A program made the translations under genes and the position numbers. From NCBI RefSeq assembly GCF_002886185.1, contig NZ_KZ614146.1:1906930-1970929 (forward strand): DNA of 64,000 nt, read 5' to 3'. This DNA is from Salipaludibacillus neizhouensis. Its GTDB lineage: Bacteria > Bacillota > Bacilli > Bacillales > Salisediminibacteriaceae. Position 1 is the first letter of the stretch. Each line of letters opens with the position of its first letter. The notes under the pieces are model-generated. The model did not search any database. It was given only the letters and a program-made list of their open reading frames with translations, and was not told the DNA's origin. Positions 1 to 64,000 of the stretch are shown here, one piece after another.

Positions 1-2
1 AT

Positions 3-386
3 ATGCTTGGTTTCTTTACAATGAAGTGGACAGTGAAGCTATGGAAACATCAAGAGTCAGGAGGAAACAAGGGACAAAGAAAAGGGAACTGGGGCGCATT
101 TATGCTCGGTTTTAGTTTTTCACTTGGGTTTTGCCCGACAATGTTCATTTTGTTTTTTGTGTTACTCATGCCAGTTACTTTTTCAACTCACTATGGAGTG
201 ATATTGCCAGGTGTTTTTGCGATAGGCACTGCAATTCCGCTCTTCATAGTAATTTTTGTGATTTGGTTTCTGGGAGCTGGAGGTTCCATATTAAAAAAAG
301 GGAGAAGGATAGGACGAGTGGTACAAAGTATTGCAGGGGGAGTCATGATCGTAATTGGTATATTAGACATTATGACGTTTTGGTAA
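3..386 (+). CDS. DsbD/CcdA-like membrane protein, 5' end outside window
   Basis: This is the C-terminal part of a polytopic membrane protein. The frame is open to the window edge, so the ATG at position 3 is probably internal. At least three hydrophobic segments are visible, at about residues 33-60, 66-90 and 108-126. The segment 'SLGFCPTMF' resembles the second half of DsbD/CcdA or UreH-like transmembrane domains, which carry a conserved Cys-Pro. Those families move electrons or metals across the membrane. The copper-type genes downstream suggest a thiol or copper role, which is inference. The CopC-CopD gene begins about 80 bases downstream on the same strand. Confidence 0.55.
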   Translation: MLGFFTMKWTVKLWKHQESGGNKGQRKGNWGAFMLGFSFSLGFCPTMFILFFVLLMPVTFSTHYGVILPGVFAIGTAIPLFIVIFVIWFLGAGGSILKKGRRIGRVVQSIAGGVMIVIGILDIMTFW

Positions 387-468
387 TTCATGGTGACCAA
401 AAGTTATACAAACCCTATCATATAAATCTTTGTTCTACCTACTCTATAAAACTAGGAAGTGCTTAAAA

Positions 469-2376
469 GTGAGAAAAACGAATTATTTCAAGGGAATATG
501 GATGATTTTAGCTTTATTTTTTTCTGTCTCATTCATTACTACAGAAGTTGAGGCCCATTCAGATATTGAAGAAATCAAACCAGATGTTATGTCAATGTTA
601 GAGGATATTCCTGATAAAATTGAAATCAGTTTTGGAGTACCTATTAACCTATATACTGATTCTATTCAATTGAAAGATTCACAAGGAACTTCTATTAAAA
701 TAGAAGAACCCACTTTAGAAAATAATAATAAAAATGTGTTTGTACCCATACCCGATGATTTGTCACCTGGTACATATACTGTTTTTATAAATGTTGTCGC
801 CATAGATGGCCATGAATTAAATGAACAATTCACATTTGAAATATCACAGTCGATAGAAGAAAAAGAAAAAGTTCAAATTGAAACTGAAAATCATCTACAA
901 TTTGAAAAAACAATTCCTCATGATGGGGCATTAATCAAAAAAAGACCGGAGAAAATTGAAATATGGTTTACAGGTGAAATTGAAAATGACAGTGACGTCT
1001 TATTTGGTTTATTTAACGACAAAATGAACCCAATAGACATTAAAAAGGAATATATTAATCCTGAAAATCCACGAAGTTATATTATTGAGCTTAATGAACA
1101 GTTAGAAAGTGGAACATATCAAGCAAACTGGTATACACAAGGGAAAAATGGGGGAGATAGTGGGATATTTTATTTTGCCGTTAATGAAGTAACATCCATT
1201 GTTAACTCAAAAGTTCCTATTGATAATGTAGATAATAATATTGGATTCAATAAAACAGCTAAATGGCTATCGTACGTTGGAGTTTTTGTGCTATTTGGAG
1301 TGATGTTTTTCCAGCTGTTTATATCAAAAGGAGCAGAATATCTCCAAAGATGGAACATAATGGTACGTCTGTTTTATATAACAGCATTAATAGGGTTTAT
1401 TTTATTACTAGTATTACGATTTAGAGAGTTGGAAAGTGTACCTTTTAATGAACTTTTGACCTTCCAGTTCATGTGGTTAACTTTCGCTCAATTCATTCTT
1501 CTAGTAACTGCTTATTGGATTAAGCGCATAAAATATCGTTTAATAGTTATTAGTTCAGTTATTGTATTATGGTCTGTTTCAGGACATTCCTCATTATCTG
1601 GTCATGGTGGCCTTTACGCTATCTTTTTCGATCTAATACATGTTTTCGCATCAGCTATCTGGATTGGTGGGCTTTTTGCTTTATTAATTATGATACCTAA
1701 AGATAATCCAATCGTATGGTTAAAAAAATATGGGAAACTTTATTCTGAGTTTGCTTTTTTAAGTATTATCTCCCTTTCTTTATCCGGGCTAGGAATGATT
1801 ATACTATACCTTCCCTCCTTTAGTTTAGAAAGTCTTATGGTTAGTAATTGGGGGAATTACTTGTTATTAAAAATAATTCTTTTTGTAATTATTCTTTTGA
1901 TTGGTTTACTGCAAAGGTACTTCCTGCACTCAAAAAAACAGCTTACTTCTAGTTTTTTATTGAGAACTAAAACAGAAATAATTATTGGTGTTATTATTAT
2001 TTTTTTAGCCGCTTCTTTAATGAGCTCTTCACCAAGAACTGCAGAGCAAGGCATTTATCCAAGCCAATTAGTTTCTGATCATGATGTCAGTGTTACAGTA
2101 GACATCACCCCTTTTAAAGTCGGATACGGTGATATGGTATTAGAATTTGATACGGAACAATCCATTGAAAGTGTAGATATTGTATTAACTATGCCACCTG
2201 ATTATGAAAGGGAGCAACGAGCATTTAATTTAGGGGATGGGAGGTTTCAAGTTACTGGAGCACTTTTGCACGCTCCTGGCACAATGAATCTTAATATTTC
2301 AGTAAAAACCTCCAGAGGTGACATAGTTGAAATCCCTTATATTATTCAAGTACCGGGAGAAACAATGGGTAATTGA
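469..2376 (+). CDS. CopC-CopC-CopD copper protein
   Basis: A secreted and membrane copper protein of about 635 residues. I chose GTG 469 over the longer TTG 430 because AGGAAG lies about 10 bases upstream and a signal peptide follows directly. Order: signal peptide ending 'VEA', a first CopC domain, a second CopC-like domain, about eight membrane helices (CopD), and a C-terminal beta-rich domain resembling YtkA. The mature first domain would begin with His and keeps an Asp-x-His pair ('IDGHE'), the copper-binding 'histidine brace' of CopC. The second domain lacks that pair ('GKNGGDSG'). B. subtilis YcnJ is a shorter relative with one CopC domain that is linked to copper uptake. The direction of transport here is not shown. 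Confidence 0.85.
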   Translation: MRKTNYFKGIWMILALFFSVSFITTEVEAHSDIEEIKPDVMSMLEDIPDKIEISFGVPINLYTDSIQLKDSQGTSIKIEEPTLENNNKNVFVPIPDDLSPGTYTVFINVVAIDGHELNEQFTFEISQSIEEKEKVQIETENHLQFEKTIPHDGALIKKRPEKIEIWFTGEIENDSDVLFGLFNDKMNPIDIKKEYINPENPRSYIIELNEQLESGTYQANWYTQGKNGGDSGIFYFAVNEVTSIVNSKVPIDNVDNNIGFNKTAKWLSYVGVFVLFGVMFFQLFISKGAEYLQRWNIMVRLFYITALIGFILLLVLRFRELESVPFNELLTFQFMWLTFAQFILLVTAYWIKRIKYRLIVISSVIVLWSVSGHSSLSGHGGLYAIFFDLIHVFASAIWIGGLFALLIMIPKDNPIVWLKKYGKLYSEFAFLSIISLSLSGLGMIILYLPSFSLESLMVSNWGNYLLLKIILFVIILLIGLLQRYFLHSKKQLTSSFLLRTKTEIIIGVIIIFLAASLMSSSPRTAEQGIYPSQLVSDHDVSVTVDITPFKVGYGDMVLEFDTEQSIESVDIVLTMPPDYEREQRAFNLGDGRFQVTGALLHAPGTMNLNISVKTSRGDIVEIPYIIQVPGETMGN

Positions 2377-2506
2377 TCTTATTGGGGCAATGAAGAATAT
2401 TTTGTGAGGATTTGATGGTGCAATATACAGTCTTTCAATAAAGAATAATCATTAAATGAATGAAACAGAAAATAAATACAAATACGGGATAAGTAAGGTG
2501 AACAGC

Positions 2507-3412
2507 ATGAATTCTATCGATATAGTAAACTGGGTAAATATCATTTTTACTATCCTAGCAGCTTTTATTACCTTAACAATTTGGTTTACACTTATTTACT
2601 CAGGGATTCGTCGTAACAATTATAAATGGACATTTAGATCCTTTACTGTACTTAATATGTTTTTTGCATGGATGCTAATAATTCTCATCCAAAACTGGCT
2701 TTCCAATCACTTTAATAACGATTTGTTTAATATAACATACAAAATTGGTTTCGTACTTTTACCACTAACTCTTATTGCTTTGTGGCGAGTGGTTTTCATG
2801 GCTACAGGCGATTATCTACGTTCCGTTCTTAAAAGAAAGTATTACCGAAATATATTTATATTAGTTATTTTTATTTACAGTATTGTTTATACATTCACCT
2901 CTGGTATGGTTACGGTCACTAGTTCTTCTGAGGATCTTGTACCACTTGAAAGGTATATTGAAATTACTCAAACCTATGGTCCGTTATCCCCTTGGCCAAG
3001 TATCGAATTTTGGTTCCCAACTGTCAATCTGTTCGGAACCATCTCACTTGCAGCTGTTCTTATGATGGTTACAATAACATCCATGTTTAGTATTACTATT
3101 ATCTTGATGGTTTACTACTGGAAGTTGAGAAAGAGGTTAAGCATGAAAACAGCAACCTCTACGGTTGGATCCGGTGTTTTTGCAACACTAACTTCCTTTG
3201 CTTGCTGTACATTTCCAGTTATTTACCCAATCCTCATCTTATTTTTTGGTTCGGCTACTGCAGAACCACTTTTACGCTTAATCACTAACGAATCGGGTTT
3301 GTTTATTAACGTCATGCAAATGGCCGTTCTATCCTTAATGGTTTTTTGCGTTATCTATACTGGAAATCGCATAAATTTGGAAGTGGCAAATCAGAGAATA
3401 CCACCGAAGTGA
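2507..3412 (+). CDS. six-helix membrane protein with Cys-Cys pair, unknown function
   Basis: I do not recognise this protein. It has about 301 residues and six or seven hydrophobic helices. ATG 2507 is preferred to ATG 2456 because AAGGTG lies six bases upstream and the first helix follows at once. An external loop at about residues 132-165 is rich in Ser, Thr, Trp and Pro. The penultimate region contains 'FACCTFPV', with adjacent cysteines at residues 233-234 at the start of a helix. Such a pair could bind a soft metal, as in MerT-type transporters. It lies 130 bases after the CopC-CopD gene in the same direction, so a copper-related role is plausible but unproven. Confidence 0.6.
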   Translation: MNSIDIVNWVNIIFTILAAFITLTIWFTLIYSGIRRNNYKWTFRSFTVLNMFFAWMLIILIQNWLSNHFNNDLFNITYKIGFVLLPLTLIALWRVVFMATGDYLRSVLKRKYYRNIFILVIFIYSIVYTFTSGMVTVTSSSEDLVPLERYIEITQTYGPLSPWPSIEFWFPTVNLFGTISLAAVLMMVTITSMFSITIILMVYYWKLRKRLSMKTATSTVGSGVFATLTSFACCTFPVIYPILILFFGSATAEPLLRLITNESGLFINVMQMAVLSLMVFCVIYTGNRINLEVANQRIPPK

Positions 3413-3570
3413 ATAACGTAGACTTGTGAAAATGCTATAAATCCACATTTATTTGAATACTTATAAGTCAATGGATGAGGAAAAAAAGATCGAACCGCTA
3501 ACCTTTTAAAACTTTGATACGAGGTCATGCTCTTTTTAACAAGTATAATAAAAACATAATGTTTTCATTC

Positions 3571-3602
3571 ATCACAGTTTTATCACATCTATGGAGTATA
3601 TT
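3571..3602 (+). promoter_or_regulatory. direct-repeat activator site and -10 of Met-rich peptide gene
   Basis: ATCACA occurs at 3571-3576 and again at 3582-3587, an 11-bp period typical of OmpR/PhoB-family regulators. A -10-like TATATT lies at 3597-3602. No good -35 is present, which fits activator dependence. The same arrangement with identical spacing precedes the response regulator gene at 4633. Confidence 0.6.
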
Positions 3603-3631
3603 GATAGATAACTGAAAGGAGGAAATACAAA

Positions 3632-3847
3632 ATGCTTAATAAAAAGTTAATGTTACTCATGTCATTTGTTCTCGCAGCTTTCTTGGTTATCGGAGGTACA
3701 GCTTTTGCTTCACCGATTGAAGGGAATGGAATGATGAACATGATTAATGGAAACGGGATGTCTAATATGATGGAAGCTATGAACTCTCCTCAAGGACAAG
3801 AAATGATAGATGGCTGTCAAGATTTTATGTCCTCCTATGATGACTAA
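3632..3847 (+). CDS. secreted Met-rich small protein
   Basis: A 71-residue protein with a strong ribosome binding site (GGAGG about 10 bases before ATG). A signal peptide (residues 1 to about 26, ending 'AFA') is followed by a mature part of about 45 residues with nine Met and one Cys, including 'GMMNMINGNGM'. Met-rich secreted peptides often bind Cu(I). Its neighbours and the promoter element shared with the two-component system support a copper sequestration or delivery role, but that is inference. The gene stands alone: it has its own promoter element and is followed by a terminator at 3886-3923. Confidence 0.7.
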   Translation: MLNKKLMLLMSFVLAAFLVIGGTAFASPIEGNGMMNMINGNGMSNMMEAMNSPQGQEMIDGCQDFMSSYDD

Positions 3848-3885
3848 GGCATTACCTAAGAATAAAATTTTCATGATATGTAGAG

Positions 3886-3923
3886 AAGAGGAAGGCTAAC
3901 ATTAAAAGGTCTTCCTCTTTTTA
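3886..3923 (+). terminator. rho-independent terminator of Met-rich peptide gene
   Basis: A perfect 9-bp stem (AAGAGGAAG at 3886-3894 with CTTCCTCTT at 3911-3919) is followed by T residues on the + strand. Confidence 0.8.
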
Positions 3924-4560
3924 TTAAAGGAATCTTATATCTACAGTTAATCTGAATAATAAAGATTTTAACTATAGGTAGGCCACTAATGGAAGAATAG
4001 GTACTAATGTTGGATAAGTCTTGTGATTATAAAGAAATTCAGAAGATAAATGATCTTATAAAACTTTGTTATACAGAATAATACTTTAATATCCTCATAA
4101 ACTAGAAGGGGTACAGCCAAAAAGGCTGCCTCGATTAATTAACCTTTCCTCCCTAAACACGCCTTCTATGGTTGCCCCTCCTATTTCAGATTAGCTCAAT
4201 ACTGGCTATCATTTCACGAATCCGTTTAAAATATATTGATCATTTCTTCTTACATTTCTGCTGGGTTGAGCATCTACACCATCTGTATTTCGGAGAACTA
4301 CCCAGCCTCACGACAATGCGAAAGATAATGTCATGGTTTATCTGTCATTGGAAGTTGGAGAATGTTAAGTTTATGATAAATTAAAACAGGAAGAGGGAAA
4401 GGTTCCATGATCTATATTGATCCTTCCCCTCTAAAATCCTTCTATCTATCGTAATTTTAATGTTAAAAATAAGACAGTTTTGGATCATTGTAGATATTTC
4501 ATTGAAAAAAGGACTATTTTCAGTCTGAAAACTGTTTTAGTTGCAAAATAAATTAAAATA
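3924..4560. other. gene-free stretch with weak hairpins
   Basis: No convincing gene. A short CAGCC-AAAAA-GGCTG hairpin lies near 4114-4128, and a longer imperfect hairpin at about 4391-4434 (GAGGGAAAGG with CCTTCCCCTC) could act as a terminator. An open frame at 4172-4384 has no ribosome binding site and unlikely composition. The region may be a decayed gene, but I cannot name it. Confidence 0.4.
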
Positions 4561-4592
4561 ATCACAGTTTCATCAAATTTGTTTTGTATAGT
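4561..4592 (+). promoter_or_regulatory. direct-repeat activator site and -10 of two-component operon
   Basis: ATCACA at 4561-4566 and ATCAAA at 4572-4577 have an 11-bp period. A -10-like TATAGT lies at 4587-4592. The distance from the repeat start to the -10 is 26 bases, the same as upstream of the Met-rich peptide gene. This suggests autoregulation by the response regulator that follows. Confidence 0.6.
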
Positions 4593-4632
4593 TAGAAGTA
4601 CATACTAATAAATAAATAATGAGGGATGAAAT

Positions 4633-5331
4633 ATGAGGAAATCTTTAGTACTAGTAGTTGATGATGAATGGAATATGAGAAACCTTTTACGTGTTTATCT
4701 TACTAAGGGTAACTTTGATGTAATCGAGGCCAAGGATGGTCATGAGGCATTGTCAACCATACAACACCAAAATATTGACTTGATTATTTTAGATATAATG
4801 ATGCCAGGAATGGACGGATGGGAAGTTTGTGCCCATATACGACAAACCAGCCGAACGCCTATTTTGATGTTAACAGCTCGAACTGAAACGAAAGATAAAG
4901 TGCAAGGATTAACTATGGGGGCGGATGACTATTTAGTCAAACCGTTCGAACCAGAAGAAATGATGGCGCGTGTAAAGGCGCTACTTAGAAGATCAGAGGG
5001 AACTAGTTCAAATTCGACCATCCTCACCATTCAGGATATGAAAATTGATCCTGAAAAGAGAAAAGCTTATATTCATGATCAACCATTCGAATTAACGCCC
5101 AAGGAATTTGATTTGCTATGTGTACTAATCAATCATCCTGGACGGGTCTTTAGCCGCGAAGTGTTACTGGATCAAATCTGGGGAAATGATTATTTCGGAG
5201 ATTTAAGAACAGTTGATACCCATGTCAAGAATGTCCGCGAAAAAGTTCGCAAAGCTGGTTTAACTTACAGTCCCATCCAAACAGTTTGGGGAGTGGGTTA
5301 TAAATCGAAGGATCTTGAGGAGAGAAAATGA
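4633..5331 (+). CDS. OmpR-family response regulator
   Basis: A cytoplasmic transcription factor of 232 residues. The receiver domain (about 1-118) has the acidic pair D10-D11, phospho-acceptor D54 in 'ILDIMMPGMDG', T81 and K103 ('VKPFEP'). A winged-helix DNA-binding domain follows (about 130-228), ending in the typical 'TVWGVGYK'. GAGGGATGA lies just before ATG 4633. The gene overlaps the sensor kinase by four bases (ATGA), so the two are translationally coupled. Likely targets are the direct repeats upstream of its own gene and of the Met-rich peptide gene. Confidence 0.9.
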   Translation: MRKSLVLVVDDEWNMRNLLRVYLTKGNFDVIEAKDGHEALSTIQHQNIDLIILDIMMPGMDGWEVCAHIRQTSRTPILMLTARTETKDKVQGLTMGADDYLVKPFEPEEMMARVKALLRRSEGTSSNSTILTIQDMKIDPEKRKAYIHDQPFELTPKEFDLLCVLINHPGRVFSREVLLDQIWGNDYFGDLRTVDTHVKNVREKVRKAGLTYSPIQTVWGVGYKSKDLEERK

Positions 5332-6752
5332 AAGTAAATCGAATTGCCATTAAATTAGGATCCACCATCACATTACTGCTGCTTGTCGTTTTACTTCCTT
5401 TAGGGTTTGTCATTGATCAGATATTTTCAGGTTTTTATTACGGTCAAGTTCAGGAAGACATTGATCAACAATCTTCCCATTATGCTACTGCTTTAGCCGA
5501 CCCCGAAAATGGGATGATGGTGCAGATGATAGAGATGATGGCCGAATTATCACAAGTGAAACTCTATATTGTGGATACTGAAGGCGAGATTATCGCCAAT
5601 TCAAGTGTTCCAGGATTATCTAAGGGATCTTTCATACCTGAAGAGGAAATGAACACTTTGTCTAGTGGTAACACCATTAAAAAAGAATATGAAGCTCGAA
5701 CAATGGGGAGTCGTTTTCTCGTCTCCGGTCAACCGATTCATGATGGGGATACTTTTTATGGTGGAGTCTATGTTTTATCAGCGGTAGACAGCATTTATGA
5801 ATCCATACAAAAGGTCAGACAAATGTTGGTTTTGTCTAGCATCGGAACTTTCTTTCTTGCGCTTGGATTTACTGTGGTTTTGTCTAGAAAACTCTCTAAA
5901 CCAATGGTACAAATGGAACAGGCCACTCGTAAAATTGCAAAGGGAGATTTAGATGCACGGGTGAAGGTTGTAACAGGTGATGAAACTGGTTCTTTGGCTC
6001 AGGCCATCAATGATTTAGCCGCTGATTTGAAGGTATATCGAGATACAAGAAGAGAGTTCCTCGCTAATATTTCTCATGAATTGAGAACCCCGATGACTTA
6101 TTTAGAGGGGTATACAAAAATCTTAAAAGAGAACTTGTATCAGAGTGAAGCAGAGAAAGAGCAATATTTAGATATTATCCAACAGGAATCAGTGCGACTA
6201 AACCATCTCATTAATGATTTGTTTGAACTATCTAAAATGGAAGAGGGAAAGTTCAGCCTGAATCAGGAGTGGATTGACCTCAGGGAAGTGGTGGAGAACA
6301 TTCATCACAAGGTTTCGTTAAAAGCAAAGGAAAAAGGAGTAATTTTTGCCTTTACTATTGAAGAAGATGTATCGTTGGTTTTTGGTGACGGTCTTCGAAT
6401 GGAGCAAATTTTCAGCAACTTATTAGATAATGCCATTCGATATACAGACCAAGGGATAATTAGTTTAAATATAAAAAGTTTACAACCTTACGAGATCTTA
6501 ATCGAGATTATAGACACGGGGAATGGAATCCCTAAAGAAGATCTTTCTTACATTTTCGAACGTTTTTACCGTGTGGAAAAATCTAGATCACGGGAGCATG
6601 GAGGTACCGGATTAGGACTGGCTATTGTAAAACAGTTGGTAGAAATTCAAGGGGGGACCATTCAAGTATTTAGTGAATTAGGGAAAGGAACCAGGTTTGA
6701 AATCAGGTTCCCTGTAACCTCAAAGAAAGGAAATGGGGGAGAAGAATTATGA
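5328..6752 (+). CDS. membrane sensor histidine kinase with Met-rich sensor loop
   Basis: A 474-residue kinase partner of the preceding regulator. TM1 is at about residues 9-31, followed by an extracytoplasmic sensor domain at about 32-164, TM2 at about 165-186 and HAMP at about 187-240. The H-box has His250 in 'NISHELRTP', the N-box is 'NLLDNAIRYT', and G-boxes 'DTGNGIP' and 'GGTGLGLAI' follow. The sensor domain has five Met within nine residues (63, 64, 67, 70, 71), a pattern expected of Cu(I) coordination. Copper sensing is therefore a reasonable hypothesis supported by context. The gene overlaps the next small one by four bases. Confidence 0.9.
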   Translation: MKVNRIAIKLGSTITLLLLVVLLPLGFVIDQIFSGFYYGQVQEDIDQQSSHYATALADPENGMMVQMIEMMAELSQVKLYIVDTEGEIIANSSVPGLSKGSFIPEEEMNTLSSGNTIKKEYEARTMGSRFLVSGQPIHDGDTFYGGVYVLSAVDSIYESIQKVRQMLVLSSIGTFFLALGFTVVLSRKLSKPMVQMEQATRKIAKGDLDARVKVVTGDETGSLAQAINDLAADLKVYRDTRREFLANISHELRTPMTYLEGYTKILKENLYQSEAEKEQYLDIIQQESVRLNHLINDLFELSKMEEGKFSLNQEWIDLREVVENIHHKVSLKAKEKGVIFAFTIEEDVSLVFGDGLRMEQIFSNLLDNAIRYTDQGIISLNIKSLQPYEILIEIIDTGNGIPKEDLSYIFERFYRVEKSRSREHGGTGLGLAIVKQLVEIQGGTIQVFSELGKGTRFEIRFPVTSKKGNGGEEL

Positions 6753-6955
6753 AAAGGATAGAATGGATTTTGGCGATATCATTGGTGGTGATTGGTCTGT
6801 CTTGCTTGACAATGTCTGCCAACTGGCTTGTGACACCCGATTCAATGAGACCTTATTTAAATACATTATTTCTCATTTGCTTCTGGGCATGTGTTCCAAT
6901 TATTGTCGCAACCTTGCTGTACTTAATCTTTAGGAAGAAAAAAGGTGATTCATAA
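6749..6955 (+). CDS. small two-helix membrane protein in kinase operon
   Basis: A 68-residue protein whose ATG overlaps the kinase stop (ATGA), making it the third gene of the two-component operon. Two hydrophobic helices (about residues 6-26 and 40-62) are joined by a short loop and followed by a basic tail 'FRKKKGD'. I do not recognise a family. Its place suggests an accessory or modulator of the sensor kinase, which is inference. GGGGGAGAAG before the start is a good ribosome binding site. Confidence 0.6.
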   Translation: MKRIEWILAISLVVIGLSCLTMSANWLVTPDSMRPYLNTLFLICFWACVPIIVATLLYLIFRKKKGDS

Positions 6956-7022
6956 ATATATTCCTAAGATGCACGGTATAACACGGACTAATGATAACAG
7001 ATTATTGAGGGGATGAATTTAT

Positions 7023-7256
7023 ATGATGAACATGATGAATGGGTCCATGATCTTAATGATGATTTTCTGCATTTTGGTCATAGGATTGGTGATTTACGGT
7101 GTATTTTCATTGCTATTTAAAGGTATTGAAAAGAAAAAAGAACCCATGCACCACGACGATAATTCAGCTTTTCAGATGTTAAAGGAAAGGTATGCAAGAG
7201 GGGAAATCAGTGAGAAAGAGTTTGAACTGAAAAAAGCAATACTTAAAGAGAAATAA
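7023..7256 (+). CDS. SHOCT-domain small membrane protein with Met-rich N-terminus
   Basis: A 77-residue protein. The N-terminus 'MMNMMNGSM' is Met-rich and resembles the mature secreted peptide encoded at 3632. One membrane helix spans about residues 9-32. The C-terminal 30 residues match the SHOCT pattern ('LKERYARGEISEKEFELKK'), a short motif found at the end of many membrane proteins and thought to mediate oligomerisation. GAGGGG lies upstream. It follows the two-component operon by 67 bases and is probably part of the same copper-like module. Confidence 0.7.
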   Translation: MMNMMNGSMILMMIFCILVIGLVIYGVFSLLFKGIEKKKEPMHHDDNSAFQMLKERYARGEISEKEFELKKAILKEK

Positions 7257-7440
7257 TCGTTGAAAAAGATACAAGTAGCCAGAAATTTGGTAATGGTGAC
7301 AGATGAAATTGCCATGGATTGTGAATATTAGAAAGTAGTAAATAGGCGAAAAAATCTTGTGGTACCAATACTTTGGAAAAGAGCTTGCTCAGTTTTCAGG
7401 GATAAGGTATGGATCAGCAAAAAAGGTTAAGTTAAACAAA

Positions 7441-7478
7441 CAAAAAAAGGAACCTAAAATAACGTTTTAGGCTCCTAA
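7441..7478 (-). terminator. terminator of YjcZ-type gene
   Basis: On the minus strand a long stem (AGGAGCCTAAAA pairing with TTTTAGGTTCCT) is followed by a run of seven T residues, just past the stop of the small gene at 7486. Confidence 0.8.
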
Positions 7479-7485
7479 ATATTTT

Positions 7486-7605
7486 TTAATAAGCTCCATA
7501 CCCGCCATAACTAGCACCGATAATTATTAGGAGAATAAAAAGTACCACTAATAATGCAAATCCTCCACCGTGACCATATCCTGCTCCTGCTACTGCACCA
7601 CTCAT
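7486..7605 (-). CDS. YjcZ-family sporulation peptide
   Basis: A 39-residue reading frame. The N-terminal part is Gly-rich ('[13 protein letters not shown]'), followed by one hydrophobic helix and a 'GGYGAY' end. This is the standard layout of YjcZ/YhcZ-type small proteins, which are widespread in spore formers and associated with sporulation. AAAGGAG lies about nine bases before the ATG, and a strong terminator follows the stop. The gene stands alone and faces the copper-like module. The exact role is unknown even for the family. Confidence 0.85.
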
Positions 7606-8029
7606 TTGAACAACTCCTTTTATTTTTTTTAGTGAAAATACCTTACAGTTACAAGATATGTTGATAAGAACCTTCTTGCTTGGATTTATACCTAAAAAAT
7701 ACTTGTGTAGGTTCCGTTGGTAAAATAAGCGATTCCAGGGTCTGTTGAGTTGTATTGGTTTGGTAAGAGCAAACCTTCAGTATATGGAGACGAAATGTTA
7801 GTTGGCTATACATATAAGCCGTTTGTGCATAGAATATTTTTGCATTTTCAACATCGCGATGCCCAGTTACAATATTATTTAATAAATTTTAAGATAGAAA
7901 GCAATTGGCCAATTTAGTGTGCTAATATTGGTATAGTTTGTGAAAAATATACTTAAACTAAAGTGCAGTTAGTAGAAGAAGAGAATCTTTAAACAAAGAT
8001 TTTTCTAGATGGCAATGGAGGAAGCAAGG
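7606..8029. other. gene-free stretch, possible decayed minus-strand gene
   Basis: No intact gene. On the minus strand, between about 7870 and 7690, stop-free strings in two frames look protein-like (for example 'IVTGHRDVENAKIF', then in another frame '[14 protein letters not shown]' before a stop). This may be a frameshifted remnant, but I cannot assign a family. Confidence 0.25.
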
Positions 8030-8893
8030 ATGCAGCAGTTAAAAAGAATAGGAAATTCATTTTGGTATATGACACCCGTTTCAGAGACTGACAGACCGAC
8101 TTTAGGAATGGTCGTTGGCAATGAAAGGAACTTGATGATAGATGCAGGTAATTCAGAAGCACATGCACGTTTGTTTTTAGAAAAGTTAAGTGAACATAAT
8201 ATTTCAAAACCAGATTTCGTTACAATAACTCATTGGCATTGGGACCATATTTTTGGATTGTCGGCCCTAAAAGATTCTTTGTCTATCTCATCTTCAGAGA
8301 CGAAAAAAGAAATAAATAAACTTACCGGTTATGAATGGACAGATAAGGCTTTAGACGAACGAGTTAAAGAAGGAACAGAAATTGAATTTTGTGCTAATTG
8401 TATAAAAAAAGAGTATGGTCAAGAAAGAAATATACATATTCTTTTGCCTAGATTAACATTTGATAATCAGCTTGAAATAGATCTTGGAGGTGTCACATGT
8501 GTGTTAAAACATGTGGGAGGTAACCATTCACAAGACTCTGTTGTTGTTTATATTAAGGAAGAAAGAATATTATTTCTAAGTGATAGTATTTATCCAGATA
8601 TTTTTTCCTCCAAAAACAACTATACAACGAAACGCACATTAAAATTAATACAAGAACTAGAAACATTTGATGCAGAAACATACATCCTTTCACATTCGAA
8701 AAATTTGAATAGAACTGAGTTTTTGCAAGAAATAGAGTTGTTAAAAGCAGTCGGATTCTATACTGAGAAATATAAAGGTGATACCGAGAAAATAAAGTCA
8801 AAGTATAAACAAACGCTAAATAGAGAGTTAAATGAAGAAGAATTACAAACAATAGAATATTTTGCAAATGGCTATGAAATGGATTATATCTAA
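8030..8893 (+). CDS. metallo-beta-lactamase-fold hydrolase
   Basis: A soluble hydrolase of about 287 residues. ATG 8030 is preferred to ATG 8009 because GGAGG (8017-8021) sits eight bases upstream of it and lies inside the longer version. The metal-binding motif 'THWHWDH' is present, followed by a later His in 'VGGNHSQDSVV' and an Asp in 'FLSDSIYPD', the expected ligand order of the fold. The C-terminus ('LNRELNEEEL') is a helical extension. The substrate cannot be deduced, as the fold covers lactonases, glyoxalases and nucleases. It stands alone, with about 400 gene-free bases on either side. Confidence 0.8.
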   Translation: MQQLKRIGNSFWYMTPVSETDRPTLGMVVGNERNLMIDAGNSEAHARLFLEKLSEHNISKPDFVTITHWHWDHIFGLSALKDSLSISSSETKKEINKLTGYEWTDKALDERVKEGTEIEFCANCIKKEYGQERNIHILLPRLTFDNQLEIDLGGVTCVLKHVGGNHSQDSVVVYIKEERILFLSDSIYPDIFSSKNNYTTKRTLKLIQELETFDAETYILSHSKNLNRTEFLQEIELLKAVGFYTEKYKGDTEKIKSKYKQTLNRELNEEELQTIEYFANGYEMDYI

Positions 8894-9307
8894 TACACAT
8901 GGAACTTTAGTAGTTATGGGATTACAATCGGATGGAGGGAGAGAAGTCGCTCTTTTTTCCCTTTTCTTTTTTACTAAAATCGTGTTTACATATAAGTCGA
9001 GTTTGCCCCATGTTAAATCCACTAATTAAATAAAATATATTGTTGCACATTCCGACGAGATCAGGACATTGAATTCGTTTTGTGAAATCACTGATAACGA
9101 TATAGATCGGATAAAATATTAAATAAATTAATTCCTCTATAGTTTCTTAGTTTCTTATACATATCCAATTTAATAGCGTTCATAATGTGTATATCAGTAT
9201 AATATGAGGCTTGTTTCAATTTCTCCTTTATTAGGAATTATTTTAATTTAACGAAACATTATGTATTGACAAAGACAACTAATAGCATATAGACTTATAT
9301 TATACAG
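8894..9307. other. gene-free stretch upstream of manganese transporter
   Basis: AT-rich DNA with no convincing reading frame. A weak hairpin with T-run near 8931-8965 may end the hydrolase transcript. Nothing else is recognised before the MntR-like boxes. Confidence 0.4.
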
Positions 9308-9328
9308 AAAGTTGATCTCAGGCAAAAT
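9308..9328 (+). promoter_or_regulatory. MntR-like box 1
   Basis: The imperfect palindrome AAAGTTGATCTCAGGCAAAA resembles DtxR/MntR-type manganese boxes (TTTTGCCT-AGG-CAA on the other strand). It lies about 130 bases before the ATPase start and 88 bases before a second, better copy. Confidence 0.55.
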
Positions 9329-9395
9329 ATATAACTATACACAACTTTTGTTATGCTTAAAGATACAAAAATTAGAATCGTGCTTTTTTTTACGG

Positions 9396-9418
9396 AAAAA
9401 GTTGACCTAAGGCAAAAA
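9396..9418 (+). promoter_or_regulatory. MntR-like box 2
   Basis: AAAGTTGACCTAAGGCAAAA is an imperfect palindrome (TTGACCT/AGGCAA) of the MntR type. It lies 40 bases before the ATPase start, where bound repressor would block the promoter or early transcription. It agrees with box 1 at most positions. Confidence 0.65.
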
Positions 9419-9456
9419 AAGTAGTGATGATCTACTTTTTAGTGAGGAGGAAAGAA

Positions 9457-10200
9457 ATGACGGCTATAAATGTAAAAGGTCTCTATGTTTCTTACTTTGG
9501 GAATGAAGCCATTAATAATATTTCATTCCAAACAAATACAGGGACAATTTTGGGAATCATTGGACCGAATGGTGCAGGGAAATCAACCTTATTAAAATCC
9601 TTATTAAGCCTGATCCCAACTGATAGAGGGGTTATTGAGTACTATGGAAAGCCAGTAAAAGAAACCAGAAACAAAATTGCTTACGTACCTCAACGTAGCG
9701 ATATCGATTGGGATTTTCCAATCACTGTGCTTGATACAGTTGTTATAGGAACATACCCAAAATTAGGTCTTTTTAAGAGACCGAAACAGAAGGATAGGGA
9801 ATGGGCTTATCATTGTTTAGAGAAAGTTGGAATGAGTGATTTTGGGAAACGTCAAATTGGTGAATTGTCAGGAGGGCAACAACAACGAGTATTTTTAGCA
9901 AGGGCACTAGCTCAAGAAACGGAAATGCTTTTTTTAGATGAACCTTTTGTTGGAATTGATGCATCAAGTGAACAAACAATCATTACGATTTTGCGAGAAT
10001 TAAGAAATCTAGGAAAAACGATTGTTATTGTACATCATGATTTAAATAAAGCAGCTTCTTATTTCGATGAGATACTATTGATAAATAAAGAATTAGTAAG
10101 TTATGGAAAGGCTCAGGACGTATTAAAACCTAATAATATAACAAAAGCCTATTCTGGCCAGCTTTCATTCTTAAAAGAACTTGGGGTGAATTTATCTTGA
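9457..10200 (+). CDS. mntB: manganese ABC transporter, ATPase
   Basis: The cytoplasmic ATPase of a metal importer, 247 residues from ATG 9457. I chose this start over GTG 9424 because GGAGG sits six bases upstream, and the longer version would begin right at MntR box 2. Walker A 'GPNGAGKST' (36-44), signature 'LSGGQQQR' and Walker B 'LFLDEPF' are intact. The stop overlaps the TTG start of the permease (TTGA). The order here is ATPase, permease, binding protein. Manganese as substrate is inferred from the boxes upstream and from the binding protein's ligands. Confidence 0.9.
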   Translation: MTAINVKGLYVSYFGNEAINNISFQTNTGTILGIIGPNGAGKSTLLKSLLSLIPTDRGVIEYYGKPVKETRNKIAYVPQRSDIDWDFPITVLDTVVIGTYPKLGLFKRPKQKDREWAYHCLEKVGMSDFGKRQIGELSGGQQQRVFLARALAQETEMLFLDEPFVGIDASSEQTIITILRELRNLGKTIVIVHHDLNKAASYFDEILLINKELVSYGKAQDVLKPNNITKAYSGQLSFLKELGVNLS

Positions 10201-11069
10201 ATTTAATTTCTTTTTTTGATGCAATTATCCAGTATAGTTTCTTGCAAAAAGCGTTAGTAACATCGGTTATGGTAGGCATTATATGTGGTGTAATTGGTTG
10301 TTTTATCATATTAAGAGGAATTTCGTTAATGGGAGATGCGATTTCACACGCAGTTCTGCCAGGTGTAGCGGTGTCCTATATGTTTGGGATAAATATTTTT
10401 TATGGTGCGGTATTTACTGGCTTATTAACAGCTATCGGGATAGGTTATATTAGCCAAAATAGTAGAATTAAGCATGATACATCTATTGGAATTATGTTTA
10501 GTGCGGCATTTGCCTTAGGAATAATTCTTATTACTATCATGCAAAGCAGTGCGGATTTGTATCATATTTTATTCGGGAATGTTCTTGCTGTTCCAGTAGC
10601 AGAGATGTGGATGACATTCATTGTAGGCGTCATTGTTCTAACAACCGTTTTTCTTTTTTATAAAGAATTGTTGGTTACTACCTTTGATCCAACGATAGCT
10701 GCAACATTCGGTTTACCAAATAAGCTTATACATTACATGCTAATGATACTTTTAACAATGACCACCGTTGCCTCTTTACAGACAGTGGGTATCATCCTAG
10801 TCGTTGCCATGTTGATTACACCTGCTGCAACCGCTTATCTTTTAACGAATAAGCTTTGGGTAATGATTATGTTATCTTCTGGATTTGGAGTTACTTCTTC
10901 AATAGTGGGAGTATATTACAGTTATACTTATAATTTATCATCTGGTTCAACCATTGTTTTAGTTGCAACGATATTATTTTTTATTGCGTTTTTCTTTTCG
11001 CCGAAACAAGGAATTCTATGGAAATCAATAAGAGCAAGAAAACATCGTTCACAATTAGCAAATAATTAA
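10197..11069 (+). CDS. mntC: manganese ABC transporter, permease
   Basis: An integral membrane permease of 290 residues with about eight hydrophobic helices, belonging to the ABC-3 family of zinc/manganese importers. It starts at TTG 10197, overlapping the ATPase stop by four bases, with GGGGTGA upstream. The family-typical 'GDAISHAVLPGVA' is present near residue 45. The C-terminus is basic ('IRARKHRSQLANN') and cytoplasmic. It is translationally coupled to the ATPase and followed after 15 bases by the binding protein. Confidence 0.9.
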   Translation: MNLISFFDAIIQYSFLQKALVTSVMVGIICGVIGCFIILRGISLMGDAISHAVLPGVAVSYMFGINIFYGAVFTGLLTAIGIGYISQNSRIKHDTSIGIMFSAAFALGIILITIMQSSADLYHILFGNVLAVPVAEMWMTFIVGVIVLTTVFLFYKELLVTTFDPTIAATFGLPNKLIHYMLMILLTMTTVASLQTVGIILVVAMLITPAATAYLLTNKLWVMIMLSSGFGVTSSIVGVYYSYTYNLSSGSTIVLVATILFFIAFFFSPKQGILWKSIRARKHRSQLANN

Positions 11070-11084
11070 TTAGGGGGAAGCATC

Positions 11085-12026
11085 ATGATAAAAAGAAAGA
11101 TATTCAGCGTATTAGGAATGTTACTACTGATTCTACTTACGGCCTGTGGAGAGAATCAGACAACTCAAGAAATAAAGGAAGAAAAAAAATTACAAATAGT
11201 TACGACCTACTCCATTATTTTCGACATTGTAGAGAATGTTGCAGGTGATCATGCAGAAATATATAGTATCGTTCCTATTGGTGCTGATCCTCACGAGTAT
11301 GATCCACTGCCAGAAGACTTAACAAAAACGACAGATGCGGATGTTGTTTTTTATCATGGTCTAAACTTAGAAGAAGGAAACGGTTGGTTTAACAAATTAA
11401 TTGATACAGCAGGAAAGTCTAAAAATGTTGTGCATCCTGTTAGTGAAGGTGTGGAGCCGATATACCTTGAAACACTAGGGCAAACGGATGATCCAGATCC
11501 ACATACATGGCTTGATGTAAGTAATGTCATTATATTTGCGGAAAATGTACGTGATCATTTAATAGAAGCTGACGTTGAAAATCAAGAGGTTTATAAGAAA
11601 AATGCCGAAAAATATATACAACAATTAGAAAAACTTCATACTAAAACTCTTGATAAAATACAGGACATTCCTGAGGAAAATCGTTTTCTAATAACGAGTG
11701 AGGGTGCTTTTAAATACTTTGAAAAAGCTTATAACATTGAGACAGGGTACATTTGGGAAATTAATTCAGAAAATGAAGGCTCCCCAAAACAAATGAGTGA
11801 CGTTGTTGATTTAATTAGGGAAAAGAATATTTCAGGATTATTTGTTGAAACAAGCATTGATCGCAGAAGTATGGAAACAGTTTCAATTGAAACAGGTGTA
11901 CCAATTGCAGGAGAGGTTTACACTGATTCATTAGGGAAAGAAGGAACTGATGGCGATTCTTATATTAAAATGATGGAATCAAATCTTAATGTATTATATC
12001 AAGGGTTAATTGATGGAGATGATTAA
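11085..12026 (+). CDS. mntA: manganese-binding lipoprotein
   Basis: The extracytoplasmic binding protein, 313 residues, with lipobox 'LTAC' (Cys21). The four metal ligands expected for the family are visible: His70 ('DPHEYD'), His140 ('DPHTWLD'), Glu206 ('SEGAFKYF') and Asp281 ('YTDSLG'). Glu rather than His at the third position is characteristic of manganese/iron rather than zinc binders. AGGGGGAAG precedes the ATG. It is the last gene of the operon. A decayed recombinase gene begins immediately downstream on the other strand. Confidence 0.92.
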   Translation: MIKRKIFSVLGMLLLILLTACGENQTTQEIKEEKKLQIVTTYSIIFDIVENVAGDHAEIYSIVPIGADPHEYDPLPEDLTKTTDADVVFYHGLNLEEGNGWFNKLIDTAGKSKNVVHPVSEGVEPIYLETLGQTDDPDPHTWLDVSNVIIFAENVRDHLIEADVENQEVYKKNAEKYIQQLEKLHTKTLDKIQDIPEENRFLITSEGAFKYFEKAYNIETGYIWEINSENEGSPKQMSDVVDLIREKNISGLFVETSIDRRSMETVSIETGVPIAGEVYTDSLGKEGTDGDSYIKMMESNLNVLYQGLIDGDD

Positions 12027-12029
12027 TGA

Positions 12030-12663
12030 GACAACATGAAGGCCTCTCGGATTCATGTTTACCCCGTTTCTGTTCAAAAACACGGATTCCGTGCCAGGTA
12101 ACTGGTTCTCTAATTGTTCTTCCCTGAACGCTTGAAATAGTGGGATAACAACGGAATGAAGAGGGAGGAGGCATTCTTTTCTTCCTTTTCATTCAACACG
12201 GACCGTACCACGGTAGATCCACTTATTCTTGCCGTCTCATACCTGATGTTGCGAGTAATTTAAATAGTATTTGGTTAAGCATAGCAAGCGATCGTGATCA
12301 TTTTCTAGAAAATATAATATCTTTTGTAATTCTTCTAAGGTCATAATAACAAATGATTGCTTACCAGCCATGAAACATTTTGCATGTAATTTTCTTTTAA
12401 ACAAAACACACTGAACGACTGTAAACATGAAATATGCCGCTGAATGGTCCGTGATTTAGCATGGTGATTCATGACTTGATCTTGAATAAACCTTCGACTC
12501 GTTGATGGAATTAACGTATCTAACAGTTATGATCGATCATTTGTTCGTAAAAAGTCTTGATAGCATTTTAGATCAAAAGCATGCCACAAAGTGTATTTAT
12601 CGAATAGTTTTTTTCAACTTCAAGATACATCATAAAATCATCGAAAGCTTCTTGAAAATTCAT
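12030..12663 (-). pseudogene. decayed tyrosine recombinase/integrase
   Basis: Frames on the minus strand together spell a XerC/D-like tyrosine recombinase. In order they give an N-terminal core-binding domain ('YLEVEKNYSINTL', after GGAGGT and ATG 12663), 'TLIPSTSRRFIQDQV', 'TIQRHISCLQSFSVF', 'TLEELQKILYFLEND', the first catalytic Arg box 'KLLATSGMRRQE', then 'LLPLHSVVIPLFQAF' and 'GLHVV'. The frame stops near 12570 and shifts several more times. The catalytic HxxR and Tyr region is missing, cut off next to the mntA stop. This is a dead mobile-element or integration gene. Confidence 0.8.
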
Positions 12664-12827
12664 TGTAAAGACCTCCAAATCAAGTGAATTAACGGACGAC
12701 ACTGAAACTTATGGATCGATCCTATAAAACTTATGAAGTCAGTCCTAATAGTCAAGTGAGGGAATTAAGTTCACGATAACATTTATTATCGTAACAAGGA
12801 GTTATGGTTATTGTCCCTTTTTGATTC

Positions 12828-12859
<32 letters not shown>

Positions 12860-12880
12860 CCCGAATATAATATTAATAAT

Positions 12881-12919
12881 CCGTCTCAATTAATAAGTAT
12901 TCTTATTGTTTTGAGACGG
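12881..12919. terminator. hairpin downstream of gerA operon
   Basis: CCGTCTCAA (12881-12889) pairs perfectly with TTGAGACGG (12911-12919). It lies 26 bases past the stop of the third ger gene. The minus-strand T-tract is weak, so termination is likely but not certain. Confidence 0.6.
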
Positions 12920-12944
12920 AATTAAAATTTTTTATATATTTTTA

Positions 12945-14102
12945 TTATTTACCAATTTTCTTTTTATCCAACTTACTTCGTTGACCTGTCTCTCTAATTC
13001 TAATATCAACTTCAATCGTTATTTCAGATTTTTGCCACCGGTCTTTTAACCACTCTTGTTCACTAAAGTTTTCATGGTCTCGAATCCACAGACGATGTCC
13101 TAATAACCAAGGTTCAACATTGATATCTTTCATTTTTTGAATGGTCTCATACATATTTTCTTCAATGGATACTTCGACTTCTTTTTCGACTTTTCCAATG
13201 AGGTCTTCCGAGGTTTTTATTTCACCAGAAGCTATGTGAATTAATTCCCCCTCCCCACTTACCTTAACAAGGAATTTATCAGGGTCAATCGACACTACCT
13301 CTATTTTAGAGTCTGTATTTATTCTCAAAGAGACTTCTATCATGGTGTTAGAGCCGGAATCGACTTCAACTGTATAATTCAAATTATCTAATTTCTCTTC
13401 TTTTAGTAATGAGCTCATGCTACTTTGCTTTCCTTTAAGTACGTCAATCATCTTCCTATCTTTAAAGATAGCATGATCTTGGATAACATAATCAGAATTA
13501 GTACTAATCATCGGAATTTTTGCAGCTTTCGCAATCATATTCGAATCTCTTCTAAATTCGTATAACTTCAATTCTTCGACACGAACCATTTTTTGACCGG
13601 CTTCAAAAAAATTACTTATATATAACGCTGGAAGTGATGCTAGTGGAGATTCGAACGAAAGGACGTCATAGACGGTCTGGTTTTCTGGTACTACAAGTAA
13701 GTGAACACCATTATCAACAGGGGCTCTACGGTCAATTAAATCAATAACATCTCCAATCCCCTTTCTTGCTAATTTTTCACCTATCACAACTGTTTTTAAA
13801 TGACCGAAAAATAACACAGTTGGTGTTCTTGCTTCAATGTCTGCGATTGCATCCCATAAGGAAGCATGCACGGCCATAAGTGTTTCAAATTCAGAACCTT
13901 GCTCTCCTCCACCTCCTCCGGGTGAAAACTGTGGAGTAACTACTGGCATTTGCAACGATACTTCATATTCTTCATCTTCGGTTATGTCGATTCCTAAACC
14001 TAAAATCATCGTTCGTTGATCTATTTCCTTAGAATCAGGAATACATCCTGCCAGTAAGCAAATAAAAATAAGAATAACTACCTTTAAACTAATTTTTATC
14101 AT
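12945..14102 (-). CDS. spore germination lipoprotein, GerAC family
   Basis: The C subunit of a nutrient germinant receptor, 385 residues. A signal peptide ends in lipobox 'LAGC' (Cys20), followed by the family opening 'IPDSKEIDQRTMILGLGID'. The rest is soluble and fits the GerAC fold on the outer face of the spore inner membrane. Its ATG overlaps the stop of the B subunit by four bases (ATGA). The gene is intact. It is the last of the A-B-C operon, whose first gene is interrupted, so the receptor as a whole may be non-functional. Confidence 0.9.
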   Translation of the reverse strand: MIKISLKVVILIFICLLAGCIPDSKEIDQRTMILGLGIDITEDEEYEVSLQMPVVTPQFSPGGGGGEQGSEFETLMAVHASLWDAIADIEARTPTVLFFGHLKTVVIGEKLARKGIGDVIDLIDRRAPVDNGVHLLVVPENQTVYDVLSFESPLASLPALYISNFFEAGQKMVRVEELKLYEFRRDSNMIAKAAKIPMISTNSDYVIQDHAIFKDRKMIDVLKGKQSSMSSLLKEEKLDNLNYTVEVDSGSNTMIEVSLRINTDSKIEVVSIDPDKFLVKVSGEGELIHIASGEIKTSEDLIGKVEKEVEVSIEENMYETIQKMKDINVEPWLLGHRLWIRDHENFSEQEWLKDRWQKSEITIEVDIRIRETGQRSKLDKKKIGK

Positions 14103-15199
14103 TGGCTTTCTCCCCTTTTACTGGCAATCAAAAAAATGCCGAGTATACTCGGCACAAGGAAAGAATAAAGGATTAGATTCATGTTTTGAAGAGTCAAGTC
14201 CAAATTGACATATCCAGGAGTAAGTATAACTAAGAAAAACAACGAAACAACAACAAGTAATTTTGTCATGATATCTGTCTTTTTCAAAGGTGGGATAAGC
14301 TTCTTTAATAAAAAACTTGTGAACCAAATTTGAATGACCGATATCTTGTAGAAAGAAACGAGCCAAATAGTTAGAAAAATCAAATCTAGCCTTTCAAAAA
14401 TTCCAGTCCCCTTTGTCACAGACTGTATTAAGGTCGTTAGTGGGGATAGTAAGGTCAGTGCTTGGTCAAAACCAAATGTCCCTAACACCACTATCGCAAC
14501 CATCGAAAAAGTGATCATTACAAACAATAAACTTATCGTTGATACCTTTAAAAATGGAACATCATTCTTCATATACGGAAAAAATCCTAATAACGCAACT
14601 ACCCCCGCATATCTAGACATATCTGATATCGAACTCTTCAAAAAAGTCATCGTATCAACACTTAACACTGGTGGTATATAGATCCATTTAAAATCCTCAG
14701 TGAAAAAGAGAAAAATCACAGTAATAAAAATAACGATATCCATAATAAATAGTGTCACCAAAAATTTTGCGATTGCTTCTATTCCATAGATAATCGAGAA
14801 AAATATAATAAATAAAAAATATCCAACTATAATCCAAGCACTTGTATTTGTTAGTAAATAGCTATTTACAATAATGAGCAATGTCTCTATTCCCCAGCGA
14901 CAGGTAGCAACCGCACTTATAAACAAATATAAGATAACAGGAATGTGAATAATAGCTAAAGTCTTTTCACGGAAGACTTCTATTAAATCTCCTCTTTCTT
15001 GTTTTTTTAAAGTTAAATGAAACAAACCAAGCAGAATAAGATAAGGAATAACAGAAAGTATAACTTTAAGCCATGCACTCCTTATCTCTTCACTACCTAC
15101 ATATGGCAAGAGAATAACTCCTAAAGTAATCGTAGAACAATAGGTATATACAAACAGCTTAGACGTACCGAATTTTTGATCAGAGTCACGTAAATTCAT
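14099..15199 (-). CDS. spore germination membrane protein, GerAB family
   Basis: The B subunit of the germinant receptor, 366 residues with about ten membrane helices in an APC-transporter fold, which is thought to bind the germinant. GGAGG lies seven bases before the ATG. The opening 'GTSKLFVYTYCSTITLGVILLP' region is typical of the family. The gene is intact and coupled to the C subunit by ATGA. It follows the interrupted A subunit by 38 bases, so it can be translated independently from its own ribosome binding site. Confidence 0.9.
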   Translation of the reverse strand: MNLRDSDQKFGTSKLFVYTYCSTITLGVILLPYVGSEEIRSAWLKVILSVIPYLILLGLFHLTLKKQERGDLIEVFREKTLAIIHIPVILYLFISAVATCRWGIETLLIIVNSYLLTNTSAWIIVGYFLFIIFFSIIYGIEAIAKFLVTLFIMDIVIFITVIFLFFTEDFKWIYIPPVLSVDTMTFLKSSISDMSRYAGVVALLGFFPYMKNDVPFLKVSTISLLFVMITFSMVAIVVLGTFGFDQALTLLSPLTTLIQSVTKGTGIFERLDLIFLTIWLVSFYKISVIQIWFTSFLLKKLIPPLKKTDIMTKLLVVVSLFFLVILTPGYVNLDLTLQNMNLILYSFLVPSILGIFLIASKRGESQ

Positions 15200-15237
15200 A
15201 GGGCATCCTCCAATTCCCTTCTTTCATAGAGACAAAT

Positions 15238-16689
15238 TCATTTTTCGGGGTAAAAAAAATGAAACAGTTTTTTAAATTGCAAAGGTACAACTGGTGAAAG
15301 ATAACTATGTCCTAAGTTATTCAACTTACATAAGTGAAGAATTGTCCACCCTACTGCTAAAGTCATTCCATACAGTCCTAATACCGATGCAGCTATTACA
15401 TATAAGTATCTTAAAAGACGCCACGTAGCAACAAATTCCCAGTAAGGAACCATAAAGATGGCGATTGCAGTAAAAGCAATCGTTATCACCATTATATTAC
15501 TGACTAGACCTGCTTCAACAGCTGCCGTTCCGATAACTAACCCACCAACTATACCAATCGTTTGTCCTACAAAGCTTGGTAATCGTATACTAGCCTCTAC
15601 TAGAACATCTAAAGCAAATAGCATTACTAATGCTTCCGTTGGTGCATCTAACGGTATTTGTGATCTTGACTGAGCAATTGTAATCGCCATTTTAGTTGGA
15701 ATTAATTCAGGATGAAATGCTACTAAAGTAACATAAAGAGCAGGTAAAAGCGTGCCGATAAAGACTCCTACAAAACGTAAAAGACGAACAAAAGAATAAT
15801 TCCATTTTACGGTAAATGATCGATCTTCATTTGAAGAAAAGCTTTCAAATAGTTGGATAGGTGTAATAATACAAAAGGTATGGTGATCAAAAAATATAAC
15901 TACTTTTCCACTTCTTAATCGAGCCGCCGCTTGATCAGGCCGTTCTGTCAATAAGCTTTGAGGAAACAAAGATAAATGACCTTTTTGAAAAAAACGTGCT
16001 AACTCACCAAGATCGTATATATCTTCATTTTCAATCTCTTGCATTTTTTGGTGAATGTGATTCTTAACTTCATCATTTACAGCAGAGGCTAAATATACAG
16101 CATTGATTTTCATATTTCTCGTTTCACCAATACTGGCTTCAATCGTATGCAAATTATAATCCCTTATAAAATTTCGGATTATCACAACATTTTTATCTGC
16201 ATCTTAAACAAAACCGATCTTTGGGCCAAATACCTGATACTCCGTAGTAGGCTCACTAATCGACCGTGTTTGTATTTCCCTCAATTTTAATAAACGCGGA
16301 GCATTTCCTTCGAATTGAATAAGTGCATCTCCATTTAGGATCCCTTTCATAATGTCATACCAATTATCAGGTATATCAGAGGAGACAGTTTCATAAATAC
16401 GATTCTGGGCTATTTTGTCGTCACTTTCTAAAAAGACGTCATTTAATGCCCTTCTAACAACCAAATCATCTAACTTTTTCGTGTCAGTTAGTCCTATAAC
16501 ATAGGAAATATTCAAATTTGAATAAGTAGATCTTTCAATGAGTCTAACCTCAAAATCATATGTATCAGCAAAGATTTCTTTTAGAATTTTTTCATTTTGA
16601 GATAAAGTCTTGGAAATTACGTTAGGGTCATCGATAATCTTGTTAATTCTATTTTCCGAAATGGGCTGCTTATTAGGTATTTTTTTCAT
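15238..16689 (-). pseudogene. GerAA-family germinant receptor subunit, interrupted by in-frame stop
   Basis: One frame of 484 codons encodes a GerAA protein: a soluble N-terminal domain, then about five membrane helices starting near 'LLRFVGVFIGTLLPA', with the family words 'PDQAAARLRSGKV' and 'DAPTEALVMLF'. The frame is broken by TAA at 16204-16206, after residue 161, between 'GPKIGFV' and 'DADKN'. The family has an acidic residue there, so GAA to TAA is the likely change. The two halves are in the same frame with nothing missing. GGGAGG precedes ATG 16689. The C-terminal half has no plausible start of its own. Confidence 0.85.
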
Positions 16690-16743
16690 TATAAACCTCC
16701 CATTTTTTTAGTAATCATAGTCTGTGGAATTAAGCTGTAAATA

Positions 16744-16784
16744 TACAAAGATCAGACGCAAATTTTCTCCGTCTGATCTTTGTA
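16744..16784. promoter_or_regulatory. perfect 15-bp palindrome upstream of gerA operon
   Basis: TACAAAGATCAGACG at 16744-16758 pairs perfectly with 16770-16784 around an 11-base loop. No T-run follows on the minus strand, so it is not a clean terminator. It lies 55 bases before the gerAA start and overlaps the possible -10. It could be a leader stem or an operator. Confidence 0.5.
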
Positions 16785-17067
16785 TTCAGTAATTATTCAT
16801 CATTATACAACGTCGCTCACCAAGTTCTTTATAACGAATGGCAAGCGAATTTAAATATATACTGAGATAACTATAGTAATCGGTGTATACTATCCTTCTA
16901 TAGCACATCTCTGAAAACCTTGAAAATAGGCGATATTTTACTGATATTTTGCAAACAAATAAAACAATTCAAGAAATATTCAGTTTACATAATAATCTTA
17001 TTGTTAACTAAATGCTGTTCTTTAATATCTTTTAGTCAGTCGTTAATATTTTTAGAAAAGAAGCAGC

Positions 17068-17120
17068 TAGCTTTCCCCGCAGAAAGCAACCGTCAAGAGC
17101 GGATTCGAGCTCCTCTGTTC
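17068..17120. repeat. degenerate Bacillaceae intergenic repeat
   Basis: The stretch with GCTTTCC and GAGCTCCTCTGTTC resembles the element at 21975-22022. Both look like the GC-richer intergenic repeats (AGC-GAGCTTTCCGCGG...GAGCCTCCTCG type) scattered in Bacillaceae genomes. Confidence 0.35.
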
Positions 17121-17158
17121 AAAAACATATAATTAGAATTTAATAAATTCTAATAAAA

Positions 17159-17193
17159 AAAGCATTCAGCTAATAATTCATTAGCTGAATGCT
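17159..17193 (-). terminator. terminator of parEC operon
   Basis: A perfect 15-bp stem (AAGCATTCAGCTAAT with ATTAGCTGAATGCTT) is followed on the minus strand by seven T residues, 25 bases beyond the parC stop. Confidence 0.9.
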
Positions 17194-17217
17194 TTAACAA
17201 AACGTAATTTTTTATTA

Positions 17218-19683
17218 TTAAGAACTATTTTCAGATGACTTTTTCTCTTTCGGCCTGTTTATATCCTCTTTTTCAATCCAAGTATCAACTACTTCGCCTG
17301 TTGAAGCAGTATCGAATAAGAATGAACCATTTGTATATCGATCGTTAGACCGTAAATCACTTAACCTAATTTCTCCTACAGAGCCATCCTTTACTTTCAC
17401 GTGAATAACGTCACTACCATTTAAACCATACACGATCGCTACTGTATGAGGTTGACGTTTTAACTCCTTAATCATAACAAGACCACGCTTTGCTCTTGTT
17501 GTTCTCTCAAATGCCTTAAGTGGCATTTTTTTGTATGCAGTTCGTTGTGTTAAAAGGAAAATCCATGGTGTTTCCCCATTTGTAAAGAAAAGACAGCTTT
17601 TCACTTCGTCATCTGGTTTTAAACTTATAGCCTTTACGCCAGCAGTTCGTTGACCTGTAATGCCGACTTCCTCTTCTCCATACCATAGGCCATAACCGAA
17701 TTTTGTTGCTAAGAAGACATCTTTATTTCCTTGAGTATGCTCCACAGAAATTAATTCATCTTCGGGTTTTAATTTCACAGCCATTAAAGCTTTCGAATGG
17801 CGTTGGGGCTTGTACTCACTTAATAAGGACCGTTTGATCATTCCGTTTTTAGTAGCAAAAATTAAATATTCATCGTCAGAAAATTGTTGGATAGGAACCC
17901 CATGTAAAATTTCATCATTAGGATTCATCCCGACAATATTGGCTACATGTTGTCCATTATCTTTCCAACGAAGTTCAGGAAGAAGATGCACAGGTATATA
18001 GAGATAGGACCCTTTTTTAGTAAATAACAGCAAGGTGTCTGTTGTATTCATTTCCATAGAATGCAACAAACGATCCGTTTCTTTCATTCCCGGACTTTCT
18101 CCATTAGAGGCAGTAAAGGACCTGATACTCGACCTTTTGACGTAACCTTCCTTTGTGACAGAAACACGAACGTCTTCAGAGGGAACAACCACTTCCAGAT
18201 TAATTTTAAGATCCTCAATCTCCTCTTCAACCAACGTTCTGCGATCCTCACTATAATTTTTTTTAATTTTACGCAGCCCTTTTTTAATTTCATTTATTAA
18301 ATTTTTCTCTGAGGCTATAATGCTTTCTAAAGTTTCAATTGATTTTTTTAACTCATCTGCTTCCTGTTGTAAGGTTGTAATATCTGTATTCGTCAAACGA
18401 TAAAGTTGCAAATTAACGATAGCTTCCGACTGAGGTTCCGTAAATTCAAAACGTTCTTGCAATCTATCTTTCGCATCTCTTTTGTCTTTAGAAGCACGAA
18501 TTGTTTCAATTACTTCGTCTAATACAGAAATAGCTTTAATTAAACCTTCAACAATATGGGCACGATCTCGAGCTTTGTTTAAATCAAAATTTGTTCTTCT
18601 GACAATGACTTCCTTTTGATGCGTAATGTATGCGTCAAGCATATGCTTAATGCCAAGAAGTTTAGGTGTTTTTCTGAAAATAGCAACCATATTAAAGTTG
18701 TATGAAATCTGTAAATCAGTATTCTTATATAAGAAATGCAAAATTCCTTGCGCATTAGCTTCTTTTTTTAATTCAATAACAATTCGCAGACCAGTTCTGT
18801 CAGTATCATCACGTACTTCAGCTATTCCATCTACCTTTTTATCCAATCTCAGCTCATCCATCTTTTTCACTAAGTTAGCTTTGTTAATTTCATAAGGAAT
18901 TTCGGTAATAACAATCTGCTCTTTACCGCCCCTAATTTCTCCTATTTCGGCCTTGCCTCTTAATATGATCTTTCCTTTTCCAGTTTCATACGCTTTTCTC
19001 AATCCTTCAACGCCTTGAAGGGTTCCGCCAGTAGGAAAATCTGGACCTTTAATAAATTTCATGAGATCATCCACATTACAGTCAGGATGGTCCATTTGAT
19101 GTATCGCTGCATCAATCACTTCGCTCAAATTATGAGGCGGTATATCTGTTGCATAACCACTCGAAATACCAGTTGACCCGTTCACAAGTAAGTTAGGATA
19201 ACTAGCCGGCAAAACTACCGGTTCTTCTTGAGAATCATCGAAGTTAGACATGAAATCAACAGTGTCTTTTTCAATATCTAATAGCATTTCTGAAGCAATC
19301 CTTGATAGTCGAGCTTCTGTATAACGCATTGCCGCAGGTGGATCACCATCAATAGATCCATTATTCCCATGCATTTGTACAACCGGATGCCTCATTTTCC
19401 AATCTTGACTTTGACGAATCATTGCTTCATAAACAGATGAGTCGCCGTGGGGATGGTAATTACCTATAACGTTACCCACCGTCTTAGCAGCTTTTCTAAA
19501 AGGACGATCTGCAGTATTTCGATCCACATGCATGGCATATAAAATTCTTCGCTGAACTGGTTTAAGACCATCTCGCGCATCAGGTAAAGCACGGTCTTGT
19601 ATGATATATTTACTGTATCTCCCAAATCTGTCCCCTATAACATCTTCTAGAGGCAGATCCAGGTAACGTTCTTTATCTTCCAA
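17218..19683 (-). CDS. parC: topoisomerase IV subunit A
   Basis: The DNA cleavage and rejoining subunit of topoisomerase IV, which decatenates chromosomes. It has 821 residues. The catalytic tyrosine is Tyr121 in 'AAMRYTEAR'. The quinolone-determining region 'HPHGDSSVYEAM' has Ser82 and Glu86, the wild-type residues equivalent to S80/E84 of S. aureus GrlA. C-terminal beta-pinwheel repeats follow. The start is TTG 19683, with GAGGAGGAG lying inside the last codons of parE. The two genes are adjacent and coupled, and a strong terminator follows. Confidence 0.95.
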   Translation of the reverse strand: MEDKERYLDLPLEDVIGDRFGRYSKYIIQDRALPDARDGLKPVQRRILYAMHVDRNTADRPFRKAAKTVGNVIGNYHPHGDSSVYEAMIRQSQDWKMRHPVVQMHGNNGSIDGDPPAAMRYTEARLSRIASEMLLDIEKDTVDFMSNFDDSQEEPVVLPASYPNLLVNGSTGISSGYATDIPPHNLSEVIDAAIHQMDHPDCNVDDLMKFIKGPDFPTGGTLQGVEGLRKAYETGKGKIILRGKAEIGEIRGGKEQIVITEIPYEINKANLVKKMDELRLDKKVDGIAEVRDDTDRTGLRIVIELKKEANAQGILHFLYKNTDLQISYNFNMVAIFRKTPKLLGIKHMLDAYITHQKEVIVRRTNFDLNKARDRAHIVEGLIKAISVLDEVIETIRASKDKRDAKDRLQERFEFTEPQSEAIVNLQLYRLTNTDITTLQQEADELKKSIETLESIIASEKNLINEIKKGLRKIKKNYSEDRRTLVEEEIEDLKINLEVVVPSEDVRVSVTKEGYVKRSSIRSFTASNGESPGMKETDRLLHSMEMNTTDTLLLFTKKGSYLYIPVHLLPELRWKDNGQHVANIVGMNPNDEILHGVPIQQFSDDEYLIFATKNGMIKRSLLSEYKPQRHSKALMAVKLKPEDELISVEHTQGNKDVFLATKFGYGLWYGEEEVGITGQRTAGVKAISLKPDDEVKSCLFFTNGETPWIFLLTQRTAYKKMPLKAFERTTRAKRGLVMIKELKRQPHTVAIVYGLNGSDVIHVKVKDGSVGEIRLSDLRSNDRYTNGSFLFDTASTGEVVDTWIEKEDINRPKEKKSSENSS

Positions 19684-19686
19684 GGA

Positions 19687-21663
19687 TTACTCCTCCTCTG
19701 TCACTAATAAGTTATCATTATCTAATATGTTGGTGTCCTCATCTAATCCAAAAGCAACATTTTTTTCAATCCATTTTCTTCGAGGCTCTACTTTATCACC
19801 CATAAGAGTGGAGACATGTCGTTCCGCTCTTGCTATATCATCAATCGTTACCCGGACTAGTGTTCTTGTTTCAGGATCCATCGTTGTCTCCCAAAGCTGC
19901 GTTGCATCCATTTCTCCCAGTCCTTTATATCGCTGAAGAATATAACCTTTACCGATTTTATCAATTGCTCCTTGTAAGCCACTTTCATCCCATGCGTACT
20001 CCACTTTTTCTTTCTTACCAGAACCTTTACTAACTTTGTATAAAGGCGGTAAGGCGATAAACACACGACCGCCTTCAATAAGTGGACGCATGTAACGGTA
20101 GAAAAATGTTAATATAAGCACTTGAATATGGGCACCATCTGTATCTGCGTCCGTCATAATTACTACTTTGTCGTAATTAATATTGGTGATATCGAAATCA
20201 GGACCTACATCGCCACCAATAGCATAAATCATTGTTCTAATTTCTTCGTTCTTCATAATATCTGCGAGTTTGGCTTTTTCGGTATTAATAACTTTACCGC
20301 GAAGTGGCAGAACTGCTTGGAATTTACGATCTCGCCCTTGCTTCGCAGAACCCCCGGCAGAGTCACCCTCCACTAAATAAAGTTCATTACGACTTGGATT
20401 CCTTGATTGAGCAGGTGTTAGTTTCCCACTTAGCATCGCATCTTTTCGTTTGTTTTTCTTCCCACTTCTCGCATCTTCACGAGCTTTACGTGCTGCTTCT
20501 CTAGCCTGTGAAGCTTTGACAGCTTTTCGTATAAGGTTATTACTAATCTCCGGGTTTTCTTCAAGGAAAAAACTTAGCTTTACGAAAACGACACTATCTA
20601 CAGCTGCTCTAGCCAATGGAGAGCCTAGCTTCCCCTTCGTTTGACCTTCAAATTGGAGCTTATCCTCTGGAACTCGAACAGAAATGATCGCAGTAAACCC
20701 TTCGCGAATATCACTTCCATCTAAGTTTTTATCACGTTCTTTTAGTAATTGCAGTTTTCTTGCGTGTTCATTAACAGCTCTAGTAACTGCTGCTCTCATT
20801 CCTAGTTCGTGAGTTCCGCCATCTTTTGTTCGAACATTGTTTACAAAAGATAGTGTATTTTCGGTGAACCCGTCATTATATTGAAAGGCGAAATCTACTT
20901 CTATCTCTTCATGTTCTCCTGTAAAAGAAACAACTGGATGAAGGGTATCTTTTTCCTCGTTTAAATATCCCACAAAAGCTTCTAAACCAGTTTCAAACAG
21001 AAATGATTCTGTTCCGTTTTCTTGACCTGGTCTCTCGTCTATTAGATCAATTTTTACCCCTTTTATGAGAAAAGCAGCTTCTCTGAGCCTTTCTGCTAAA
21101 GTATCATTATGATACGTGGTTGTATTAAATATCGATGCATCAGGTTTGAAATGAATGGTTGTACCTGTTTTTTTCGTTTTGCCGATAGTTTCCAATGTTG
21201 TAACAGGTTTTCCGCCATTCTCAAAGCGTTGACGGTATATAGAACCTTCTCGATATATCGTTACTTCAAGCCATTCGGACAGTGCGTTTACGACTGATGC
21301 ACCAACACCATGGAGACCACCACTAGTTTTATAGCCACCTTGACCAAATTTACCTCCAGCGTGCAGCACAGTTAGAATGACTTCCGGAGTTGGTTTACCG
21401 GTAGCATGCATGCCCGTCGGAAAACCTCTGCCCTCATCTTTGACACTGATACTGTTATCTTTATGTATTGTAACAATAATATGATTGCCATAACCTGCAA
21501 GGATCTCATCCACCGAATTATCAACAATCTCAAAAACTAGGTGGTGAAGACCGCGGTGATCTGTACTGCCTATGTACATACCTGGTCTTTTTCGGACCGC
21601 ATCAAGACCTTCTAATACTTGAATGGCATCATCATTATACTCGAATTCTTGTTTTTTGGACAA
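19687..21663 (-). CDS. parE: topoisomerase IV subunit B
   Basis: The ATPase subunit of topoisomerase IV, 658 residues from TTG 21663. I chose this start because AAAGGAG lies eight bases upstream and the length then matches the family (B. subtilis ParE 655). An upstream ATG at 21804 would add 47 residues without family support. The GHKL ATPase motif 'EIVDNSVDE', 'GLHGVGASVVNALS', the Toprim motifs 'EGDSAGGSA' and 'DADTDGAHI', and the C-terminal 'RYKGLGEM' are all present. A sigma-A-type promoter lies about 165 bases upstream. Confidence 0.95.
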   Translation of the reverse strand: MSKKQEFEYNDDAIQVLEGLDAVRKRPGMYIGSTDHRGLHHLVFEIVDNSVDEILAGYGNHIIVTIHKDNSISVKDEGRGFPTGMHATGKPTPEVILTVLHAGGKFGQGGYKTSGGLHGVGASVVNALSEWLEVTIYREGSIYRQRFENGGKPVTTLETIGKTKKTGTTIHFKPDASIFNTTTYHNDTLAERLREAAFLIKGVKIDLIDERPGQENGTESFLFETGLEAFVGYLNEEKDTLHPVVSFTGEHEEIEVDFAFQYNDGFTENTLSFVNNVRTKDGGTHELGMRAAVTRAVNEHARKLQLLKERDKNLDGSDIREGFTAIISVRVPEDKLQFEGQTKGKLGSPLARAAVDSVVFVKLSFFLEENPEISNNLIRKAVKASQAREAARKAREDARSGKKNKRKDAMLSGKLTPAQSRNPSRNELYLVEGDSAGGSAKQGRDRKFQAVLPLRGKVINTEKAKLADIMKNEEIRTMIYAIGGDVGPDFDITNINYDKVVIMTDADTDGAHIQVLILTFFYRYMRPLIEGGRVFIALPPLYKVSKGSGKKEKVEYAWDESGLQGAIDKIGKGYILQRYKGLGEMDATQLWETTMDPETRTLVRVTIDDIARAERHVSTLMGDKVEPRRKWIEKNVAFGLDEDTNILDNDNLLVTEEE

Positions 21664-21828
21664 TGCTTCTTGCTCCTTTCTCTTGCAAACCGTACTAAAG
21701 CTAATATCTAACATACCATAACAATGGTCTGGTTTCGAGTGACGATTACATATTTCCTTTAAATTAATCGTCATGAATATGTGAAAAAACCAAAAAAAGA
21801 ACATACATTCCCTTAGTTATCTCTATTT

Positions 21829-21857
21829 AGTATAATATTACATCTGCCATGTTGCAA
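21829..21857 (-). promoter_or_regulatory. sigma-A-type promoter of parE
   Basis: On the minus strand, -35 TTGCAA (21852-21857) and -10 TATACT (21829-21834) are separated by exactly 17 bases. It implies a leader of about 160 bases before the TTG start. Confidence 0.65.
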
Positions 21858-21974
21858 GAATAAAAGGGACCAAGGAAACTGAAGCTAGAAAAGAAAAACT
21901 GCTTTGAAGTCTTAAAAACTTAGTCGCTTTTTTCTATTTTTTTGCTTTATTATCATGGAAGTTTGATTGGAAGA

Positions 21975-22022
21975 ATGACCGCTCGCTTTCCGTGGTTGAT
22001 CCGTGAGCCTCTCTGTTCGACG
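21975..22022. repeat. degenerate Bacillaceae intergenic repeat
   Basis: Carries CCGCTCGCTTTCCGTGG and GTGAGCCTCTCTGTTC, close to the common Bacillaceae intergenic element. It shares its end with the stretch at 17068-17120. Confidence 0.4.
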
Positions 22023-22061
22023 AAAAAAAATCTCTAAAAAACCGATAATTTTATAAATTCG

Positions 22062-22104
22062 ATAAAAAACCATTATGCAAAATATTAACTTCTGCATAAT
22101 GGTT
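22062..22104 (-). terminator. terminator of yneT
   Basis: A perfect 12-bp stem (AACCATTATGCA with TGCATAATGGTT) is followed by a minus-strand T-run, just after the yneT stop. Confidence 0.85.
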
Positions 22105-22111
22105 CAACATC

Positions 22112-22522
22112 CTATTTATTCAGATATGCCAATTCTATTTTAATACACCGGTCCATCACTACTTTTTTGCCAGCCTTCAAGGCAATTTGCTCGGCCTCGT
22201 CGCTAGCTAATCCCAACTGACTCCAAAATACTTTTGCATTAGTTTTAGCTGTTTCCTCAGCTATTTCAGGAAGAAACTCAGTCCTTCTAAATACGTTTAC
22301 GATATCAATATCGCCTTCAATATCAGTGACACTGGAAACTGCTTTTCGCCCAAAAACTTCTTCAATAACCGGATTCACAGGAATAATTTCATACCCTGCA
22401 GCTAAAAGTGCCTCCGTTACTTGATAAGATGTACGAGTGGGATTATCCGAAAGTCCCACAACTGCAATACGTTTTGCGTCGCGTAAAATCTCATTCACTT
22501 CTTCTCGATTAGGGGAACTCAT
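22112..22522 (-). CDS. yneT: CoA-binding Rossmann-fold protein
   Basis: A 136-residue cytoplasmic protein of the YccU/YneT family. The nucleotide-binding start 'IAVVGLSDNPTRTSYQV' and the later 'VNVFRRTEFLPEIAEE' and 'FWSQLGLAS' match the CoA-binding domain of succinyl-CoA synthetase-like proteins, here as a stand-alone unit. Its biochemical role is unknown. In B. subtilis yneT also lies beside parE, so the position supports the name. It is followed by a strong terminator, and the universal stress protein gene lies 22 bases upstream on the same strand. Confidence 0.85.
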   Translation of the reverse strand: MSSPNREEVNEILRDAKRIAVVGLSDNPTRTSYQVTEALLAAGYEIIPVNPVIEEVFGRKAVSSVTDIEGDIDIVNVFRRTEFLPEIAEETAKTNAKVFWSQLGLASDEAEQIALKAGKKVVMDRCIKIELAYLNK

Positions 22523-22544
22523 TTAAAAACTCCTTTTCTGTATT

Positions 22545-22967
22545 TTATTTTACAATTAAAACAGGACATTTCACTCTTTTCGCGACTTTATGGCTTACGC
22601 TTCCTAGCACCATTTGTTGAAATTGATTTAATCCTCTACTACCAATAACAACAATATCATAACTCTCTTCACTTGCTTCTCTGACTATTGTTGGTCCAGG
22701 ATCTCCAAAAGTGTGTTTTACCGTAAGCGGGATATTTGCATCTTTAACACGTTTCTCCATCGAGCTTACTCGTTCTTTTCGGTGTTCAGGAATTGCTCGC
22801 GGTTTCATATCGTCTTCGACTACTTCAGACCTTGCAGGTATATCATCTACAACATGGATGAGAGTGATGTCAGCCCCCTCTGTTAATCCAGCAATAAAAA
22901 TTGCCTTTTCACAGGCACGTATAGCGTGCTCAGAACCATCACCCGCTAATAATATATGTTTAAACAT
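22545..22967 (-). CDS. universal stress protein, UspA family
   Basis: A 140-residue cytoplasmic protein. The opening 'ILLAGDGSEHA' and the ATP-binding motif near the end, 'VIGSRGLNQFQQMVLGSVS' (G-x2-G-x9-G-S), mark an ATP-binding UspA-type protein. Such proteins respond to starvation and membrane stress, but their molecular output is usually unknown. GGAGGG lies upstream of the start. It is probably cotranscribed with yneT, 22 bases downstream. Confidence 0.88.
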   Translation of the reverse strand: MFKHILLAGDGSEHAIRACEKAIFIAGLTEGADITLIHVVDDIPARSEVVEDDMKPRAIPEHRKERVSSMEKRVKDANIPLTVKHTFGDPGPTIVREASEESYDIVVIGSRGLNQFQQMVLGSVSHKVAKRVKCPVLIVK

Positions 22968-23057
22968 AGATTTTCCCTCCCTCTATCTGAATGCTTCTAG
23001 TTATATTATAGCCGATTGTAAGCGCTAACGGGGAAGTACTTCATATTTTATTAGACA

Positions 23058-24611
23058 TTAATCGAGTAACCCTTCTCCTTCTAAGTACTCTCTCGCAACC
23101 AACGCAGGATCAGCATCTTCTTCATCCACTTGGTAATTCATTTCTAACATTTCTTCTTCTGAAATCCGCCCACCTAGCTGATTTAAAATCCCTTCAATCT
23201 CAGGGAACTCTTCAAGCACATCCTCTCTGAATAAAGGAGCGCCATTAAACGGTGGAAAAACCATTTCATCATCCTCTAAAGCCACTAAATTATAGCGGAT
23301 CATATAAGAATCAGTAGAATATGCATCGATGACCTGAACATCTCCTGAAACAAGGGCTTCTGACCTTAACGCGGCCTCCATTGTTTGTACGTCATTTAGT
23401 TCAAGATTATACGCTTCTTGAATAGCTGGATAACCATCAGGTCTATCATAGAATTCAAAGGTAAAACCAGCCGTTAACTCATCTTCATATTCCTGTAAAT
23501 CAGATATTTTCTCAAGATTTAATTCAGCAGCTATTTCCTCTGTTACAGCGATAGCATACGTGTTTTGATAGTCCATCGGTTCTAGGAAAACTAAATTATA
23601 TTCGCTATACATTCCTTCTTTGGCTTGTTCAAAAGCTTCTCTTTCCTCATAACTTTCTGGTTCCTCACCTAATAGCGTGGTTATAGCGGTTCCTGTAAAT
23701 TCCAAATACCCGTCTATATCACCGACCTCAATCGCTTGAAATAGAAAATCAGTTGCTCCAATACCCGGCTCCAGAACAATATTATAATCTGTATCTTGTT
23801 CTATTAGATGCTTATACATATTAATAATTATCTCTGGTTCGGTTCCAATTTTACCAGCGATGGTTATTTCTTCTTGGGAGTCACTCCCGCTAATATTAAA
23901 AGCACTCATTGCTGTAGGTGTCGCCACAAGTAAAACAGCTACAATAACTACGGTAGCTATAGGAGTAATGGACGATCCAGTAGATTTTTTCTCAACAAAT
24001 CGAAGTACAGCATCAAAAAATAATGCGAGAAGAGCCGCAGGAATTGCCCCTAACAGGATATAATAACTATTATTACGTTGAATCCCTAACATGATTAAAT
24101 CACCTAAACCACCAGCCCCAATCAAAGCAGCTAATGTAGCGGTTCCAACTATCAGAACCATCGCAGTTCTAATTCCCGCCATGATAGTTGGCATTGCCAA
24201 TGGTAATTGAACTCGATGGAGTTGCTGAAGTGTCCCCATTCCCATTCCTCTTGATGCTTCCATCAAAGCAGGATCAACACCTTTTATTCCTGTGTATGTA
24301 TTTCTCAATATCGGCAGAAGAGCATAAACAGTTAATGCAACAATTGCAGGCATCGTACCAATTCCCAAGAAAGGTATTAAAAATCCAAGAAGTGCTAAAC
24401 TTGGAATCGTTTGAAGAACAGCCGTAGAACCGATGATAGGCTCTGCTGCCTGTCGGTAATGGCTTAAAATAATCCCTAATGGAACTGCTACGAAAACTGA
24501 AATTAATAGGGAGATAAGAGACATTTCTAAATGCTCCCAAAGTGCGCTAGTAACTAGATCCCGCCTGTCTATAGCTAATTGAAAAAAAGTTTGAATGGCT
24601 AAGACTCTCAT
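23058..24611 (-). CDS. opuFB: compatible-solute ABC transporter, permease fused to binding domain
   Basis: A 517-residue membrane protein. Residues 1 to about 225 form a BPD-type permease with six helices and the 'EASRGMGMGTLQQL' coupling loop. Residues from about 235 to the end form an extracytoplasmic OpuBC/OpuCC-type binding domain for quaternary amines ('GKIGTEPEIIINMY', 'YLEFTGTA', 'VIDAYSTDSYM'). The fused design with only one partner gene is that of OpuF of Bacillus infantis, an importer of glycine betaine and related osmoprotectants. The start overlaps the ATPase stop by four bases (ATGA). Confidence 0.85.
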   Translation of the reverse strand: MRVLAIQTFFQLAIDRRDLVTSALWEHLEMSLISLLISVFVAVPLGIILSHYRQAAEPIIGSTAVLQTIPSLALLGFLIPFLGIGTMPAIVALTVYALLPILRNTYTGIKGVDPALMEASRGMGMGTLQQLHRVQLPLAMPTIMAGIRTAMVLIVGTATLAALIGAGGLGDLIMLGIQRNNSYYILLGAIPAALLALFFDAVLRFVEKKSTGSSITPIATVVIVAVLLVATPTAMSAFNISGSDSQEEITIAGKIGTEPEIIINMYKHLIEQDTDYNIVLEPGIGATDFLFQAIEVGDIDGYLEFTGTAITTLLGEEPESYEEREAFEQAKEGMYSEYNLVFLEPMDYQNTYAIAVTEEIAAELNLEKISDLQEYEDELTAGFTFEFYDRPDGYPAIQEAYNLELNDVQTMEAALRSEALVSGDVQVIDAYSTDSYMIRYNLVALEDDEMVFPPFNGAPLFREDVLEEFPEIEGILNQLGGRISEEEMLEMNYQVDEEDADPALVAREYLEGEGLLD

Positions 24612-25588
24612 GATAAAGCTCCTCCTCGATCTTTGAAGTGATATTTCTCCAAATGAAGGACGATATCTTTGTAAGAGACGTCACCCGTATACTCTTTCTC
24701 GTCATTGAAAACTGCCAGAGAATCCTTCTCAGAATCTTTTAGTTTTTCAAAGGCCGCTCTAACTGAATGACTTGTTAATAGAAATTCGTTAACCTCTTCT
24801 TTCAATGGGGCTTGAGTACGAGATCGGTAAAGCGTCATTTCAGATAAAGGAGCACCCCACGGGTCTTGTCTTGCACCGATAAATTTCTCAACGAAATCAT
24901 CTGAAGGGTGCTGTAAAAGTTTCTCTGGCGTATCCACTTGAACAACAGAACCCTCTTTTAAAATACAAATACGATTTCCTAAAGCTAACGCCTCATCCAT
25001 GTCATGAGTGACAAAAACGATAGTTTTCTTGATATTTTTTTGTAAATCTAATATGTCTTTCTGTAACTGCTCCCGGGTTATCGGATCAAGGGCACTAAAT
25101 GGTTCATCCATAAGAATAATATCCGGATCTCCCGCAAGTGCACGAACAACACCAACGCGTTGTTGTTGCCCCCCTGATAACTCATCTGGCATACGGTCAC
25201 GATATGTAGATGGATCTAACCCAACCATATCCAGAAGTTCATCAACTCTTTTAGAAATTGCTTCTTTCGGCCATTTAACTAATTCAGGTACAATAGAAAT
25301 GTTCTCTTTAATCGTCATATGAGGAAATAAAGCAATTTGCTGCAAAACATAGCCAATATTCCACCTTAATCGCTTCATATTCATGTCTCGGATATTTTTG
25401 TCTTGAATAAAAATCTTACCGTCTGATGAATCTATTAATCGGTTAATCATTTTCATTGTCGTTGTTTTTCCACAACCACTAGGCCCTATTAATACAAACA
25501 ATTCTCCTTTTTCAATTCGGAAGTTCAGATCACTTACTGCTTTTGTTCCATCTGCAAAAACTTTGGATACTCCTTGAAATTCTATCAT
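24608..25588 (-). CDS. opuFA: compatible-solute ABC transporter, ATPase
   Basis: The cytoplasmic ATPase of the osmoprotectant importer, 326 residues. Walker A 'GPSGCGKTT', signature 'LSGGQQQR', Walker B 'IILMDEPFSALDP' and the H-loop 'FVTHDMDEA' are intact. The OpuCA-type C-terminal regulatory region (about residues 235-326) has one recognisable CBS-like segment ('LAVFNDEKEYTGDVSYKDIV'), shorter than the two CBS domains of OpuCA. AAGGAGTTG precedes the ATG. It is the first gene of a two-gene operon and probably responds to osmolarity, which the sequence does not show. Confidence 0.88.
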   Translation of the reverse strand: MIEFQGVSKVFADGTKAVSDLNFRIEKGELFVLIGPSGCGKTTTMKMINRLIDSSDGKIFIQDKNIRDMNMKRLRWNIGYVLQQIALFPHMTIKENISIVPELVKWPKEAISKRVDELLDMVGLDPSTYRDRMPDELSGGQQQRVGVVRALAGDPDIILMDEPFSALDPITREQLQKDILDLQKNIKKTIVFVTHDMDEALALGNRICILKEGSVVQVDTPEKLLQHPSDDFVEKFIGARQDPWGAPLSEMTLYRSRTQAPLKEEVNEFLLTSHSVRAAFEKLKDSEKDSLAVFNDEKEYTGDVSYKDIVLHLEKYHFKDRGGALS

Positions 25589-25673
25589 TCATTTTTCCAA
25601 CTCCTTAGTAACATCTCCTATGTAAGATTCTAACTTTATAATTCACTTTATTACGTATTTTAAAACATCATAC

Positions 25674-25715
25674 AAAAAAGCCGTTAACGGAAAAAATTCC
25701 TTTAACAGCGGTTTT
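25674..25715 (-). terminator. terminator of ypwA
   Basis: An imperfect stem (AAAACCGCTGTTAA with TTAACGGCTTTT) is followed on the minus strand by T residues, about 45 bases beyond the ypwA stop. Confidence 0.75.
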
Positions 25716-25759
25716 GTGCTTATATTGTTTTCTAGCTTTAACTTCGTGTTAGGGAGAGT

Positions 25760-27283
25760 TTATTCAGTAATTCGATAGACATTACGATATTTTGATTCAA
25801 GATATTCAATCAAATAGCTTGGATTAACACCTTCACCGGTAGTATCTTTTAGAATTTCTAATGGCTCTTTGCTTTTGCCGTATTGATGAATATTTTTCGT
25901 TAACCATTCCTTAATTGGCGCTAAATCACCTTTTTGGAGTAGTTGTTTAAAATCGGGTAACTCTTTTTCCATCGCTTTTTTAAGTTGTGCAGCATAGACA
26001 TACCCCAATGCATAGGAAGGGAAATATCCAAAAGCACCACTTGGCCAATGTACATCTTGAAGTACACCCTCCCCATCATGAGATGGACGAACACCAAGTA
26101 ACTCTTCCATTTTATCATTCCATGCTCCCGGAAGATCAGCAACCTCTAACTCCCCGTTAATTAATGCTTTCTCTAGCTCATATCGGGCTATAATATGTAA
26201 AGAGTAGGTCATTTCATCTGCTTCTATTCGAATCAATGACGGGCCTGCAACATTAATACCACGATAAAAAGTATGTAAATCAATGTCATCAAATTGTCCG
26301 TTCGCATTCTTTTTCAGAAGATCATAATACTTTTCCCAAAAAGAAAAATGACGACCGACGAAGTTTTCCCAAAACAATGATTGAGATTCATGGATACCCA
26401 TGGACGTGCCAGTACATAATGGTGTCCCAATGAACTTCTCATCGATATTCTGCTCATATAAAGCATGACCACCTTCATGAATCGTCCCAAACACAGCTGT
26501 ACGAAAATCCATTTCATCATATTTTGTAGTGACACGAACATCTCCTGGATTCAAGCCTATAGCGAATGGATGGACGGTTGTGTCCAAACGTCCAGCGTCG
26601 AAATCATACCGCATGCTTTCTAGTATTTCTCGGCTCAATGCCTCTTGGTTTTTCGCTGGAAATGGTTGAAACAAAAAATCTGTTTGCGGCTGATCTTTTG
26701 CCTCTGTAATTTCTTTCACTAACGGAACAAGTGCCTTTTTCAGTTTGCCAAAGACATCGTCAATGATATCTACCGTAAGTCCTGGCTCGTAATCATCTAG
26801 TAAAGCATTATATTTGTTTCCTTTATACCCAACCCACTCTGTGTACTTACGGTTATAGTCGACTATTTTTTCTAAATAAGGCTGAAAAGTTTTGAAATCA
26901 GCATCATTTTTAGCCTTTTCCCACGCAACTTCCGCATTCGAAGTGAGAATAACATACGCTTTAAATTCTTGAGGAGGAATATTTTCGTATTTCTTTAATT
27001 GTTTTTCACACTCTTCCACCGAGCCTTTTGTAACTTCTGCGAGTTTGCTCCATACGGATGTCTCCCTCAATCCCTCTAAATACCCTTTTAACTCTTTTGA
27101 GGTGGACATCGCAAACACTTCTGATGATAATGTACCTAACACTTCCGATCGCTGAGAAGCCCCTTTACGTGGCGCACCAGTTCTCAAATCCCAAGCCATC
27201 AATCCAATTGATTCTTCAAAATGACTAATTTTCTTAATGTAAGTTAAAAATCTTTCTTCTAACGTTTCTGTTTCCGTAGTCAT
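25760..27283 (-). CDS. ypwA: M32 metallocarboxypeptidase
   Basis: A cytoplasmic zinc carboxypeptidase of the Taq family, 507 residues, which removes C-terminal amino acids from peptides. The zinc motif HEXXH is present as 'TIHEGGHALYEQ', and a third ligand Glu follows in 'HESQSLFWEN'. The family word 'GVRPSHDGEGVLQDVHW' and the C-terminal 'FGYFPSYALGYVYAAQL' are present. The length matches B. subtilis YpwA (501). GGAGAATGG precedes the ATG. It is a single-gene unit with its own terminator. Confidence 0.92.
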   Translation of the reverse strand: MTTETETLEERFLTYIKKISHFEESIGLMAWDLRTGAPRKGASQRSEVLGTLSSEVFAMSTSKELKGYLEGLRETSVWSKLAEVTKGSVEECEKQLKKYENIPPQEFKAYVILTSNAEVAWEKAKNDADFKTFQPYLEKIVDYNRKYTEWVGYKGNKYNALLDDYEPGLTVDIIDDVFGKLKKALVPLVKEITEAKDQPQTDFLFQPFPAKNQEALSREILESMRYDFDAGRLDTTVHPFAIGLNPGDVRVTTKYDEMDFRTAVFGTIHEGGHALYEQNIDEKFIGTPLCTGTSMGIHESQSLFWENFVGRHFSFWEKYYDLLKKNANGQFDDIDLHTFYRGINVAGPSLIRIEADEMTYSLHIIARYELEKALINGELEVADLPGAWNDKMEELLGVRPSHDGEGVLQDVHWPSGAFGYFPSYALGYVYAAQLKKAMEKELPDFKQLLQKGDLAPIKEWLTKNIHQYGKSKEPLEILKDTTGEGVNPSYLIEYLESKYRNVYRITE

Positions 27284-27648
27284 GTTTCCATTCTCCTTTC
27301 CATTTAACCAAGTATTTCAGTTCTAAAAATTTACTCCTGGTACCGATAGACGATAAATTAAGGAACTTACTTATTTTAAATGAGAACTCTGATTAGTAAA
27401 AACAACAATACTATCATACCCTTTCTCTAAAAAAAATTCATTAATTGGCCATAAGTATTCAAATTTGATCTATTAGGCATACAGCCTTTTATTTTGATAT
27501 ACTTTAAACAGAAATTCACAGATTAAGAAAAAAGGCATAGCCGTCTTTTGTTAAATACAGCGTGAGCTTTCGCCCGCCCCCCCTTGATGCGTGTGGCGTA
27601 AAGTTACTGTCAATTTTTACTTATCTTTTAAAAAAGGAGAAATGATGG
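27284..27648. other. spacer between ypwA and yneR
   Basis: Contains the divergent upstream regions of ypwA and yneR and copy A of the dispersed repeat at about 27524-27585. No gene is seen. Confidence 0.4.
27524..27585. repeat. dispersed intergenic repeat, copy A
   Basis: Reads TAAGAAAAAAGGCATAGCCG, then TCTTTTGTTAAATACAGCGT, then GAGCTTTCGCCCGCC. It aligns over about 50 bases with copies at 31746 and 63458, so it is one member of an intergenic repeat family. Confidence 0.65.
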
Positions 27649-27948
27649 ATGGACATAAAAATTACTGAAAGAGCAGCAAAATTTTACATAAATGAAATGA
27701 ATCTAACAGAATCAGATGATGTATCCTTGTTTGTCCGAGTTGGTGGAGTTGGTTCCGGAGGCTTCTCGGTCGGCATTCACAAAGGTAAACCAGACAAAGA
27801 ATTTCTTACATATGAAGTTTCTTCGATTAGTTTTTGCCTTGCTCTTGATGACTTATGGTATCTGGATGGTATTACAATTGATTTTGATGAAGACATTGGT
27901 GACATTATTTTTCGGAACGAGAGATTTAGTGATTTAAGTAATCCCTGA
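27649..27948 (+). CDS. yneR: HesB/YneR-like protein
   Basis: A 99-residue soluble protein of the HesB-like (iron-sulfur biosynthesis) fold as seen in B. subtilis YneR: 'ITERAAKFYINEM', 'LFVRVGGVGSGGFSVGI' and 'LDGITIDFDEDIGDIIF'. The conserved cysteines of true A-type Fe-S carriers are absent except for one Cys in the central strand, so it is unlikely to be a standard Fe-S scaffold. AAAAGGAG lies about 11 bases before the ATG. The gene stands alone and is closed by a terminator. Confidence 0.85.
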   Translation: MDIKITERAAKFYINEMNLTESDDVSLFVRVGGVGSGGFSVGIHKGKPDKEFLTYEVSSISFCLALDDLWYLDGITIDFDEDIGDIIFRNERFSDLSNP

Positions 27949-27956
27949 TAATACAG

Positions 27957-27988
27957 AAGAGCCGGACCCACACACAGGTTCGGCTCTT
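27957..27988. terminator. bidirectional terminator after yneR
   Basis: AAGAGCCGGACC (from 27957) pairs with GGTTCGGCTCTT ending at 27988. It lies nine bases past the yneR stop. T residues flank both sides only weakly. Confidence 0.7.
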
Positions 27989-28057
27989 ACTTATCTCATG
28001 TTCGATACACAATTATCGATCCGATAAGTATATGTTTGATAAAATTTTAATATATGT

Positions 28058-28300
28058 CTACTTGATAGCTTCATCTACCTGATGCGAAAAAGTGTTTAAA
28101 CGTGAAGATGCTTGTTGAATATCATAAGGATTTAGCTTTAGTAACTTCGCTTGTTCTAATTGTGCTTTGGCATCCGAAATGGCACTTTGAGCATTCATAA
28201 GCTGGTCTTCATCCATGCTCATTGTAGCTTGACCCACCATTCTCTCAGCAGCCTTCAACGCTAATTCCACTTGTTCTATTTCTCCAAATTGATCAGTCAT
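28058..28300 (-). CDS. small helical protein, DUF2564-like
   Basis: About 80 residues, entirely helical and soluble, with heptad-like spacing and no Cys. It resembles the short Bacillus proteins grouped as DUF2564, but I am not sure. ATG 28300 is preferred to ATG 28309 because AGAGAGG lies nine bases before it; the upstream ATG would touch that site. The function is unknown. It is monocistronic between yneR and ypsC. Confidence 0.55.
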   Translation of the reverse strand: MTDQFGEIEQVELALKAAERMVGQATMSMDEDQLMNAQSAISDAKAQLEQAKLLKLNPYDIQQASSRLNTFSHQVDEAIK

Positions 28301-28371
28301 AACTTCCATCCTCTCTTCCTAATATACCATTTAGTATATGAAAGAAAAGCAAAATTATTCCTCTTTAAATT

Positions 28372-28410
28372 AATAAAGCCAGCTTGAAAAGACTTTCCTC
28401 AGGCTGGCTG
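28372..28410 (-). terminator. terminator of ypsC
   Basis: AGCCAGC and GCTGGCT form a stem around a long loop, followed on the minus strand by TTTATTAATTT. It lies about 50 bases past the ypsC stop. Confidence 0.65.
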
Positions 28411-28461
28411 GTAAGTGGCTAGTTTTAAAAGATGAATCAAGTACTTCTGAAAAAACACGAA

Positions 28462-29607
28462 CTATTTTTGATCTCTTCTTAACGGTTTTTTACCCCAGTA
28501 TTGAAAGAAATTTGTTTTAATATTACCATTGTAAAGCTTTCTTTTTTTCGTAGCCTGTTTCCCATACAGTTTTTCGAAATGCGGGTGGGAAGTGATAATA
28601 TAAACAGACCATGTGTCTAATGGGCGTAATGTTTTTCCCAGTTCTCGGTATAAATTCTCTACGTATTGTTTATCCTGCATTCTTTCACCGTATGGTGGGT
28701 TTCCTATGACTACCCCGTTCTCTTTCTTTGTGTGGAAATCCTTGACTTGCATTTGCTTGAAGTCAATCAAGTCAGGAAAACCAGCTTCCTTAGAATTATT
28801 TTTAGCAAGTTCAATCATCTTATGATCAACATCCCCGCCAACTATCTCAAGAGGCTGATCATAGTTCGCTAAGTCCTCGGCTTCCTCTAATGCTTGATCA
28901 ATCCATGTTTGTTCGTACCATGCCCAATCCTCGAACGCAAATGTTCTGTTGATACCAGGTGCTATGTTTTGCCCAATCATCGCGGCTTCAATAGGAAGGG
29001 TTCCAGAGCCACAGAAAGGATCGTAAAAAGGCTTATCCGGGTACCAATTCGTTAATCGAACCATTGCAGCTGCCATCGTTTCTTTCAATGGTGCTTCGTT
29101 GTGAAGATAACGATAGCCACGCTTATGAAGCCCTGTTCCACTTGTATCAATAGTTAACGATGCAATATCTTTATGTATAGCTATCTCAATTCGTTGAAAA
29201 GCCCCTTTTTCTTCAAACCATTCGATCGCATAATTTTTCTTTAAACTCTCCACTACTGCTTTTTTGACAATAGCCTGACAATCAGAAATACTGAAAAGCT
29301 GGGATTTAACGGATTTTCCTACTACAGGAAATTCTGCATCCGCTGAAATATAATCCGCCCATGGTAATGCCTTTGTTTTTTCAAAAAGTTCCTCGAAGCT
29401 TTCTGCTTTGAATTCTCCAACCAGTAGTTTGACACGGTCTGCACTTCTCAACCAAAGGTTAACTCTCGCAATGGCTGTAGGCTCTGCTGTAAAAATTACT
29501 TTTCCATTTTCAACAGTGACATCCTTATATCCTAAATGACGTACTTCATCTGCAACAATTGATTCTAACCCCATCGCAGCAGTCGCGATTAATGTAACTT
29601 TTTCCAT
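28462..29607 (-). CDS. ypsC: THUMP-domain 23S rRNA guanine-N2 methyltransferase family
   Basis: A SAM-dependent RNA methyltransferase of about 381 residues. I chose ATG 29607 over the 38-residue longer version because AAAGGAA lies eight bases upstream and the family opening 'LIATAAMGLESIVADEV' follows at once. A THUMP domain (about 60-165) is followed by the Rossmann methyltransferase domain with 'DPFCGSGTLPIEAA' and the catalytic 'IGNPPYGERM'. It is the RlmL N-terminal family, and its place after rnpB and gpsB matches B. subtilis ypsC. Confidence 0.9.
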   Translation of the reverse strand: MEKVTLIATAAMGLESIVADEVRHLGYKDVTVENGKVIFTAEPTAIARVNLWLRSADRVKLLVGEFKAESFEELFEKTKALPWADYISADAEFPVVGKSVKSQLFSISDCQAIVKKAVVESLKKNYAIEWFEEKGAFQRIEIAIHKDIASLTIDTSGTGLHKRGYRYLHNEAPLKETMAAAMVRLTNWYPDKPFYDPFCGSGTLPIEAAMIGQNIAPGINRTFAFEDWAWYEQTWIDQALEEAEDLANYDQPLEIVGGDVDHKMIELAKNNSKEAGFPDLIDFKQMQVKDFHTKKENGVVIGNPPYGERMQDKQYVENLYRELGKTLRPLDTWSVYIITSHPHFEKLYGKQATKKRKLYNGNIKTNFFQYWGKKPLRRDQK

Positions 29608-29663
29608 CAAGATCATTCCTTTCAATATTCTTTTATTAGTATAGCCTATGAAGATCAGATATG

Positions 29664-29697
29664 TAAAAAGCTCTACGATGATATACATCGCAGAGCC
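29664..29697 (-). terminator. terminator of rnpB
   Basis: On the minus strand GCTCTGCGATG pairs with CATCGTAGAGC around TATAT, followed by TTTTT. It lies just past the 3' end of the RNase P RNA. Confidence 0.85.
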
Positions 29698-29712
29698 ATT
29701 CTCATTCATTGA

Positions 29713-30117
29713 AGACGCCATTTGTATTTAGTAAGCCATGTTCTGTTACTCCGTACTCCAAACGGGTGTCAGCCCTCGTACAAGAGCGGTAATCATCTGT
29801 CTACAGACTGCTCTGTCCCTTGATCCGTTCATTTCCGTCTCAAGGATGCCCCTACCTTATTTTGGGTTTCTCACTCGTGGGGTTTACCTCGTTCCACTCT
29901 GTCCATTTCTAGACAGACTCCGTCACTGTGGCACTTTCAAGGTACACATATCATATTCCGAAGAACTTAGACATGCCACCTGCCGTTAGTCTATCGCTAG
30001 ACTACCCTGACTTATGACTTCATCAGGCACGAACACTACAATCATCTCAGATTGTGTGAGCATGGACTTTCCTCTACATGTAAACATGCAGCGATTACCC
30101 AAATACAAAATGGTTGT
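29713..30117 (-). ncRNA. rnpB: RNase P RNA, type B
   Basis: The catalytic RNA of RNase P, which matures tRNA 5' ends. On the minus strand the universal core elements are clear: 'GGGTAATCGCTGCA' and 'GAGGAAAGTCCATGCTC' near the 5' end, then 'TAGTGTTCGTGCC', 'CTTGAAAGTGCCACAGTGAC', 'GAGTGGAACGAGGTAAACCC' and 'ACATGGCTTAC' near the 3' end. Helix P1 is visible as CCATTTTGTATTT (30113-30101) pairing with AAATACAAATGG (29729-29718). The length of about 400 and the sequence match Bacillus type B. The ends are set from P1 and may be off by a few bases. Confidence 0.95.
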
Positions 30118-30163
30118 CATTTAAAACAACACTTTAAATATTAACACACTAATAGAGATAAAA

Positions 30164-30565
30164 TCAACTTCCTTTTTTTGCTAATTGAATTGCTCTCTTC
30201 GCTAATCGGTCTGCTTCTTTATTTTGTTTACTTGGAATCCATTTAATAAAAGCATACGTGAAAGAATGGTCCATAGTGGCTAGTATAGAAGCTAATAAAG
30301 GTTGAAACAAAGGATTTTTTGTATATTTTCTTTCTATCGACTCAACTAAAACTTTAGAATCAGAACGAAGCGATATAATCGAAAACTCATGCTTTTTACA
30401 AATACGAAGAGCTTCCAAGCAAGCATGAAATTCAGCCTCGTGGTTGGACATTGGAAGAAGCGGAATCGATTCACGAATAATATTCCCATTATTCTTAATG
30501 AAAATTCCTGCACCCGAAGGTCCCGGATTCCCAGCGCTACCCGCATCTGTATAAACCTCGATCAC
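30164..30565 (-). CDS. ypdQ: RNase H-like protein
   Basis: A 133-residue RNase HI-fold protein. The acidic active site is complete: Asp ('VYTDAGSAG'), Glu ('NHEAEFHACLEAL'), Asp ('LRSDSKV') and Asp ('KEADRLAKRA'). It is close to the short RnhA-like paralogues of Bacillus such as YpdQ, whose RNase H activity is weak or absent in the tested species. The name is therefore a family assignment, not proof of orthology. It lies between rnpB and gpsB and is apparently transcribed alone. Confidence 0.75.
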   Translation of the reverse strand: MIEVYTDAGSAGNPGPSGAGIFIKNNGNIIRESIPLLPMSNHEAEFHACLEALRICKKHEFSIISLRSDSKVLVESIERKYTKNPLFQPLLASILATMDHSFTYAFIKWIPSKQNKEADRLAKRAIQLAKKGS

Positions 30566-30779
30566 ATAAAGTTCTCCCTTCGTCCCTTATCTTTAAAGAA
30601 AGATCTGATATTCCATTGTTGTTATTGAATAGAGATTTAAATCAGCAAAAAGCTGAGATACCCGTGAGAAAAAGCAGAAACGGTCTTTATCAGGAAACTG
30701 AATTTCTTCCCGCAGAAAGTATCCGTCTTTCGCCAATAAAAGGGCTGTCCTCTCTAGAAATACAACCATCTTTTAGAAG

Positions 30780-31091
30780 TCAATCGTACAGCTTGCTTCC
30801 AAATACATGTTTCTCAAGATTGGATAATCTTCTTAAAATATCATAATTCGTATTTCCAGCTGCCGGCTGTGGCTTAGGAGCTTCCACTCTCGGTGGTGGT
30901 GTTGATTCATTCTTTACACTCTCTAACTCTTGCTCAAGCGCTTGGATTTTCCCTTCAAAAGCTTCATAATCTTTAATAATATCATCTAAGAACTGGTCTA
31001 CTTCGTCTTGATTATAACCACGCATACTCGTTTTAAAGTCTTTCTCGTATATTTCGTTCTTGGAAAGTCTTGCAAGTTGTTTTTTCTCCAC
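30780..31091 (-). CDS. gpsB: cell cycle protein GpsB
   Basis: A 103-residue paralogue of DivIVA that moves penicillin-binding proteins between side wall and septum. The N-terminal membrane-binding domain has '[24 protein letters not shown]', split here across a short coiled coil (about 40-70). A Pro-rich linker ('[13 protein letters not shown]') is followed by the C-terminal trimerising helix '[16 protein letters not shown]'. The start is GTG 31091 with GAGGTG upstream. It sits next to ypsA, as in B. subtilis, where the two genes are functionally linked in cell division. Confidence 0.95.
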
Positions 31092-31160
31092 TATTGTTCA
31101 CCTCATAAGTACAATCATGTAATACCTTCATTTTTTCAGAAACTTGCGAACTTGTCAATT

Positions 31161-31721
31161 CTAGCTTTCATTATCCAGCTCGTCCCGCACCAATTCTTCG
31201 ATATCATCCGGTGTTAAATAAAAAATAGGGTATGATTCTGTTTCATGTTTCTTCAAAGCATACGACAAGTAAAATTTAGGTGTACCTTCTGTTTCCTCAT
31301 CGTATAAAACGAGCAGAGCATCACTTTTGTCAATGATGAATTGGTTTTTCAACCGTAACTGAGCCGGATTATCATAGGGACGTTTTGTAATATAATCTTT
31401 ATAATCACTTTGTTCCCAAATGGTGGAATAAAGCTTTTTTATTGGTTCAGAAAATCTTTCTTCTTGATTATGAAAAGGAGCTAAAGTAGATAACTGCAAG
31501 TCGGGATAGGATTCTTTTAGAATAGTCGTTGCTTCCGCAGCCCAAAGTTCTACACCTGGCTGTCCGCTCGTTATTACCCATTTTATATCAAATTCTTCTT
31601 TCAAATGCCTTATTTTTTTCAAAATGGCCTTTTTTAAATAAGAAAGCTGTTCGTGTTTTTCATTAAATATCCCTAATTCGTGGGGCTTATACCCCGTCAC
31701 CGCCAATACATTATACAACAT
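31161..31721 (-). CDS. ypsA: SLOG-superfamily protein YpsA
   Basis: A 186-residue cytoplasmic protein of the YpsA/DUF1273 group within the SLOG superfamily, which is predicted to bind nucleotides or related ligands. The opening 'VLAVTGYKPHELGIF' and the glycine-rich 'WVITSGQPGVELWAAE' form the predicted ligand pocket, followed by 'ALLVLYDEETEGTPKFYL'. In B. subtilis and S. aureus YpsA affects cell division together with GpsB, the next gene here. A dispersed repeat lies directly upstream. Confidence 0.92.
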   Translation of the reverse strand: MLYNVLAVTGYKPHELGIFNEKHEQLSYLKKAILKKIRHLKEEFDIKWVITSGQPGVELWAAEATTILKESYPDLQLSTLAPFHNQEERFSEPIKKLYSTIWEQSDYKDYITKRPYDNPAQLRLKNQFIIDKSDALLVLYDEETEGTPKFYLSYALKKHETESYPIFYLTPDDIEELVRDELDNES

Positions 31722-31745
31722 TCATTCTCCTTCCCTAATCTTATG

Positions 31746-31800
31746 TAAGAAAAACGCGTAGCGTCTTTTATTAAATACAGCGTGACCTTTCTCCACCCCG
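31746..31800. repeat. dispersed intergenic repeat, copy B
   Basis: Reads TAAGAAAAACGCGTAGCG, then TCTTTTATTAAATACAGCGT, then GACCTTTCTCCACCCC. It aligns with copies A and C. The first part can form a short AAAACGC/GCG-TTTT hairpin. It lies about 25 bases upstream of the ypsA start. Confidence 0.7.
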
Positions 31801-31929
31801 GGCCAACTAACGCTCTGCGCAGTATCGCTTGGATCATTCCTGCACAGGAGTCTCGACCATTAGAACATACTGTTCGAAGGGGCATAACAATCTCTATAAA
31901 TACTAAGTATATTATAAATTCGCTTTTAA

Positions 31930-31961
31930 AAAAAAGCGAATTGGCATCTTTCCAATTCGCT
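31930..31961 (-). terminator. terminator of cotD
   Basis: A perfect 10-bp stem (AGCGAATTGG with CCAATTCGCT) is followed on the minus strand by eight T residues, about 25 bases beyond the cotD stop. Confidence 0.9.
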
Positions 31962-31985
31962 AGAGTTATAGTTCTTATTTTTCAA

Positions 31986-32417
31986 TTAACATTTACCATG
32001 ATTCATTCCCATACCTGCTACATGCGGAGAGTGCTTTGAACCTGGGCCATATCCTGCTACCTGAGCGTTATTATACCCCGGTCCTGGTCCATATCCTGCT
32101 ACCTGTGGTCGCGGTCCATACCCTGGACCCGTTGCCGCTCCTGCTACTTGTGGAGCAAATCCTGGTCCTGTCGCTGCTCCTGCTACTTGAGCTGGAGGGC
32201 CATATGATTGCTGATTTGTAATTCGATTTACTGTAGACTCCGTGTGTGGATAGCTGTGCTGGAAATTGTATCTATGATTCACTACATTTGTTGTATGACT
32301 AGGGTGCACGACTGGTACAATATAGTCACAATTTTTTTCCTGAACAGATTGTTGCGCCGGGCAAACTTGAGCCGGTAGTACTTTTGCTTGCCTATGCGGT
32401 TTGCAATGATGGAACAT
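31986..32417 (-). CDS. cotD: spore coat protein CotD-like
   Basis: A spore coat protein of 143 residues from ATG 32417. GGAGG lies seven bases upstream, and the longer version would begin inside the spacer. The N-terminal part ('FHHCKPHRQAKVLPAQVCP', with 'IVPVVHPSHTTNVVNHRY') is the inner-coat CotD signature, rich in His and Cys. The C-terminal part is unlike B. subtilis CotD: it has four 'QVAG' repeats plus 'HVAG', embedded in Gly-Pro-Tyr sequence. Its place next to ypsA matches B. subtilis. A terminator follows. Confidence 0.88.
   Translation of the reverse strand: MFHHCKPHRQAKVLPAQVCPAQQSVQEKNCDYIVPVVHPSHTTNVVNHRYNFQHSYPHTESTVNRITNQQSYGPPAQVAGAATGPGFAPQVAGAATGPGYGPRPQVAGYGPGPGYNNAQVAGYGPGSKHSPHVAGMGMNHGKC
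32005..32200 (-). repeat. in-frame repeats in cotD encoding QVAG units
   Basis: Repeated coding units of about 30-45 bases encode 'QVAGAATGPG' twice, 'QVAGYGPGPG', 'QVAGYGPGSK' and a final 'HVAG'. The DNA copies share long identical stretches (CCATATCCTGCTACCTG appears repeatedly on the + strand), so unit number could change by slippage or recombination. Confidence 0.75.
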
Positions 32418-32496
32418 GTGATATCCTCCTTTTATTAATAGGTTCAATATCAACGTATGTATCCATACTGCAACATGTACTAGTCACTAACCTATT

Positions 32497-32562
32497 TTAT
32501 TGAAAAAGAACAAATGTTGATCCAATTACAAGAAAAAACATACAAAGGAACACTTTCACCAT
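32497..32562 (-). CDS. possible 21-residue membrane peptide
   Basis: A very short frame with a good ribosome binding site (AAGGAG nine bases before ATG 32562). It encodes one hydrophobic helix with a Lys near the N-terminus ('KVFLCMFFLVIGSTFV') and stops at 32497. An alternative ATG lies six bases further upstream. Such peptides are common in spore formers, but this one is unrecognised and may not be expressed. The rest of the 32418-32783 spacer holds nothing else I can assign. Confidence 0.35.
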   Translation of the reverse strand: MVKVFLCMFFLVIGSTFVLFQ

Positions 32563-32783
32563 AACCATTCTCTCCTTCATTATTACTACCGAGTAGTCTT
32601 ACAAATATACTACCCCAGCAATTAATATAATGAAATTCCGCCAATTAATCAATGATTTTTTTCACTTTCTCGCCATTTTTTTACAAGTTAATTTGTAATG
32701 CATCACAATAACCATTTTACAACCCCTATTTATTGGCTAAAAGAGCCGAAAACTGCGCTTCCCCGGGAAATATTTATTGTCTT

Positions 32784-33515
32784 TTATTTTATGTTCATCG
32801 CCTTTCGATATTCCTGCAAAGTTGTAATTCCTCTTTGAATTAATTCTTCTATTAAAAATTGAAACACTTCTGCCGTCATTAATGCATCATTTAAAGCATG
32901 ATGTCTTTCTTGCTGCACAATCCCAAACTTTTTCACTAAATGATCTAATGTATTCTTTTCGTTAGGGTATAAGTATTGCGCCAGCTTATGACAGTCAATG
33001 TGCGGTAGATTTCCTGTTGGCATATTCCAACGTTTGGACAGCTCTTGAAGGAAAGGGACGTCAAAACTAGCTGGATATGCCACGAGAATTGATTGATCTG
33101 CAAAAGATATAAAATCATTTAAACTCTCAGGAAATGCCTTCCCCCTATCAATTTGCTTCTGCGTCATGTCAATTAATAATTTAACTTCATTTGATGGTTT
33201 TTTTATTGGAGAAACAATCTGATAAAATTGTTTTGATAATCCTAGGTCACTCACAGTGATTTTCACAGCACCAATAGAGATAATTTCATCCCCTGCACGC
33301 GGAAAAAAGCCAGTCGTTTCTAAATCAAAAACGGTAAAGGAAAGATCCTGTAGTCTCTCATCCGCCGGAAAACTGGTTTCAGCACTTTGATTCATTTTTT
33401 CGCATAAAACATCATAGGTTTCCTGATGATTCTCAATCCACTGGTCCTTTGATTTTTCAAAGTGAAAACGATCATATATCAAATATTTAATAATTTTTAA
33501 AACCGATATTTCCAT
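32784..33515 (-). CDS. DnaQ-type 3'-5' exonuclease
   Basis: A 243-residue exonuclease of the DEDDh type. An N-terminal helical extension (about 1-55) precedes the nuclease core: 'TVFDLETTGFFP' (Asp-x-Glu), 'VAYPASFDVPFLQ' (Asp) and 'ERHHALNDALMTAEVF' (His and Asp). It resembles the proofreading subunit of PolIII but is a stand-alone form. The start lies two bases after the stop of the cNMP/CBS/nucleotidyltransferase gene, so the pair is coupled. The same pairing is known in many bacteria, often without known function. Confidence 0.85.
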   Translation of the reverse strand: MEISVLKIIKYLIYDRFHFEKSKDQWIENHQETYDVLCEKMNQSAETSFPADERLQDLSFTVFDLETTGFFPRAGDEIISIGAVKITVSDLGLSKQFYQIVSPIKKPSNEVKLLIDMTQKQIDRGKAFPESLNDFISFADQSILVAYPASFDVPFLQELSKRWNMPTGNLPHIDCHKLAQYLYPNEKNTLDHLVKKFGIVQQERHHALNDALMTAEVFQFLIEELIQRGITTLQEYRKAMNIK

Positions 33516-33517
33516 TA

Positions 33518-35428
33518 CTATACTCCTCTATTCTTTGCAAAACTAAGCTCACTCATTTGTTGCAAGCGTTTTGCAATAATAAGAGCATCTTTCAATTGTT
33601 TACGTTCATCTTTTCCTAGTGTCATTGGTGCTATCAAATTAGATAAAGGTTCTTCATTTCGCAGTTGAGAAATGTTTGCATGAATTCTAAAATAATGTAA
33701 ATAATCCATCGCTAATTTAGCATTTTTCACATCTCTAGGATGAAACACTTCCATTTCCTGCAGTTTATTCAACCGTGCTATCGTACTAACTTCTTGAATT
33801 CCGTATCGGATCGCAAAAATTCGAATCCCATTTACAATTTGCATTAAAGCTGCTTTCTTAACATCTAAGGTTTTCATTTTACCTTTAAGAGAAATTCTCC
33901 CTATCGGATTAATAGGCACCCGAAATCGAATAGTATCTTTTGCAAGCATAATATGAAGAATTTTCCCTTGCTCTACAGGCTTTGTTATAAAATCCCTCAA
34001 CTTTTCTGCTAGTTTGAAATCACCGTAAACCGGGCGATAATCGATGAAAATTGTAAAGTCTCTTACCTCTTCGGCATCTGTTTCCTTCACCCATCTTTTT
34101 ACTTCGGCTTTCCACTCATTTAATTCTCTGCACCACTTACGTTCTCTTGCCATAATCCCACCTGAACATTCAGGAAACCCACATTTCACAAGATATTCGT
34201 TTACGATTGCAGCAAAATGGTGAAAGAACTCTTCTACCTCCTGTTTGTTTGGAAGATGCTGATAATTATCGAGAATAAGACCATTATCTTGATCGGTACT
34301 AAATGCTTGTTCCTTTCTTCCTTGGCTTCCCATGACAATAAAACAATAGTTAACTGGAGGTTTTCCGTATCCCTTTCGTTTCATCTCTGCTAATGCAAAT
34401 CTAATCACTTGCCGATGAATATGATCATTGTAATTTGAGATAAACTCACAAACTTCCGACGGATGTGTCCGCTCATCGAGCAGCGCTTCCGTGAAAAGTA
34501 AAAAATCCATATTTTTTTTCGGAGATAGAGGAGCTAATTCTTTAATAGTCTTCGCATGCTGTAACCGATAGGACAAATTTATAAACTTGGAATCCTGCAG
34601 CTGAAGAAAAGATTCCGCCATCAATATTCCTACCACTCGTTCTCCGTTAAGGACGGGGACAATATCTATATAGTCATCTTTGAAAAATGTTAACACCTCA
34701 TAGCTAAAGGCATTCTCTTGAATTGTATGCGGATTTTTTTCCATCCACATCGTAATACTATCCTCTTTATCTCCCTGAATGAGTCCACGGATAATTTGTT
34801 GTTGCGTAATTACCCCTTTTACCTCTTCTTGTTGATTAACCACAACTAGTCCCGCAACTGTCCACTCTGTGATCAGCCTAGCAGCATCTTTAAGAGATTT
34901 TTGGTCATCGATCATTCTTGCTCGATCCATAATAGAATGAACCCGTGTTCGGAAAAGACCGATATTTTCACTGTCCATATCATGACGTTCTTTCTTTATT
35001 TCGTCATATAAGGATTTCATTCTCTCGCCAATTCCTGAAAGAATCACGTCAGAAAACGATTGGTTTTCAGTCATCGTTCGTAACAGAATACTTTTGCGGA
35101 ACTTCACTGTCTGACAATCCTCCAAGGCTTGGACGGAAAAATTCATTTGTCCACTAGCAAGTAAAATCATGACACCGATCAAGTCCCCAGGATAATAAAA
35201 ACGAACAGAAAATTGTTCTCCACTTTCTCTGTGAAGGACATTCTTAGCTAATCCTTTTAGTAAAAAATAAACCTCTACTTCTTCATCTTCTTCATGAAAC
35301 ATAAATTCATTTTCTTGAAACTCTTGTGTTTCTGATTCCCTCATCAGTTCTTCAAACTGTTCTTCACTCAATAAGTCAAAAGGAAAAGACTGCCGAATGA
35401 CATCATAATAAGCCTCCGTTTTCACCAC
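33518..35428 (-). CDS. cNMP-binding, CBS and DUF294 nucleotidyltransferase protein
   Basis: A signalling-type protein of about 636 residues. Order: cyclic-nucleotide-binding-like domain (about 10-135), two CBS domains (about 165-280), GlnD-like DUF294 nucleotidyltransferase ('MGSQGRKEQAFSTDQDNGLI', with Gly-Ser at 367-368 and Asp379 and Asp381 as the metal site), then a helical C-terminal domain. GTG 35428 is preferred to GTG 35440 because AAGGTGGG covers the latter and sits seven bases before the former. The gene overlaps the end of mrfB by 26 bases. The product of the transferase is unknown. Confidence 0.82.
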   Translation of the reverse strand: MVKTEAYYDVIRQSFPFDLLSEEQFEELMRESETQEFQENEFMFHEEDEEVEVYFLLKGLAKNVLHRESGEQFSVRFYYPGDLIGVMILLASGQMNFSVQALEDCQTVKFRKSILLRTMTENQSFSDVILSGIGERMKSLYDEIKKERHDMDSENIGLFRTRVHSIMDRARMIDDQKSLKDAARLITEWTVAGLVVVNQQEEVKGVITQQQIIRGLIQGDKEDSITMWMEKNPHTIQENAFSYEVLTFFKDDYIDIVPVLNGERVVGILMAESFLQLQDSKFINLSYRLQHAKTIKELAPLSPKKNMDFLLFTEALLDERTHPSEVCEFISNYNDHIHRQVIRFALAEMKRKGYGKPPVNYCFIVMGSQGRKEQAFSTDQDNGLILDNYQHLPNKQEVEEFFHHFAAIVNEYLVKCGFPECSGGIMARERKWCRELNEWKAEVKRWVKETDAEEVRDFTIFIDYRPVYGDFKLAEKLRDFITKPVEQGKILHIMLAKDTIRFRVPINPIGRISLKGKMKTLDVKKAALMQIVNGIRIFAIRYGIQEVSTIARLNKLQEMEVFHPRDVKNAKLAMDYLHYFRIHANISQLRNEEPLSNLIAPMTLGKDERKQLKDALIIAKRLQQMSELSFAKNRGV

Positions 35429-36713
35429 TCTCGTACCCACCTTCTTTGATCTCTAACTTTTTTTCTAATCGATTTAAACGCTTGTTTAAATCAGTAATGT
35501 GTTTCGCCGTTTTCAAAGAAACGGAATGCATATTAGTTTGTTTTTTCCATTGAGAATATCCACTTTTAGCATAATTATACGCTTTATAAACATTTTTTTC
35601 TTCATGTTCCGCTAATTTAGCTAGTTCTATCCACACCTCTAAAGAAGGAAGAGAATGCTGGTTTAATGCCTCGATAAAATAAGACCTGGCTCCTTCTTTA
35701 TCACCAAGCTTTTTCGTTAGTTTCCCTAAACGGAAGTACCCTTGACTAAAAGGTTTATTCATCGTTTCAATCGCTAATTTATAATGTATTTCTGCCCATT
35801 TATACTCAGATAATTTTTCAAACCAATCTGCAATATAGTAATGTTCCATCGGGGAAGTAGGTTTATCCTTCCACTGAAATAACCTCATGCAAATTTCTTG
35901 ATATAAATAGACTAATGAACGAACATCCTGATCATTATGCTTGATAATTCCTGCTAAATGATGGGGATCCTTTTCATGTAAATACTCAAAGTAAAGGATC
36001 GGCGCCATGCTTCCGGGTATATCATCGATCCGCTTCATATTTAATTTATATTCTTCCACAATAGCCAATCTACATGAAGGCAATTCATGCTTCCATAACC
36101 GCCTGGCACAGTGAAGCAAATCGATATGCCCAAAGCTTGGTAGCTTCGGGAGTTCTTTGCGGATGAATGCGTGCCTCGATTTTACTTGCGGCCAATCAAA
36201 CGATTTTCCGTTATAGCTTATTAAATAATCATCTTCACTAAAATCCTCTAAAAAACCGGAGAGGAATGCAGCCTCATTAGAGGGGTTCTCCAACAAATGT
36301 TGCGTCACCTCAATCCCCTCTTCTCTAAGTCTGGCATAACCAATCAGGAAAATTACATTCCCCGCTCCGGTCGACAGGCCCGTCGTCTCAGTATCAAAAA
36401 ACAATAATTGATCTAATTTACGATTTTTAAAAGATAACGGGTGATCTGAGAGTCCTTCTTGTTCCCACAAACTCCTCATCTCTCCCATAACTCTTAACGT
36501 TTCTTTGTCTTTTGCTGATTCATAAGGATAGATTAGTCTTTTTCGATAAGACCTTTCCCCATCAAAATAAAAGGGTTCAAAACCTAATTCTTCGAAGCTT
36601 TCTTCTAGCGTACTCTTATCTATTTTGACTACTTTGCTAACCAAGGAAGTTTCCGTCGCATCATCTAACTGTAAGTGATTTTTCATACGTAAAAGTTTGG
36701 ACTTCATGCTCAT
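35403..36713 (-). CDS. mrfB: DNA repair exonuclease MrfB
   Basis: A 436-residue exonuclease of the YprB family. The RNase H-like DEDD core starts at 'FFDTETTGLSTG' with Asp107 and Glu109, continues through 'ISYNGKSFDWPQ' and 'HNDQDVRSLVYLY', and is followed by tetratricopeptide-like repeats (about 300-400). In B. subtilis MrfA and MrfB act together in a repair pathway for mitomycin C adducts. The gene lies 95 bases after mrfA on the same strand. Its 3' end overlaps the start of the next gene. Confidence 0.9.
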   Translation of the reverse strand: MSMKSKLLRMKNHLQLDDATETSLVSKVVKIDKSTLEESFEELGFEPFYFDGERSYRKRLIYPYESAKDKETLRVMGEMRSLWEQEGLSDHPLSFKNRKLDQLLFFDTETTGLSTGAGNVIFLIGYARLREEGIEVTQHLLENPSNEAAFLSGFLEDFSEDDYLISYNGKSFDWPQVKSRHAFIRKELPKLPSFGHIDLLHCARRLWKHELPSCRLAIVEEYKLNMKRIDDIPGSMAPILYFEYLHEKDPHHLAGIIKHNDQDVRSLVYLYQEICMRLFQWKDKPTSPMEHYYIADWFEKLSEYKWAEIHYKLAIETMNKPFSQGYFRLGKLTKKLGDKEGARSYFIEALNQHSLPSLEVWIELAKLAEHEEKNVYKAYNYAKSGYSQWKKQTNMHSVSLKTAKHITDLNKRLNRLEKKLEIKEGGYESGENGGLL

Positions 36714-36808
36714 TCATTTCACCTACCCTTGCTTATGGCTCATTTATTTTAGTTTAACATGAGATAAACGACGAAGAGAAACCCCGCGCCGCTACCCATA
36801 AACCCTAT

Positions 36809-39097
36809 TTAGTTAAGCATACCGCTATTCTTTCCTCCAACAGACTCATTTAACAGGTTCACTACCCATTTTTTTACCTGCTGACCTGCATCACTTCCGC
36901 CGATCCCGACACAAGATGGACATCCGTCACTACAGGGACATTTAGAGACATACGCTAGTGCATCCTGAAGTATCTCTTCAATTTGATCAAATAAACACTC
37001 ACTTAATCCGATTCCACCAGGGTACCGGTCGTATAGAAAGACTGTCGGCCGCTGGGAATGAATGGCCTTCACTTCAGGAACAGCATGTAAATCTTTTTGA
37101 TCACACATCACATGCACACAAGATACATGTTGCAATACATGAGCTAATCCCATCAAAACTTGCTCGACATGATCATCATTTTTACCCTCAAATACTTCCT
37201 CTGCAAAAGTCACCGCGATGCCATTCGAATGAAGTTCTTGTTCAGGTAAATGTATCGGACCAGAACCAATATTATCAAAGGTTTCTAATTTAATTTTTTT
37301 GAAGATTGTTGCCATCGCTGTGACCATCACATCTCCATATTGAATCTCATGGTTCCCCATCGGTCTTTTTTTATCAATTTCTAAAACCTTTAAGTTAACC
37401 GCTAAGTTAGCATCGGTAAAGTACTCTACGTCTACTTCACGGACAAATGCTTTTTTCTCATCCCAATCCAAATATTCTACTTGGTATTGAGTCCCCTCGT
37501 GTAAATAGATTGCTTCATCGTGGAGTAATGTCATCGCACTAAATGTATCCATTTCTCCAATGACCACATGTTTTTCTCTCACGGATTGATCAATGATCAC
37601 AACATTTTCCTGTGCCGCTGACCGGAGACTGATGTTATGTGCAGGAAACGCTGCATTCATCCAGTACCATCGTTGATTATTCTCGTACAGAACCCGCTCT
37701 TCTGTTAAGTACTCTAATATCTCCTCTACCTCATGGCCATCGAAGGTCTCCCCGCGTTTAAACGGAAGCTCATAAGCTGCACACTTCAAGTGATCTACTA
37801 ATATAATCAAATTATTTTTATTGATTCTAGCTGTTTCAGGAGATCCCCCAAAGAAAAACTCAGGATGCTGGAACAAGTATTGATCAAGAGGGCTAGAAGT
37901 CGCAACCATGATTACGAGAGATTCATCCTGTCTTCTTCCTGCTCTACCTGCCTGTTGCCAGCTGGACGCAATCGATCCTGGATAGCCGTTCATAACACAT
38001 ACTTGCAGCTGTCCGATATCAACCCCTAATTCAAGCGCATTCGTGCTCACAACGCCGATCGTATCTCCGCTCCGCAAGCTCCGTTCGATTTCTCGACGCT
38101 GCTTCGGCAAATACCCACCTCGGTACCCTCGAATGCTCTGCTTGTTAATCTCATGTTTCACGAGCTCCTGCAAATGACTCAAAATAATCTCTACACGAAC
38201 ACGACTACGGGCAAAAACAATCGTTTGAATCTTTTCTTTTAAAAATTTAGAAGCTATTTCATTCACTACTTTGGTAGAATTTTTACGGATATTCAATTGT
38301 TTATGAACAATAGGCGGATTGTAAAACACAAAATTCTTTTTCCCTTTTGGCGCACCATTATTATCAATTAACTGAACATGTTCTCCTATTAGTTCGGAAG
38401 AAAGCTCTTTTGGATTTGCTATCGTTGCCGATGTACAAATAAATGTTGGTTTACTTCCGTAATACGCACAAATACGTTTTAATCGCCGAATAACATTGGC
38501 CACATGAGAGCCAAATACTCCACGATACGTATGTAACTCATCAACCACTACCGTTTCTAAATTCTCGAACAAAGAAATCCATTTCGTATGATGGGGCAAG
38601 ATTGCCGCATGCAGCATATCAGGATTCGTAATGACAACATGTCCCGCTTTTCTCACGACTTGTCGGATGCTAGCAGGTGTATCGCCATCATACGTGTAAG
38701 AATTCATCTCTACTTCCATTTCATCTATGATTTCATTAAGTTCTGCTTTTTGATCTTGAGCCAACGCTTTCGTCGGAAAAATATAGAGAGCTCTGCTGGA
38801 AGGATTGTTCATATGCTTTTGCAGCACCGGCAGATTATAACAAAGTGTTTTACCGGATGCTGTCGGTGTCACGGCAACGACATTTTCTCCTCGCATCACG
38901 CTAGTGTAAGCACTTTTCTGATGCGTGTATAGGTTATCTATTTTTCTTTGTTTTAAAGCATGAATAATCTTGCTATCTATCTCCGTTGGCATGCTGGCTG
39001 TTTTAGCCTCTTCTTCCGGAATCTCATGCCAATAGGTTACTTGCTTGTCGTTTCGTAATTCGGCTACTAATTGTTCTAACGTTTTTTTTCCAAACAT
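36809..39097 (-). CDS. mrfA: DNA repair helicase MrfA
   Basis: A 762-residue superfamily 2 helicase (YprA). Walker A is 'TPTASGKT' (78-84 region), motif II is 'DELH' (186-189), and the helicase C-terminal domain has 'GVVSTNALELGVDIG' and 'QQAGRAGRR'. The C-terminal DUF1998 region has the zinc-binding cluster 'CPCSDGCPSCVG'. B. subtilis MrfA unwinds DNA during mitomycin C adduct repair with MrfB. It is the first gene of the four-gene minus-strand cluster here. Confidence 0.92.
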   Translation of the reverse strand: MFGKKTLEQLVAELRNDKQVTYWHEIPEEEAKTASMPTEIDSKIIHALKQRKIDNLYTHQKSAYTSVMRGENVVAVTPTASGKTLCYNLPVLQKHMNNPSSRALYIFPTKALAQDQKAELNEIIDEMEVEMNSYTYDGDTPASIRQVVRKAGHVVITNPDMLHAAILPHHTKWISLFENLETVVVDELHTYRGVFGSHVANVIRRLKRICAYYGSKPTFICTSATIANPKELSSELIGEHVQLIDNNGAPKGKKNFVFYNPPIVHKQLNIRKNSTKVVNEIASKFLKEKIQTIVFARSRVRVEIILSHLQELVKHEINKQSIRGYRGGYLPKQRREIERSLRSGDTIGVVSTNALELGVDIGQLQVCVMNGYPGSIASSWQQAGRAGRRQDESLVIMVATSSPLDQYLFQHPEFFFGGSPETARINKNNLIILVDHLKCAAYELPFKRGETFDGHEVEEILEYLTEERVLYENNQRWYWMNAAFPAHNISLRSAAQENVVIIDQSVREKHVVIGEMDTFSAMTLLHDEAIYLHEGTQYQVEYLDWDEKKAFVREVDVEYFTDANLAVNLKVLEIDKKRPMGNHEIQYGDVMVTAMATIFKKIKLETFDNIGSGPIHLPEQELHSNGIAVTFAEEVFEGKNDDHVEQVLMGLAHVLQHVSCVHVMCDQKDLHAVPEVKAIHSQRPTVFLYDRYPGGIGLSECLFDQIEEILQDALAYVSKCPCSDGCPSCVGIGGSDAGQQVKKWVVNLLNESVGGKNSGMLN

Positions 39098-39159
39098 GTC
39101 TGTCCTCCACTCTCTTATTTTCTATTATAGAGAATATACGTTCGGATTTCAAAACAAAA

Positions 39160-39202
39160 AAAGAATGCCTTAAAAGATCATGAGACCTTTTGGACATTCT
39201 TC
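39160..39202 (-). terminator. terminator of DUF2339 gene
   Basis: On the minus strand AAGAATGTCCAAAAGGTC pairs with GATCTTTTAAGGCATTCTT, followed by a T-run. It lies 23 bases after the stop of the membrane protein gene. Confidence 0.8.
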
Positions 39203-39224
39203 GGTGAATAATTCTAAAAATCTT

Positions 39225-40856
39225 TTATTTAGGTGCGTGACTATCACCTGTTTTTTCAGCCTTGCGATAAAATAATCGTGATATTGTAATTCCGAGAGTT
39301 CCCAATAGTAAAAACAGAATCGCTCTGATTGCCATTGAAACAGCCGGAATATCGATCAAAATAACTTTTGCCAATGTGAAGAAGATCAAGGCCATTCCAA
39401 ATATTCTTGTTATCTTATCGTTCTTATAAAAGCCGTATGCTACGAATAATACAGCATACATCAACCAAGACAATGACATGACCATTGGTTGCATCATCGA
39501 ATCGGAAGTGGTTAAACCAGCCAGTTGAGAAACATAAACCAACCCTAACAAACTAATGAATACTTTTGCGAAAATGACTGCATTACGCTTCACATAATCA
39601 CTATCATTAAATAGTAAATAGAGACTCGTTAAACTAGCAATTAACACTGCCCACGTAACCGTTTCTATCGAAAAAAAAGAAAAAATCGTCATAGAAAAAG
39701 TAAGTATCATCCCGATCGAGTAGATAACTGCCCCTATTACTGCTTGTAACTTTGATTTTAATCGTCCTGTTAAAAGAATGACGATCAAGCCTTCTACAAG
39801 GAGAAGAAGAGCAACAGAAGTCTCAAACATCTCCATGAAATAAACAAATAGTACAATGGCTGAAGAAGACACGAATAAAGCAGTTTTATGACTTTCTTCC
39901 TTTTTCAAATACAATAAAATCAGATAGAGTCCCACTAAACCTAATAGAACAACATTTGTCTCTACGGTATTTAAACTTGAAATAACCCAAATTGATGTTA
40001 GTACAGCTGTCGTTAATACAGGAAACAAGGAAGATTCCTTCGCTTGCTTTCTTATTAGTAGCATTCCAACTAACACAAGATGTTGCAACACAACCGCTCC
40101 AGTTAATAGTCTAACATCCGGTTCTACTTGGAAAATAGCATATGCCAGTAATGCAAATTGAAACCCATATGTGACGACGTAATATAAAATATCAAATTCC
40201 CGTTTAAAGGCTAAGGCTATGAAAGCCAGAAAAACGATGAATTCATAACCAAGAAAAAATGTAAGATTTCCTTCTTGTGATGCTAATAAAAACGGAACAA
40301 TAGATGCACCAATGCTACTTATAATCCCAATCGATTGTGACTTTAATTGCACCGAAAACGTTAAGCCCGCACCTACGGTTAACACATGAAGAAGAAAAGC
40401 AATGATTAATGGAATGAACCCATACAACACATGCATCGCAAAAGTGCTTATAAACATCAACCCAATTGAGCCACCAACTAACACTTGCGAAAGAACAATG
40501 TGCTTCTTTAAATGCTGCTTCCATCCAAAAAATAATAAGACAATACTAGCTAAATATCCAAAAGCAACTCGGACGTACTCGTTTATGAGTCCTAATTCAG
40601 TTCCCGCTCTAAAAGCCCATATAACCCCAATTAATAATATAAAAATAAAAATTCTCGGCAACCAAACTTGACCTATCTCCTTTTCCCAATCTCTAGGCTG
40701 CTTATTTTCTTTAACTCCGGGAGTGACAACTTCATTTTTTAGTTTAGGCATGCTTTGACTTTTCAACGGTTTATCTTTTGTTTTTAAAAGTGCAATGTCT
40801 CCCTCTAATTGCCGAACCCGTTTTTCTAAATCAATGATCCTTTCTTCTGATTCCAT
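39225..40856 (-). CDS. DUF2339-type polytopic membrane protein
   Basis: About 543 residues. The N-terminal 60 residues form a charged coiled coil ('EERIIDLEKRVRQLEGDIA'), then a linker and about 14-16 hydrophobic helices. This layout is that of DUF2339 membrane proteins, whose function is unknown. ATG 40856 is preferred to TTG 40871 because GGGGGTGA sits a few bases upstream of the ATG and inside the longer version. The gene stands alone, with its terminator between it and mrfA. Confidence 0.75.
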   Translation of the reverse strand: MESEERIIDLEKRVRQLEGDIALLKTKDKPLKSQSMPKLKNEVVTPGVKENKQPRDWEKEIGQVWLPRIFIFILLIGVIWAFRAGTELGLINEYVRVAFGYLASIVLLFFGWKQHLKKHIVLSQVLVGGSIGLMFISTFAMHVLYGFIPLIIAFLLHVLTVGAGLTFSVQLKSQSIGIISSIGASIVPFLLASQEGNLTFFLGYEFIVFLAFIALAFKREFDILYYVVTYGFQFALLAYAIFQVEPDVRLLTGAVVLQHLVLVGMLLIRKQAKESSLFPVLTTAVLTSIWVISSLNTVETNVVLLGLVGLYLILLYLKKEESHKTALFVSSSAIVLFVYFMEMFETSVALLLLVEGLIVILLTGRLKSKLQAVIGAVIYSIGMILTFSMTIFSFFSIETVTWAVLIASLTSLYLLFNDSDYVKRNAVIFAKVFISLLGLVYVSQLAGLTTSDSMMQPMVMSLSWLMYAVLFVAYGFYKNDKITRIFGMALIFFTLAKVILIDIPAVSMAIRAILFLLLGTLGITISRLFYRKAEKTGDSHAPK

Positions 40857-40956
40857 CCCGTCACCCCCCAATCCACTATTATTACTCTAACTATCCGCGG
40901 CAATTATAACATTTTTTAGGTGAATTAGGGATATATTACTAATCTGTATGTTCGTT

Positions 40957-40973
40957 ATAGTGTCAGACACTAT
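40957..40973. promoter_or_regulatory. palindrome ATAGTGTC-A-GACACTAT
   Basis: A perfect 8-bp inverted repeat with one central base, in the spacer between the divergent DUF2339 and ATP-grasp genes. It could be an operator or one of the GTGTCNGACAC elements common in Bacillus spacers. Confidence 0.4.
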
Positions 40974-41104
40974 GTTAATTGATAGTTATAGGCAAACCTC
41001 TATACAGGCTAGTAGGATATTACATACAAATAAATAGAGATGTTCTTCATCGTAACATTATGAGGAGGCTTTTTTATTGTTGTTAACTAGAGGGGGGTTA
41101 ATTA

Positions 41105-42160
41105 ATGAGTAAACAAGTGTTAGGAATACTGATGAATCGGCGTGTCTGGAAAAATGCTCGTAATGGGAAAGGATATGAGAAGGTTCGCCTATATTTAGAA
41201 GCAGCAAAAAAATATAACGTGGAGGTATGTTTCTTTAGTTTATCTAATATTAATGTTCGTAATGGAACAGTTTTAACCTATTTTAATCATAAGAATAAGT
41301 GGTACCAGCGGCGTGTTTCTATACCTAAAGTAATACACAATAGAGCCAAATTAAGTACGCATTACAGGAGAAATTTAGAAGTTATTGAGAAGAAATATAA
41401 GGTGATTTTTTATAATTCCTGGAATAATTACAGCAAGTTACAAATTCATAATATCTTAAATAAAAATACTACATTAAGACCGTTTTTACCCTCAACGCAT
41501 TTACTCACTAAAGGAAACCTTTTATTGTATTCACATCTCCCCTCATTTTTTTTAAAACCAGATAAAGGTTCACTTGGTAAAGGAATAATTAAAGTAATTA
41601 AACACTCCCCTAACAGTTGGAAAATTCACTTCCCAGCAAAAAACAAGAAAAAAATAATTGAGGTTCAACACGGAAACTTATTTTTATTCATATCTAAATT
41701 TATTGGTAGAAAGAGATACATTATCCAAGAAACGATTAATCTGCAGACTTATCATAAACAGCCTTTTGATATTCGTGTCTCCATACAAAAGGATCAGATA
41801 GTAAAGTGGAGGGTTAGTGGAATGGTGGGAAAAGTAGCAGCTAAAGGAGCTTATTTATCCAATGTGCATCAAGGCGGTTCAACAGTTAAATTTGAACATC
41901 TCTTTCCTAACAATCAGCAAATGATTAGAAGAAATCTTTCTCAAATTTCACAGAATATTATACAACACTTAGACAAACATCTCCCCCTTTTAGCTGACGT
42001 TGGGATCGACTTTGGAATCGATAAAAGTGGAAAACCATTTTTTATTGAAGTGAATTTTAGAGATCAACGATACAGTTTTTTGAATGCTGGCATGAAAAGA
42101 ACATTTAAATTAACATACGATTATCCAGTAGGGTATGGGAAATATCTTTTAGGTAGATAA
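41105..42160 (+). CDS. YheC/YheD-family ATP-grasp protein
   Basis: A 351-residue protein of the YheC/D group, which has members linked to the spore coat. The N-terminal domain ('LGILMNRRVW') is followed by an ATP-grasp fold: 'FLKPDKGSLGKGI' (ATP-binding Lys and Gly-rich loop), 'FDIRVSIQKD' and the metal site 'FFIEVNFRDQRYSF'. The usual Asp-x-Asn of the site reads Glu-x-Asn here. AGAGGGGGG precedes the ATG. The peptide or ligand that it would join is unknown. Its 3' end overlaps the minus-strand pseudogene by 12 bases. Confidence 0.85.
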   Translation: MSKQVLGILMNRRVWKNARNGKGYEKVRLYLEAAKKYNVEVCFFSLSNINVRNGTVLTYFNHKNKWYQRRVSIPKVIHNRAKLSTHYRRNLEVIEKKYKVIFYNSWNNYSKLQIHNILNKNTTLRPFLPSTHLLTKGNLLLYSHLPSFFLKPDKGSLGKGIIKVIKHSPNSWKIHFPAKNKKKIIEVQHGNLFLFISKFIGRKRYIIQETINLQTYHKQPFDIRVSIQKDQIVKWRVSGMVGKVAAKGAYLSNVHQGGSTVKFEHLFPNNQQMIRRNLSQISQNIIQHLDKHLPLLADVGIDFGIDKSGKPFFIEVNFRDQRYSFLNAGMKRTFKLTYDYPVGYGKYLLGR

Positions 42161-42870
42161 ACCATTAACATACCTCTTTACTATGCTATCCAACCTTTTC
42201 TTACGTCTGATGAGGAATTTAGATAGAACTTTTTTTTGAGTAGCCGTTAATAAATTTGCGGCTACTCCTTCTATAATTTCTTTAATGGTTTTGTTTGGCA
42301 CAGCTTTGATCTCACGAATATAAGATGATAAGTGATCTTTGTTTATCAATAGATATTCTTTTAAGCCTCTTAAATTTCGATTATTATATTTGTCTATATC
42401 ATTCCAATATGTACTATTCCATTTGTTTTTTTCCATATAAATGAACCATATAAGCTTAACCCATGATCAATTAAATAAAAATCGTATTTATTTTGCTTAC
42501 CAGTTGGATACAAAACTATATTTCGACTGTTTCTATCAATATTTAAGATCCATACATCAAATATAAACATTTTGATTTACCTATGTGGTCGAATAACATG
42601 ATTAAAAACGTTATTATATCGACTACTGAGACTTCTCCAATTAGTTAAAGACTTATCCTTCTTTTTTATAGATACAATACCAAATTTCCCTTTTATCTTT
42701 GCCAATTCTATTTGTGCAACTGGGTGTTTAAGCATTTTACCTAATTTAAAAGAGATATACTCATTTGCCGCTAAAGGACCGGTGTAACGTTTACTTAAGA
42801 GCGTTGGATTTTTAAAGTATCCCTTCTGCTTTGAATCGCTTATCTGCGTTACAAGCCACACATTCCCCAC
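42149..42870 (-). pseudogene. broken HipA-like kinase-fold protein
   Basis: Three segments read as one protein of the HipA-like family found near YheC/D genes. Segment 1 (42870-42577) has 'VWLVTQISDSKQKGYF' and 'LAANEYISFKLGKML'. It ends at TAA 42579-42577. Segment 2 continues in the same frame with 'FDVWILNIDRNSRNIVL' and 'FYLIDHGLSLYGSFI'. A run of seven A residues (minus strand, 42426-42432) then shifts the frame to segment 3 ('YWNDIDKYNNRNLRGLKEYL'). Two independent lesions make this a pseudogene unless the sequence is wrong. The 5' end has no clear ATG. Confidence 0.75.
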
Positions 42871-43060
42871 TTTTTTTCTTGCTGGAGTGAAATAGTGAGA
42901 CTTTTCTTTTGTCCAAGGGGAAGACGCACTAGTTTTTATATAAAGTATGTACCTATTTGACAGATAATTAGAGTACTTAATTAGGAATATTATCCGTACA
43001 GACCAATTTCGACTAATGTAAAAAAAAGGTAAATGCTTATAACGAAGGTATTAGGGTAAA

Positions 43061-43456
43061 GTGTTGAGTGAAAATACTGGAGAAGTTAGCGATAACTCAA
43101 AACAAATTGGTAATATGCTGGAACTTATTAGAAAAATATCATCCCAGTCTAATATATTAGGTTTAAACGCAAATATTGAATCTGCAAGAGCTGGTGAGGC
43201 AGGTAAAGGATTTGCCGTAGTGGCTGATGAAATCAGAAAGTTATCTGACGGTACTAAAAAAGCTTCTGAAGAAATTTTCACCTTTACGACCAATATTCAA
43301 AATGGAGTAGAAGTACTTATTTTGTCTTTAGATGAGGTAAATTCTACTGTCGACGTAAACACCGAGATCGTCACTAAATTTTCAGAGGCTAATTCCAAGC
43401 TAACGATATTAAATGAACGGTTAACGGAATCAGTGAAAAGAATATTGACTTTATAA
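43061..43456 (+). pseudogene. truncated methyl-accepting chemotaxis protein fragment
   Basis: A 131-residue frame starting at GTG 43061. It contains the signalling hairpin of chemoreceptors ('[20 protein letters not shown]' and '[12 protein letters not shown]'), which contacts CheA and CheW, plus one flanking helix. The sensor, membrane helices, HAMP and one arm of the coiled coil are missing. In-frame TAG lies three codons upstream, and the ribosome binding site is weak (AGGG). It is therefore most likely a remnant, though a minimal soluble receptor fragment cannot be excluded. Confidence 0.75.
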
Positions 43457-43575
43457 TTCAAGTTCTTCCGGAAAGGTAAGATTTTAGTAAAGAGATATTT
43501 GCTCTTATTTATGGTGCTTAAAAAATAGAAGCAAAATCTCTTTACGATTGTGTATTACTCCCAATAAAAATTGGG

Positions 43576-44076
43576 TCACTTAACCGCTCCGCTATTAGGA
43601 GAAGTATTTCTTTTACGGTCTAATGCACGAATACCCTCAATAATTAAACGTACCAACCAGAATGCAAATGTAAGATAGGACAATGTAAAATAACTGTTCC
43701 ATCCTTTACTGTATGTCACTAATTTCGTGTTCTTTTCTAACCACTTCTCCACTAGTACCATTGGTGTACTATAGAGGAAGACACTTGGTATTGTTTTTAC
43801 GGCTTTCATTTTATAGGTGAATTGATTATAAAGCACACAGAGTAACGGAAATATGACATAAAGGAATACGATATTGGAGTCGAACGATTTAGGGAAATAG
43901 CGTATTGGATATTTCACAAATTTTTTCTTATTAACAGGCACATCTAAAAATGTACATAATAGTGATTTTAACAAGTAAATGAGAAACCAATCCTTTACTG
44001 GACCTTTTCGAAATAAAAATGCCAACCCTCCCATTGAAATCACGGTAATTACATGTAATATTGTTTTATCCTTCAT
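43576..44076 (-). CDS. CBO0543-type membrane protein
   Basis: A 166-residue membrane protein with about four hydrophobic helices (residues 5-22, 28-45, 68-86 and 128-150). The word 'WFLIYLLKSLLCTFLDVP' and 'KYPIRYFPKSFDSNIVFLYV' match the CBO0543 group common in Bacillus and Clostridium, whose function is unknown. GGAGGTG lies six bases before the ATG. The gene stands alone. I can say nothing firm about its job. Confidence 0.7.
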   Translation of the reverse strand: MKDKTILHVITVISMGGLAFLFRKGPVKDWFLIYLLKSLLCTFLDVPVNKKKFVKYPIRYFPKSFDSNIVFLYVIFPLLCVLYNQFTYKMKAVKTIPSVFLYSTPMVLVEKWLEKNTKLVTYSKGWNSYFTLSYLTFAFWLVRLIIEGIRALDRKRNTSPNSGAVK

Positions 44077-44259
44077 AAGACACCTCCTGTTATATTAAGA
44101 TGCCTTCTTATTACTGAAAATATGTTTAAATTCCAAGTATTCTTCTTGTAATTTAATTAATTGAATAATTAAGGGATTAAAATACAGCAGCCGATGATGC
44201 TGTGGCCGATGCGCGCCATGTAAAAAGCAGTGGGTTTACAATTCTTATCCCAAAGCTTA

Positions 44260-44290
44260 AAAAGCCAATCCATAAACAGGATCGGCTTTT
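44260..44290. terminator. terminator of YtrA-type operon
   Basis: AAAGCCAATCC pairs with GGATCGGCTTT around a seven-base loop, with T-runs on both sides. It lies about 60 bases past the ATPase stop on the minus strand. Confidence 0.75.
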
Positions 44291-44350
44291 GTTGTATAGA
44301 ATCATTTATCTAGCTTATATCGCATTACGAACATATATTCACTTTATAAT

Positions 44351-45040
44351 TCATCTATAGATTTCGGTCATCCATTCTACAATGCCCATGTTTTTTTCAC
44401 TCCGCAGGTCATCCACATTATGGTGTCCAATAATGTCACCATCTTTAATAGCAATCACTTCGTCTAAGATCATTTCAATTTCTTTTATTTCATGAGTCGT
44501 AATAAGAATAATTTGATTTTCTAGATCTATGAACGAAATTAAGCCTTTTACGATGGAATCCCTGACCATTGGATCCAGTCCGGAAAGTGGTTCATCCATT
44601 AAAATGACTGGTACTTCACGTGACAAGGTAAGTACGATTTTTAATCGTCCTCGGTTCCCTTTCGAGAGATGTTTCAGTTTAGAATCGCGGTCTAATTTCA
44701 TAAATTTCCGAATTTCCTCGGCTTTTTCTTTGTTAAAGTCTTGGAATTGAGTGGCAAAAAAGTCAATTGTTTGCCCAACATTATAAAAACCGTAATATTC
44801 ATCCAGTTCTGACAAGTATGAAACTTGATTAGCAATAAGACGGTCCACTTTTACCTCATTTACAGTAACATTCCCTTTTGATGGATGAGTCAGACCCGCA
44901 ATTATTTTCAAGATTGTCGATTTTCCGCTTCCATTAGGGCCGACAATACCTATAATCTTTCCTTTTGTTAGTTCCAAATCAACATCATACAACGCTCTGT
45001 TTCTCATATACATTTTAGTGACACGGTTTAGTTTAATCAT
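44351..45040 (-). CDS. ABC transporter ATPase
   Basis: A 229-residue ATPase. Walker A 'GPNGSGKST', a signature in the form 'LSKGNRGRLKIVLTL' and Walker B 'VILMDEPLSGLDP' are present. The signature departs from LSGGQ, as in YtrB-type and other drug or peptide exporters. It overlaps the GntR regulator by four bases. The operon order on the minus strand is permease, regulator, ATPase, so the regulator sits between the two transporter parts. A role in envelope stress is a guess from the Ytr family. Confidence 0.85.
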   Translation of the reverse strand: MIKLNRVTKMYMRNRALYDVDLELTKGKIIGIVGPNGSGKSTILKIIAGLTHPSKGNVTVNEVKVDRLIANQVSYLSELDEYYGFYNVGQTIDFFATQFQDFNKEKAEEIRKFMKLDRDSKLKHLSKGNRGRLKIVLTLSREVPVILMDEPLSGLDPMVRDSIVKGLISFIDLENQIILITTHEIKEIEMILDEVIAIKDGDIIGHHNVDDLRSEKNMGIVEWMTEIYR

Positions 45041-45420
45041 TGCTCAGTATCCCCTTTCTCGTCTCGTAGAAATGCTGTTACTCCGAATTGGATTTCCTTA
45101 CCGTTATAACCCATCTCGTGCATCCGTTCCACGAAACGAGAAATTTCCTCTTTTTTTAAATATTCTCTTAACTCACTTAGAACTTCTTTATTCTCGGTAA
45201 CAAACGTCCCTTGTCCCCTTCTAGTCTCTACAATACTTATTCCCTCTAACTCTCGATACGTCCTTTGCACTGTGTTTGGATTAACATTCGATTGTATCGC
45301 CATATCCCGAACTGATGGCAATTTATCATTAGGTTTTAGTTCTCCTCGTAATATTTGCCGGTTAATCCGATCGGCGAGCTGCCGATAAATAGGCTGTGAT
45401 GAATGAAAACTATCTTTCAT
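45037..45420 (-). CDS. GntR-family regulator, YtrA subgroup
   Basis: A 127-residue repressor-type protein. The winged helix-turn-helix spans residues 10-75 ('PIYRQLADRINRQILRGEL', 'LPSVRDMAIQSNVNPNTVQR', 'RRGQGTFV'). The short helical C-terminal part (about 80-127) is the dimerisation region of the YtrA subgroup, which has no large ligand domain. It likely binds the inverted repeat at 46261-46294 upstream of the operon and represses its own operon. It starts five bases after the permease stop. Confidence 0.88.
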   Translation of the reverse strand: MKDSFHSSQPIYRQLADRINRQILRGELKPNDKLPSVRDMAIQSNVNPNTVQRTYRELEGISIVETRRGQGTFVTENKEVLSELREYLKKEEISRFVERMHEMGYNGKEIQFGVTAFLRDEKGDTEQ

Positions 45421-45425
45421 TTTAT

Positions 45426-46226
45426 TTACACCTCAACTTTTCGATCGAGTATCCAGCAACTAGCAAAAAATAAAATGACTGTTTGAATAGCATCAAACAG
45501 ATAGGTGCCTAAATAAATAATTAACTCACTTGTTTCACCTGTAATATCTGCACCCATTTCAAGGTTGAAGTTTACACTGGCACTAGACAATATATCACCT
45601 AAATTAATAGATCCCCACATCGTTAGCGTGTCATATAAAGCTGAAGACGTAACCCAGCCATATAAAAAACCATTCAGAACCATAAATAGTAGAAAAGATA
45701 GTGCGAAGCTGGCAAAGTTGCCAAGTGTACGAGTAAATAACAAGAAAATCATCCAGAAAAATAAAAACAAAACGGCAAGATTAATTGCTAACAATAAAAG
45801 GTGAATACTACCTAAAAATCCAAGTTCCATGACATATGTCCAAGGAATTTCAATAGGAATAATTTTCGTCGAGTTTAATGCAAGTAAAAATGTCGTTCCA
45901 GTGATGATAAACGTTACAGCCATAGTAGTAATTGCTGCCACCAGCTTTGCTAATATTAATTTATAAGCTGGCATTGGGTTGTGCAGCCATAAATGCATCT
46001 TCTTCTTTTCTGTCGAAAGGCTATGAATGAAGTAATACACTAAATAAAATACTTGAATTGCTGTCGCAGCAAAGGCAACGGCAGTTATTGTTTCCCCTAA
46101 AAACCCGTATCTATTCCCGAAGTAAGCAGAAATAGCTACTATTATAAAAAAGGCAACGATGGGCATGATGAATGCCGGTAATCCGAGACGTAATTCTTTT
46201 TTTGTTAAGTTTAACCAAGCGGTCAT
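45426..46226 (-). CDS. ABC transporter permease
   Basis: A 266-residue membrane protein with six hydrophobic helices (about 15-38, 48-68, 93-115, 134-158, 166-192 and 235-258) and the cytoplasmic 'EKKKMHLWLHNPMPAYKLI' loop typical of ABC-2-type exporters. It is the first gene of the three-gene operon and is preceded by GGAGG and by an inverted repeat operator. The substrate is unknown. The partner ATPase is the third gene. Confidence 0.8.
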   Translation of the reverse strand: MTAWLNLTKKELRLGLPAFIMPIVAFFIIVAISAYFGNRYGFLGETITAVAFAATAIQVFYLVYYFIHSLSTEKKKMHLWLHNPMPAYKLILAKLVAAITTMAVTFIITGTTFLLALNSTKIIPIEIPWTYVMELGFLGSIHLLLLAINLAVLFLFFWMIFLLFTRTLGNFASFALSFLLFMVLNGFLYGWVTSSALYDTLTMWGSINLGDILSSASVNFNLEMGADITGETSELIIYLGTYLFDAIQTVILFFASCWILDRKVEV

Positions 46227-46260
46227 TTTAATACCTCCAACTAAATATATTTTTTATCGA

Positions 46261-46294
46261 GTATCAGTGTACTAATTAAATAATACACCGATAC
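46261..46294. promoter_or_regulatory. inverted-repeat operator for YtrA-type regulator
   Basis: GTATCAGTGTA (46261-46271) and TACACCGATAC (46284-46294) form an inverted repeat with ten of eleven positions matching and a 12-base spacer. It lies 35 bases before the permease start, where a repressor would block the operon. Confidence 0.65.
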
Positions 46295-46441
46295 ACGATT
46301 AGCGTCAAGGGTTTAGTTAATTATAGTTGAGAAATTTGTTCATTCATTTGATCTCCTTTCACGTTCATTTCTACGAATAATGAGTGTCCAATACTCACAA
46401 CCTAAAGAACAAGAAATTGCTATTTGAGAGGACTATATACA

Positions 46442-47272
46442 ATGAAAAATCATTCCGACATAAAACGAAAAACCTTCATAGTTCTAACCATCCTTATCTT
46501 CAGTTACATGATCATACCCGCTGTTTTTGCTGAAGAAGGAACGGAAGAAAAAGCGAAAGTCGCTATTATTATCGATGACTTCGGTGGAAATATTGATGGT
46601 GTTTACCGATTTCTAAAAGCAGAAATTCCGATAACAGTTGCTGTTATGCCTTTCTTGGATGAATCAACAGAGCAGTCAGTAGCTGCTGACGAGCTCGGAT
46701 TTGAAGTGATTATTCATTTACCTTTAGAACCTATTAAAGGCAAGGCTTCATGGTTAGGACCTATGCCAATCACTTCGGACCTTTCTACGGAGGAAGTAAA
46801 GAGTCGTGTAAGGAAGGCGATTAAAGATGTTCCCCATGCAAAAGGAATTAATAACCATATGGGCTCAAAAATCGTAGGGAATGAGAGAATAATGAGAGCA
46901 ATCCTCGAGGTTGCTAGTGAACATAATCTATATATTATTGACAGTGGAACAAGCGCAGACTCTGTTATCCCTGAATTAGCTCTAGAAATGAAATTACGTT
47001 ACGGTGTAAGAGATACATTTTTAGATGATACCCGTTCTTCTAGAAATCACGTCTATAAACAGATGCTGAAACTTTACGATCAAGCGGAAAGGCGTGGAGA
47101 GGCGATAGGAATTGGACATGTAGGGATAAAAGGCACAGATACGTTTAATGGGATATCTGACGCACTTAAATATTTAGAGGATCGTCAGGTAGAAATTGTC
47201 CCGGTCTCTGATATTATTCCAACTGCAATTGATGTAGATCCAAGTGGTTTCTGGCAGCATATCGTTGAGTAA
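46442..47272 (+). CDS. secreted divergent polysaccharide deacetylase (YibQ-like)
   Basis: About 276 residues. ATG 46442 is preferred to TTG 46424, because AGAGGA lies nine bases before it. The signal peptide ends near 'IIPAVFA'. The mature domain ('VAIIIDDFGGN', 'ITVAVMPFLDESTEQS', 'HLPLEPIKGKASWLGPMPI', 'GINNHMGSKI') is the divergent polysaccharide deacetylase family (YibQ, DUF610). Family members keep the NodB-like barrel, but their substrate is unknown. It faces a canonical deacetylase on the other strand. Confidence 0.85.
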   Translation: MKNHSDIKRKTFIVLTILIFSYMIIPAVFAEEGTEEKAKVAIIIDDFGGNIDGVYRFLKAEIPITVAVMPFLDESTEQSVAADELGFEVIIHLPLEPIKGKASWLGPMPITSDLSTEEVKSRVRKAIKDVPHAKGINNHMGSKIVGNERIMRAILEVASEHNLYIIDSGTSADSVIPELALEMKLRYGVRDTFLDDTRSSRNHVYKQMLKLYDQAERRGEAIGIGHVGIKGTDTFNGISDALKYLEDRQVEIVPVSDIIPTAIDVDPSGFWQHIVE

Positions 47273-47295
47273 ATTTCGAAAACTCTATAGACAGC

Positions 47296-47331
47296 AAAAA
47301 ACCAACTACTATAAAAGTAGAATTGGTTTTT
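47296..47331 (+). terminator. terminator of YibQ-like gene
   Basis: AAAAACCAA-CTACT pairs with AGTAG-TTGGTTTTT, giving a long stem with a small internal loop and a T-rich end. It lies 24 bases past the stop. Confidence 0.85.
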
Positions 47332-47352
47332 GTGTATTGATTCTAATGGATA

Positions 47353-47386
47353 GCACTTTTGTTATATAGCATGAGTTTTCCTCACC
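47353..47386. repeat. dispersed repeat, degenerate copy D
   Basis: GCACTTTTGTTATATAGCAT followed by GAGTTTTCCTCACC aligns with the 3' part of copies A-C (CTTTTGTTAAATACAGCGTG). The match is weaker than among A, B and C. Confidence 0.35.
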
Positions 47387-47549
47387 TCAAACAGCACCTC
47401 TGAATTGCGCTTATAGGTAAAGGGTTGATTTTCCTTGAATCTCTGGCCTTAAAGGTACCTGTCTACTTATACTCCCACACGAAAGGCCTAGTATTTTCAC
47501 GACAGAGTATTAACTGAAGCCGTGATTTATTAATTCTCTATATTTTGGA

Positions 47550-48425
47550 TCATTCCCGCTGATAAGGGATATTAAGTAATTCCGGTACCGTTACAAACTC
47601 CATCCCTTGTTCTTGTAAGGTTGGAATTATTTCACGAAGGGCATCAATCGTTTGTGTGCGATCTCCAGCTGCTTCAGCCCCGTCATGCATAAGAACAATT
47701 GCCCCTGGATGAATGTTCTCCAATACATTTTGTGCTATTTGCTCCGAGGTTAACAATGGTTCCCAATCCAATGAATCAACAGACCAAGCTATTACAGAGT
47801 AGTTTAGATTGCCTAACTCTTCTACTAATTCAGGGTAAAGGAACCCGTACGGAGGGCGAAACATTGTTGTTCTGTAGCCAACAATTTCTGCAAGTGTATC
47901 TTCGGTTTTTTGAACTTCATTAACAAGTGTGCTAATCTCACCTTCAGTTACTAGGTTAGGATGCCAAAAAGTATGGTTGCCAATCACATGACCTTCTTCT
48001 ACGATTTGCCTTGCAAGTTCTGGTTGTGCTTCTGCTCTTACTCCCATTAAGAAAAAGGTAGCTGGAACATTATACTCCTCTAACACCTCTAAAACTCCTG
48101 GGGTATATCTTGGATCAGGACCATCATCAAAGGTTAAAGCAACCTTGTTTCCTGTAGTTGGGCCATGTAAAAAAGCAATTTCAGGATATAACTCCTGTAA
48201 TTCTTGCAGGACAAGAGGTTGTTGCTGCCGCTGATCTTCCTCAGGGCCGCCTCTTAACGGTGGCGCCTCCTCCTCAGAAGGTTCTTCGTCTTTATCCCAC
48301 CACCACACTGGTTTCGCTTCATCATTGGATAAATGATCTGACGCATAGCCAATAACCGTACCTATTACTTGAAAACCAATCAATAATGCAATAATGACTA
48401 TTGCTTTCGACATTTTCTTTTTCAT
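47550..48425 (-). CDS. polysaccharide deacetylase, NodB domain
   Basis: A 291-residue secreted or membrane-anchored deacetylase of peptidoglycan or chitin-like substrates. An N-terminal hydrophobic segment (about 6-26) anchors or exports it. An acidic, Pro-rich linker ('DEEPSEEEAPP') precedes the NodB domain: 'ALTFDDGPDPRYT', 'HVIGNHTFWHPN' (metal His pair), 'MFRPPYGF', 'DSLDWEP' and 'IVLMHDG'. All catalytic motifs are intact. GGAGATG precedes the ATG. It is transcribed alone towards the YibQ-like gene. Confidence 0.9.
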   Translation of the reverse strand: MKKKMSKAIVIIALLIGFQVIGTVIGYASDHLSNDEAKPVWWWDKDEEPSEEEAPPLRGGPEEDQRQQQPLVLQELQELYPEIAFLHGPTTGNKVALTFDDGPDPRYTPGVLEVLEEYNVPATFFLMGVRAEAQPELARQIVEEGHVIGNHTFWHPNLVTEGEISTLVNEVQKTEDTLAEIVGYRTTMFRPPYGFLYPELVEELGNLNYSVIAWSVDSLDWEPLLTSEQIAQNVLENIHPGAIVLMHDGAEAAGDRTQTIDALREIIPTLQEQGMEFVTVPELLNIPYQRE

Positions 48426-48784
48426 CCATTCATCTCCTTTTTTTAGACATTGTTATTATTTATAAAAATTGGGTATTTATTCACTCATTTAGATTCACCT
48501 TTTTAAAATGGCGAAATAAGAACTATATCTATAAGCGAAGGCTGTGCAACTTCTGCCTGATATTCAATAGCTGGAGACAAGGATTGTATTTGCTGAAGCA
48601 TTGAAAAGAGGCCACTTAGAACTGATTCGACCCCTTTCCTATTGAAAGAATCTCTAAAAAAACTTCTATAAAGTAGCAGAAGTCTCGTTAAAATTATAAG
48701 TTATTATCACAGGATTGTTGGTTGCATTATTATGTAATTAACATCCTGAAAAACACTTCCCACTTTCGATGTATAAAAATACTA
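48426..48784. other. gene-free stretch
   Basis: No recognised gene. A minus-strand frame of about 60 codons between roughly 48700 and 48510 is stop-free but lacks a start codon and a ribosome binding site, so I treat it as chance or a remnant. Confidence 0.35.
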
Positions 48785-49720
48785 CTATTCCCCTAAAAAA
48801 CAACTGATTCTGTTATAAACGTGGTGGCGAATCGAAGCTTGTTCGTTCAGCAGCTGATGACGACCAGCTGGAAAATAAGCGACCTGAATATCACGACATT
48901 TATGCTTGTAAAACTCGATATTCTCATTCCAGTCAACGGTCGTATCTTTACCGCCTTGAAGTAAGTAAACCGGGGTATTCAAAATTGGACACTCGACAAT
49001 ATGTTCTTGCCACTTCTCCATTGCAAGCACCCAATCGGATTTCAATTGTTGTACTTGAAGCGGATCACCTCTGACAAATTTGCGATATTTCTCGTCCTCC
49101 GAATTTTTCTTAAATCTCCGTTTGGATTTATGTATAAATTTCCCAATAAATTTTAGTGTCCCTTTTGTAATATTCCACCGATATGGAAAATATAATGGGG
49201 CAACCAAGATTAGCTTATCTAATCGAACGATTTTCTCACTTGCAGCATGAAACAAAATTGCCCCTCCAGTACTATGGCCAAAACCAATAAATTTAGAGAT
49301 GGAAAGTTCCTTCCTAAACACATCACAGCAATCTTTTACTGCTTGCACATAGTCATCAAAAGTGCTTATCGTCCCTGGTTCCCCTTGCGAGAAGCCATGC
49401 CCTGGTAAATCAACGGTCACAACTTGATAATTGTTCTCCAGCAAATCATTCACGGTATGACTTAATCCGCCCGTATGATCTAAATATCCATGCACGAAAA
49501 AAACTGTACCCTTCGGCTCTTTCTTTAAAAACCCCTGGATAAATACTTCTTGTCCAGAGGAAGTTACACGACCACATCGATATTCATGAAGTTCTTGCAT
49601 GTCGAACGAGTAAAAAGATAAATATTTTTGTACACTAGAAAATCGCAAATGAGGATTAGAATCATCAAAACGATAACTCTCTTTCTTCATCTGCTCAATC
49701 CATGGAAACTTTTTTTCCAT
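48785..49720 (-). CDS. alpha/beta hydrolase, lysophospholipase-like
   Basis: A 311-residue soluble hydrolase. The oxyanion region 'FFVHGYLDHTGG', the nucleophile elbow 'FGHSTGGAILFHA' (Ser), an acid in 'LLQGGKDTTVDW' and the final His in 'PAGRHQLLNEQ' form the catalytic triad. It resembles monoacylglycerol lipase/lysophospholipase (PldB/YtpA) types. There is no signal peptide. The substrate is uncertain. GGAGG lies upstream, and it appears to be monocistronic. Confidence 0.85.
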   Translation of the reverse strand: MEKKFPWIEQMKKESYRFDDSNPHLRFSSVQKYLSFYSFDMQELHEYRCGRVTSSGQEVFIQGFLKKEPKGTVFFVHGYLDHTGGLSHTVNDLLENNYQVVTVDLPGHGFSQGEPGTISTFDDYVQAVKDCCDVFRKELSISKFIGFGHSTGGAILFHAASEKIVRLDKLILVAPLYFPYRWNITKGTLKFIGKFIHKSKRRFKKNSEDEKYRKFVRGDPLQVQQLKSDWVLAMEKWQEHIVECPILNTPVYLLQGGKDTTVDWNENIEFYKHKCRDIQVAYFPAGRHQLLNEQASIRHHVYNRISCFLGE

Positions 49721-49818
49721 TTAATTATCCTCCATCAATTCCGAATCAAACTGTGATTTTATCCATTACACTACTAAAGTCAAAGTTGCTTGATACCTTT
49801 ATTTAAAGAGGTTAAGTA

Positions 49819-49862
49819 AGGGTGTGCCACCGACAAGTTTTCATTGTCTGATGACACACCCT
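49819..49862 (-). terminator. terminator-like hairpin after DJ-1/PfpI gene
   Basis: AGGGTGTG pairs with CACACCCT around an inner CGACA/TGTC stem. It lies 20 bases past the stop on the minus strand. The T-tract is weak. Confidence 0.55.
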
Positions 49863-49881
49863 CATAAATGCAGTTCTTAAC

Positions 49882-50412
49882 TTATTTCCCGATTACTTCA
49901 ACAAGAGCCCTGCCGTAAGCAGGTAAATCCGGTGGTCTTCTGCTTGAGATTATATGACCGTCCACAACGACCTCATCATTGTGCCAAGTAGCCCCCGCGT
50001 TCTCCATATCATCTCTAATTCCCGGTGTACTCGTTACTTTTTTGCCTTCAAGAATGTTTGCAGATATAAGTACCCATCCCGCATGACAGATTTGACCTAT
50101 AGGACGTTTTTGATCGTTCATAAAAGTAACCATGTCGATCACTTCTTTATATCTTCTCAATTTATCTGGTGCCCATCCTCCTGGAACTAGAATAGCATCA
50201 TATTCCTCAATATTAATTTGATCAAAAGAATAATCAGTTACTACTGGTACACCATTTTTACCGATATATGTTTTTCCTGCTTCTTTTCCGACAATATGAG
50301 CAATTGCTCCTTCTTCTTGTAATCGATAATGAGGGTAAATTAGCTCTGAATCTTCAAAGTCATGTTCTACGACTGTTAACACTTTTTTGTTTTTTAATTT
50401 CAATTTCTTCAC
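49882..50412 (-). CDS. DJ-1/PfpI-family protein
   Basis: A 176-residue cytoplasmic protein. The nucleophile Cys lies in 'IGQICHAGWVLISA', the PfpI-type elbow (Cys-His), with an acidic residue in 'DSELIYPHYRL' upstream. The C-terminal 'VVVDGHIISSRRPPDLPAYGRAL' is typical of the PfpI/YhbO group. Members act as stress-induced deglycase-like or chaperone proteins, or as proteases. The true activity is disputed in the literature. It is monocistronic. Confidence 0.88.
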   Translation of the reverse strand: MKKLKLKNKKVLTVVEHDFEDSELIYPHYRLQEEGAIAHIVGKEAGKTYIGKNGVPVVTDYSFDQINIEEYDAILVPGGWAPDKLRRYKEVIDMVTFMNDQKRPIGQICHAGWVLISANILEGKKVTSTPGIRDDMENAGATWHNDEVVVDGHIISSRRPPDLPAYGRALVEVIGK

Positions 50413-50557
50413 CCTTCCTTCTGAATACTATTGGTAATATTCCCTTTTATTGAAAGTCTCAATCATATGTACATTCTACAACCTTTAAAATGCCTCGTAA
50501 AGTTTGTTGATCTAGTATCCAAATAAGCCAGCTACCATTGGCTTGCTCACGTTAATA

Positions 50558-51199
50558 TTACCTTTTGCCTTCCCACTCCTCATGAAACTGTTCTAGATAT
50601 AACTCAAGAAATTCATGGCGTTTCTTGGCGAGATCTTTGCCTGTCTTTGTTTTCATTAGCGCAGACAATGTTAATAATTTTTCGTAGAAGTGGTTGATCG
50701 AAGTTGAAGTTCCTTCCCGATACTCTTTTTTTGTCATTTCAGTGCGATGAGATTTATCCGGGATATGCATTGCATCCCCTTTATTACCCGCATACATAAA
50801 CGTACGCGCTATGCCAACCGCTCCAATTGCATCCAACCGGTCTGCATCTTGGACAATTTTACCTTCTATAGTATCAGGTTGGCGGTTATTCCCACCTTTA
50901 AACGAAACAGTATCAATCACAGCCATCACTTGTTTAATCGTTAGATAAGGCACATTCTCCTTCTCAAGCCAAGAAACAACAAATATTCGTCCTGATTCTT
51001 CTGATTCGTGAAACTTATCATCGCCGGCATCATGAAGAAGGCTTGCTAATTCACATATAAATAGATCAGCCTCTTCCTTCTGCGCAATCATCCTTGCATT
51101 TTTCCTTACTCGGTCTGTATGATACCAATCGTGCCCTGAAGAATCTTTTTCAAACAGTTTCTGCACCCAGGTCTCCGCCTTTTGTATGAGTTGATCCAT
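50558..51199 (-). CDS. HD-domain phosphohydrolase
   Basis: About 213 residues from ATG 51199. I chose this start because AAGGGTGG lies five bases before it, while the ATG at 51217 has a poor site. The metal motif is 'HDWYHTDRV' (His), 'LASLLHDAGDDKF' (His-Asp) and a late Asp in 'VQDADRLDAIG'. It is the YedJ/YpgQ type of HD phosphohydrolase, which acts on nucleotides. The natural substrate cannot be told from the sequence. Confidence 0.85.
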   Translation of the reverse strand: MDQLIQKAETWVQKLFEKDSSGHDWYHTDRVRKNARMIAQKEEADLFICELASLLHDAGDDKFHESEESGRIFVVSWLEKENVPYLTIKQVMAVIDTVSFKGGNNRQPDTIEGKIVQDADRLDAIGAVGIARTFMYAGNKGDAMHIPDKSHRTEMTKKEYREGTSTSINHFYEKLLTLSALMKTKTGKDLAKKRHEFLELYLEQFHEEWEGKR

Positions 51200-51331
51200 A
51201 ACTTCCACCCTTTTCATTCTCTACCATTTTTGTTGTGAAAATAATGTTTACGTGTCTTAAGCCAATAGTATGACACACCTTTACAAGATTCATGATCTTT
51301 ATTTTATCAAATATTTAAAAGGAAAAGGAAG

Positions 51332-52108
51332 TTAATGTTTTTTACTAAATATTATTTTATGGTGCTCCTTTGGTGTATCTCTATAAATATTTTGTATATT
51401 CGGTTTAGCTAAATCATTTTTGGAAAGCCTTTTAAAAGGAATTTCAATTTGCAGTTGATCATGACTGAAAGGATATGGATCAAGGGTAACCATTGTCTCT
51501 GACAGCCACTCTGGATAAATTCGCTGATCCTTTAACAGTTCTTGCTTAAAACCATCTTTAAACCAAGTTATTTCTTCTTCTTTCCTAGCACCCCATCGGT
51601 TCATACAAATATAGAGAGATAAGTTATCACATAGTTGCAACAAATTAAAGTGAAACTCTCGCTCTCTTTCAAGGGGAAGTAACTTTTTTTCGCGCAGCGC
51701 TTCTTTTACAACATTCTGCCGATTATCTTCCTCCAACAAAAATGTAATCCCTAATTTATCAGCTGTGTTACTAAAAAAACTTGCATAATGACAGCTCAAT
51801 AAAAAACCGGCATATAAATCTTCATTCAAAAGTTGAACGATACCGCTTCGGTAGGATTGCAATTTTTGCTCCATTGGAAAATCTGTAAATGAAGCAAGCT
51901 TCGATTTTTCCGGAAGGTAAATTGGATTTTTATCTAGTGGAATCCAACTTCGGTCATGGTTTATTACTGCATGTTCAACTGACTTTTTCATGTTTTTTCC
52001 AATAAAGTAATCATCTTTCCAATCACGCACAAATTGTCCGGAAATAAGCGCATGCTCATGCTGTTCAATACAAATAACATGATCCTTATGATGATTTTGA
52101 ATAATCAT
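51332..52108 (-). CDS. DUF3891 protein
   Basis: A 258-residue soluble protein. The opening 'HEHALISGQFVRDW', then 'HAVINHDRSWIPLD' and 'LLSCHYASFF', match the DUF3891 family, which has conserved His and Asp residues of the kind seen in HD-like metal-dependent proteins. The function is unknown. GGGAGGG precedes the ATG. It lies between the HD-domain gene and the YhfH-type small gene, each apparently transcribed alone. Confidence 0.8.
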   Translation of the reverse strand: MIIQNHHKDHVICIEQHEHALISGQFVRDWKDDYFIGKNMKKSVEHAVINHDRSWIPLDKNPIYLPEKSKLASFTDFPMEQKLQSYRSGIVQLLNEDLYAGFLLSCHYASFFSNTADKLGITFLLEEDNRQNVVKEALREKKLLPLEREREFHFNLLQLCDNLSLYICMNRWGARKEEEITWFKDGFKQELLKDQRIYPEWLSETMVTLDPYPFSHDQLQIEIPFKRLSKNDLAKPNIQNIYRDTPKEHHKIIFSKKH

Positions 52109-52221
52109 TGTTACCCTCCCTTTTTATTAACCATTTGTCAGAACACGGAATTGTTTGGTACTTTTCCATATCCCCTCATTTAAATAGATGCTAAACATGT
52201 ATAAAAAGAGCTTTCCAACCA

Positions 52222-52250
52222 AAAAAAGCGCTTCCTTTTTAAAGGAAACG
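52222..52250 (-). terminator. terminator of YhfH-type gene
   Basis: On the minus strand CGTTTCCTTT pairs with AGGAAGCG, followed by seven T residues. It lies 12 bases past the stop of the small gene. Confidence 0.8.
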
Positions 52251-52261
52251 AAAAAGTTTTA

Positions 52262-52396
52262 TTATTTAATTTTTGATTCGCATTCATGACATTCGTTAGA
52301 GTAACATTCATGCATTTCGTCCCTTACAACTTTTCCGCATTCGGAACATTCCTTAGCTGGTAAATTACGAAAGAATTCTTTACTTGACATAATCAT
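52262..52396 (-). CDS. yhfH: YhfH-type zinc-ribbon peptide
   Basis: A 44-residue protein. The N-terminus 'SSKEFFRNLPAKECSECGK' and the later Cys pairs ('MHECYSNECHECE') form a small zinc ribbon with six Cys, like Bacillus YhfH. The function is unknown. GGGAGG lies eight bases before ATG 52396; ATG 52390 is an alternative. A terminator follows the stop. Confidence 0.85.
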   Translation of the reverse strand: MIMSSKEFFRNLPAKECSECGKVVRDEMHECYSNECHECESKIK

Positions 52397-52562
52397 TGTT
52401 GTTTCCTCCCTTTTCTTTAAGTTACTTGTATTGTACTATAACAACAAACAAATTACAAGGTGTTGTATTAAAACAATTTAGCCTATTTTAATATAGAATA
52501 CGCTTCATATAGATTTTTATGTGTGATGATTTTAATTTACTCTTTGGTATTATATAACAGAG

Positions 52563-52602
52563 CAAAAAAAGATGGAGAGAATCATCTCTCTCCATCTTTT
52601 TC
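52563..52602 (-). terminator. terminator of cheV
   Basis: A perfect 14-bp stem (AAAAGATGGAGAGA with TCTCTCCATCTTTT) is followed on the minus strand by T residues, just past the cheV stop. Confidence 0.9.
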
Positions 52603-52609
52603 TCTTCCT

Positions 52610-53503
52610 TTAGAGGTTAAGTAGTCTGTCTAGTTCTTCAACAAGTTTTCCTAGTTCAGGTTTGCTAATTTGCGCATCCGCTCCTACCTGCACTCCTTTA
52701 TGATACAAGTCGCCAGTAATGAGTGATGAAAAGATAATGACCGGTAAATGCTGGACTTTCGGATCTTCTTTCACTTTTTTCGTTAAATGATGTCCATCCA
52801 TAGTTGGCATTTCTATATCCGTTACGAGTAGATCCACCTTTTCTCCTGGGGAAGACTGTAAATACTCCCACGCTTCTTTTCCTTCTTCTGTGAAGATTAA
52901 GTTTCTATAACCTGCCTCAGTAAGAGTGTTTTTTAAAATATCTCTCAATACTGGTGAATCTTCAGCAATAAGTACTTGTTTATGAGATCGATCTTTCCTT
53001 TCAATACCGTCTATTTTACTTATCGACATGCCTGCTTCGGGCATAATATCGTAAACGATTTTTTCATAATCGAGGAGTAAGATCATTGCTTCCTCCATTT
53101 TAATAACACCGATTGTTAAGTCCTGTAAACCTTGACTCAGTTTGTTCGGTTTTTCAATCTGCTCCCAGGAAATTCGATGGATTCGAGAAACAGAGTGTAC
53201 ATGGAAAGCGACTTTTACTTGATTTAACTCAGCTACGACTAATTTATCTTGATTTCCTTCAACTGATTTTTCGTATCCTAGTGCTTTTGCCAAATCTATA
53301 ACGGGTATCACTTCATCTCGCAGTCGGATGATTCCCTCTACATATGCATGAGAATGTGGCATTGTAGTTAATGCTAAAGGCTGAATAATCTCTCTCACCT
53401 TCATCACATTTATTCCAAATGTACCGATTCCTACTTCGAAAAGAATAACCTCCAGTTCATTTGTACCACTCTCTAATAAAATTCCTTTTTTTTCTTGGTT
53501 CAT
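52610..53503 (-). CDS. cheV: chemotaxis coupling/adaptation protein CheV
   Basis: A 297-residue chemotaxis protein that couples receptors to CheA and can be phosphorylated. The N-terminal CheW domain (about 15-155) has 'FEVGIGTFGINVMKVREI' and 'VIPVIDLAKALG'. The C-terminal receiver (about 172-295) has 'VLIAEDSPVLRD', the phospho-acceptor in 'LLVTDIEMPTMDGHH' and 'SKPELGKL' with the conserved Lys. The length and order match B. subtilis CheV. GGAGG precedes the ATG, and the gene is monocistronic with a strong terminator. Confidence 0.93.
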   Translation of the reverse strand: MNQEKKGILLESGTNELEVILFEVGIGTFGINVMKVREIIQPLALTTMPHSHAYVEGIIRLRDEVIPVIDLAKALGYEKSVEGNQDKLVVAELNQVKVAFHVHSVSRIHRISWEQIEKPNKLSQGLQDLTIGVIKMEEAMILLLDYEKIVYDIMPEAGMSISKIDGIERKDRSHKQVLIAEDSPVLRDILKNTLTEAGYRNLIFTEEGKEAWEYLQSSPGEKVDLLVTDIEMPTMDGHHLTKKVKEDPKVQHLPVIIFSSLITGDLYHKGVQVGADAQISKPELGKLVEELDRLLNL

Positions 53504-53728
53504 TATGATGCCTCCTCGGGCTCTATAAATCTATATGTAGTTCTTATTTCTTACTATATATTAGATTACCACGGTTTTGATTTATATTCCATATTTCTCT
53601 TCATAAAACAGTAAAATATACCATGTCTATAGTCCTGTTATTTATTCAACAGATTTCAATTGCTTCCTTTTGGAAATCCTTCTATAATAGTAGATGATAC
53701 AGATTTGCGAGATTGGAGGTTCATTCAT

Positions 53729-53920
53729 ATGTTAAAACGTATTTTTTCTTTGGGATTCATAGCAATTTTCCTTCTGCTTACTCCTGTTACTGCGGCATTC
53801 GCAGAAACAAATGGAGGTCATGGAGATAGTGGTGGAGCTAGTTCCCTTGTTGAAGGTCCATTTATTATAGTTGCATTTGCAACCCTTGTTCTCATGGCCT
53901 ATTACGCAATTCGTGATTAA
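53729..53920 (+). CDS. small exported or membrane protein
   Basis: A 63-residue protein from ATG 53729, with GGAGGT nine bases upstream. The signal peptide (about 1-25, ending 'AAFA') is followed by a His/Gly/Ser linker ('NGGHGDSGGASS') and a second hydrophobic helix ('FIIVAFATLVLMAYYAI'). I do not recognise the family. The gene is monocistronic with a strong terminator. Confidence 0.65.
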   Translation: MLKRIFSLGFIAIFLLLTPVTAAFAETNGGHGDSGGASSLVEGPFIIVAFATLVLMAYYAIRD

Positions 53921-53936
53921 TTAATATTTACATAGG

Positions 53937-53972
53937 AAAAAATTCTTTGAACTGATATTCAAAGAATTTTTT
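53937..53972. terminator. terminator of small exported protein gene
   Basis: A perfect 15-bp stem (AAAAAATTCTTTGAA with TTCAAAGAATTTTTT) with a six-base loop, 17 bases past the stop. It can act in both directions. Confidence 0.9.
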
Positions 53973-53990
53973 CCTTTTCCTAAAAGAAAA

Positions 53991-54027
53991 GGAAGTCTCT
54001 AAAGGTCATTTTCCCATTCGAGACGCC
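53991..54027. repeat. repeated hairpin element, degenerate copy
   Basis: GGAAGTCTCTAAAGGTC and GAGACGCC match the terminator at 59081-59120 (GGATGTCTCTAAAGGTC and GAGACACC). The inner pairs are less complete here. Confidence 0.4.
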
Positions 54028-54054
54028 ATGAGCGAACAATCCACAGCACTCTAT

Positions 54055-54093
54055 AGAAAGAAAGAGAGGGTGACTTTTGAAGTCATCCTCTCT
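54055..54093 (-). terminator. terminator of cyclophilin gene
   Basis: AGAGAGGATGACTT pairs with AAGTCACCCTCTCT (13 of 14 positions) around a three-base loop, followed by TTTCTTTC on the minus strand. It lies 20 bases past the stop. Confidence 0.8.
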
Positions 54094-54112
54094 AAATATA
54101 AATAGAGGCTTT

Positions 54113-54910
54113 TTAATCTAATACCTCTACGGACTCTATAACAACATCTTCTACCGGACGATCTTGACCTTCTGTTTCAACTTGGTTAATCTCCTCGACA
54201 ACATCCATACCATCTATGACTTGCCCAAATACAGTGTGAACAAAATCAAGATGCGGAGTTCCTCCTACTTCCAAATATTTATCAATGGTTTCTCTCGGGA
54301 ATCCACTGTCTGCAAACATTTCCTCACTTAACCCATCTTCCTTAGCAGTGACAATAAAAAATTGACTACCATTTGTATTAGGGCCGCTATTTGCCATTGA
54401 TAAAGCACCATTAAAATGAGCTACTGAAGCATCGAATTCATCTTCAAAAGGTCCATCATAAATACTTTCTCCACCCATTCCAGTACCTTGCGGATCGCCA
54501 CCCTGAATCATGAAATCCTCTATAACTCTGTGGAAAACCACACCATCATAATATCCTTCTTCACCGAGTGTAAGAAAGTTCTCCACTGCTTTAGGAGCTA
54601 CTTCCGGGAACAATTTGATATGTATTTCCCCCATATTTGTTTGAATGATCGCTTCACGTTCATCCTCTGCTACTCCTTCTTCAAATTGTGGGTAGCTATC
54701 CGGACCTTCAGCAACTTCTGGCACATCTTCTTCTGCGTTCTCCGTATTAGCGCTGTTACTTTCATTTTCCTGAACTTCACTATTTTCTATCGTTGAATTG
54801 TCTACCTCTTCATTATTATTCGTTCCACCACATGCAGTAAGTATAAATATCGCACTTATACCGATACCTGCGGCAAGACTTTTTACGCTAAATCGTTTTG
54901 CTTTTTTCAT
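54113..54910 (-). CDS. lipoprotein peptidyl-prolyl isomerase, cyclophilin type
   Basis: About 265 residues from ATG 54910. AAAGGAG lies upstream; a longer ATG at 54931 would overlap it. The lipobox 'LTAC' is followed by an acidic, Asn-rich linker (about 30-75). The cyclophilin domain (about 85-262) has 'VVFHRVIEDFMIQGGDPQGTG', here split, with the catalytic Arg in 'FHRVI', then 'GALSMANSGPNTNGSQFF'. It would assist folding of exported proteins on the outer membrane face. Confidence 0.9.
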   Translation of the reverse strand: MKKAKRFSVKSLAAGIGISAIFILTACGGTNNNEEVDNSTIENSEVQENESNSANTENAEEDVPEVAEGPDSYPQFEEGVAEDEREAIIQTNMGEIHIKLFPEVAPKAVENFLTLGEEGYYDGVVFHRVIEDFMIQGGDPQGTGMGGESIYDGPFEDEFDASVAHFNGALSMANSGPNTNGSQFFIVTAKEDGLSEEMFADSGFPRETIDKYLEVGGTPHLDFVHTVFGQVIDGMDVVEEINQVETEGQDRPVEDVVIESVEVLD

Positions 54911-55204
54911 GTTTCCTAACTCCTTTATCATTCTTTTTGGAAGCCATTTTCCAGGCTTCTTCCTTTATTTTTGCCGCATACGCTTTTCTTACTACAACAC
55001 TCCTGATTTTACTCTACCCAAGTATCTTAGACAACCATTTTTGCACATTTAAACAACAATCAGATTTAATTATTGAAAGGAAAATAGTACAAGATTTATT
55101 TTACCAGTTAAACGAATAATCGACTTGACTATTGACTATAATAGAGTAAAATCAAAATAGAACACACGTTCGTTTTTAACTCAAAGACGAAAGGAGATTT
55201 TACC

Positions 55205-55573
55205 ATGGCCAGACTAACAGCGGAGGAAGAGCACATAACGGAATCCTACATCTTGCTTGAAATGGCCCGTAAAGTACTTGAAAAGGACTTGGCTCACATC
55301 GGACAAGCGCCTATCAAACTGAAGGACCCTTATATACGCTTACTTGAAGTTACACTGCACCGCCTCAGCAAAGAACTCTATACAATAAAGATGTCGATGA
55401 AGACCCATGGATTGAAAATTCAGTTAAATAATCATGATGAAAATTTCTCAGAATACATTATTTTTTTTCATGGCTATGTCCTTACAGCAAAATATTTGAA
55501 TACCCATTTAAAAAATAAAGTCAGTCACCAAATTGAGAATCTTTTCACCCAAAATAAACAAGAAAGCCAATGA
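55205..55573 (+). CDS. helical soluble protein, YhjD-like
   Basis: A 122-residue helical protein without Cys or signal peptide. 'MARKVLEKDLAHIGQAPIKL', 'YIRLLEVTLHRLSKEL' and 'MKTHGLKIQLNNHDENFSEY' look like a conserved Bacillaceae family that may include B. subtilis YhjD, but I am not certain. The function is unknown. AAAGGAGAT lies eight bases before the ATG. It converges on the amidohydrolase gene downstream, with only ten bases between. Confidence 0.6.
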   Translation: MARLTAEEEHITESYILLEMARKVLEKDLAHIGQAPIKLKDPYIRLLEVTLHRLSKELYTIKMSMKTHGLKIQLNNHDENFSEYIIFFHGYVLTAKYLNTHLKNKVSHQIENLFTQNKQESQ

Positions 55574-55583
55574 ACCTTCATCC

Positions 55584-56444
55584 CTATCTTAAGTATTGTT
55601 TGATTTTAGGATAAACATGGCAAGCTGTATTATAAAATACATCATTCCATGATGAGGAAGGAACATAAGACTGGATAAAATCAATGTACGGCTTTATTTT
55701 GACAAGTGGCCAATCCGTACCAAACATAAACTTATCATAGTTGTCACAATACGCAAAAGCATGCTTGAAGTGATCAAAATAATGAGGTGTTCGTAAAATT
55801 CTGCTCACCTCTTCCTCATCGCCAACTATGAGGCCTGATAAATCAGCATACATGTTAGAGTTTTTATAAATTATTTCTGCGGCATCAAGCATCCACGGAT
55901 CTCCAAAATGAGCCATAACAAAGGTAACTTCCCGATGTTTAACAGCTACTTCATCTAACGTAAGCGGATGGGCGTATTTTAAGAGGCCACGCTCAGAATA
56001 CGTATCGCCCGAATGAAAAATAACTGGAATTCGATGCAATTTAGCCAATTTATATACGGATTCATAGACTTTATCGTGGGCATAAAAAGGATAATAGCCT
56101 AAATATATTTTGATACCAACGACTTCAGGTTTTAATAACTCATTCTCTAAATGAAGCAATTCTTGCTTTTGCAGCCTGTATGGATTCACACCCGCACAAT
56201 ATACAACGGAATCAGAAGAAGCAGGCATCATGTCCATTCCCATCGGAGTTCGAGGAAGAGAATCAGGAAATCCTTCTCCTCCCTCAATTTCCCGAATTCC
56301 CATTCCAATAGCTAACGAAATATCACATTGTTCCATTTCTTTTCTTAGTCCTTTGTACGAATAATCAACATCGGAAATATGTTTAGCTGTATGCTGAAAT
56401 GTTTCAATATGCGACAAATGTATATGGGCATCGATTATTTTCAT
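55584..56444 (-). CDS. amidohydrolase-family metal-dependent hydrolase
   Basis: A 286-residue TIM-barrel hydrolase of the amidohydrolase-2 type. 'IIDAHIHLSH' gives the first metal His pair. Further ligands are in 'PVIFHSGDTY', 'TFVMAHFGDPW' and 'FMFGTDWPLVK' (Asp). There is no signal peptide. The substrate is unknown; relatives include decarboxylases and lactonases. GAGGGGAGG precedes the ATG. It is separate from the YwpF-like gene upstream. Confidence 0.85.
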   Translation of the reverse strand: MKIIDAHIHLSHIETFQHTAKHISDVDYSYKGLRKEMEQCDISLAIGMGIREIEGGEGFPDSLPRTPMGMDMMPASSDSVVYCAGVNPYRLQKQELLHLENELLKPEVVGIKIYLGYYPFYAHDKVYESVYKLAKLHRIPVIFHSGDTYSERGLLKYAHPLTLDEVAVKHREVTFVMAHFGDPWMLDAAEIIYKNSNMYADLSGLIVGDEEEVSRILRTPHYFDHFKHAFAYCDNYDKFMFGTDWPLVKIKPYIDFIQSYVPSSSWNDVFYNTACHVYPKIKQYLR

Positions 56445-56514
56445 GCATCCTCCCCTCTCCTAAAACAAAACGATTTAGGTGAACTATCCCATAGTATCCG
56501 AAATTGTTAGTTTA

Positions 56515-57024
56515 TTACTTATTACCACTGGAATAAAAACCTTTTTCTTTTACCTGTTCATAAGCATTCGATAAAATTCCTTGGATGGCACGTCCTCGAT
56601 CCTTTTTTCGTTTGCGATATTCATTATACAATGCCTCTCCTTCAAAACCTTCATCGATCAACTTCTTCAACACCATATCTGATAAATCTTCTTTTTTTAC
56701 AACCAGAACGCCTTCTAGGTGTACACTAATGTGATCAACCAGTTTATTTACTGAACGAACTTCACAAACTAAGGTAGCAGGATCATTCGTACGTTTACTA
56801 ATCGTTACTTCAGCCATTAACGACTGATTCTTTTCTAAATAATCTCGAAAAAATTGTTCCCATTCCGGGTCTAAAACAGCTTCAATTAACCAATTTTTTT
56901 CCGCTTCTTCTTTATTGATAATGAGACTATCTACTAAAGGAATATCTTTCCCCTTCATTACTTCATTTTCCCTTAGTTCCTGGTCAAACAATATCATTAA
57001 TGAACACAGTTGAAATGTTTTCAC
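56515..57024 (-). CDS. YwpF-like protein
   Basis: A 169-residue soluble protein. 'MKTFQLCSLMILFDQEL' at the start, 'LIEAVLDPEWEQFFRDYL' and 'AEVTISKRTNDPATL' match the YwpF-like family of Bacillus, which has no known function. The C-terminal part is strongly basic ('EYRKRKKDRGRAIQG'). GGGGGG lies upstream of the start. The spacer 57025-57223 towards the next gene holds only an imperfect hairpin (GGCACTGAA with TTCAGTGTC). Confidence 0.7.
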   Translation of the reverse strand: MKTFQLCSLMILFDQELRENEVMKGKDIPLVDSLIINKEEAEKNWLIEAVLDPEWEQFFRDYLEKNQSLMAEVTISKRTNDPATLVCEVRSVNKLVDHISVHLEGVLVVKKEDLSDMVLKKLIDEGFEGEALYNEYRKRKKDRGRAIQGILSNAYEQVKEKGFYSSGNK

Positions 57025-57223
57025 GATGCTTTAACCCCCCACAAAATCTTCCACTAGCTTATACTACTTCGGTATCTCTTTCCAAATTCCCTCTCTCAAA
57101 AGCAAAAACATTCTTCCACTGAGCCACACCGATTCTTCCAAACAGGCGGCGATTACCCGTGGCAAAGCAACAAAGACACTGAAAAAGTTGATGGATACAA
57201 CTTCAGTGCCTTGATGCAATGAG

Positions 57224-58228
57224 TTATTCATATGTCTCCGAAACGAAATCATCATTTTCCGAACTAGAGGCAATTGGTGAAAGAATCTGTTCAAAAAGAG
57301 CTTCCAGTTCATCAACCATCTCCACTCCTTCTAAAGAAACGGCAGTGGTTCCTGAACCTAATGCAAAGTAAAGAGGTAACTGTTCCTGTCTAATCTCATA
57401 CTTAGAGGCATCTTTTATAGGTATCTTCTCTAAATAATTATTTTTCAGTCCAAAGGCGATTGCATAAATAAAACTAGTTGTAAGCCATTCCTTTTCATCG
57501 ATATCTTTTTTGGTGGCATCTTTTAATTGTTGACTAAATCTTTCCCATTTCACGTACTCTGTCCAACCTTTTTTCGTCATGGAAGAGTACGTCATCATCA
57601 TAATAAAGGTTGTAATACCTGCGAGAACGTAAAGGATACTTAGAAATGGAGATGCTAAGAATAAACCACTTCCTAGTACTACCATCACAACCGATAATCC
57701 CAAGAGAACCCGCTTATACGTCGGAAATAATTCCAGGTACCCCTTATCCTCCAGCTCATTCTTCATTATTTTTTCCCATGTGTACAGCTGTTTAATGAAA
57801 GCTTCACGAGTCTCCTGATTCTGAGTAAAGTAAAAAAGGTCATCCGAGTGAAAAACACCTTCTTTTCCAACATCAAATAGCATCCAGTCTATGAAAAACT
57901 TCTCATGTTCAGCAGAAGCCTCGGTTACAGCACCCTTTAACGAAAAATAATACGTCTCTGCAGTATCATCTTTACAGAAAACGAGCACTCGTTTTCGTAC
58001 CAAATTAAAAAGACTTGAAATAATATGCCTTGTATACACTCCTCTGCCATAAAGTAATTGTGAAATGATAGAAGGCGAGAGTGTTTGAAAATCTAATTCA
58101 GTTTTTAAATCAAACGATAATTCCCTTGTTAATTGACGTTTTTTTCGATGTTCCGAATACATCACAAAAATGCATAGTAAAGACAAAATGATAAATAAAC
58201 CGAGAAAGCTGATCTCCATTGTTTCCAT
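57224..58228 (-). CDS. DUF2207-like membrane protein
   Basis: A 334-residue protein. An N-terminal membrane helix (5-24) is followed by a cytoplasmic winged-helix-like domain ('LSPSIISQLLYGRGVYTRHI') of the type that precedes the C-terminal half of DUF2207 proteins. Two further helices (about 175-195 and 197-215) and 'GWTEYVKWERFSQQLKDATK' match the DUF2207 C-terminal pattern. The large extracellular part of full DUF2207 proteins is absent. The function is unknown. It starts 17 bases after the VTT-domain gene, so they are probably an operon. Confidence 0.65.
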   Translation of the reverse strand: METMEISFLGLFIILSLLCIFVMYSEHRKKRQLTRELSFDLKTELDFQTLSPSIISQLLYGRGVYTRHIISSLFNLVRKRVLVFCKDDTAETYYFSLKGAVTEASAEHEKFFIDWMLFDVGKEGVFHSDDLFYFTQNQETREAFIKQLYTWEKIMKNELEDKGYLELFPTYKRVLLGLSVVMVVLGSGLFLASPFLSILYVLAGITTFIMMMTYSSMTKKGWTEYVKWERFSQQLKDATKKDIDEKEWLTTSFIYAIAFGLKNNYLEKIPIKDASKYEIRQEQLPLYFALGSGTTAVSLEGVEMVDELEALFEQILSPIASSSENDDFVSETYE

Positions 58229-58245
58229 TAGGACAATAACCTCCT

Positions 58246-58929
58246 TTAAGAAGAATGATCATTAACTTGCGGTTTTAACCTCCGATAAAAACGAATGCCG
58301 TAGAATCCAACTATAGTGACAGAAAACAGTAAATATCCTATTAAATAAGATGTGTAAAGATTTCCTTCGATCCATAAAAAGGATGACAATAAACTTAAGA
58401 GCCAAATCATCGATATATTCCCAACTACTGTAGATATAAGATAAGGTTTCATTTCCATCGGACTGACTGCTGCTGAAATAGAAATAAGATTACTTGGCAT
58501 AATAGGAATACTTCGTAACAGAACAATCATTAGAACACCGTATGAAGAAATGAGATGTAAAATTTTTGAAAACTTCTTTTCTTTTTTAGCCCAAAAACGA
58601 TTTACCCATTTTTCCCCCATGCTTCGAGCAAGCCAAAAACACAGAATCGTACCTAGCGTTGTACCAATAAAACTAAATAGAAAACCTTGAATCATACCAA
58701 ATGACATAAAATGCAGCATAATTAAAATTAGGATCGGAAAAAGAGTAATGATATTCTGGATCATCATTAATGGAATCGTTATCAATAATACGCCATAACC
58801 CAATTCCTCAACGTTCTCCGTGAATTCCGTAACATCTTGTGATCTTAGCTGCATGATCCAATCCCAATTAAAAAAGACAAAAAGTAAAAGGACTATTAGC
58901 ATTATCGAGATGGAAACTAGGTTTTTCAT
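58246..58929 (-). CDS. TVP38/TMEM64-family membrane protein (VTT domain)
   Basis: A 227-residue membrane protein with six helices. The VTT/DedA-like core has 'LFSFIGTTLGTILCFWLARS' and 'LLRSIPIMPSNLISISAAVS', with conserved Arg and Pro residues. Members have been linked to lipid scrambling and undecaprenyl-phosphate recycling. The role here is uncertain. It is probably cotranscribed with the DUF2207-like gene. Confidence 0.88.
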   Translation of the reverse strand: MKNLVSISIMLIVLLLFVFFNWDWIMQLRSQDVTEFTENVEELGYGVLLITIPLMMIQNIITLFPILILIMLHFMSFGMIQGFLFSFIGTTLGTILCFWLARSMGEKWVNRFWAKKEKKFSKILHLISSYGVLMIVLLRSIPIMPSNLISISAAVSPMEMKPYLISTVVGNISMIWLLSLLSSFLWIEGNLYTSYLIGYLLFSVTIVGFYGIRFYRRLKPQVNDHSS

Positions 58930-59080
58930 ATTTTTACCACACCTATATCGAATTGGAGAAAGATAATCTCTTCTTCCGTAATTATAACGAAATCTTTCAC
59001 TAAATGAAAAGGCAGACGATTCGAATGCTTCCCTGATCCGTTAAATACGCTTAGAGAAATCTCTGTCTTGAGAAGAAAAA

Positions 59081-59120
59081 GGATGTCTCTAAAGGTCTTA
59101 TATGACCAACTGAGACACCC
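59081..59120 (-). terminator. terminator of MFS gene
   Basis: On the minus strand GGGTGTCTCA and GGTC pair with GACC and AGAGACATCC in a two-part stem, followed by TTTTTCTT. It lies 27 bases past the MFS stop. A degenerate copy is at 53991-54027. Confidence 0.75.
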
Positions 59121-59146
59121 TTTCTCCTTAACACTCTGTTGTTTCT

Positions 59147-60316
59147 TTATGATTCCACCTTTGTCTTTAAACTCGCCATCCGTTTTAAATAAAAGAATCG
59201 ATAAGTCATCGAACTAACAAATCCAATTAATGCCAATCCGGACATCAGATAATACAGGTTTTTTATATCAAACGTACTAATAATGGAACCACCTAGTATT
59301 GATCCAATAACTCCGGAAACACCAAAGAAAACAGCTATGAAAAGCAAATGACCTGTGGATTCCAATTCTTCAGGAACGAGTTTCGTGACAAATTGAAAAG
59401 CAGTCAAGTAAAAAGTTGCAAAGGCTAATCCATGAAGCACTTGTACATAAAGTAAAAAAGTTGGGTCTGGGGCAAGTGACATTAAGAACCATCGCAACAC
59501 ATATAAAGCTGCAGCAATCGTAATATAGGTTAACGGATGGAACCTGCTAAATAAATACACACTAAATGCAAATACAAGCGCCTCAGTTACGACACCAATA
59601 AACCAAGCCATACCTATTATCGATTCATCTCCACCTAACTCAACAATATACAATCCCATAAAGGAATCATTCATGCGGTGTGTCAGACTAATCGATAATA
59701 TTAGAATAAAAAAGATCAACAATTGCTTGTTTTTAAGAAGCTTTACAGCATGAAGAAGCTGAACGGGTTTTTTAGAGGGCTCACTATCAGGAGCAAACCA
59801 CGTAAAAACAATAGCCACTGCTAAAAAACCGGCGTAAACATAATAAATGTTTACGATTCCGATGTATGATAAGAGATACCCACCTGCTAATGAAGCGATC
59901 CCGAATCCAAGCGATCCCCACATTCTAATACTGCCAAAAGATACATTTCGTTGGATAGAAATTTTTTGTGCCAGACTATCCCCTAACCCTCCCGCGGGTG
60001 ACATGAAAGAAAAAAAGAGATAAAGCACCGGCAGCATTAGAATGAAATCTGTAATCTGAAAAAGAATAAATCCGATCGCCATAGCACTGGTTAAACAAAG
60101 CAGTAAAATACGTTTGACGGTCTTCCAACGATCACTCATAAATCCCCAAAAAGGTTGAGCAATAATTGCTGCTGCAGGTCCAACAGCCAGTAATAGCCCG
60201 ATTTCTGAACCACTTAAACCTAAAAACTGAAAATAAACAGGCAAATAGCTAATGATGATCGTCATAGCAGCATGAAAGAAAAACAACATACCTTTAAGCT
60301 TCCAAACAGATTGCAT
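59147..60316 (-). CDS. MFS transporter, MFS_1-like/sugar-permease type
   Basis: A 389-residue, 12-helix transporter. 'GPAAAIIAQPFWGFMSDRWK' has the loop-2 motif of major facilitators, and the halves repeat ('GSLGFGIASLAGGYL', 'GVSGVIGSILGGSII'). It belongs to the MFS_1-like group close to LacY and 3-phenylpropionate transporters (YwbF type). The substrate cannot be called. The gene is monocistronic with a distinct terminator. Confidence 0.85.
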   Translation of the reverse strand: MQSVWKLKGMLFFFHAAMTIIISYLPVYFQFLGLSGSEIGLLLAVGPAAAIIAQPFWGFMSDRWKTVKRILLLCLTSAMAIGFILFQITDFILMLPVLYLFFSFMSPAGGLGDSLAQKISIQRNVSFGSIRMWGSLGFGIASLAGGYLLSYIGIVNIYYVYAGFLAVAIVFTWFAPDSEPSKKPVQLLHAVKLLKNKQLLIFFILILSISLTHRMNDSFMGLYIVELGGDESIIGMAWFIGVVTEALVFAFSVYLFSRFHPLTYITIAAALYVLRWFLMSLAPDPTFLLYVQVLHGLAFATFYLTAFQFVTKLVPEELESTGHLLFIAVFFGVSGVIGSILGGSIISTFDIKNLYYLMSGLALIGFVSSMTYRFFYLKRMASLKTKVES

Positions 60317-60364
60317 CTTACACTTCCTCTCCGTTACGAAAAGGGAAGGCGCTATATTACTTCA

Positions 60365-61585
60365 TTAAAGGAGCCAATCATTTTCAAATAAAAAGATCGG
60401 ATCCAAATCAAAAAATACATAGTGCTCGTCACTTACAGGATAAGAATATGTCCGAATAAGATCATTCGTTTCAATATCACGGTAGTTATCTGAAAGCATT
60501 CCCATTTTCCGATGCTTCATTTGCATTATTTGATCCAAGAAATATGTTCTCCAACTCCAATTCTTCCCTCTGGCTTTTTCTTCATTATGCCAGCTAGTAT
60601 GGTTTTCTTTCAGCCAGTTGGCACTTATTTGAGAACCGTACATATCACATATGTACATCCTGAATGATACATCCTTAAATGTCTTGGTTAACTCTTGCAT
60701 TAACCGATCTGTCGATAAAGATACATCTTTTTCATTTAAAATTTGAATCATTTTACTGTCCATACCATGAAGGAATTCAATTTGTTTCTGAAGTCTGCGA
60801 TGCTCCATGTCTATAAATGTATGAATTTTCCCCTCTAAAAATTCTTTTGCAAGCGAGGGTTCAAGAAAAACATTGGTCGGTTCATGTAAATAATACCCCT
60901 GAAGGAATCTGCCTCCGTGCCTCCAAGCAATATAAAGCTGATGAAAATTTCTGATTCCTTTGAAATGAAGAGTTGCACCTATTTTCCTGGCAAATATAGC
61001 GATTGCTTCCAAGACATCTGTATAAGTAAAGTGATTGACTGATTCTTGCAAATCCGACAAATCTATTTTCATTATGTTAGGTTCCAACTTGGAAAAATAA
61101 TCGAGGTTCGTTTTGCTGGTCTTTATATCATCTATTGCGACTTGAAAACCACTGGCTTTCATATACATTAACATGTGACTTACATCATCAACGCTCTCCA
61201 TCATGTCATTCACACGAAACTCAAAAACGACTCGACTTGCAGAAAAGCCTTCTCTCTCATAACCTTGAAATAATTCCATGAGTTCTTCTAAGCAATCAAG
61301 CTGAATTAATACAGAGGGATCAATGTTAAAAAACAAACGAGGCTTGTTTTCTTGAGTAAGTGCGTATTGAACAGCCTGATGATAAATCTCTTTATCTATC
61401 TCCCATTTATATTCAGCAGGAACAGTAGGATCTAAAAAAAATGTAGATAATGTTTTAATCGTATCACCTAACTTAATTCTACCTAAAACCTCATATCCTA
61501 TAATACGGTATTCTTCAGAATTCATAATTGGTTTTAATAGAAAAAAAACTTTTTCTTTATTTTCAATTACTTCTATCGGGTCCAT
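60365..61585 (-). CDS. ykuI: degenerate EAL-domain protein, YkuI-like
   Basis: A 406-residue protein with an N-terminal EAL-fold domain (about 1-240) and a C-terminal PAS-like YkuI_C domain (about 250-405), the layout of B. subtilis YkuI. E32 (here 'EVL' for EAL), N87, E122, the D152-D153 pair, K173 and Q229 are present. The late motif that normally reads AEGVE reads 'FKGIR', so two key Glu are replaced by Lys209 and Arg212. Hydrolysis of cyclic di-GMP is therefore unlikely; binding or sensing is more plausible. Confidence 0.85.
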   Translation of the reverse strand: MDPIEVIENKEKVFFLLKPIMNSEEYRIIGYEVLGRIKLGDTIKTLSTFFLDPTVPAEYKWEIDKEIYHQAVQYALTQENKPRLFFNIDPSVLIQLDCLEELMELFQGYEREGFSASRVVFEFRVNDMMESVDDVSHMLMYMKASGFQVAIDDIKTSKTNLDYFSKLEPNIMKIDLSDLQESVNHFTYTDVLEAIAIFARKIGATLHFKGIRNFHQLYIAWRHGGRFLQGYYLHEPTNVFLEPSLAKEFLEGKIHTFIDMEHRRLQKQIEFLHGMDSKMIQILNEKDVSLSTDRLMQELTKTFKDVSFRMYICDMYGSQISANWLKENHTSWHNEEKARGKNWSWRTYFLDQIMQMKHRKMGMLSDNYRDIETNDLIRTYSYPVSDEHYVFFDLDPIFLFENDWLL

Positions 61586-61703
61586 TTTCTCCCTCTTTTC
61601 TTTTTAAGGGTTCTGTTTTAACTAAAAAGATTTGCTCTAAAATTTTTATAATCGATGCCTGTTCCTATATCTGTTAATTATATCACGTATCATATTATAG
61701 CAC

Positions 61704-61734
61704 GAAGAAGCCTGATTTAGGTTTCTCAGGCTTC
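61704..61734 (-). terminator. terminator overlapping the PHP-gene stop codon
   Basis: GAAGCCTGA pairs with TCAGGCTTC around a ten-base loop, followed on the minus strand by TTCG. The TGA stop of the PHP gene (61726-61728) lies in the stem. Confidence 0.65.
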
Positions 61735-62601
61735 ATAAATATATTGGTACAACCGTTCGCCTTCTTCATATGGAAGTTTGGAAAGCCCAATTTCCTCACC
61801 CACTCGTCCAAACGATTCATGGTGAAAATCAGACCCGCCTGTTTTAAATATTCGCTTACCTAACTTTTTTTCTACAGACAATGCTAAGGTTAAAAATCTT
61901 TTTACAGCTTCTTCATCGTGATCCCTATGAAATACTTCAATTCCGTCTAGATGATACTCAGAAAACCACGTTTCAATTTCCTCGTCTATGTTATAAAAAA
62001 TCGGATGAGCGACAATAGCAACTCCACCAGCTTGATGAATAAGCTTTATCGCCTCGCTTGGTTCCATCTCTTTTTCTTTTACAACGTAACAAGGTTTTCC
62101 GTAGCCTAAATATTTTTCAAAAACCTCTTGAACAGTTTGAGCATATCCTTTTTCGATAATTGCTTTTGCTAAATGGGGGCGGGAATAGGTTTCCCCTGTC
62201 ACCTGCTTTTTTATATCTTCAATAGTGATAGAAATGCCATGATCTTGACATTTTTCCATCATCCTATCCATTCGTTCTCTTCTCATTTTACGATGAAAGG
62301 ACAAAGTCTCCTGTAAGACTGTGGAATGAATATCAAATCCATATCCTAAAATATCCACGCTTTGTCCATTAATCCTCGTAGAAAGTTCAATGCCGTCTAT
62401 GAACCTTGCACCTAATGATTCGGCAGTCTCTCTTGCAATTTCTAATCCAACCGTTGTATCATGGTCGGTCAGCGCCAGAAGCTCCAACTTTGCTTCTACG
62501 CACTTTTTCATAAGAACTTCAGGGGAATAACCTCCATCTGAAGCAGTTGAATGCATATGAATATCTGCTTTATTTATATGAGCGCTATTTAAATAGGTCA
62601 T
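61726..62601 (-). CDS. PHP-domain phosphatase, TrpH/nucleoside-bisphosphatase family
   Basis: About 291 residues from ATG 62601, one base after the nadE stop, so translation is probably coupled. An upstream ATG at 62625 lies inside nadE. PHP motifs: 'ADIHMHSTASDG', 'LALTDHDT', 'RFIDGIELSTR', 'GGVAIVAHP' and 'TGGSDFHHE'. The family includes the 3',5'-nucleoside bisphosphate phosphatase YciV/TrpH, which removes pAp-like nucleotides. The pairing with NAD synthetase may be only operon convenience. Confidence 0.88.
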   Translation of the reverse strand: MTYLNSAHINKADIHMHSTASDGGYSPEVLMKKCVEAKLELLALTDHDTTVGLEIARETAESLGARFIDGIELSTRINGQSVDILGYGFDIHSTVLQETLSFHRKMRRERMDRMMEKCQDHGISITIEDIKKQVTGETYSRPHLAKAIIEKGYAQTVQEVFEKYLGYGKPCYVVKEKEMEPSEAIKLIHQAGGVAIVAHPIFYNIDEEIETWFSEYHLDGIEVFHRDHDEEAVKRFLTLALSVEKKLGKRIFKTGGSDFHHESFGRVGEEIGLSKLPYEEGERLYQYIYEA

Positions 62602-62602
62602 T

Positions 62603-63433
62603 TTATGATTGCCACCAGTGATCAAAAACGGTGACGGGCAGTTCTCTTTTATGCTCAGTCAATTTATATCTCCGCTCTAAATTTTGGGTTGATTTCTCAG
62701 AAATATTCTTGCCTTCGAGATAATTATCAATTTCATCATACGTGATTCCTAAAGCTTGTTCGTCTGATAATAGTGGCTGGTCATCTTCAAGATCGGCTGT
62801 AGGATCTTTTTCAGTTAACCTTGCCGGTGCTCCTAATTCGGTCAAAAGCATTTTACCTTGTCGCTTATTTAGTCCAAACAATGGGGCAATATCGCAAGCG
62901 CCGTCTCCAAATTTCGTGAAAAATCCAGTTACTGCCTCGGCTGCATGATCTGTCCCAACTACGAGACATTTATAATGAGCGGCAATGTCATATTGTACTT
63001 TCATTCGTTCTCTTGCTTTTGTATTCCCCTTAACAAAATCCGTCATTTTGTCACTCGTTGCTTCGAGAAACTGTTGAAACGAAGCATCCACTGCTGGTTT
63101 AATATTTACCGTAATCTTGTTATAAGGTTGAATAAATTCCATTGCAGTTTGAGCATCATCTTCATCGGCTTGAACACCATGTGGCAGTCGAAGCGCATAA
63201 AAGGTGTATTCATCGGTTCCCTCTTCTTTATTAAGCTCTTCCATTGCCAATTGGATCAATTTACCTGCTAAAGATGAGTCTTGACCACCAGAAATTCCTA
63301 ATACATAGCCTTTCATACCCGATTTTTTTAAGTAAGCTTTTAAAAAATTGATTCTTGAAGTTAGTTCCTCACTTACATTAATCTCAGATTTAACTTTCAA
63401 TGATGCGATAATGTCTTGTTGTATTTCTAACAT
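62603..63433 (-). CDS. nadE: ammonia-dependent NAD synthetase
   Basis: Makes NAD from deamido-NAD, ATP and ammonia in the cytoplasm. It has 276 residues, the short form without a glutaminase domain. The PP-loop 'GISGGQDSSLAGKL', 'VVGTDHAAEAVTGFFTKFGD' and 'PTADLEDDQPLLSDEQALG' are the family signatures. GGGG precedes the ATG. A dispersed repeat lies about 25 bases upstream, and the PHP-domain gene is coupled downstream. Confidence 0.95.
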   Translation of the reverse strand: MLEIQQDIIASLKVKSEINVSEELTSRINFLKAYLKKSGMKGYVLGISGGQDSSLAGKLIQLAMEELNKEEGTDEYTFYALRLPHGVQADEDDAQTAMEFIQPYNKITVNIKPAVDASFQQFLEATSDKMTDFVKGNTKARERMKVQYDIAAHYKCLVVGTDHAAEAVTGFFTKFGDGACDIAPLFGLNKRQGKMLLTELGAPARLTEKDPTADLEDDQPLLSDEQALGITYDEIDNYLEGKNISEKSTQNLERRYKLTEHKRELPVTVFDHWWQS

Positions 63434-63457
63434 TGTATCGTTCCCCTTTCTATAGTT

Positions 63458-63512
63458 ATTAAGAAAAACGCAAAGCGTCTTTTATTAAATGCAACGTTAG
63501 CTTCCGCCGCCA
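63458..63512. repeat. dispersed intergenic repeat, copy C
   Basis: Reads TTAAGAAAAACGCAAAGCG, then TCTTTTATTAAATGCAACGT, then TAGCTTCCGCCGCC. It aligns with copies A (27524) and B (31746) and, like B, lies just upstream of a gene start. Confidence 0.7.
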
Positions 63513-63516
63513 TCTT

Positions 63517-63837
63517 TTAAGAAAAATGTGATCCTGTTAGTTTTTCTAATTGATTCAGTTTCCCATTTTTTCCTTCTAGTTCTAAAATACTTTTTTCTGT
63601 TTCTCCAATAAGATCAAAATGGGGGTAATCCTCTCGATTATGAATCCAGGCTTCCTTTAGACCATATTGTTTCCCCCATGCAACTAGTTTGTCCCAATCA
63701 GAACAAGCAGCCTTCGTAACTGTTTTGTGCTCAGGAAATCGTGAATCATACCAAAAATGAGTTAGAAAAGAAATTTCTCCCTCAGAAGCCTTCGCTTTCC
63801 ACTGAGCCAATTCTGTTTTCTTAATTCCAAACGCCAT
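63517..63837 (-). CDS. small conserved protein, YneQ-like
   Basis: About 106 residues from ATG 63837, with AAAGGGG upstream; a longer version would start inside the spacer. 'FGIKKTELAQWKAKASEG', 'FLTHFWYDSRFPEHKTVTKA' and 'WDKLVAWGKQYGLKEAWIHNR' look like a conserved Bacillaceae family, perhaps YneQ. The function is unknown. The 124 bases beyond it to the window end hold only its upstream region. Confidence 0.6.
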   Translation of the reverse strand: MAFGIKKTELAQWKAKASEGEISFLTHFWYDSRFPEHKTVTKAACSDWDKLVAWGKQYGLKEAWIHNREDYPHFDLIGETEKSILELEGKNGKLNQLEKLTGSHFS

Positions 63838-64000
63838 CTTTGTTCCCCTTTCCCAATTCAATCTTACTACTACCATAAAGATGGAGACAAGAGATTGCTT
63901 CTAGTTTGAGAAGTAATATTACACACTTTCCCTCTTTTATCATTTTAACACACCGTTTTTTTATTCGAAAACTCCTGTTTAGGGTTTTATCGTTCCAGAT

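Follow-up and report, generated by a model that had tools for sequence, protein, structure and literature searches.

A candidate accessory copper-stress regulon of Bacillaceae around a secreted Met-rich peptide and a shared operator-like element

Cupriavidus CopK is a small Met-rich extracytoplasmic Cu(I)-binding protein, and CopL is an extracellular copper-binding lipoprotein. In Synechocystis, CopM is described as a periplasmic, partly extracellular Cu(I)-binding protein that is encoded with and controlled by the copper two-component system (TCS) CopRS, and that confers copper resistance by itself (PMC4335983). The copper-excess stimulon reported for C. glutamicum includes another CopRS, a secreted protein, a multicopper oxidase, TlpA and ccsA/ccsB (PMC3140484), and in B. 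subtilis the repressor YcnK is described as linked to YcnJ (PMC13344008). Mobile, horizontally acquired Gram-positive copper genes are represented by the copXL and copB-mco loci of Staphylococcus and Listeria, for which titles and abstract openings mention no TCS regulon of the kind considered here.

We analyzed a 64,000-nucleotide stretch of the Salipaludibacillus neizhouensis genome (the window), in which an initial annotation had placed a Met-rich Cu(I) handling module at 469-7256. Every feature that it named was found in its place (Table 1). The genes of the module are there, and its extent had to be revised, since the module begins ~3.3 kb upstream of the window with CcdA-like, propeller (NF045728), TlpA and DsbD_2 genes (locus L002). 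These pre-window genes, a common operator and a link to thiol redox and cytochrome c maturation were absent from the initial annotation. A search of the open-licence literature returned no publication describing the module among its best-ranked matches.

By description, the secreted peptide of the module can be likened to CopK, which belongs to a Gram-negative periplasm; unlike the lipoprotein CopL, the peptide shows no lipobox in its sequence. It can be likened in the same way to CopM, but CopM is larger (25-196 assayed) and is reported to work beside an RND pump (PMC4335983), whereas the peptide is only ~45 residues long and gave no Pfam family above the cut-off. The role that we propose for the module TCS is that of C. 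glutamicum CopRS, a Gram-positive copper-excess TCS, which is described with a different operator and with CopB and CopO in place of the CopCD fusion (PMC3140484). B. subtilis YcnJ resembles the module CopCD in its CopC-CopD fusion with a C-terminal domain, in its occurrence in a Bacillus relative and in its genetic link to CtaG (PMC13344008); the module protein differs in having two CopC domains and in adjoining a TCS with a multi-site element.

Table 1. Features of the module in S. neizhouensis, in window coordinates.
Feature	Coordinates	Strand	Basis or remark
DsbD_2-type membrane protein, C-terminal half	1..386	+	Pfam DsbD_2 47 bits, cut-off 24.9; whole gene L002:11573-12316, starts upstream of window
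CopC-CopC'-CopD fusion with further C-terminal domain; YcnJ-like copper transporter candidate	469..2376	+	Pfam CopC, CopD
318-aa Cys-Cys membrane protein, no known family; host-specific extra	2456..3412	+	2/26 loci
Proposed operator and -10 element of peptide promoter	3571..3602	+	17.0 bits, matrix trained with this genome excluded
Secreted Met-rich peptide, 71 aa, one conserved Cys	3632..3847	+	Family alignments
Proposed operator and -10 element of RR-kinase operon	4561..4592	+	27.5 bits, out-of-sample matrix
OmpR-family response regulator (RR), proposed operator binder	4633..5331	+	Pfam Response_reg, Trans_reg_C
Sensor histidine kinase, extracytoplasmic PAS/Cache-like domain at 5418-5813	5328..6752	+	HAMP, HisKA, HATPase_c
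68-aa membrane protein; start codon overlaps kinase stop codon	6749..6955	+	Relatives listed in 12/26 loci
SHOCT membrane protein, Met-rich N-terminus	7023..7256	+	Pfam SHOCT 32.6 bits, cut-off 27

We read the module, with moderate confidence, as a copper-stress regulon that is accessory in Bacillaceae and controlled by a kinase-regulator pair of its own. This pair probably switches on the peptide along with genes for copper, thiols and cytochrome assembly, all by way of a common operator.

The peptide was said to hold nine Met in about 45 residues, and 9 of the 45 residues after a plausible cleavage site are indeed Met (binomial P 1.4e-6; background 2.48%, from 371 ORFs of at least 150 aa of related loci). 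By its sequence it is a member of a conserved secreted family that retains Met and one Cys (alignments A1 and A3). The core MxxxCxxxM is present in 25 of 26 copies, the peptide of L071 stops ahead of the Cys core, and both peptide length and the number of Met repeats differ among relatives. An order-wide search with an E-value limit of 1e-3 matched 9 of 397 genomes, of which G332 (L044) had no element match and was left out of the family. The A. pseudofirmus and S. equorum plasmid matches (tblastn E-values 8 and 1) were counted as family because of their neighbours and core motif. A PDB search by sequence gave no relative up to E 10, none of 57 pattern matches in viral contigs was a relative, and the fold model (pLDDT 68.5, pTM 0.32) was too weak for use. 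Membership of the selenite/tellurite ExtJ family was considered and rejected, the match (E 0.25) covering residues 4-41 only, mostly signal peptide.

The initial annotation had asked whether the neighbourhood is conserved, and module-type CopCD, SHOCT, RR or kinase genes accompany the peptide in 25 of the 26 loci, so its homologues do not lie consistently beside non-metal genes. This count drops L058, identical to L057 at 20,209 of 20,210 bases, and omits L040 (G363) and L048 (G152), where the module genes accompany a peptide that is broken or degenerate. In the exception, L062, there is a different kinase-regulator pair together with a propeller gene and a YdhK-like gene. Across the 26 loci we counted SHOCT in 22, the kinase in 20, the RR and the propeller in 19 each, CopCD in 18, DsbD_2 in 13, and CcdA, TlpA and CtaG in 9 each; CopCD was not found in the other eight loci, some of which are cut. 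CcdA/DsbD-type reductases, Lgt, P-type ATPases and cytochrome c maturation genes also recur, and MerR-family regulators lie near module loci. Among six neighbouring ATPases scanned, four scored best as Cu-type and two as Zn/Cd-type. An ORF with two CxxCH motifs was found in L060 only, which leaves the cytochrome maturation genes without an obvious local client. Altogether, the module is spread over a dozen or so Bacillaceae genera and over plasmids.

Next to these genes lies a 32-base promoter element composed of half-sites with an 11-bp period and a -10 box. Its exact core, TCACAGTTTYATCA, occurs twice in the host genome, both times within the module; when two mismatches were allowed in the 14-base core, 2 matches were found in the window, both exact, against 1.77 expected by chance. 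The pattern drawn from five host sites has 5 matches in 5.5 Mb, all in the module. A matrix trained without the host detected 4 host sites of at least 15 bits in 76 kb (0.075 expected), all of them module promoters, and lowering the threshold to 12 and 10 bits added 1 and 3 matches outside the module. A loose form of the element precedes the peptide in 21 of the 21 loci that served to draw it and has a chance rate of about 0.11 matches per 120 bases. Outside the training sites, 57 matches of at least 14 bits were found in 24 loci (485 kb), where 1.8 were expected; seven control loci gave no match of 14 bits. The peptide site of L071 reached only 5.4 bits in the leave-one-out score. In other genomes the element precedes a CcmE operon (L032 and L033), CtaG, CopCD, DsbD_2 and SHOCT, and it is also linked to Lgt, ResB, a multicopper oxidase and the gene of a cupredoxin-like lipoprotein. 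Some matches precede genes that have no obvious connection with copper (YwmB, a methyltransferase, a D-Ala carboxypeptidase). A sigma-70 scan of window positions 1-8000 found 27 matches against 33.9 expected, and positions 1-12000 held no known RNA family at the gathering score.

The OmpR-family RR and the kinase with its extracytoplasmic sensor domain have, by Pfam and fold model, the layout of CusRS/CopRS-kind systems, and, as in such systems, the RR-kinase operon itself shares an operator-like element with copper genes. The RR scored 191.4 bits with the NCBIfam heavy-metal TCS model TIGR01387 and the kinase 177.8 bits with TIGR01386, both below the cut-offs (279.2 and 292.55, respectively). 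An RTVDTHVKN-type segment is kept in the intact module regulators. The kinase model (pLDDT 86.1, pTM 0.80) gave a sensor domain that aligns with CusS 5ku5 (Z 9.7, rmsd 2.8 over 112 residues) at a lower score than with WalK (Z 13.6), and its invariant columns include no His and no Cys. The sensor loop does contain the five Met in nine residues that had been read there (MMVQMIEMM). Since 7 of the 371 related-locus ORFs hold a 13-residue stretch with at least five Met, the cluster by itself is rare, not unique. One Met, residue 37 of the 5418-5813 fragment, is kept in all 17 aligned kinases, host included, and only five of the 17 have at least five Met in this fragment. Direct copper sensing through the cluster is weakened by its clade-specific occurrence, and we rejected a Met-cluster copper site as a feature of the kinase family. 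Of the Cu(I) handling system in the initial annotation, the conserved copper-linked neighbourhood is supported, and delivery of copper from the peptide to CopD or to the sensor is a candidate step.

If the copper-stress reading is right, the kinase, with its WalK/CitA-like extracytoplasmic fold, would respond to excess copper or silver outside the membrane or to the resulting damage. The RR would bind the 11-bp-period half-sites, which would replace the -35 box at five predicted host transcription units: ccdA; the F510_1955 propeller; tlpA-dsbD2-copCCD-318; the peptide; and RR-HK-68aa-SHOCT. Once exported, the Met-rich peptide with its MxxxCxxxM core would bind and buffer Cu(I) outside the membrane, CcdA, TlpA and DsbD_2 would keep extracytoplasmic thiols reduced under copper stress, those of cytochrome c maturation included, and the YcnJ-like CopCD would move copper or pass it on, in other genomes with CtaG or a multicopper oxidase. 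A wider proposal, which we put forward only tentatively, is that one TCS couples secreted MxxxCxxxM copper buffering to spare, copper-inducible CcdA/TlpA/DsbD_2 plus ResBC or complete Ccm sets, so that respiration is rebuilt under copper attack; the SHOCT or the 68-aa membrane protein might then relay the copper load of the peptide back to the kinase. The Bacillus copper regulators CsoR and YcnK are cytoplasmic; a TCS regulon with its own operator would give Bacillaceae an extracytoplasmic copper response. Through such a regulon, copper stress would further be linked to cytochrome c maturation in this family, as reported for the Rubrivivax periplasm (PMC6247083). Target lists that can be tested directly follow from the operator, and the 45-residue peptide, a candidate Cu(I) binder, is accessible to synthesis.

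The same genes might serve copper acquisition and oxidase assembly, being induced by scarcity, with a chalkophore-like peptide, with CopCD and CtaG importing copper for heme-copper oxidases and with extra cytochrome c maturation to match. B. subtilis YcnJ, a CopC-CopD-YtkA protein, is reported to support copper-starved growth and may work with CtaG (PMC13344008), and both the nine loci with CtaG and the presence of ResB and the cupredoxin-like lipoprotein behind the element agree with such a function. However, Cu-type ATPases, MerR-family regulators and the element-linked multicopper oxidase fit excess metal better, a further CopD and two CtaG genes are already present in the host, and no oxidase subunit gene was noticed among the minority of flanking ORFs covered, so we regard acquisition as unlikely. 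It is less probable again that the signal for the kinase is disulfide or cytochrome c maturation stress in the envelope and not copper, copper genes being only some of its targets. The element-linked CcdA, TlpA, DsbD_2, ResB and Ccm genes and the lack of invariant His or Cys in the sensor domain speak for this, but the peptide, CopCD, CtaG and the multicopper oxidase fit copper; the two readings overlap, because copper is reported to affect cytochrome c assembly in Rubrivivax (PMC6247083).

The operator itself could be the site of a core regulator, for example ResD or PhoP, and not of the module RR. The module half-site resembles boxes of the ResD/PhoP type, and the res and cta genes are under ResD control; yet a core regulator should have other sites, the five-site pattern matches nowhere else in the 5.5-Mb host genome, and the RR's own promoter carries a site, which makes this assignment highly doubtful. 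As for the peptide, its small size, secretion and own promoter element would suit a pheromone-like signal or a cell-wall protein without a metal role, but neither its conserved pattern of Met and Cys nor its copper context does, and varying length and Met-repeat number are unusual for a pheromone; we think a role of this kind very improbable.

The CopCD fusion scored 75.6 bits with Pfam CopC (cut-off 23.3, two stretches) and 42.3 bits with CopD (cut-off 32.1), falling below the NCBIfam equivalog cut-offs for the separate proteins (CopC 70.4 vs 95, CopD 69.8 vs 195), and matched the YcnJ CopC domain 9c14 in the PDB weakly (E 0.0016). In 15 of 15 relatives whose N-terminus is intact, a His lies near the predicted mature CopC N-terminus; the Asp-Gly-His of the first CopC domain is found in 3 of the 15, host among them, which counts against the copper-stress reading. 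CopCD relatives share a conserved C-terminal domain, with no Pfam YtkA match for the host or L032 protein. CopCD and the 318-aa Cys-Cys protein had both been annotated as module parts, and this holds for CopCD (18/26 loci) but not for the Cys-Cys protein (2/26), which we rejected as a core component; the latter matched no Pfam family above cut-off and nothing in NCBIfam up to E 1. The propeller protein scored 248.5 bits with NF045728, the F510_1955 family glycosylhydrolase model (curated cut-off 175), a name that is no evidence of enzyme activity, and a PDB search by sequence gave no match. The SHOCT N-terminus reads MMNMMNGSM as first noted, and the relatives listed are also Met-rich there; in other loci, though not in the host, the SHOCT gene often lies just upstream of the peptide gene. 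Among the loci shown, relatives of the 68-aa membrane protein sit directly after the kinase.

Every gene of the Met-rich, copper-like module described in the initial annotation was found as described when the window (G000:C1:1906930-1970929, inside a 5.5-Mb genome) was checked by sequence and profile. The module itself starts before the window, in the host stretch L002, and runs on a single strand throughout in the order ccdA, propeller, tlpA-dsbD2-copCCD-318, peptide, RR-HK-68aa-SHOCT, where 318 is a Cys-Cys membrane protein, RR an OmpR-family response regulator and HK the sensor kinase. The module is accessory in the host: of 35 family genomes just 1, its own, matched the copCCD protein at E 1e-20, and likewise 1 of 35 the peptide at E 0.01. 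The rest of the host genome carries three ATPase loci above the cut-off of the Cu-ATPase model, one of them strongly (637 bits), together with a second CopD and two CtaG genes.

The regions upstream of the peptide gene share a putative promoter element, [T/C]CA[C/T]A-N7-CA and then, 9 bases after CAAA, a −10-like TATACT or TATAAT. Its half-sites repeat at an 11-bp period, which is typical of OmpR-family regulators. The loose form occurs in all 21 loci from which it was derived (the host, L032-L034, L054-L057 and L059-L071; chance expectation ~0.11 matches per 120 bases), a set that omits the duplicate L058 and L035, which has only 274 bases ahead of the peptide and no match. When each locus was left out in turn, 20 of the 21 scored 14.7 to 44.7 bits and L071 5.4. 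A matrix built without the host found exactly four sites of ≥15 bits in 76 kb of host DNA, compared with 0.075 expected from 40 dinucleotide shuffles, and these precede ccdA, tlpA, peptide and RR. Lowering the threshold to 10 bits gave eight sites against 1.2 expected: the propeller site of the module (10.8), its fifth, was added, as were three that lie outside it. The consensus of the five host sites, TCAYANWTYNNHCAMAN9TANNNT, has exactly five matches in the 5.5-Mb genome and one for the reversed control; the five follow by construction, and the informative result is that there is no further match. Across 24 loci (484,947 bases) we counted 57 non-training matches of ≥14 bits where 1.8 were expected, not every one of them just upstream of a recognised gene. 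No element of ≥14 bits was found in the seven loci with weak peptide matches only (L044-L047, L049-L051).

Coordinates of module genes and of further features in the host and in related loci
Feature	Location	Remark
CcdA-type gene	L002:8869-9474	as listed; frame continues ~37 codons further upstream without ATG
Propeller-family protein	L002:9568-10731	profile match, NF045728
TlpA	L002:10929-11453	
DsbD_2	L002:11573-12316	
ZnuA-type ABC operon	window 9424-12026	adjoins host module; no element found just upstream
Gly-rich hydrophobic short frame	window ~7487-7605, minus strand	~39 residues; presumably resembles small YjcZ-type sporulation proteins
Rieske 2Fe-2S protein	L032:2091-2588, minus strand	element-like site (18.1 bits) 18 bp ahead of it
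System I cytochrome c maturation operon	L032:3058-9480	Metabacillus plasmid
System I cytochrome c maturation operon	L033:3083-9378	Cytobacillus plasmid
Module-like locus	L040:9874-10300	peptide gene split across two frames; element retained upstream
Module-like locus	L048:7826-10115	peptide gene degenerate; element ahead of DsbD_2
Small membrane protein with CPLMM..CMKGMF	L060:3590-3870	family also in 7 other loci, near module; L060 copy behind 31-bit element
Shouchella locus	L071:338-12447	element-like sites ahead of Lgt, cupredoxin-like lipoprotein, ZnuC-type, ZnuA-type and SHOCT genes

In the relatives the element stands upstream of DsbD_2 (L041, L056, L059, L064, L068), CopCD (L068), SHOCT (L034, L043, L069, L070, L071), the propeller and RR (L067), Lgt (L055, L059, L071) and a second kinase pair (L032, L062). 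It also precedes CtaG (L057, L060, L068, and in L054 a shortened CtaG-like frame), ResB (L055, L057, and a broken ResB-resembling frame in L059), the small CPLMM protein ahead of MerR and CopA (L060) and the CcmE operon of L032 and L033, where it scores 28-29 bits and stands just ahead of CcmE. The site at the multicopper oxidase of L057 shares 4 bases with the beginning of the listed ORF, whose real start must therefore lie further in. A 35.6-bit element precedes a lipoprotein of L071, by sequence reading a CuA-type cupredoxin, for which Pfam scores 13.6 bits, below the cut-off of 27. YwmB (L033), a methyltransferase (L066) and a D-Ala carboxypeptidase (L071, 11 bits), which have no evident copper role, are likewise preceded. 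On balance, the element-linked genes form a copper, thiol and cytochrome set.

The grouping of the peptide with these genes held in the relatives: any of CopCD, SHOCT, RR or kinase occurs in 25 of 26 loci, a count that drops L058, includes loci cut at contig or stretch ends and contains two pairs (L041/L042, L056/L060) each from a single genome. SHOCT is present in 22, the kinase in 20, RR and the propeller in 19 each, CopCD in 18, DsbD_2 in 13, the 68-aa protein in 12, and CcdA, TlpA and CtaG in 9 each. Also recurring are a P-type ATPase or CopZ-like protein, Lgt and a small 'CPLMMLFCMKGMF' membrane protein (8 loci each), MerR (5) and a methyltransferase (5). In L041, L042, L065, L066 and L067 the peptide is adjoined by a class I SAM methyltransferase that carries a CDGCH motif. 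Behind a ResB gene (Pfam), L055 and L057 carry one for cytochrome c assembly (by Pfam in L057), then TlpA and CcdA; the last three lie at the edge of L061. L061 also encodes a pyridine nucleotide-disulfide oxidoreductase whose HMA match falls near the cut-off and which, partly by sequence reading, resembles a mercuric reductase. On the plasmids L032 and L033, the System I genes CcmE, F, H, A, B and C lie immediately upstream (CcmD is annotated in L032); System I was already known in Bacillus, as ccmEFHABC near nrfAH in B. azotoformans (excerpts of PMC3475470). The 20-kb loci recorded as L057 (Anoxybacillus rupiensis) and L058 (Parageobacillus caldoxylosilyticus) are identical at 20,209 of 20,210 bases, either through very recent transfer or through a labelling problem.

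We favour, as the rather more probable reading, a copper-excess regulon run by its own kinase-regulator pair, for two reasons. The companions of the module include Cu-type ATPases, MerR-family regulators and a multicopper oxidase (of six neighbouring ATPases scanned, four scored best as Cu-type and two as Zn/Cd-type), and the copper-excess stimulon of C. glutamicum contains genes of like kind, namely CopRS, a secreted protein, TlpA and a multicopper oxidase, with ccsA/ccsB more weakly (PMC3140484). A role in copper acquisition is a serious rival that we consider unlikely. In B. subtilis, oxidase function under limiting copper depends on the copper sites in the CopC and CopD parts of YcnJ, a protein genetically linked with CtaG (extracts of PMC13344008); by analogy this supports CopCD as a copper transporter, compatible with either direction or condition. 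The host protein opens with CopC and a CopC-like second domain, continues with CopD and ends in a conserved domain; all 15 intact relatives have the N-terminal His and 3, the host among them, Asp-Gly-His. An influence of copper on cytochrome c assembly is cited in a portion of PMC6247083. The components of the copper-excess regulon are of known kinds (copper two-component system, CopCD, thiol relays); of the regulon we found no description in the open-licence literature, among the matches listed.

The Met cluster of the kinase sensor is not shared by the whole family: 17 of 17 full-length kinases retain a single Met (column M37 of the 12-member alignment A4), but the dense cluster occurs in the host and a few others, and we therefore do not claim direct copper binding by the kinase. 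The extracytoplasmic domain is well predicted (pLDDT 86.1, pTM 0.80), with the cluster on helix 34-44. WalK (Z 13.6, rmsd 3.0, 131 residues) comes closest in fold, just ahead of CitA (13.2). Silver-bound CusS follows at Z 9.7 (rmsd 2.8, 112 residues); having this fold in common does not reveal the ligand.

By sequence reading, the peptide has a signal peptide without a lipobox; no Pfam or NCBIfam model scored above its cut-off on it. It was matched in 9 of 397 genomes sampled from the order (E 1e-3 or better), on four plasmids (Metabacillus pB218, E 2e-8; Cytobacillus firmus p1, E 1e-6; Alkalihalophilus pseudofirmus pBpOF4-01, E 8; Staphylococcus equorum plas2, E 1) and at no fewer than 18 loci in 84,980 genomes, a lower bound, since the method used picks up close relatives alone. 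G42, M43, M46, M47, M50, S52, G55, M58, C62 and M66 of the mature part, numbered as in the window's peptide, are invariant in a 17-member alignment; in a second, of 11 partly different members including more divergent plasmid and alkaliphile ones, fewer Met columns are invariant, and the Cys, Phe and next Met still are. Of 26 copies, 25 have an MxxxCxxxM core, spaced i, i+4, i+8 as on one helix face; the exception is L071, whose peptide stops ahead of it. The Met repeat at the N-terminus differs in length between members, and in S. equorum little is left beyond MMNACMNFM. AlphaFold2 placed helices at 41-51 and 53-70 with low confidence. CopM, a secreted Cu(I) binder produced under a copper two-component system (parts of PMC4335983), serves as a precedent for the peptide as a candidate secreted Cu(I) binder. 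The damaged peptide genes of L040 and L048 look as if the module can lose its peptide.
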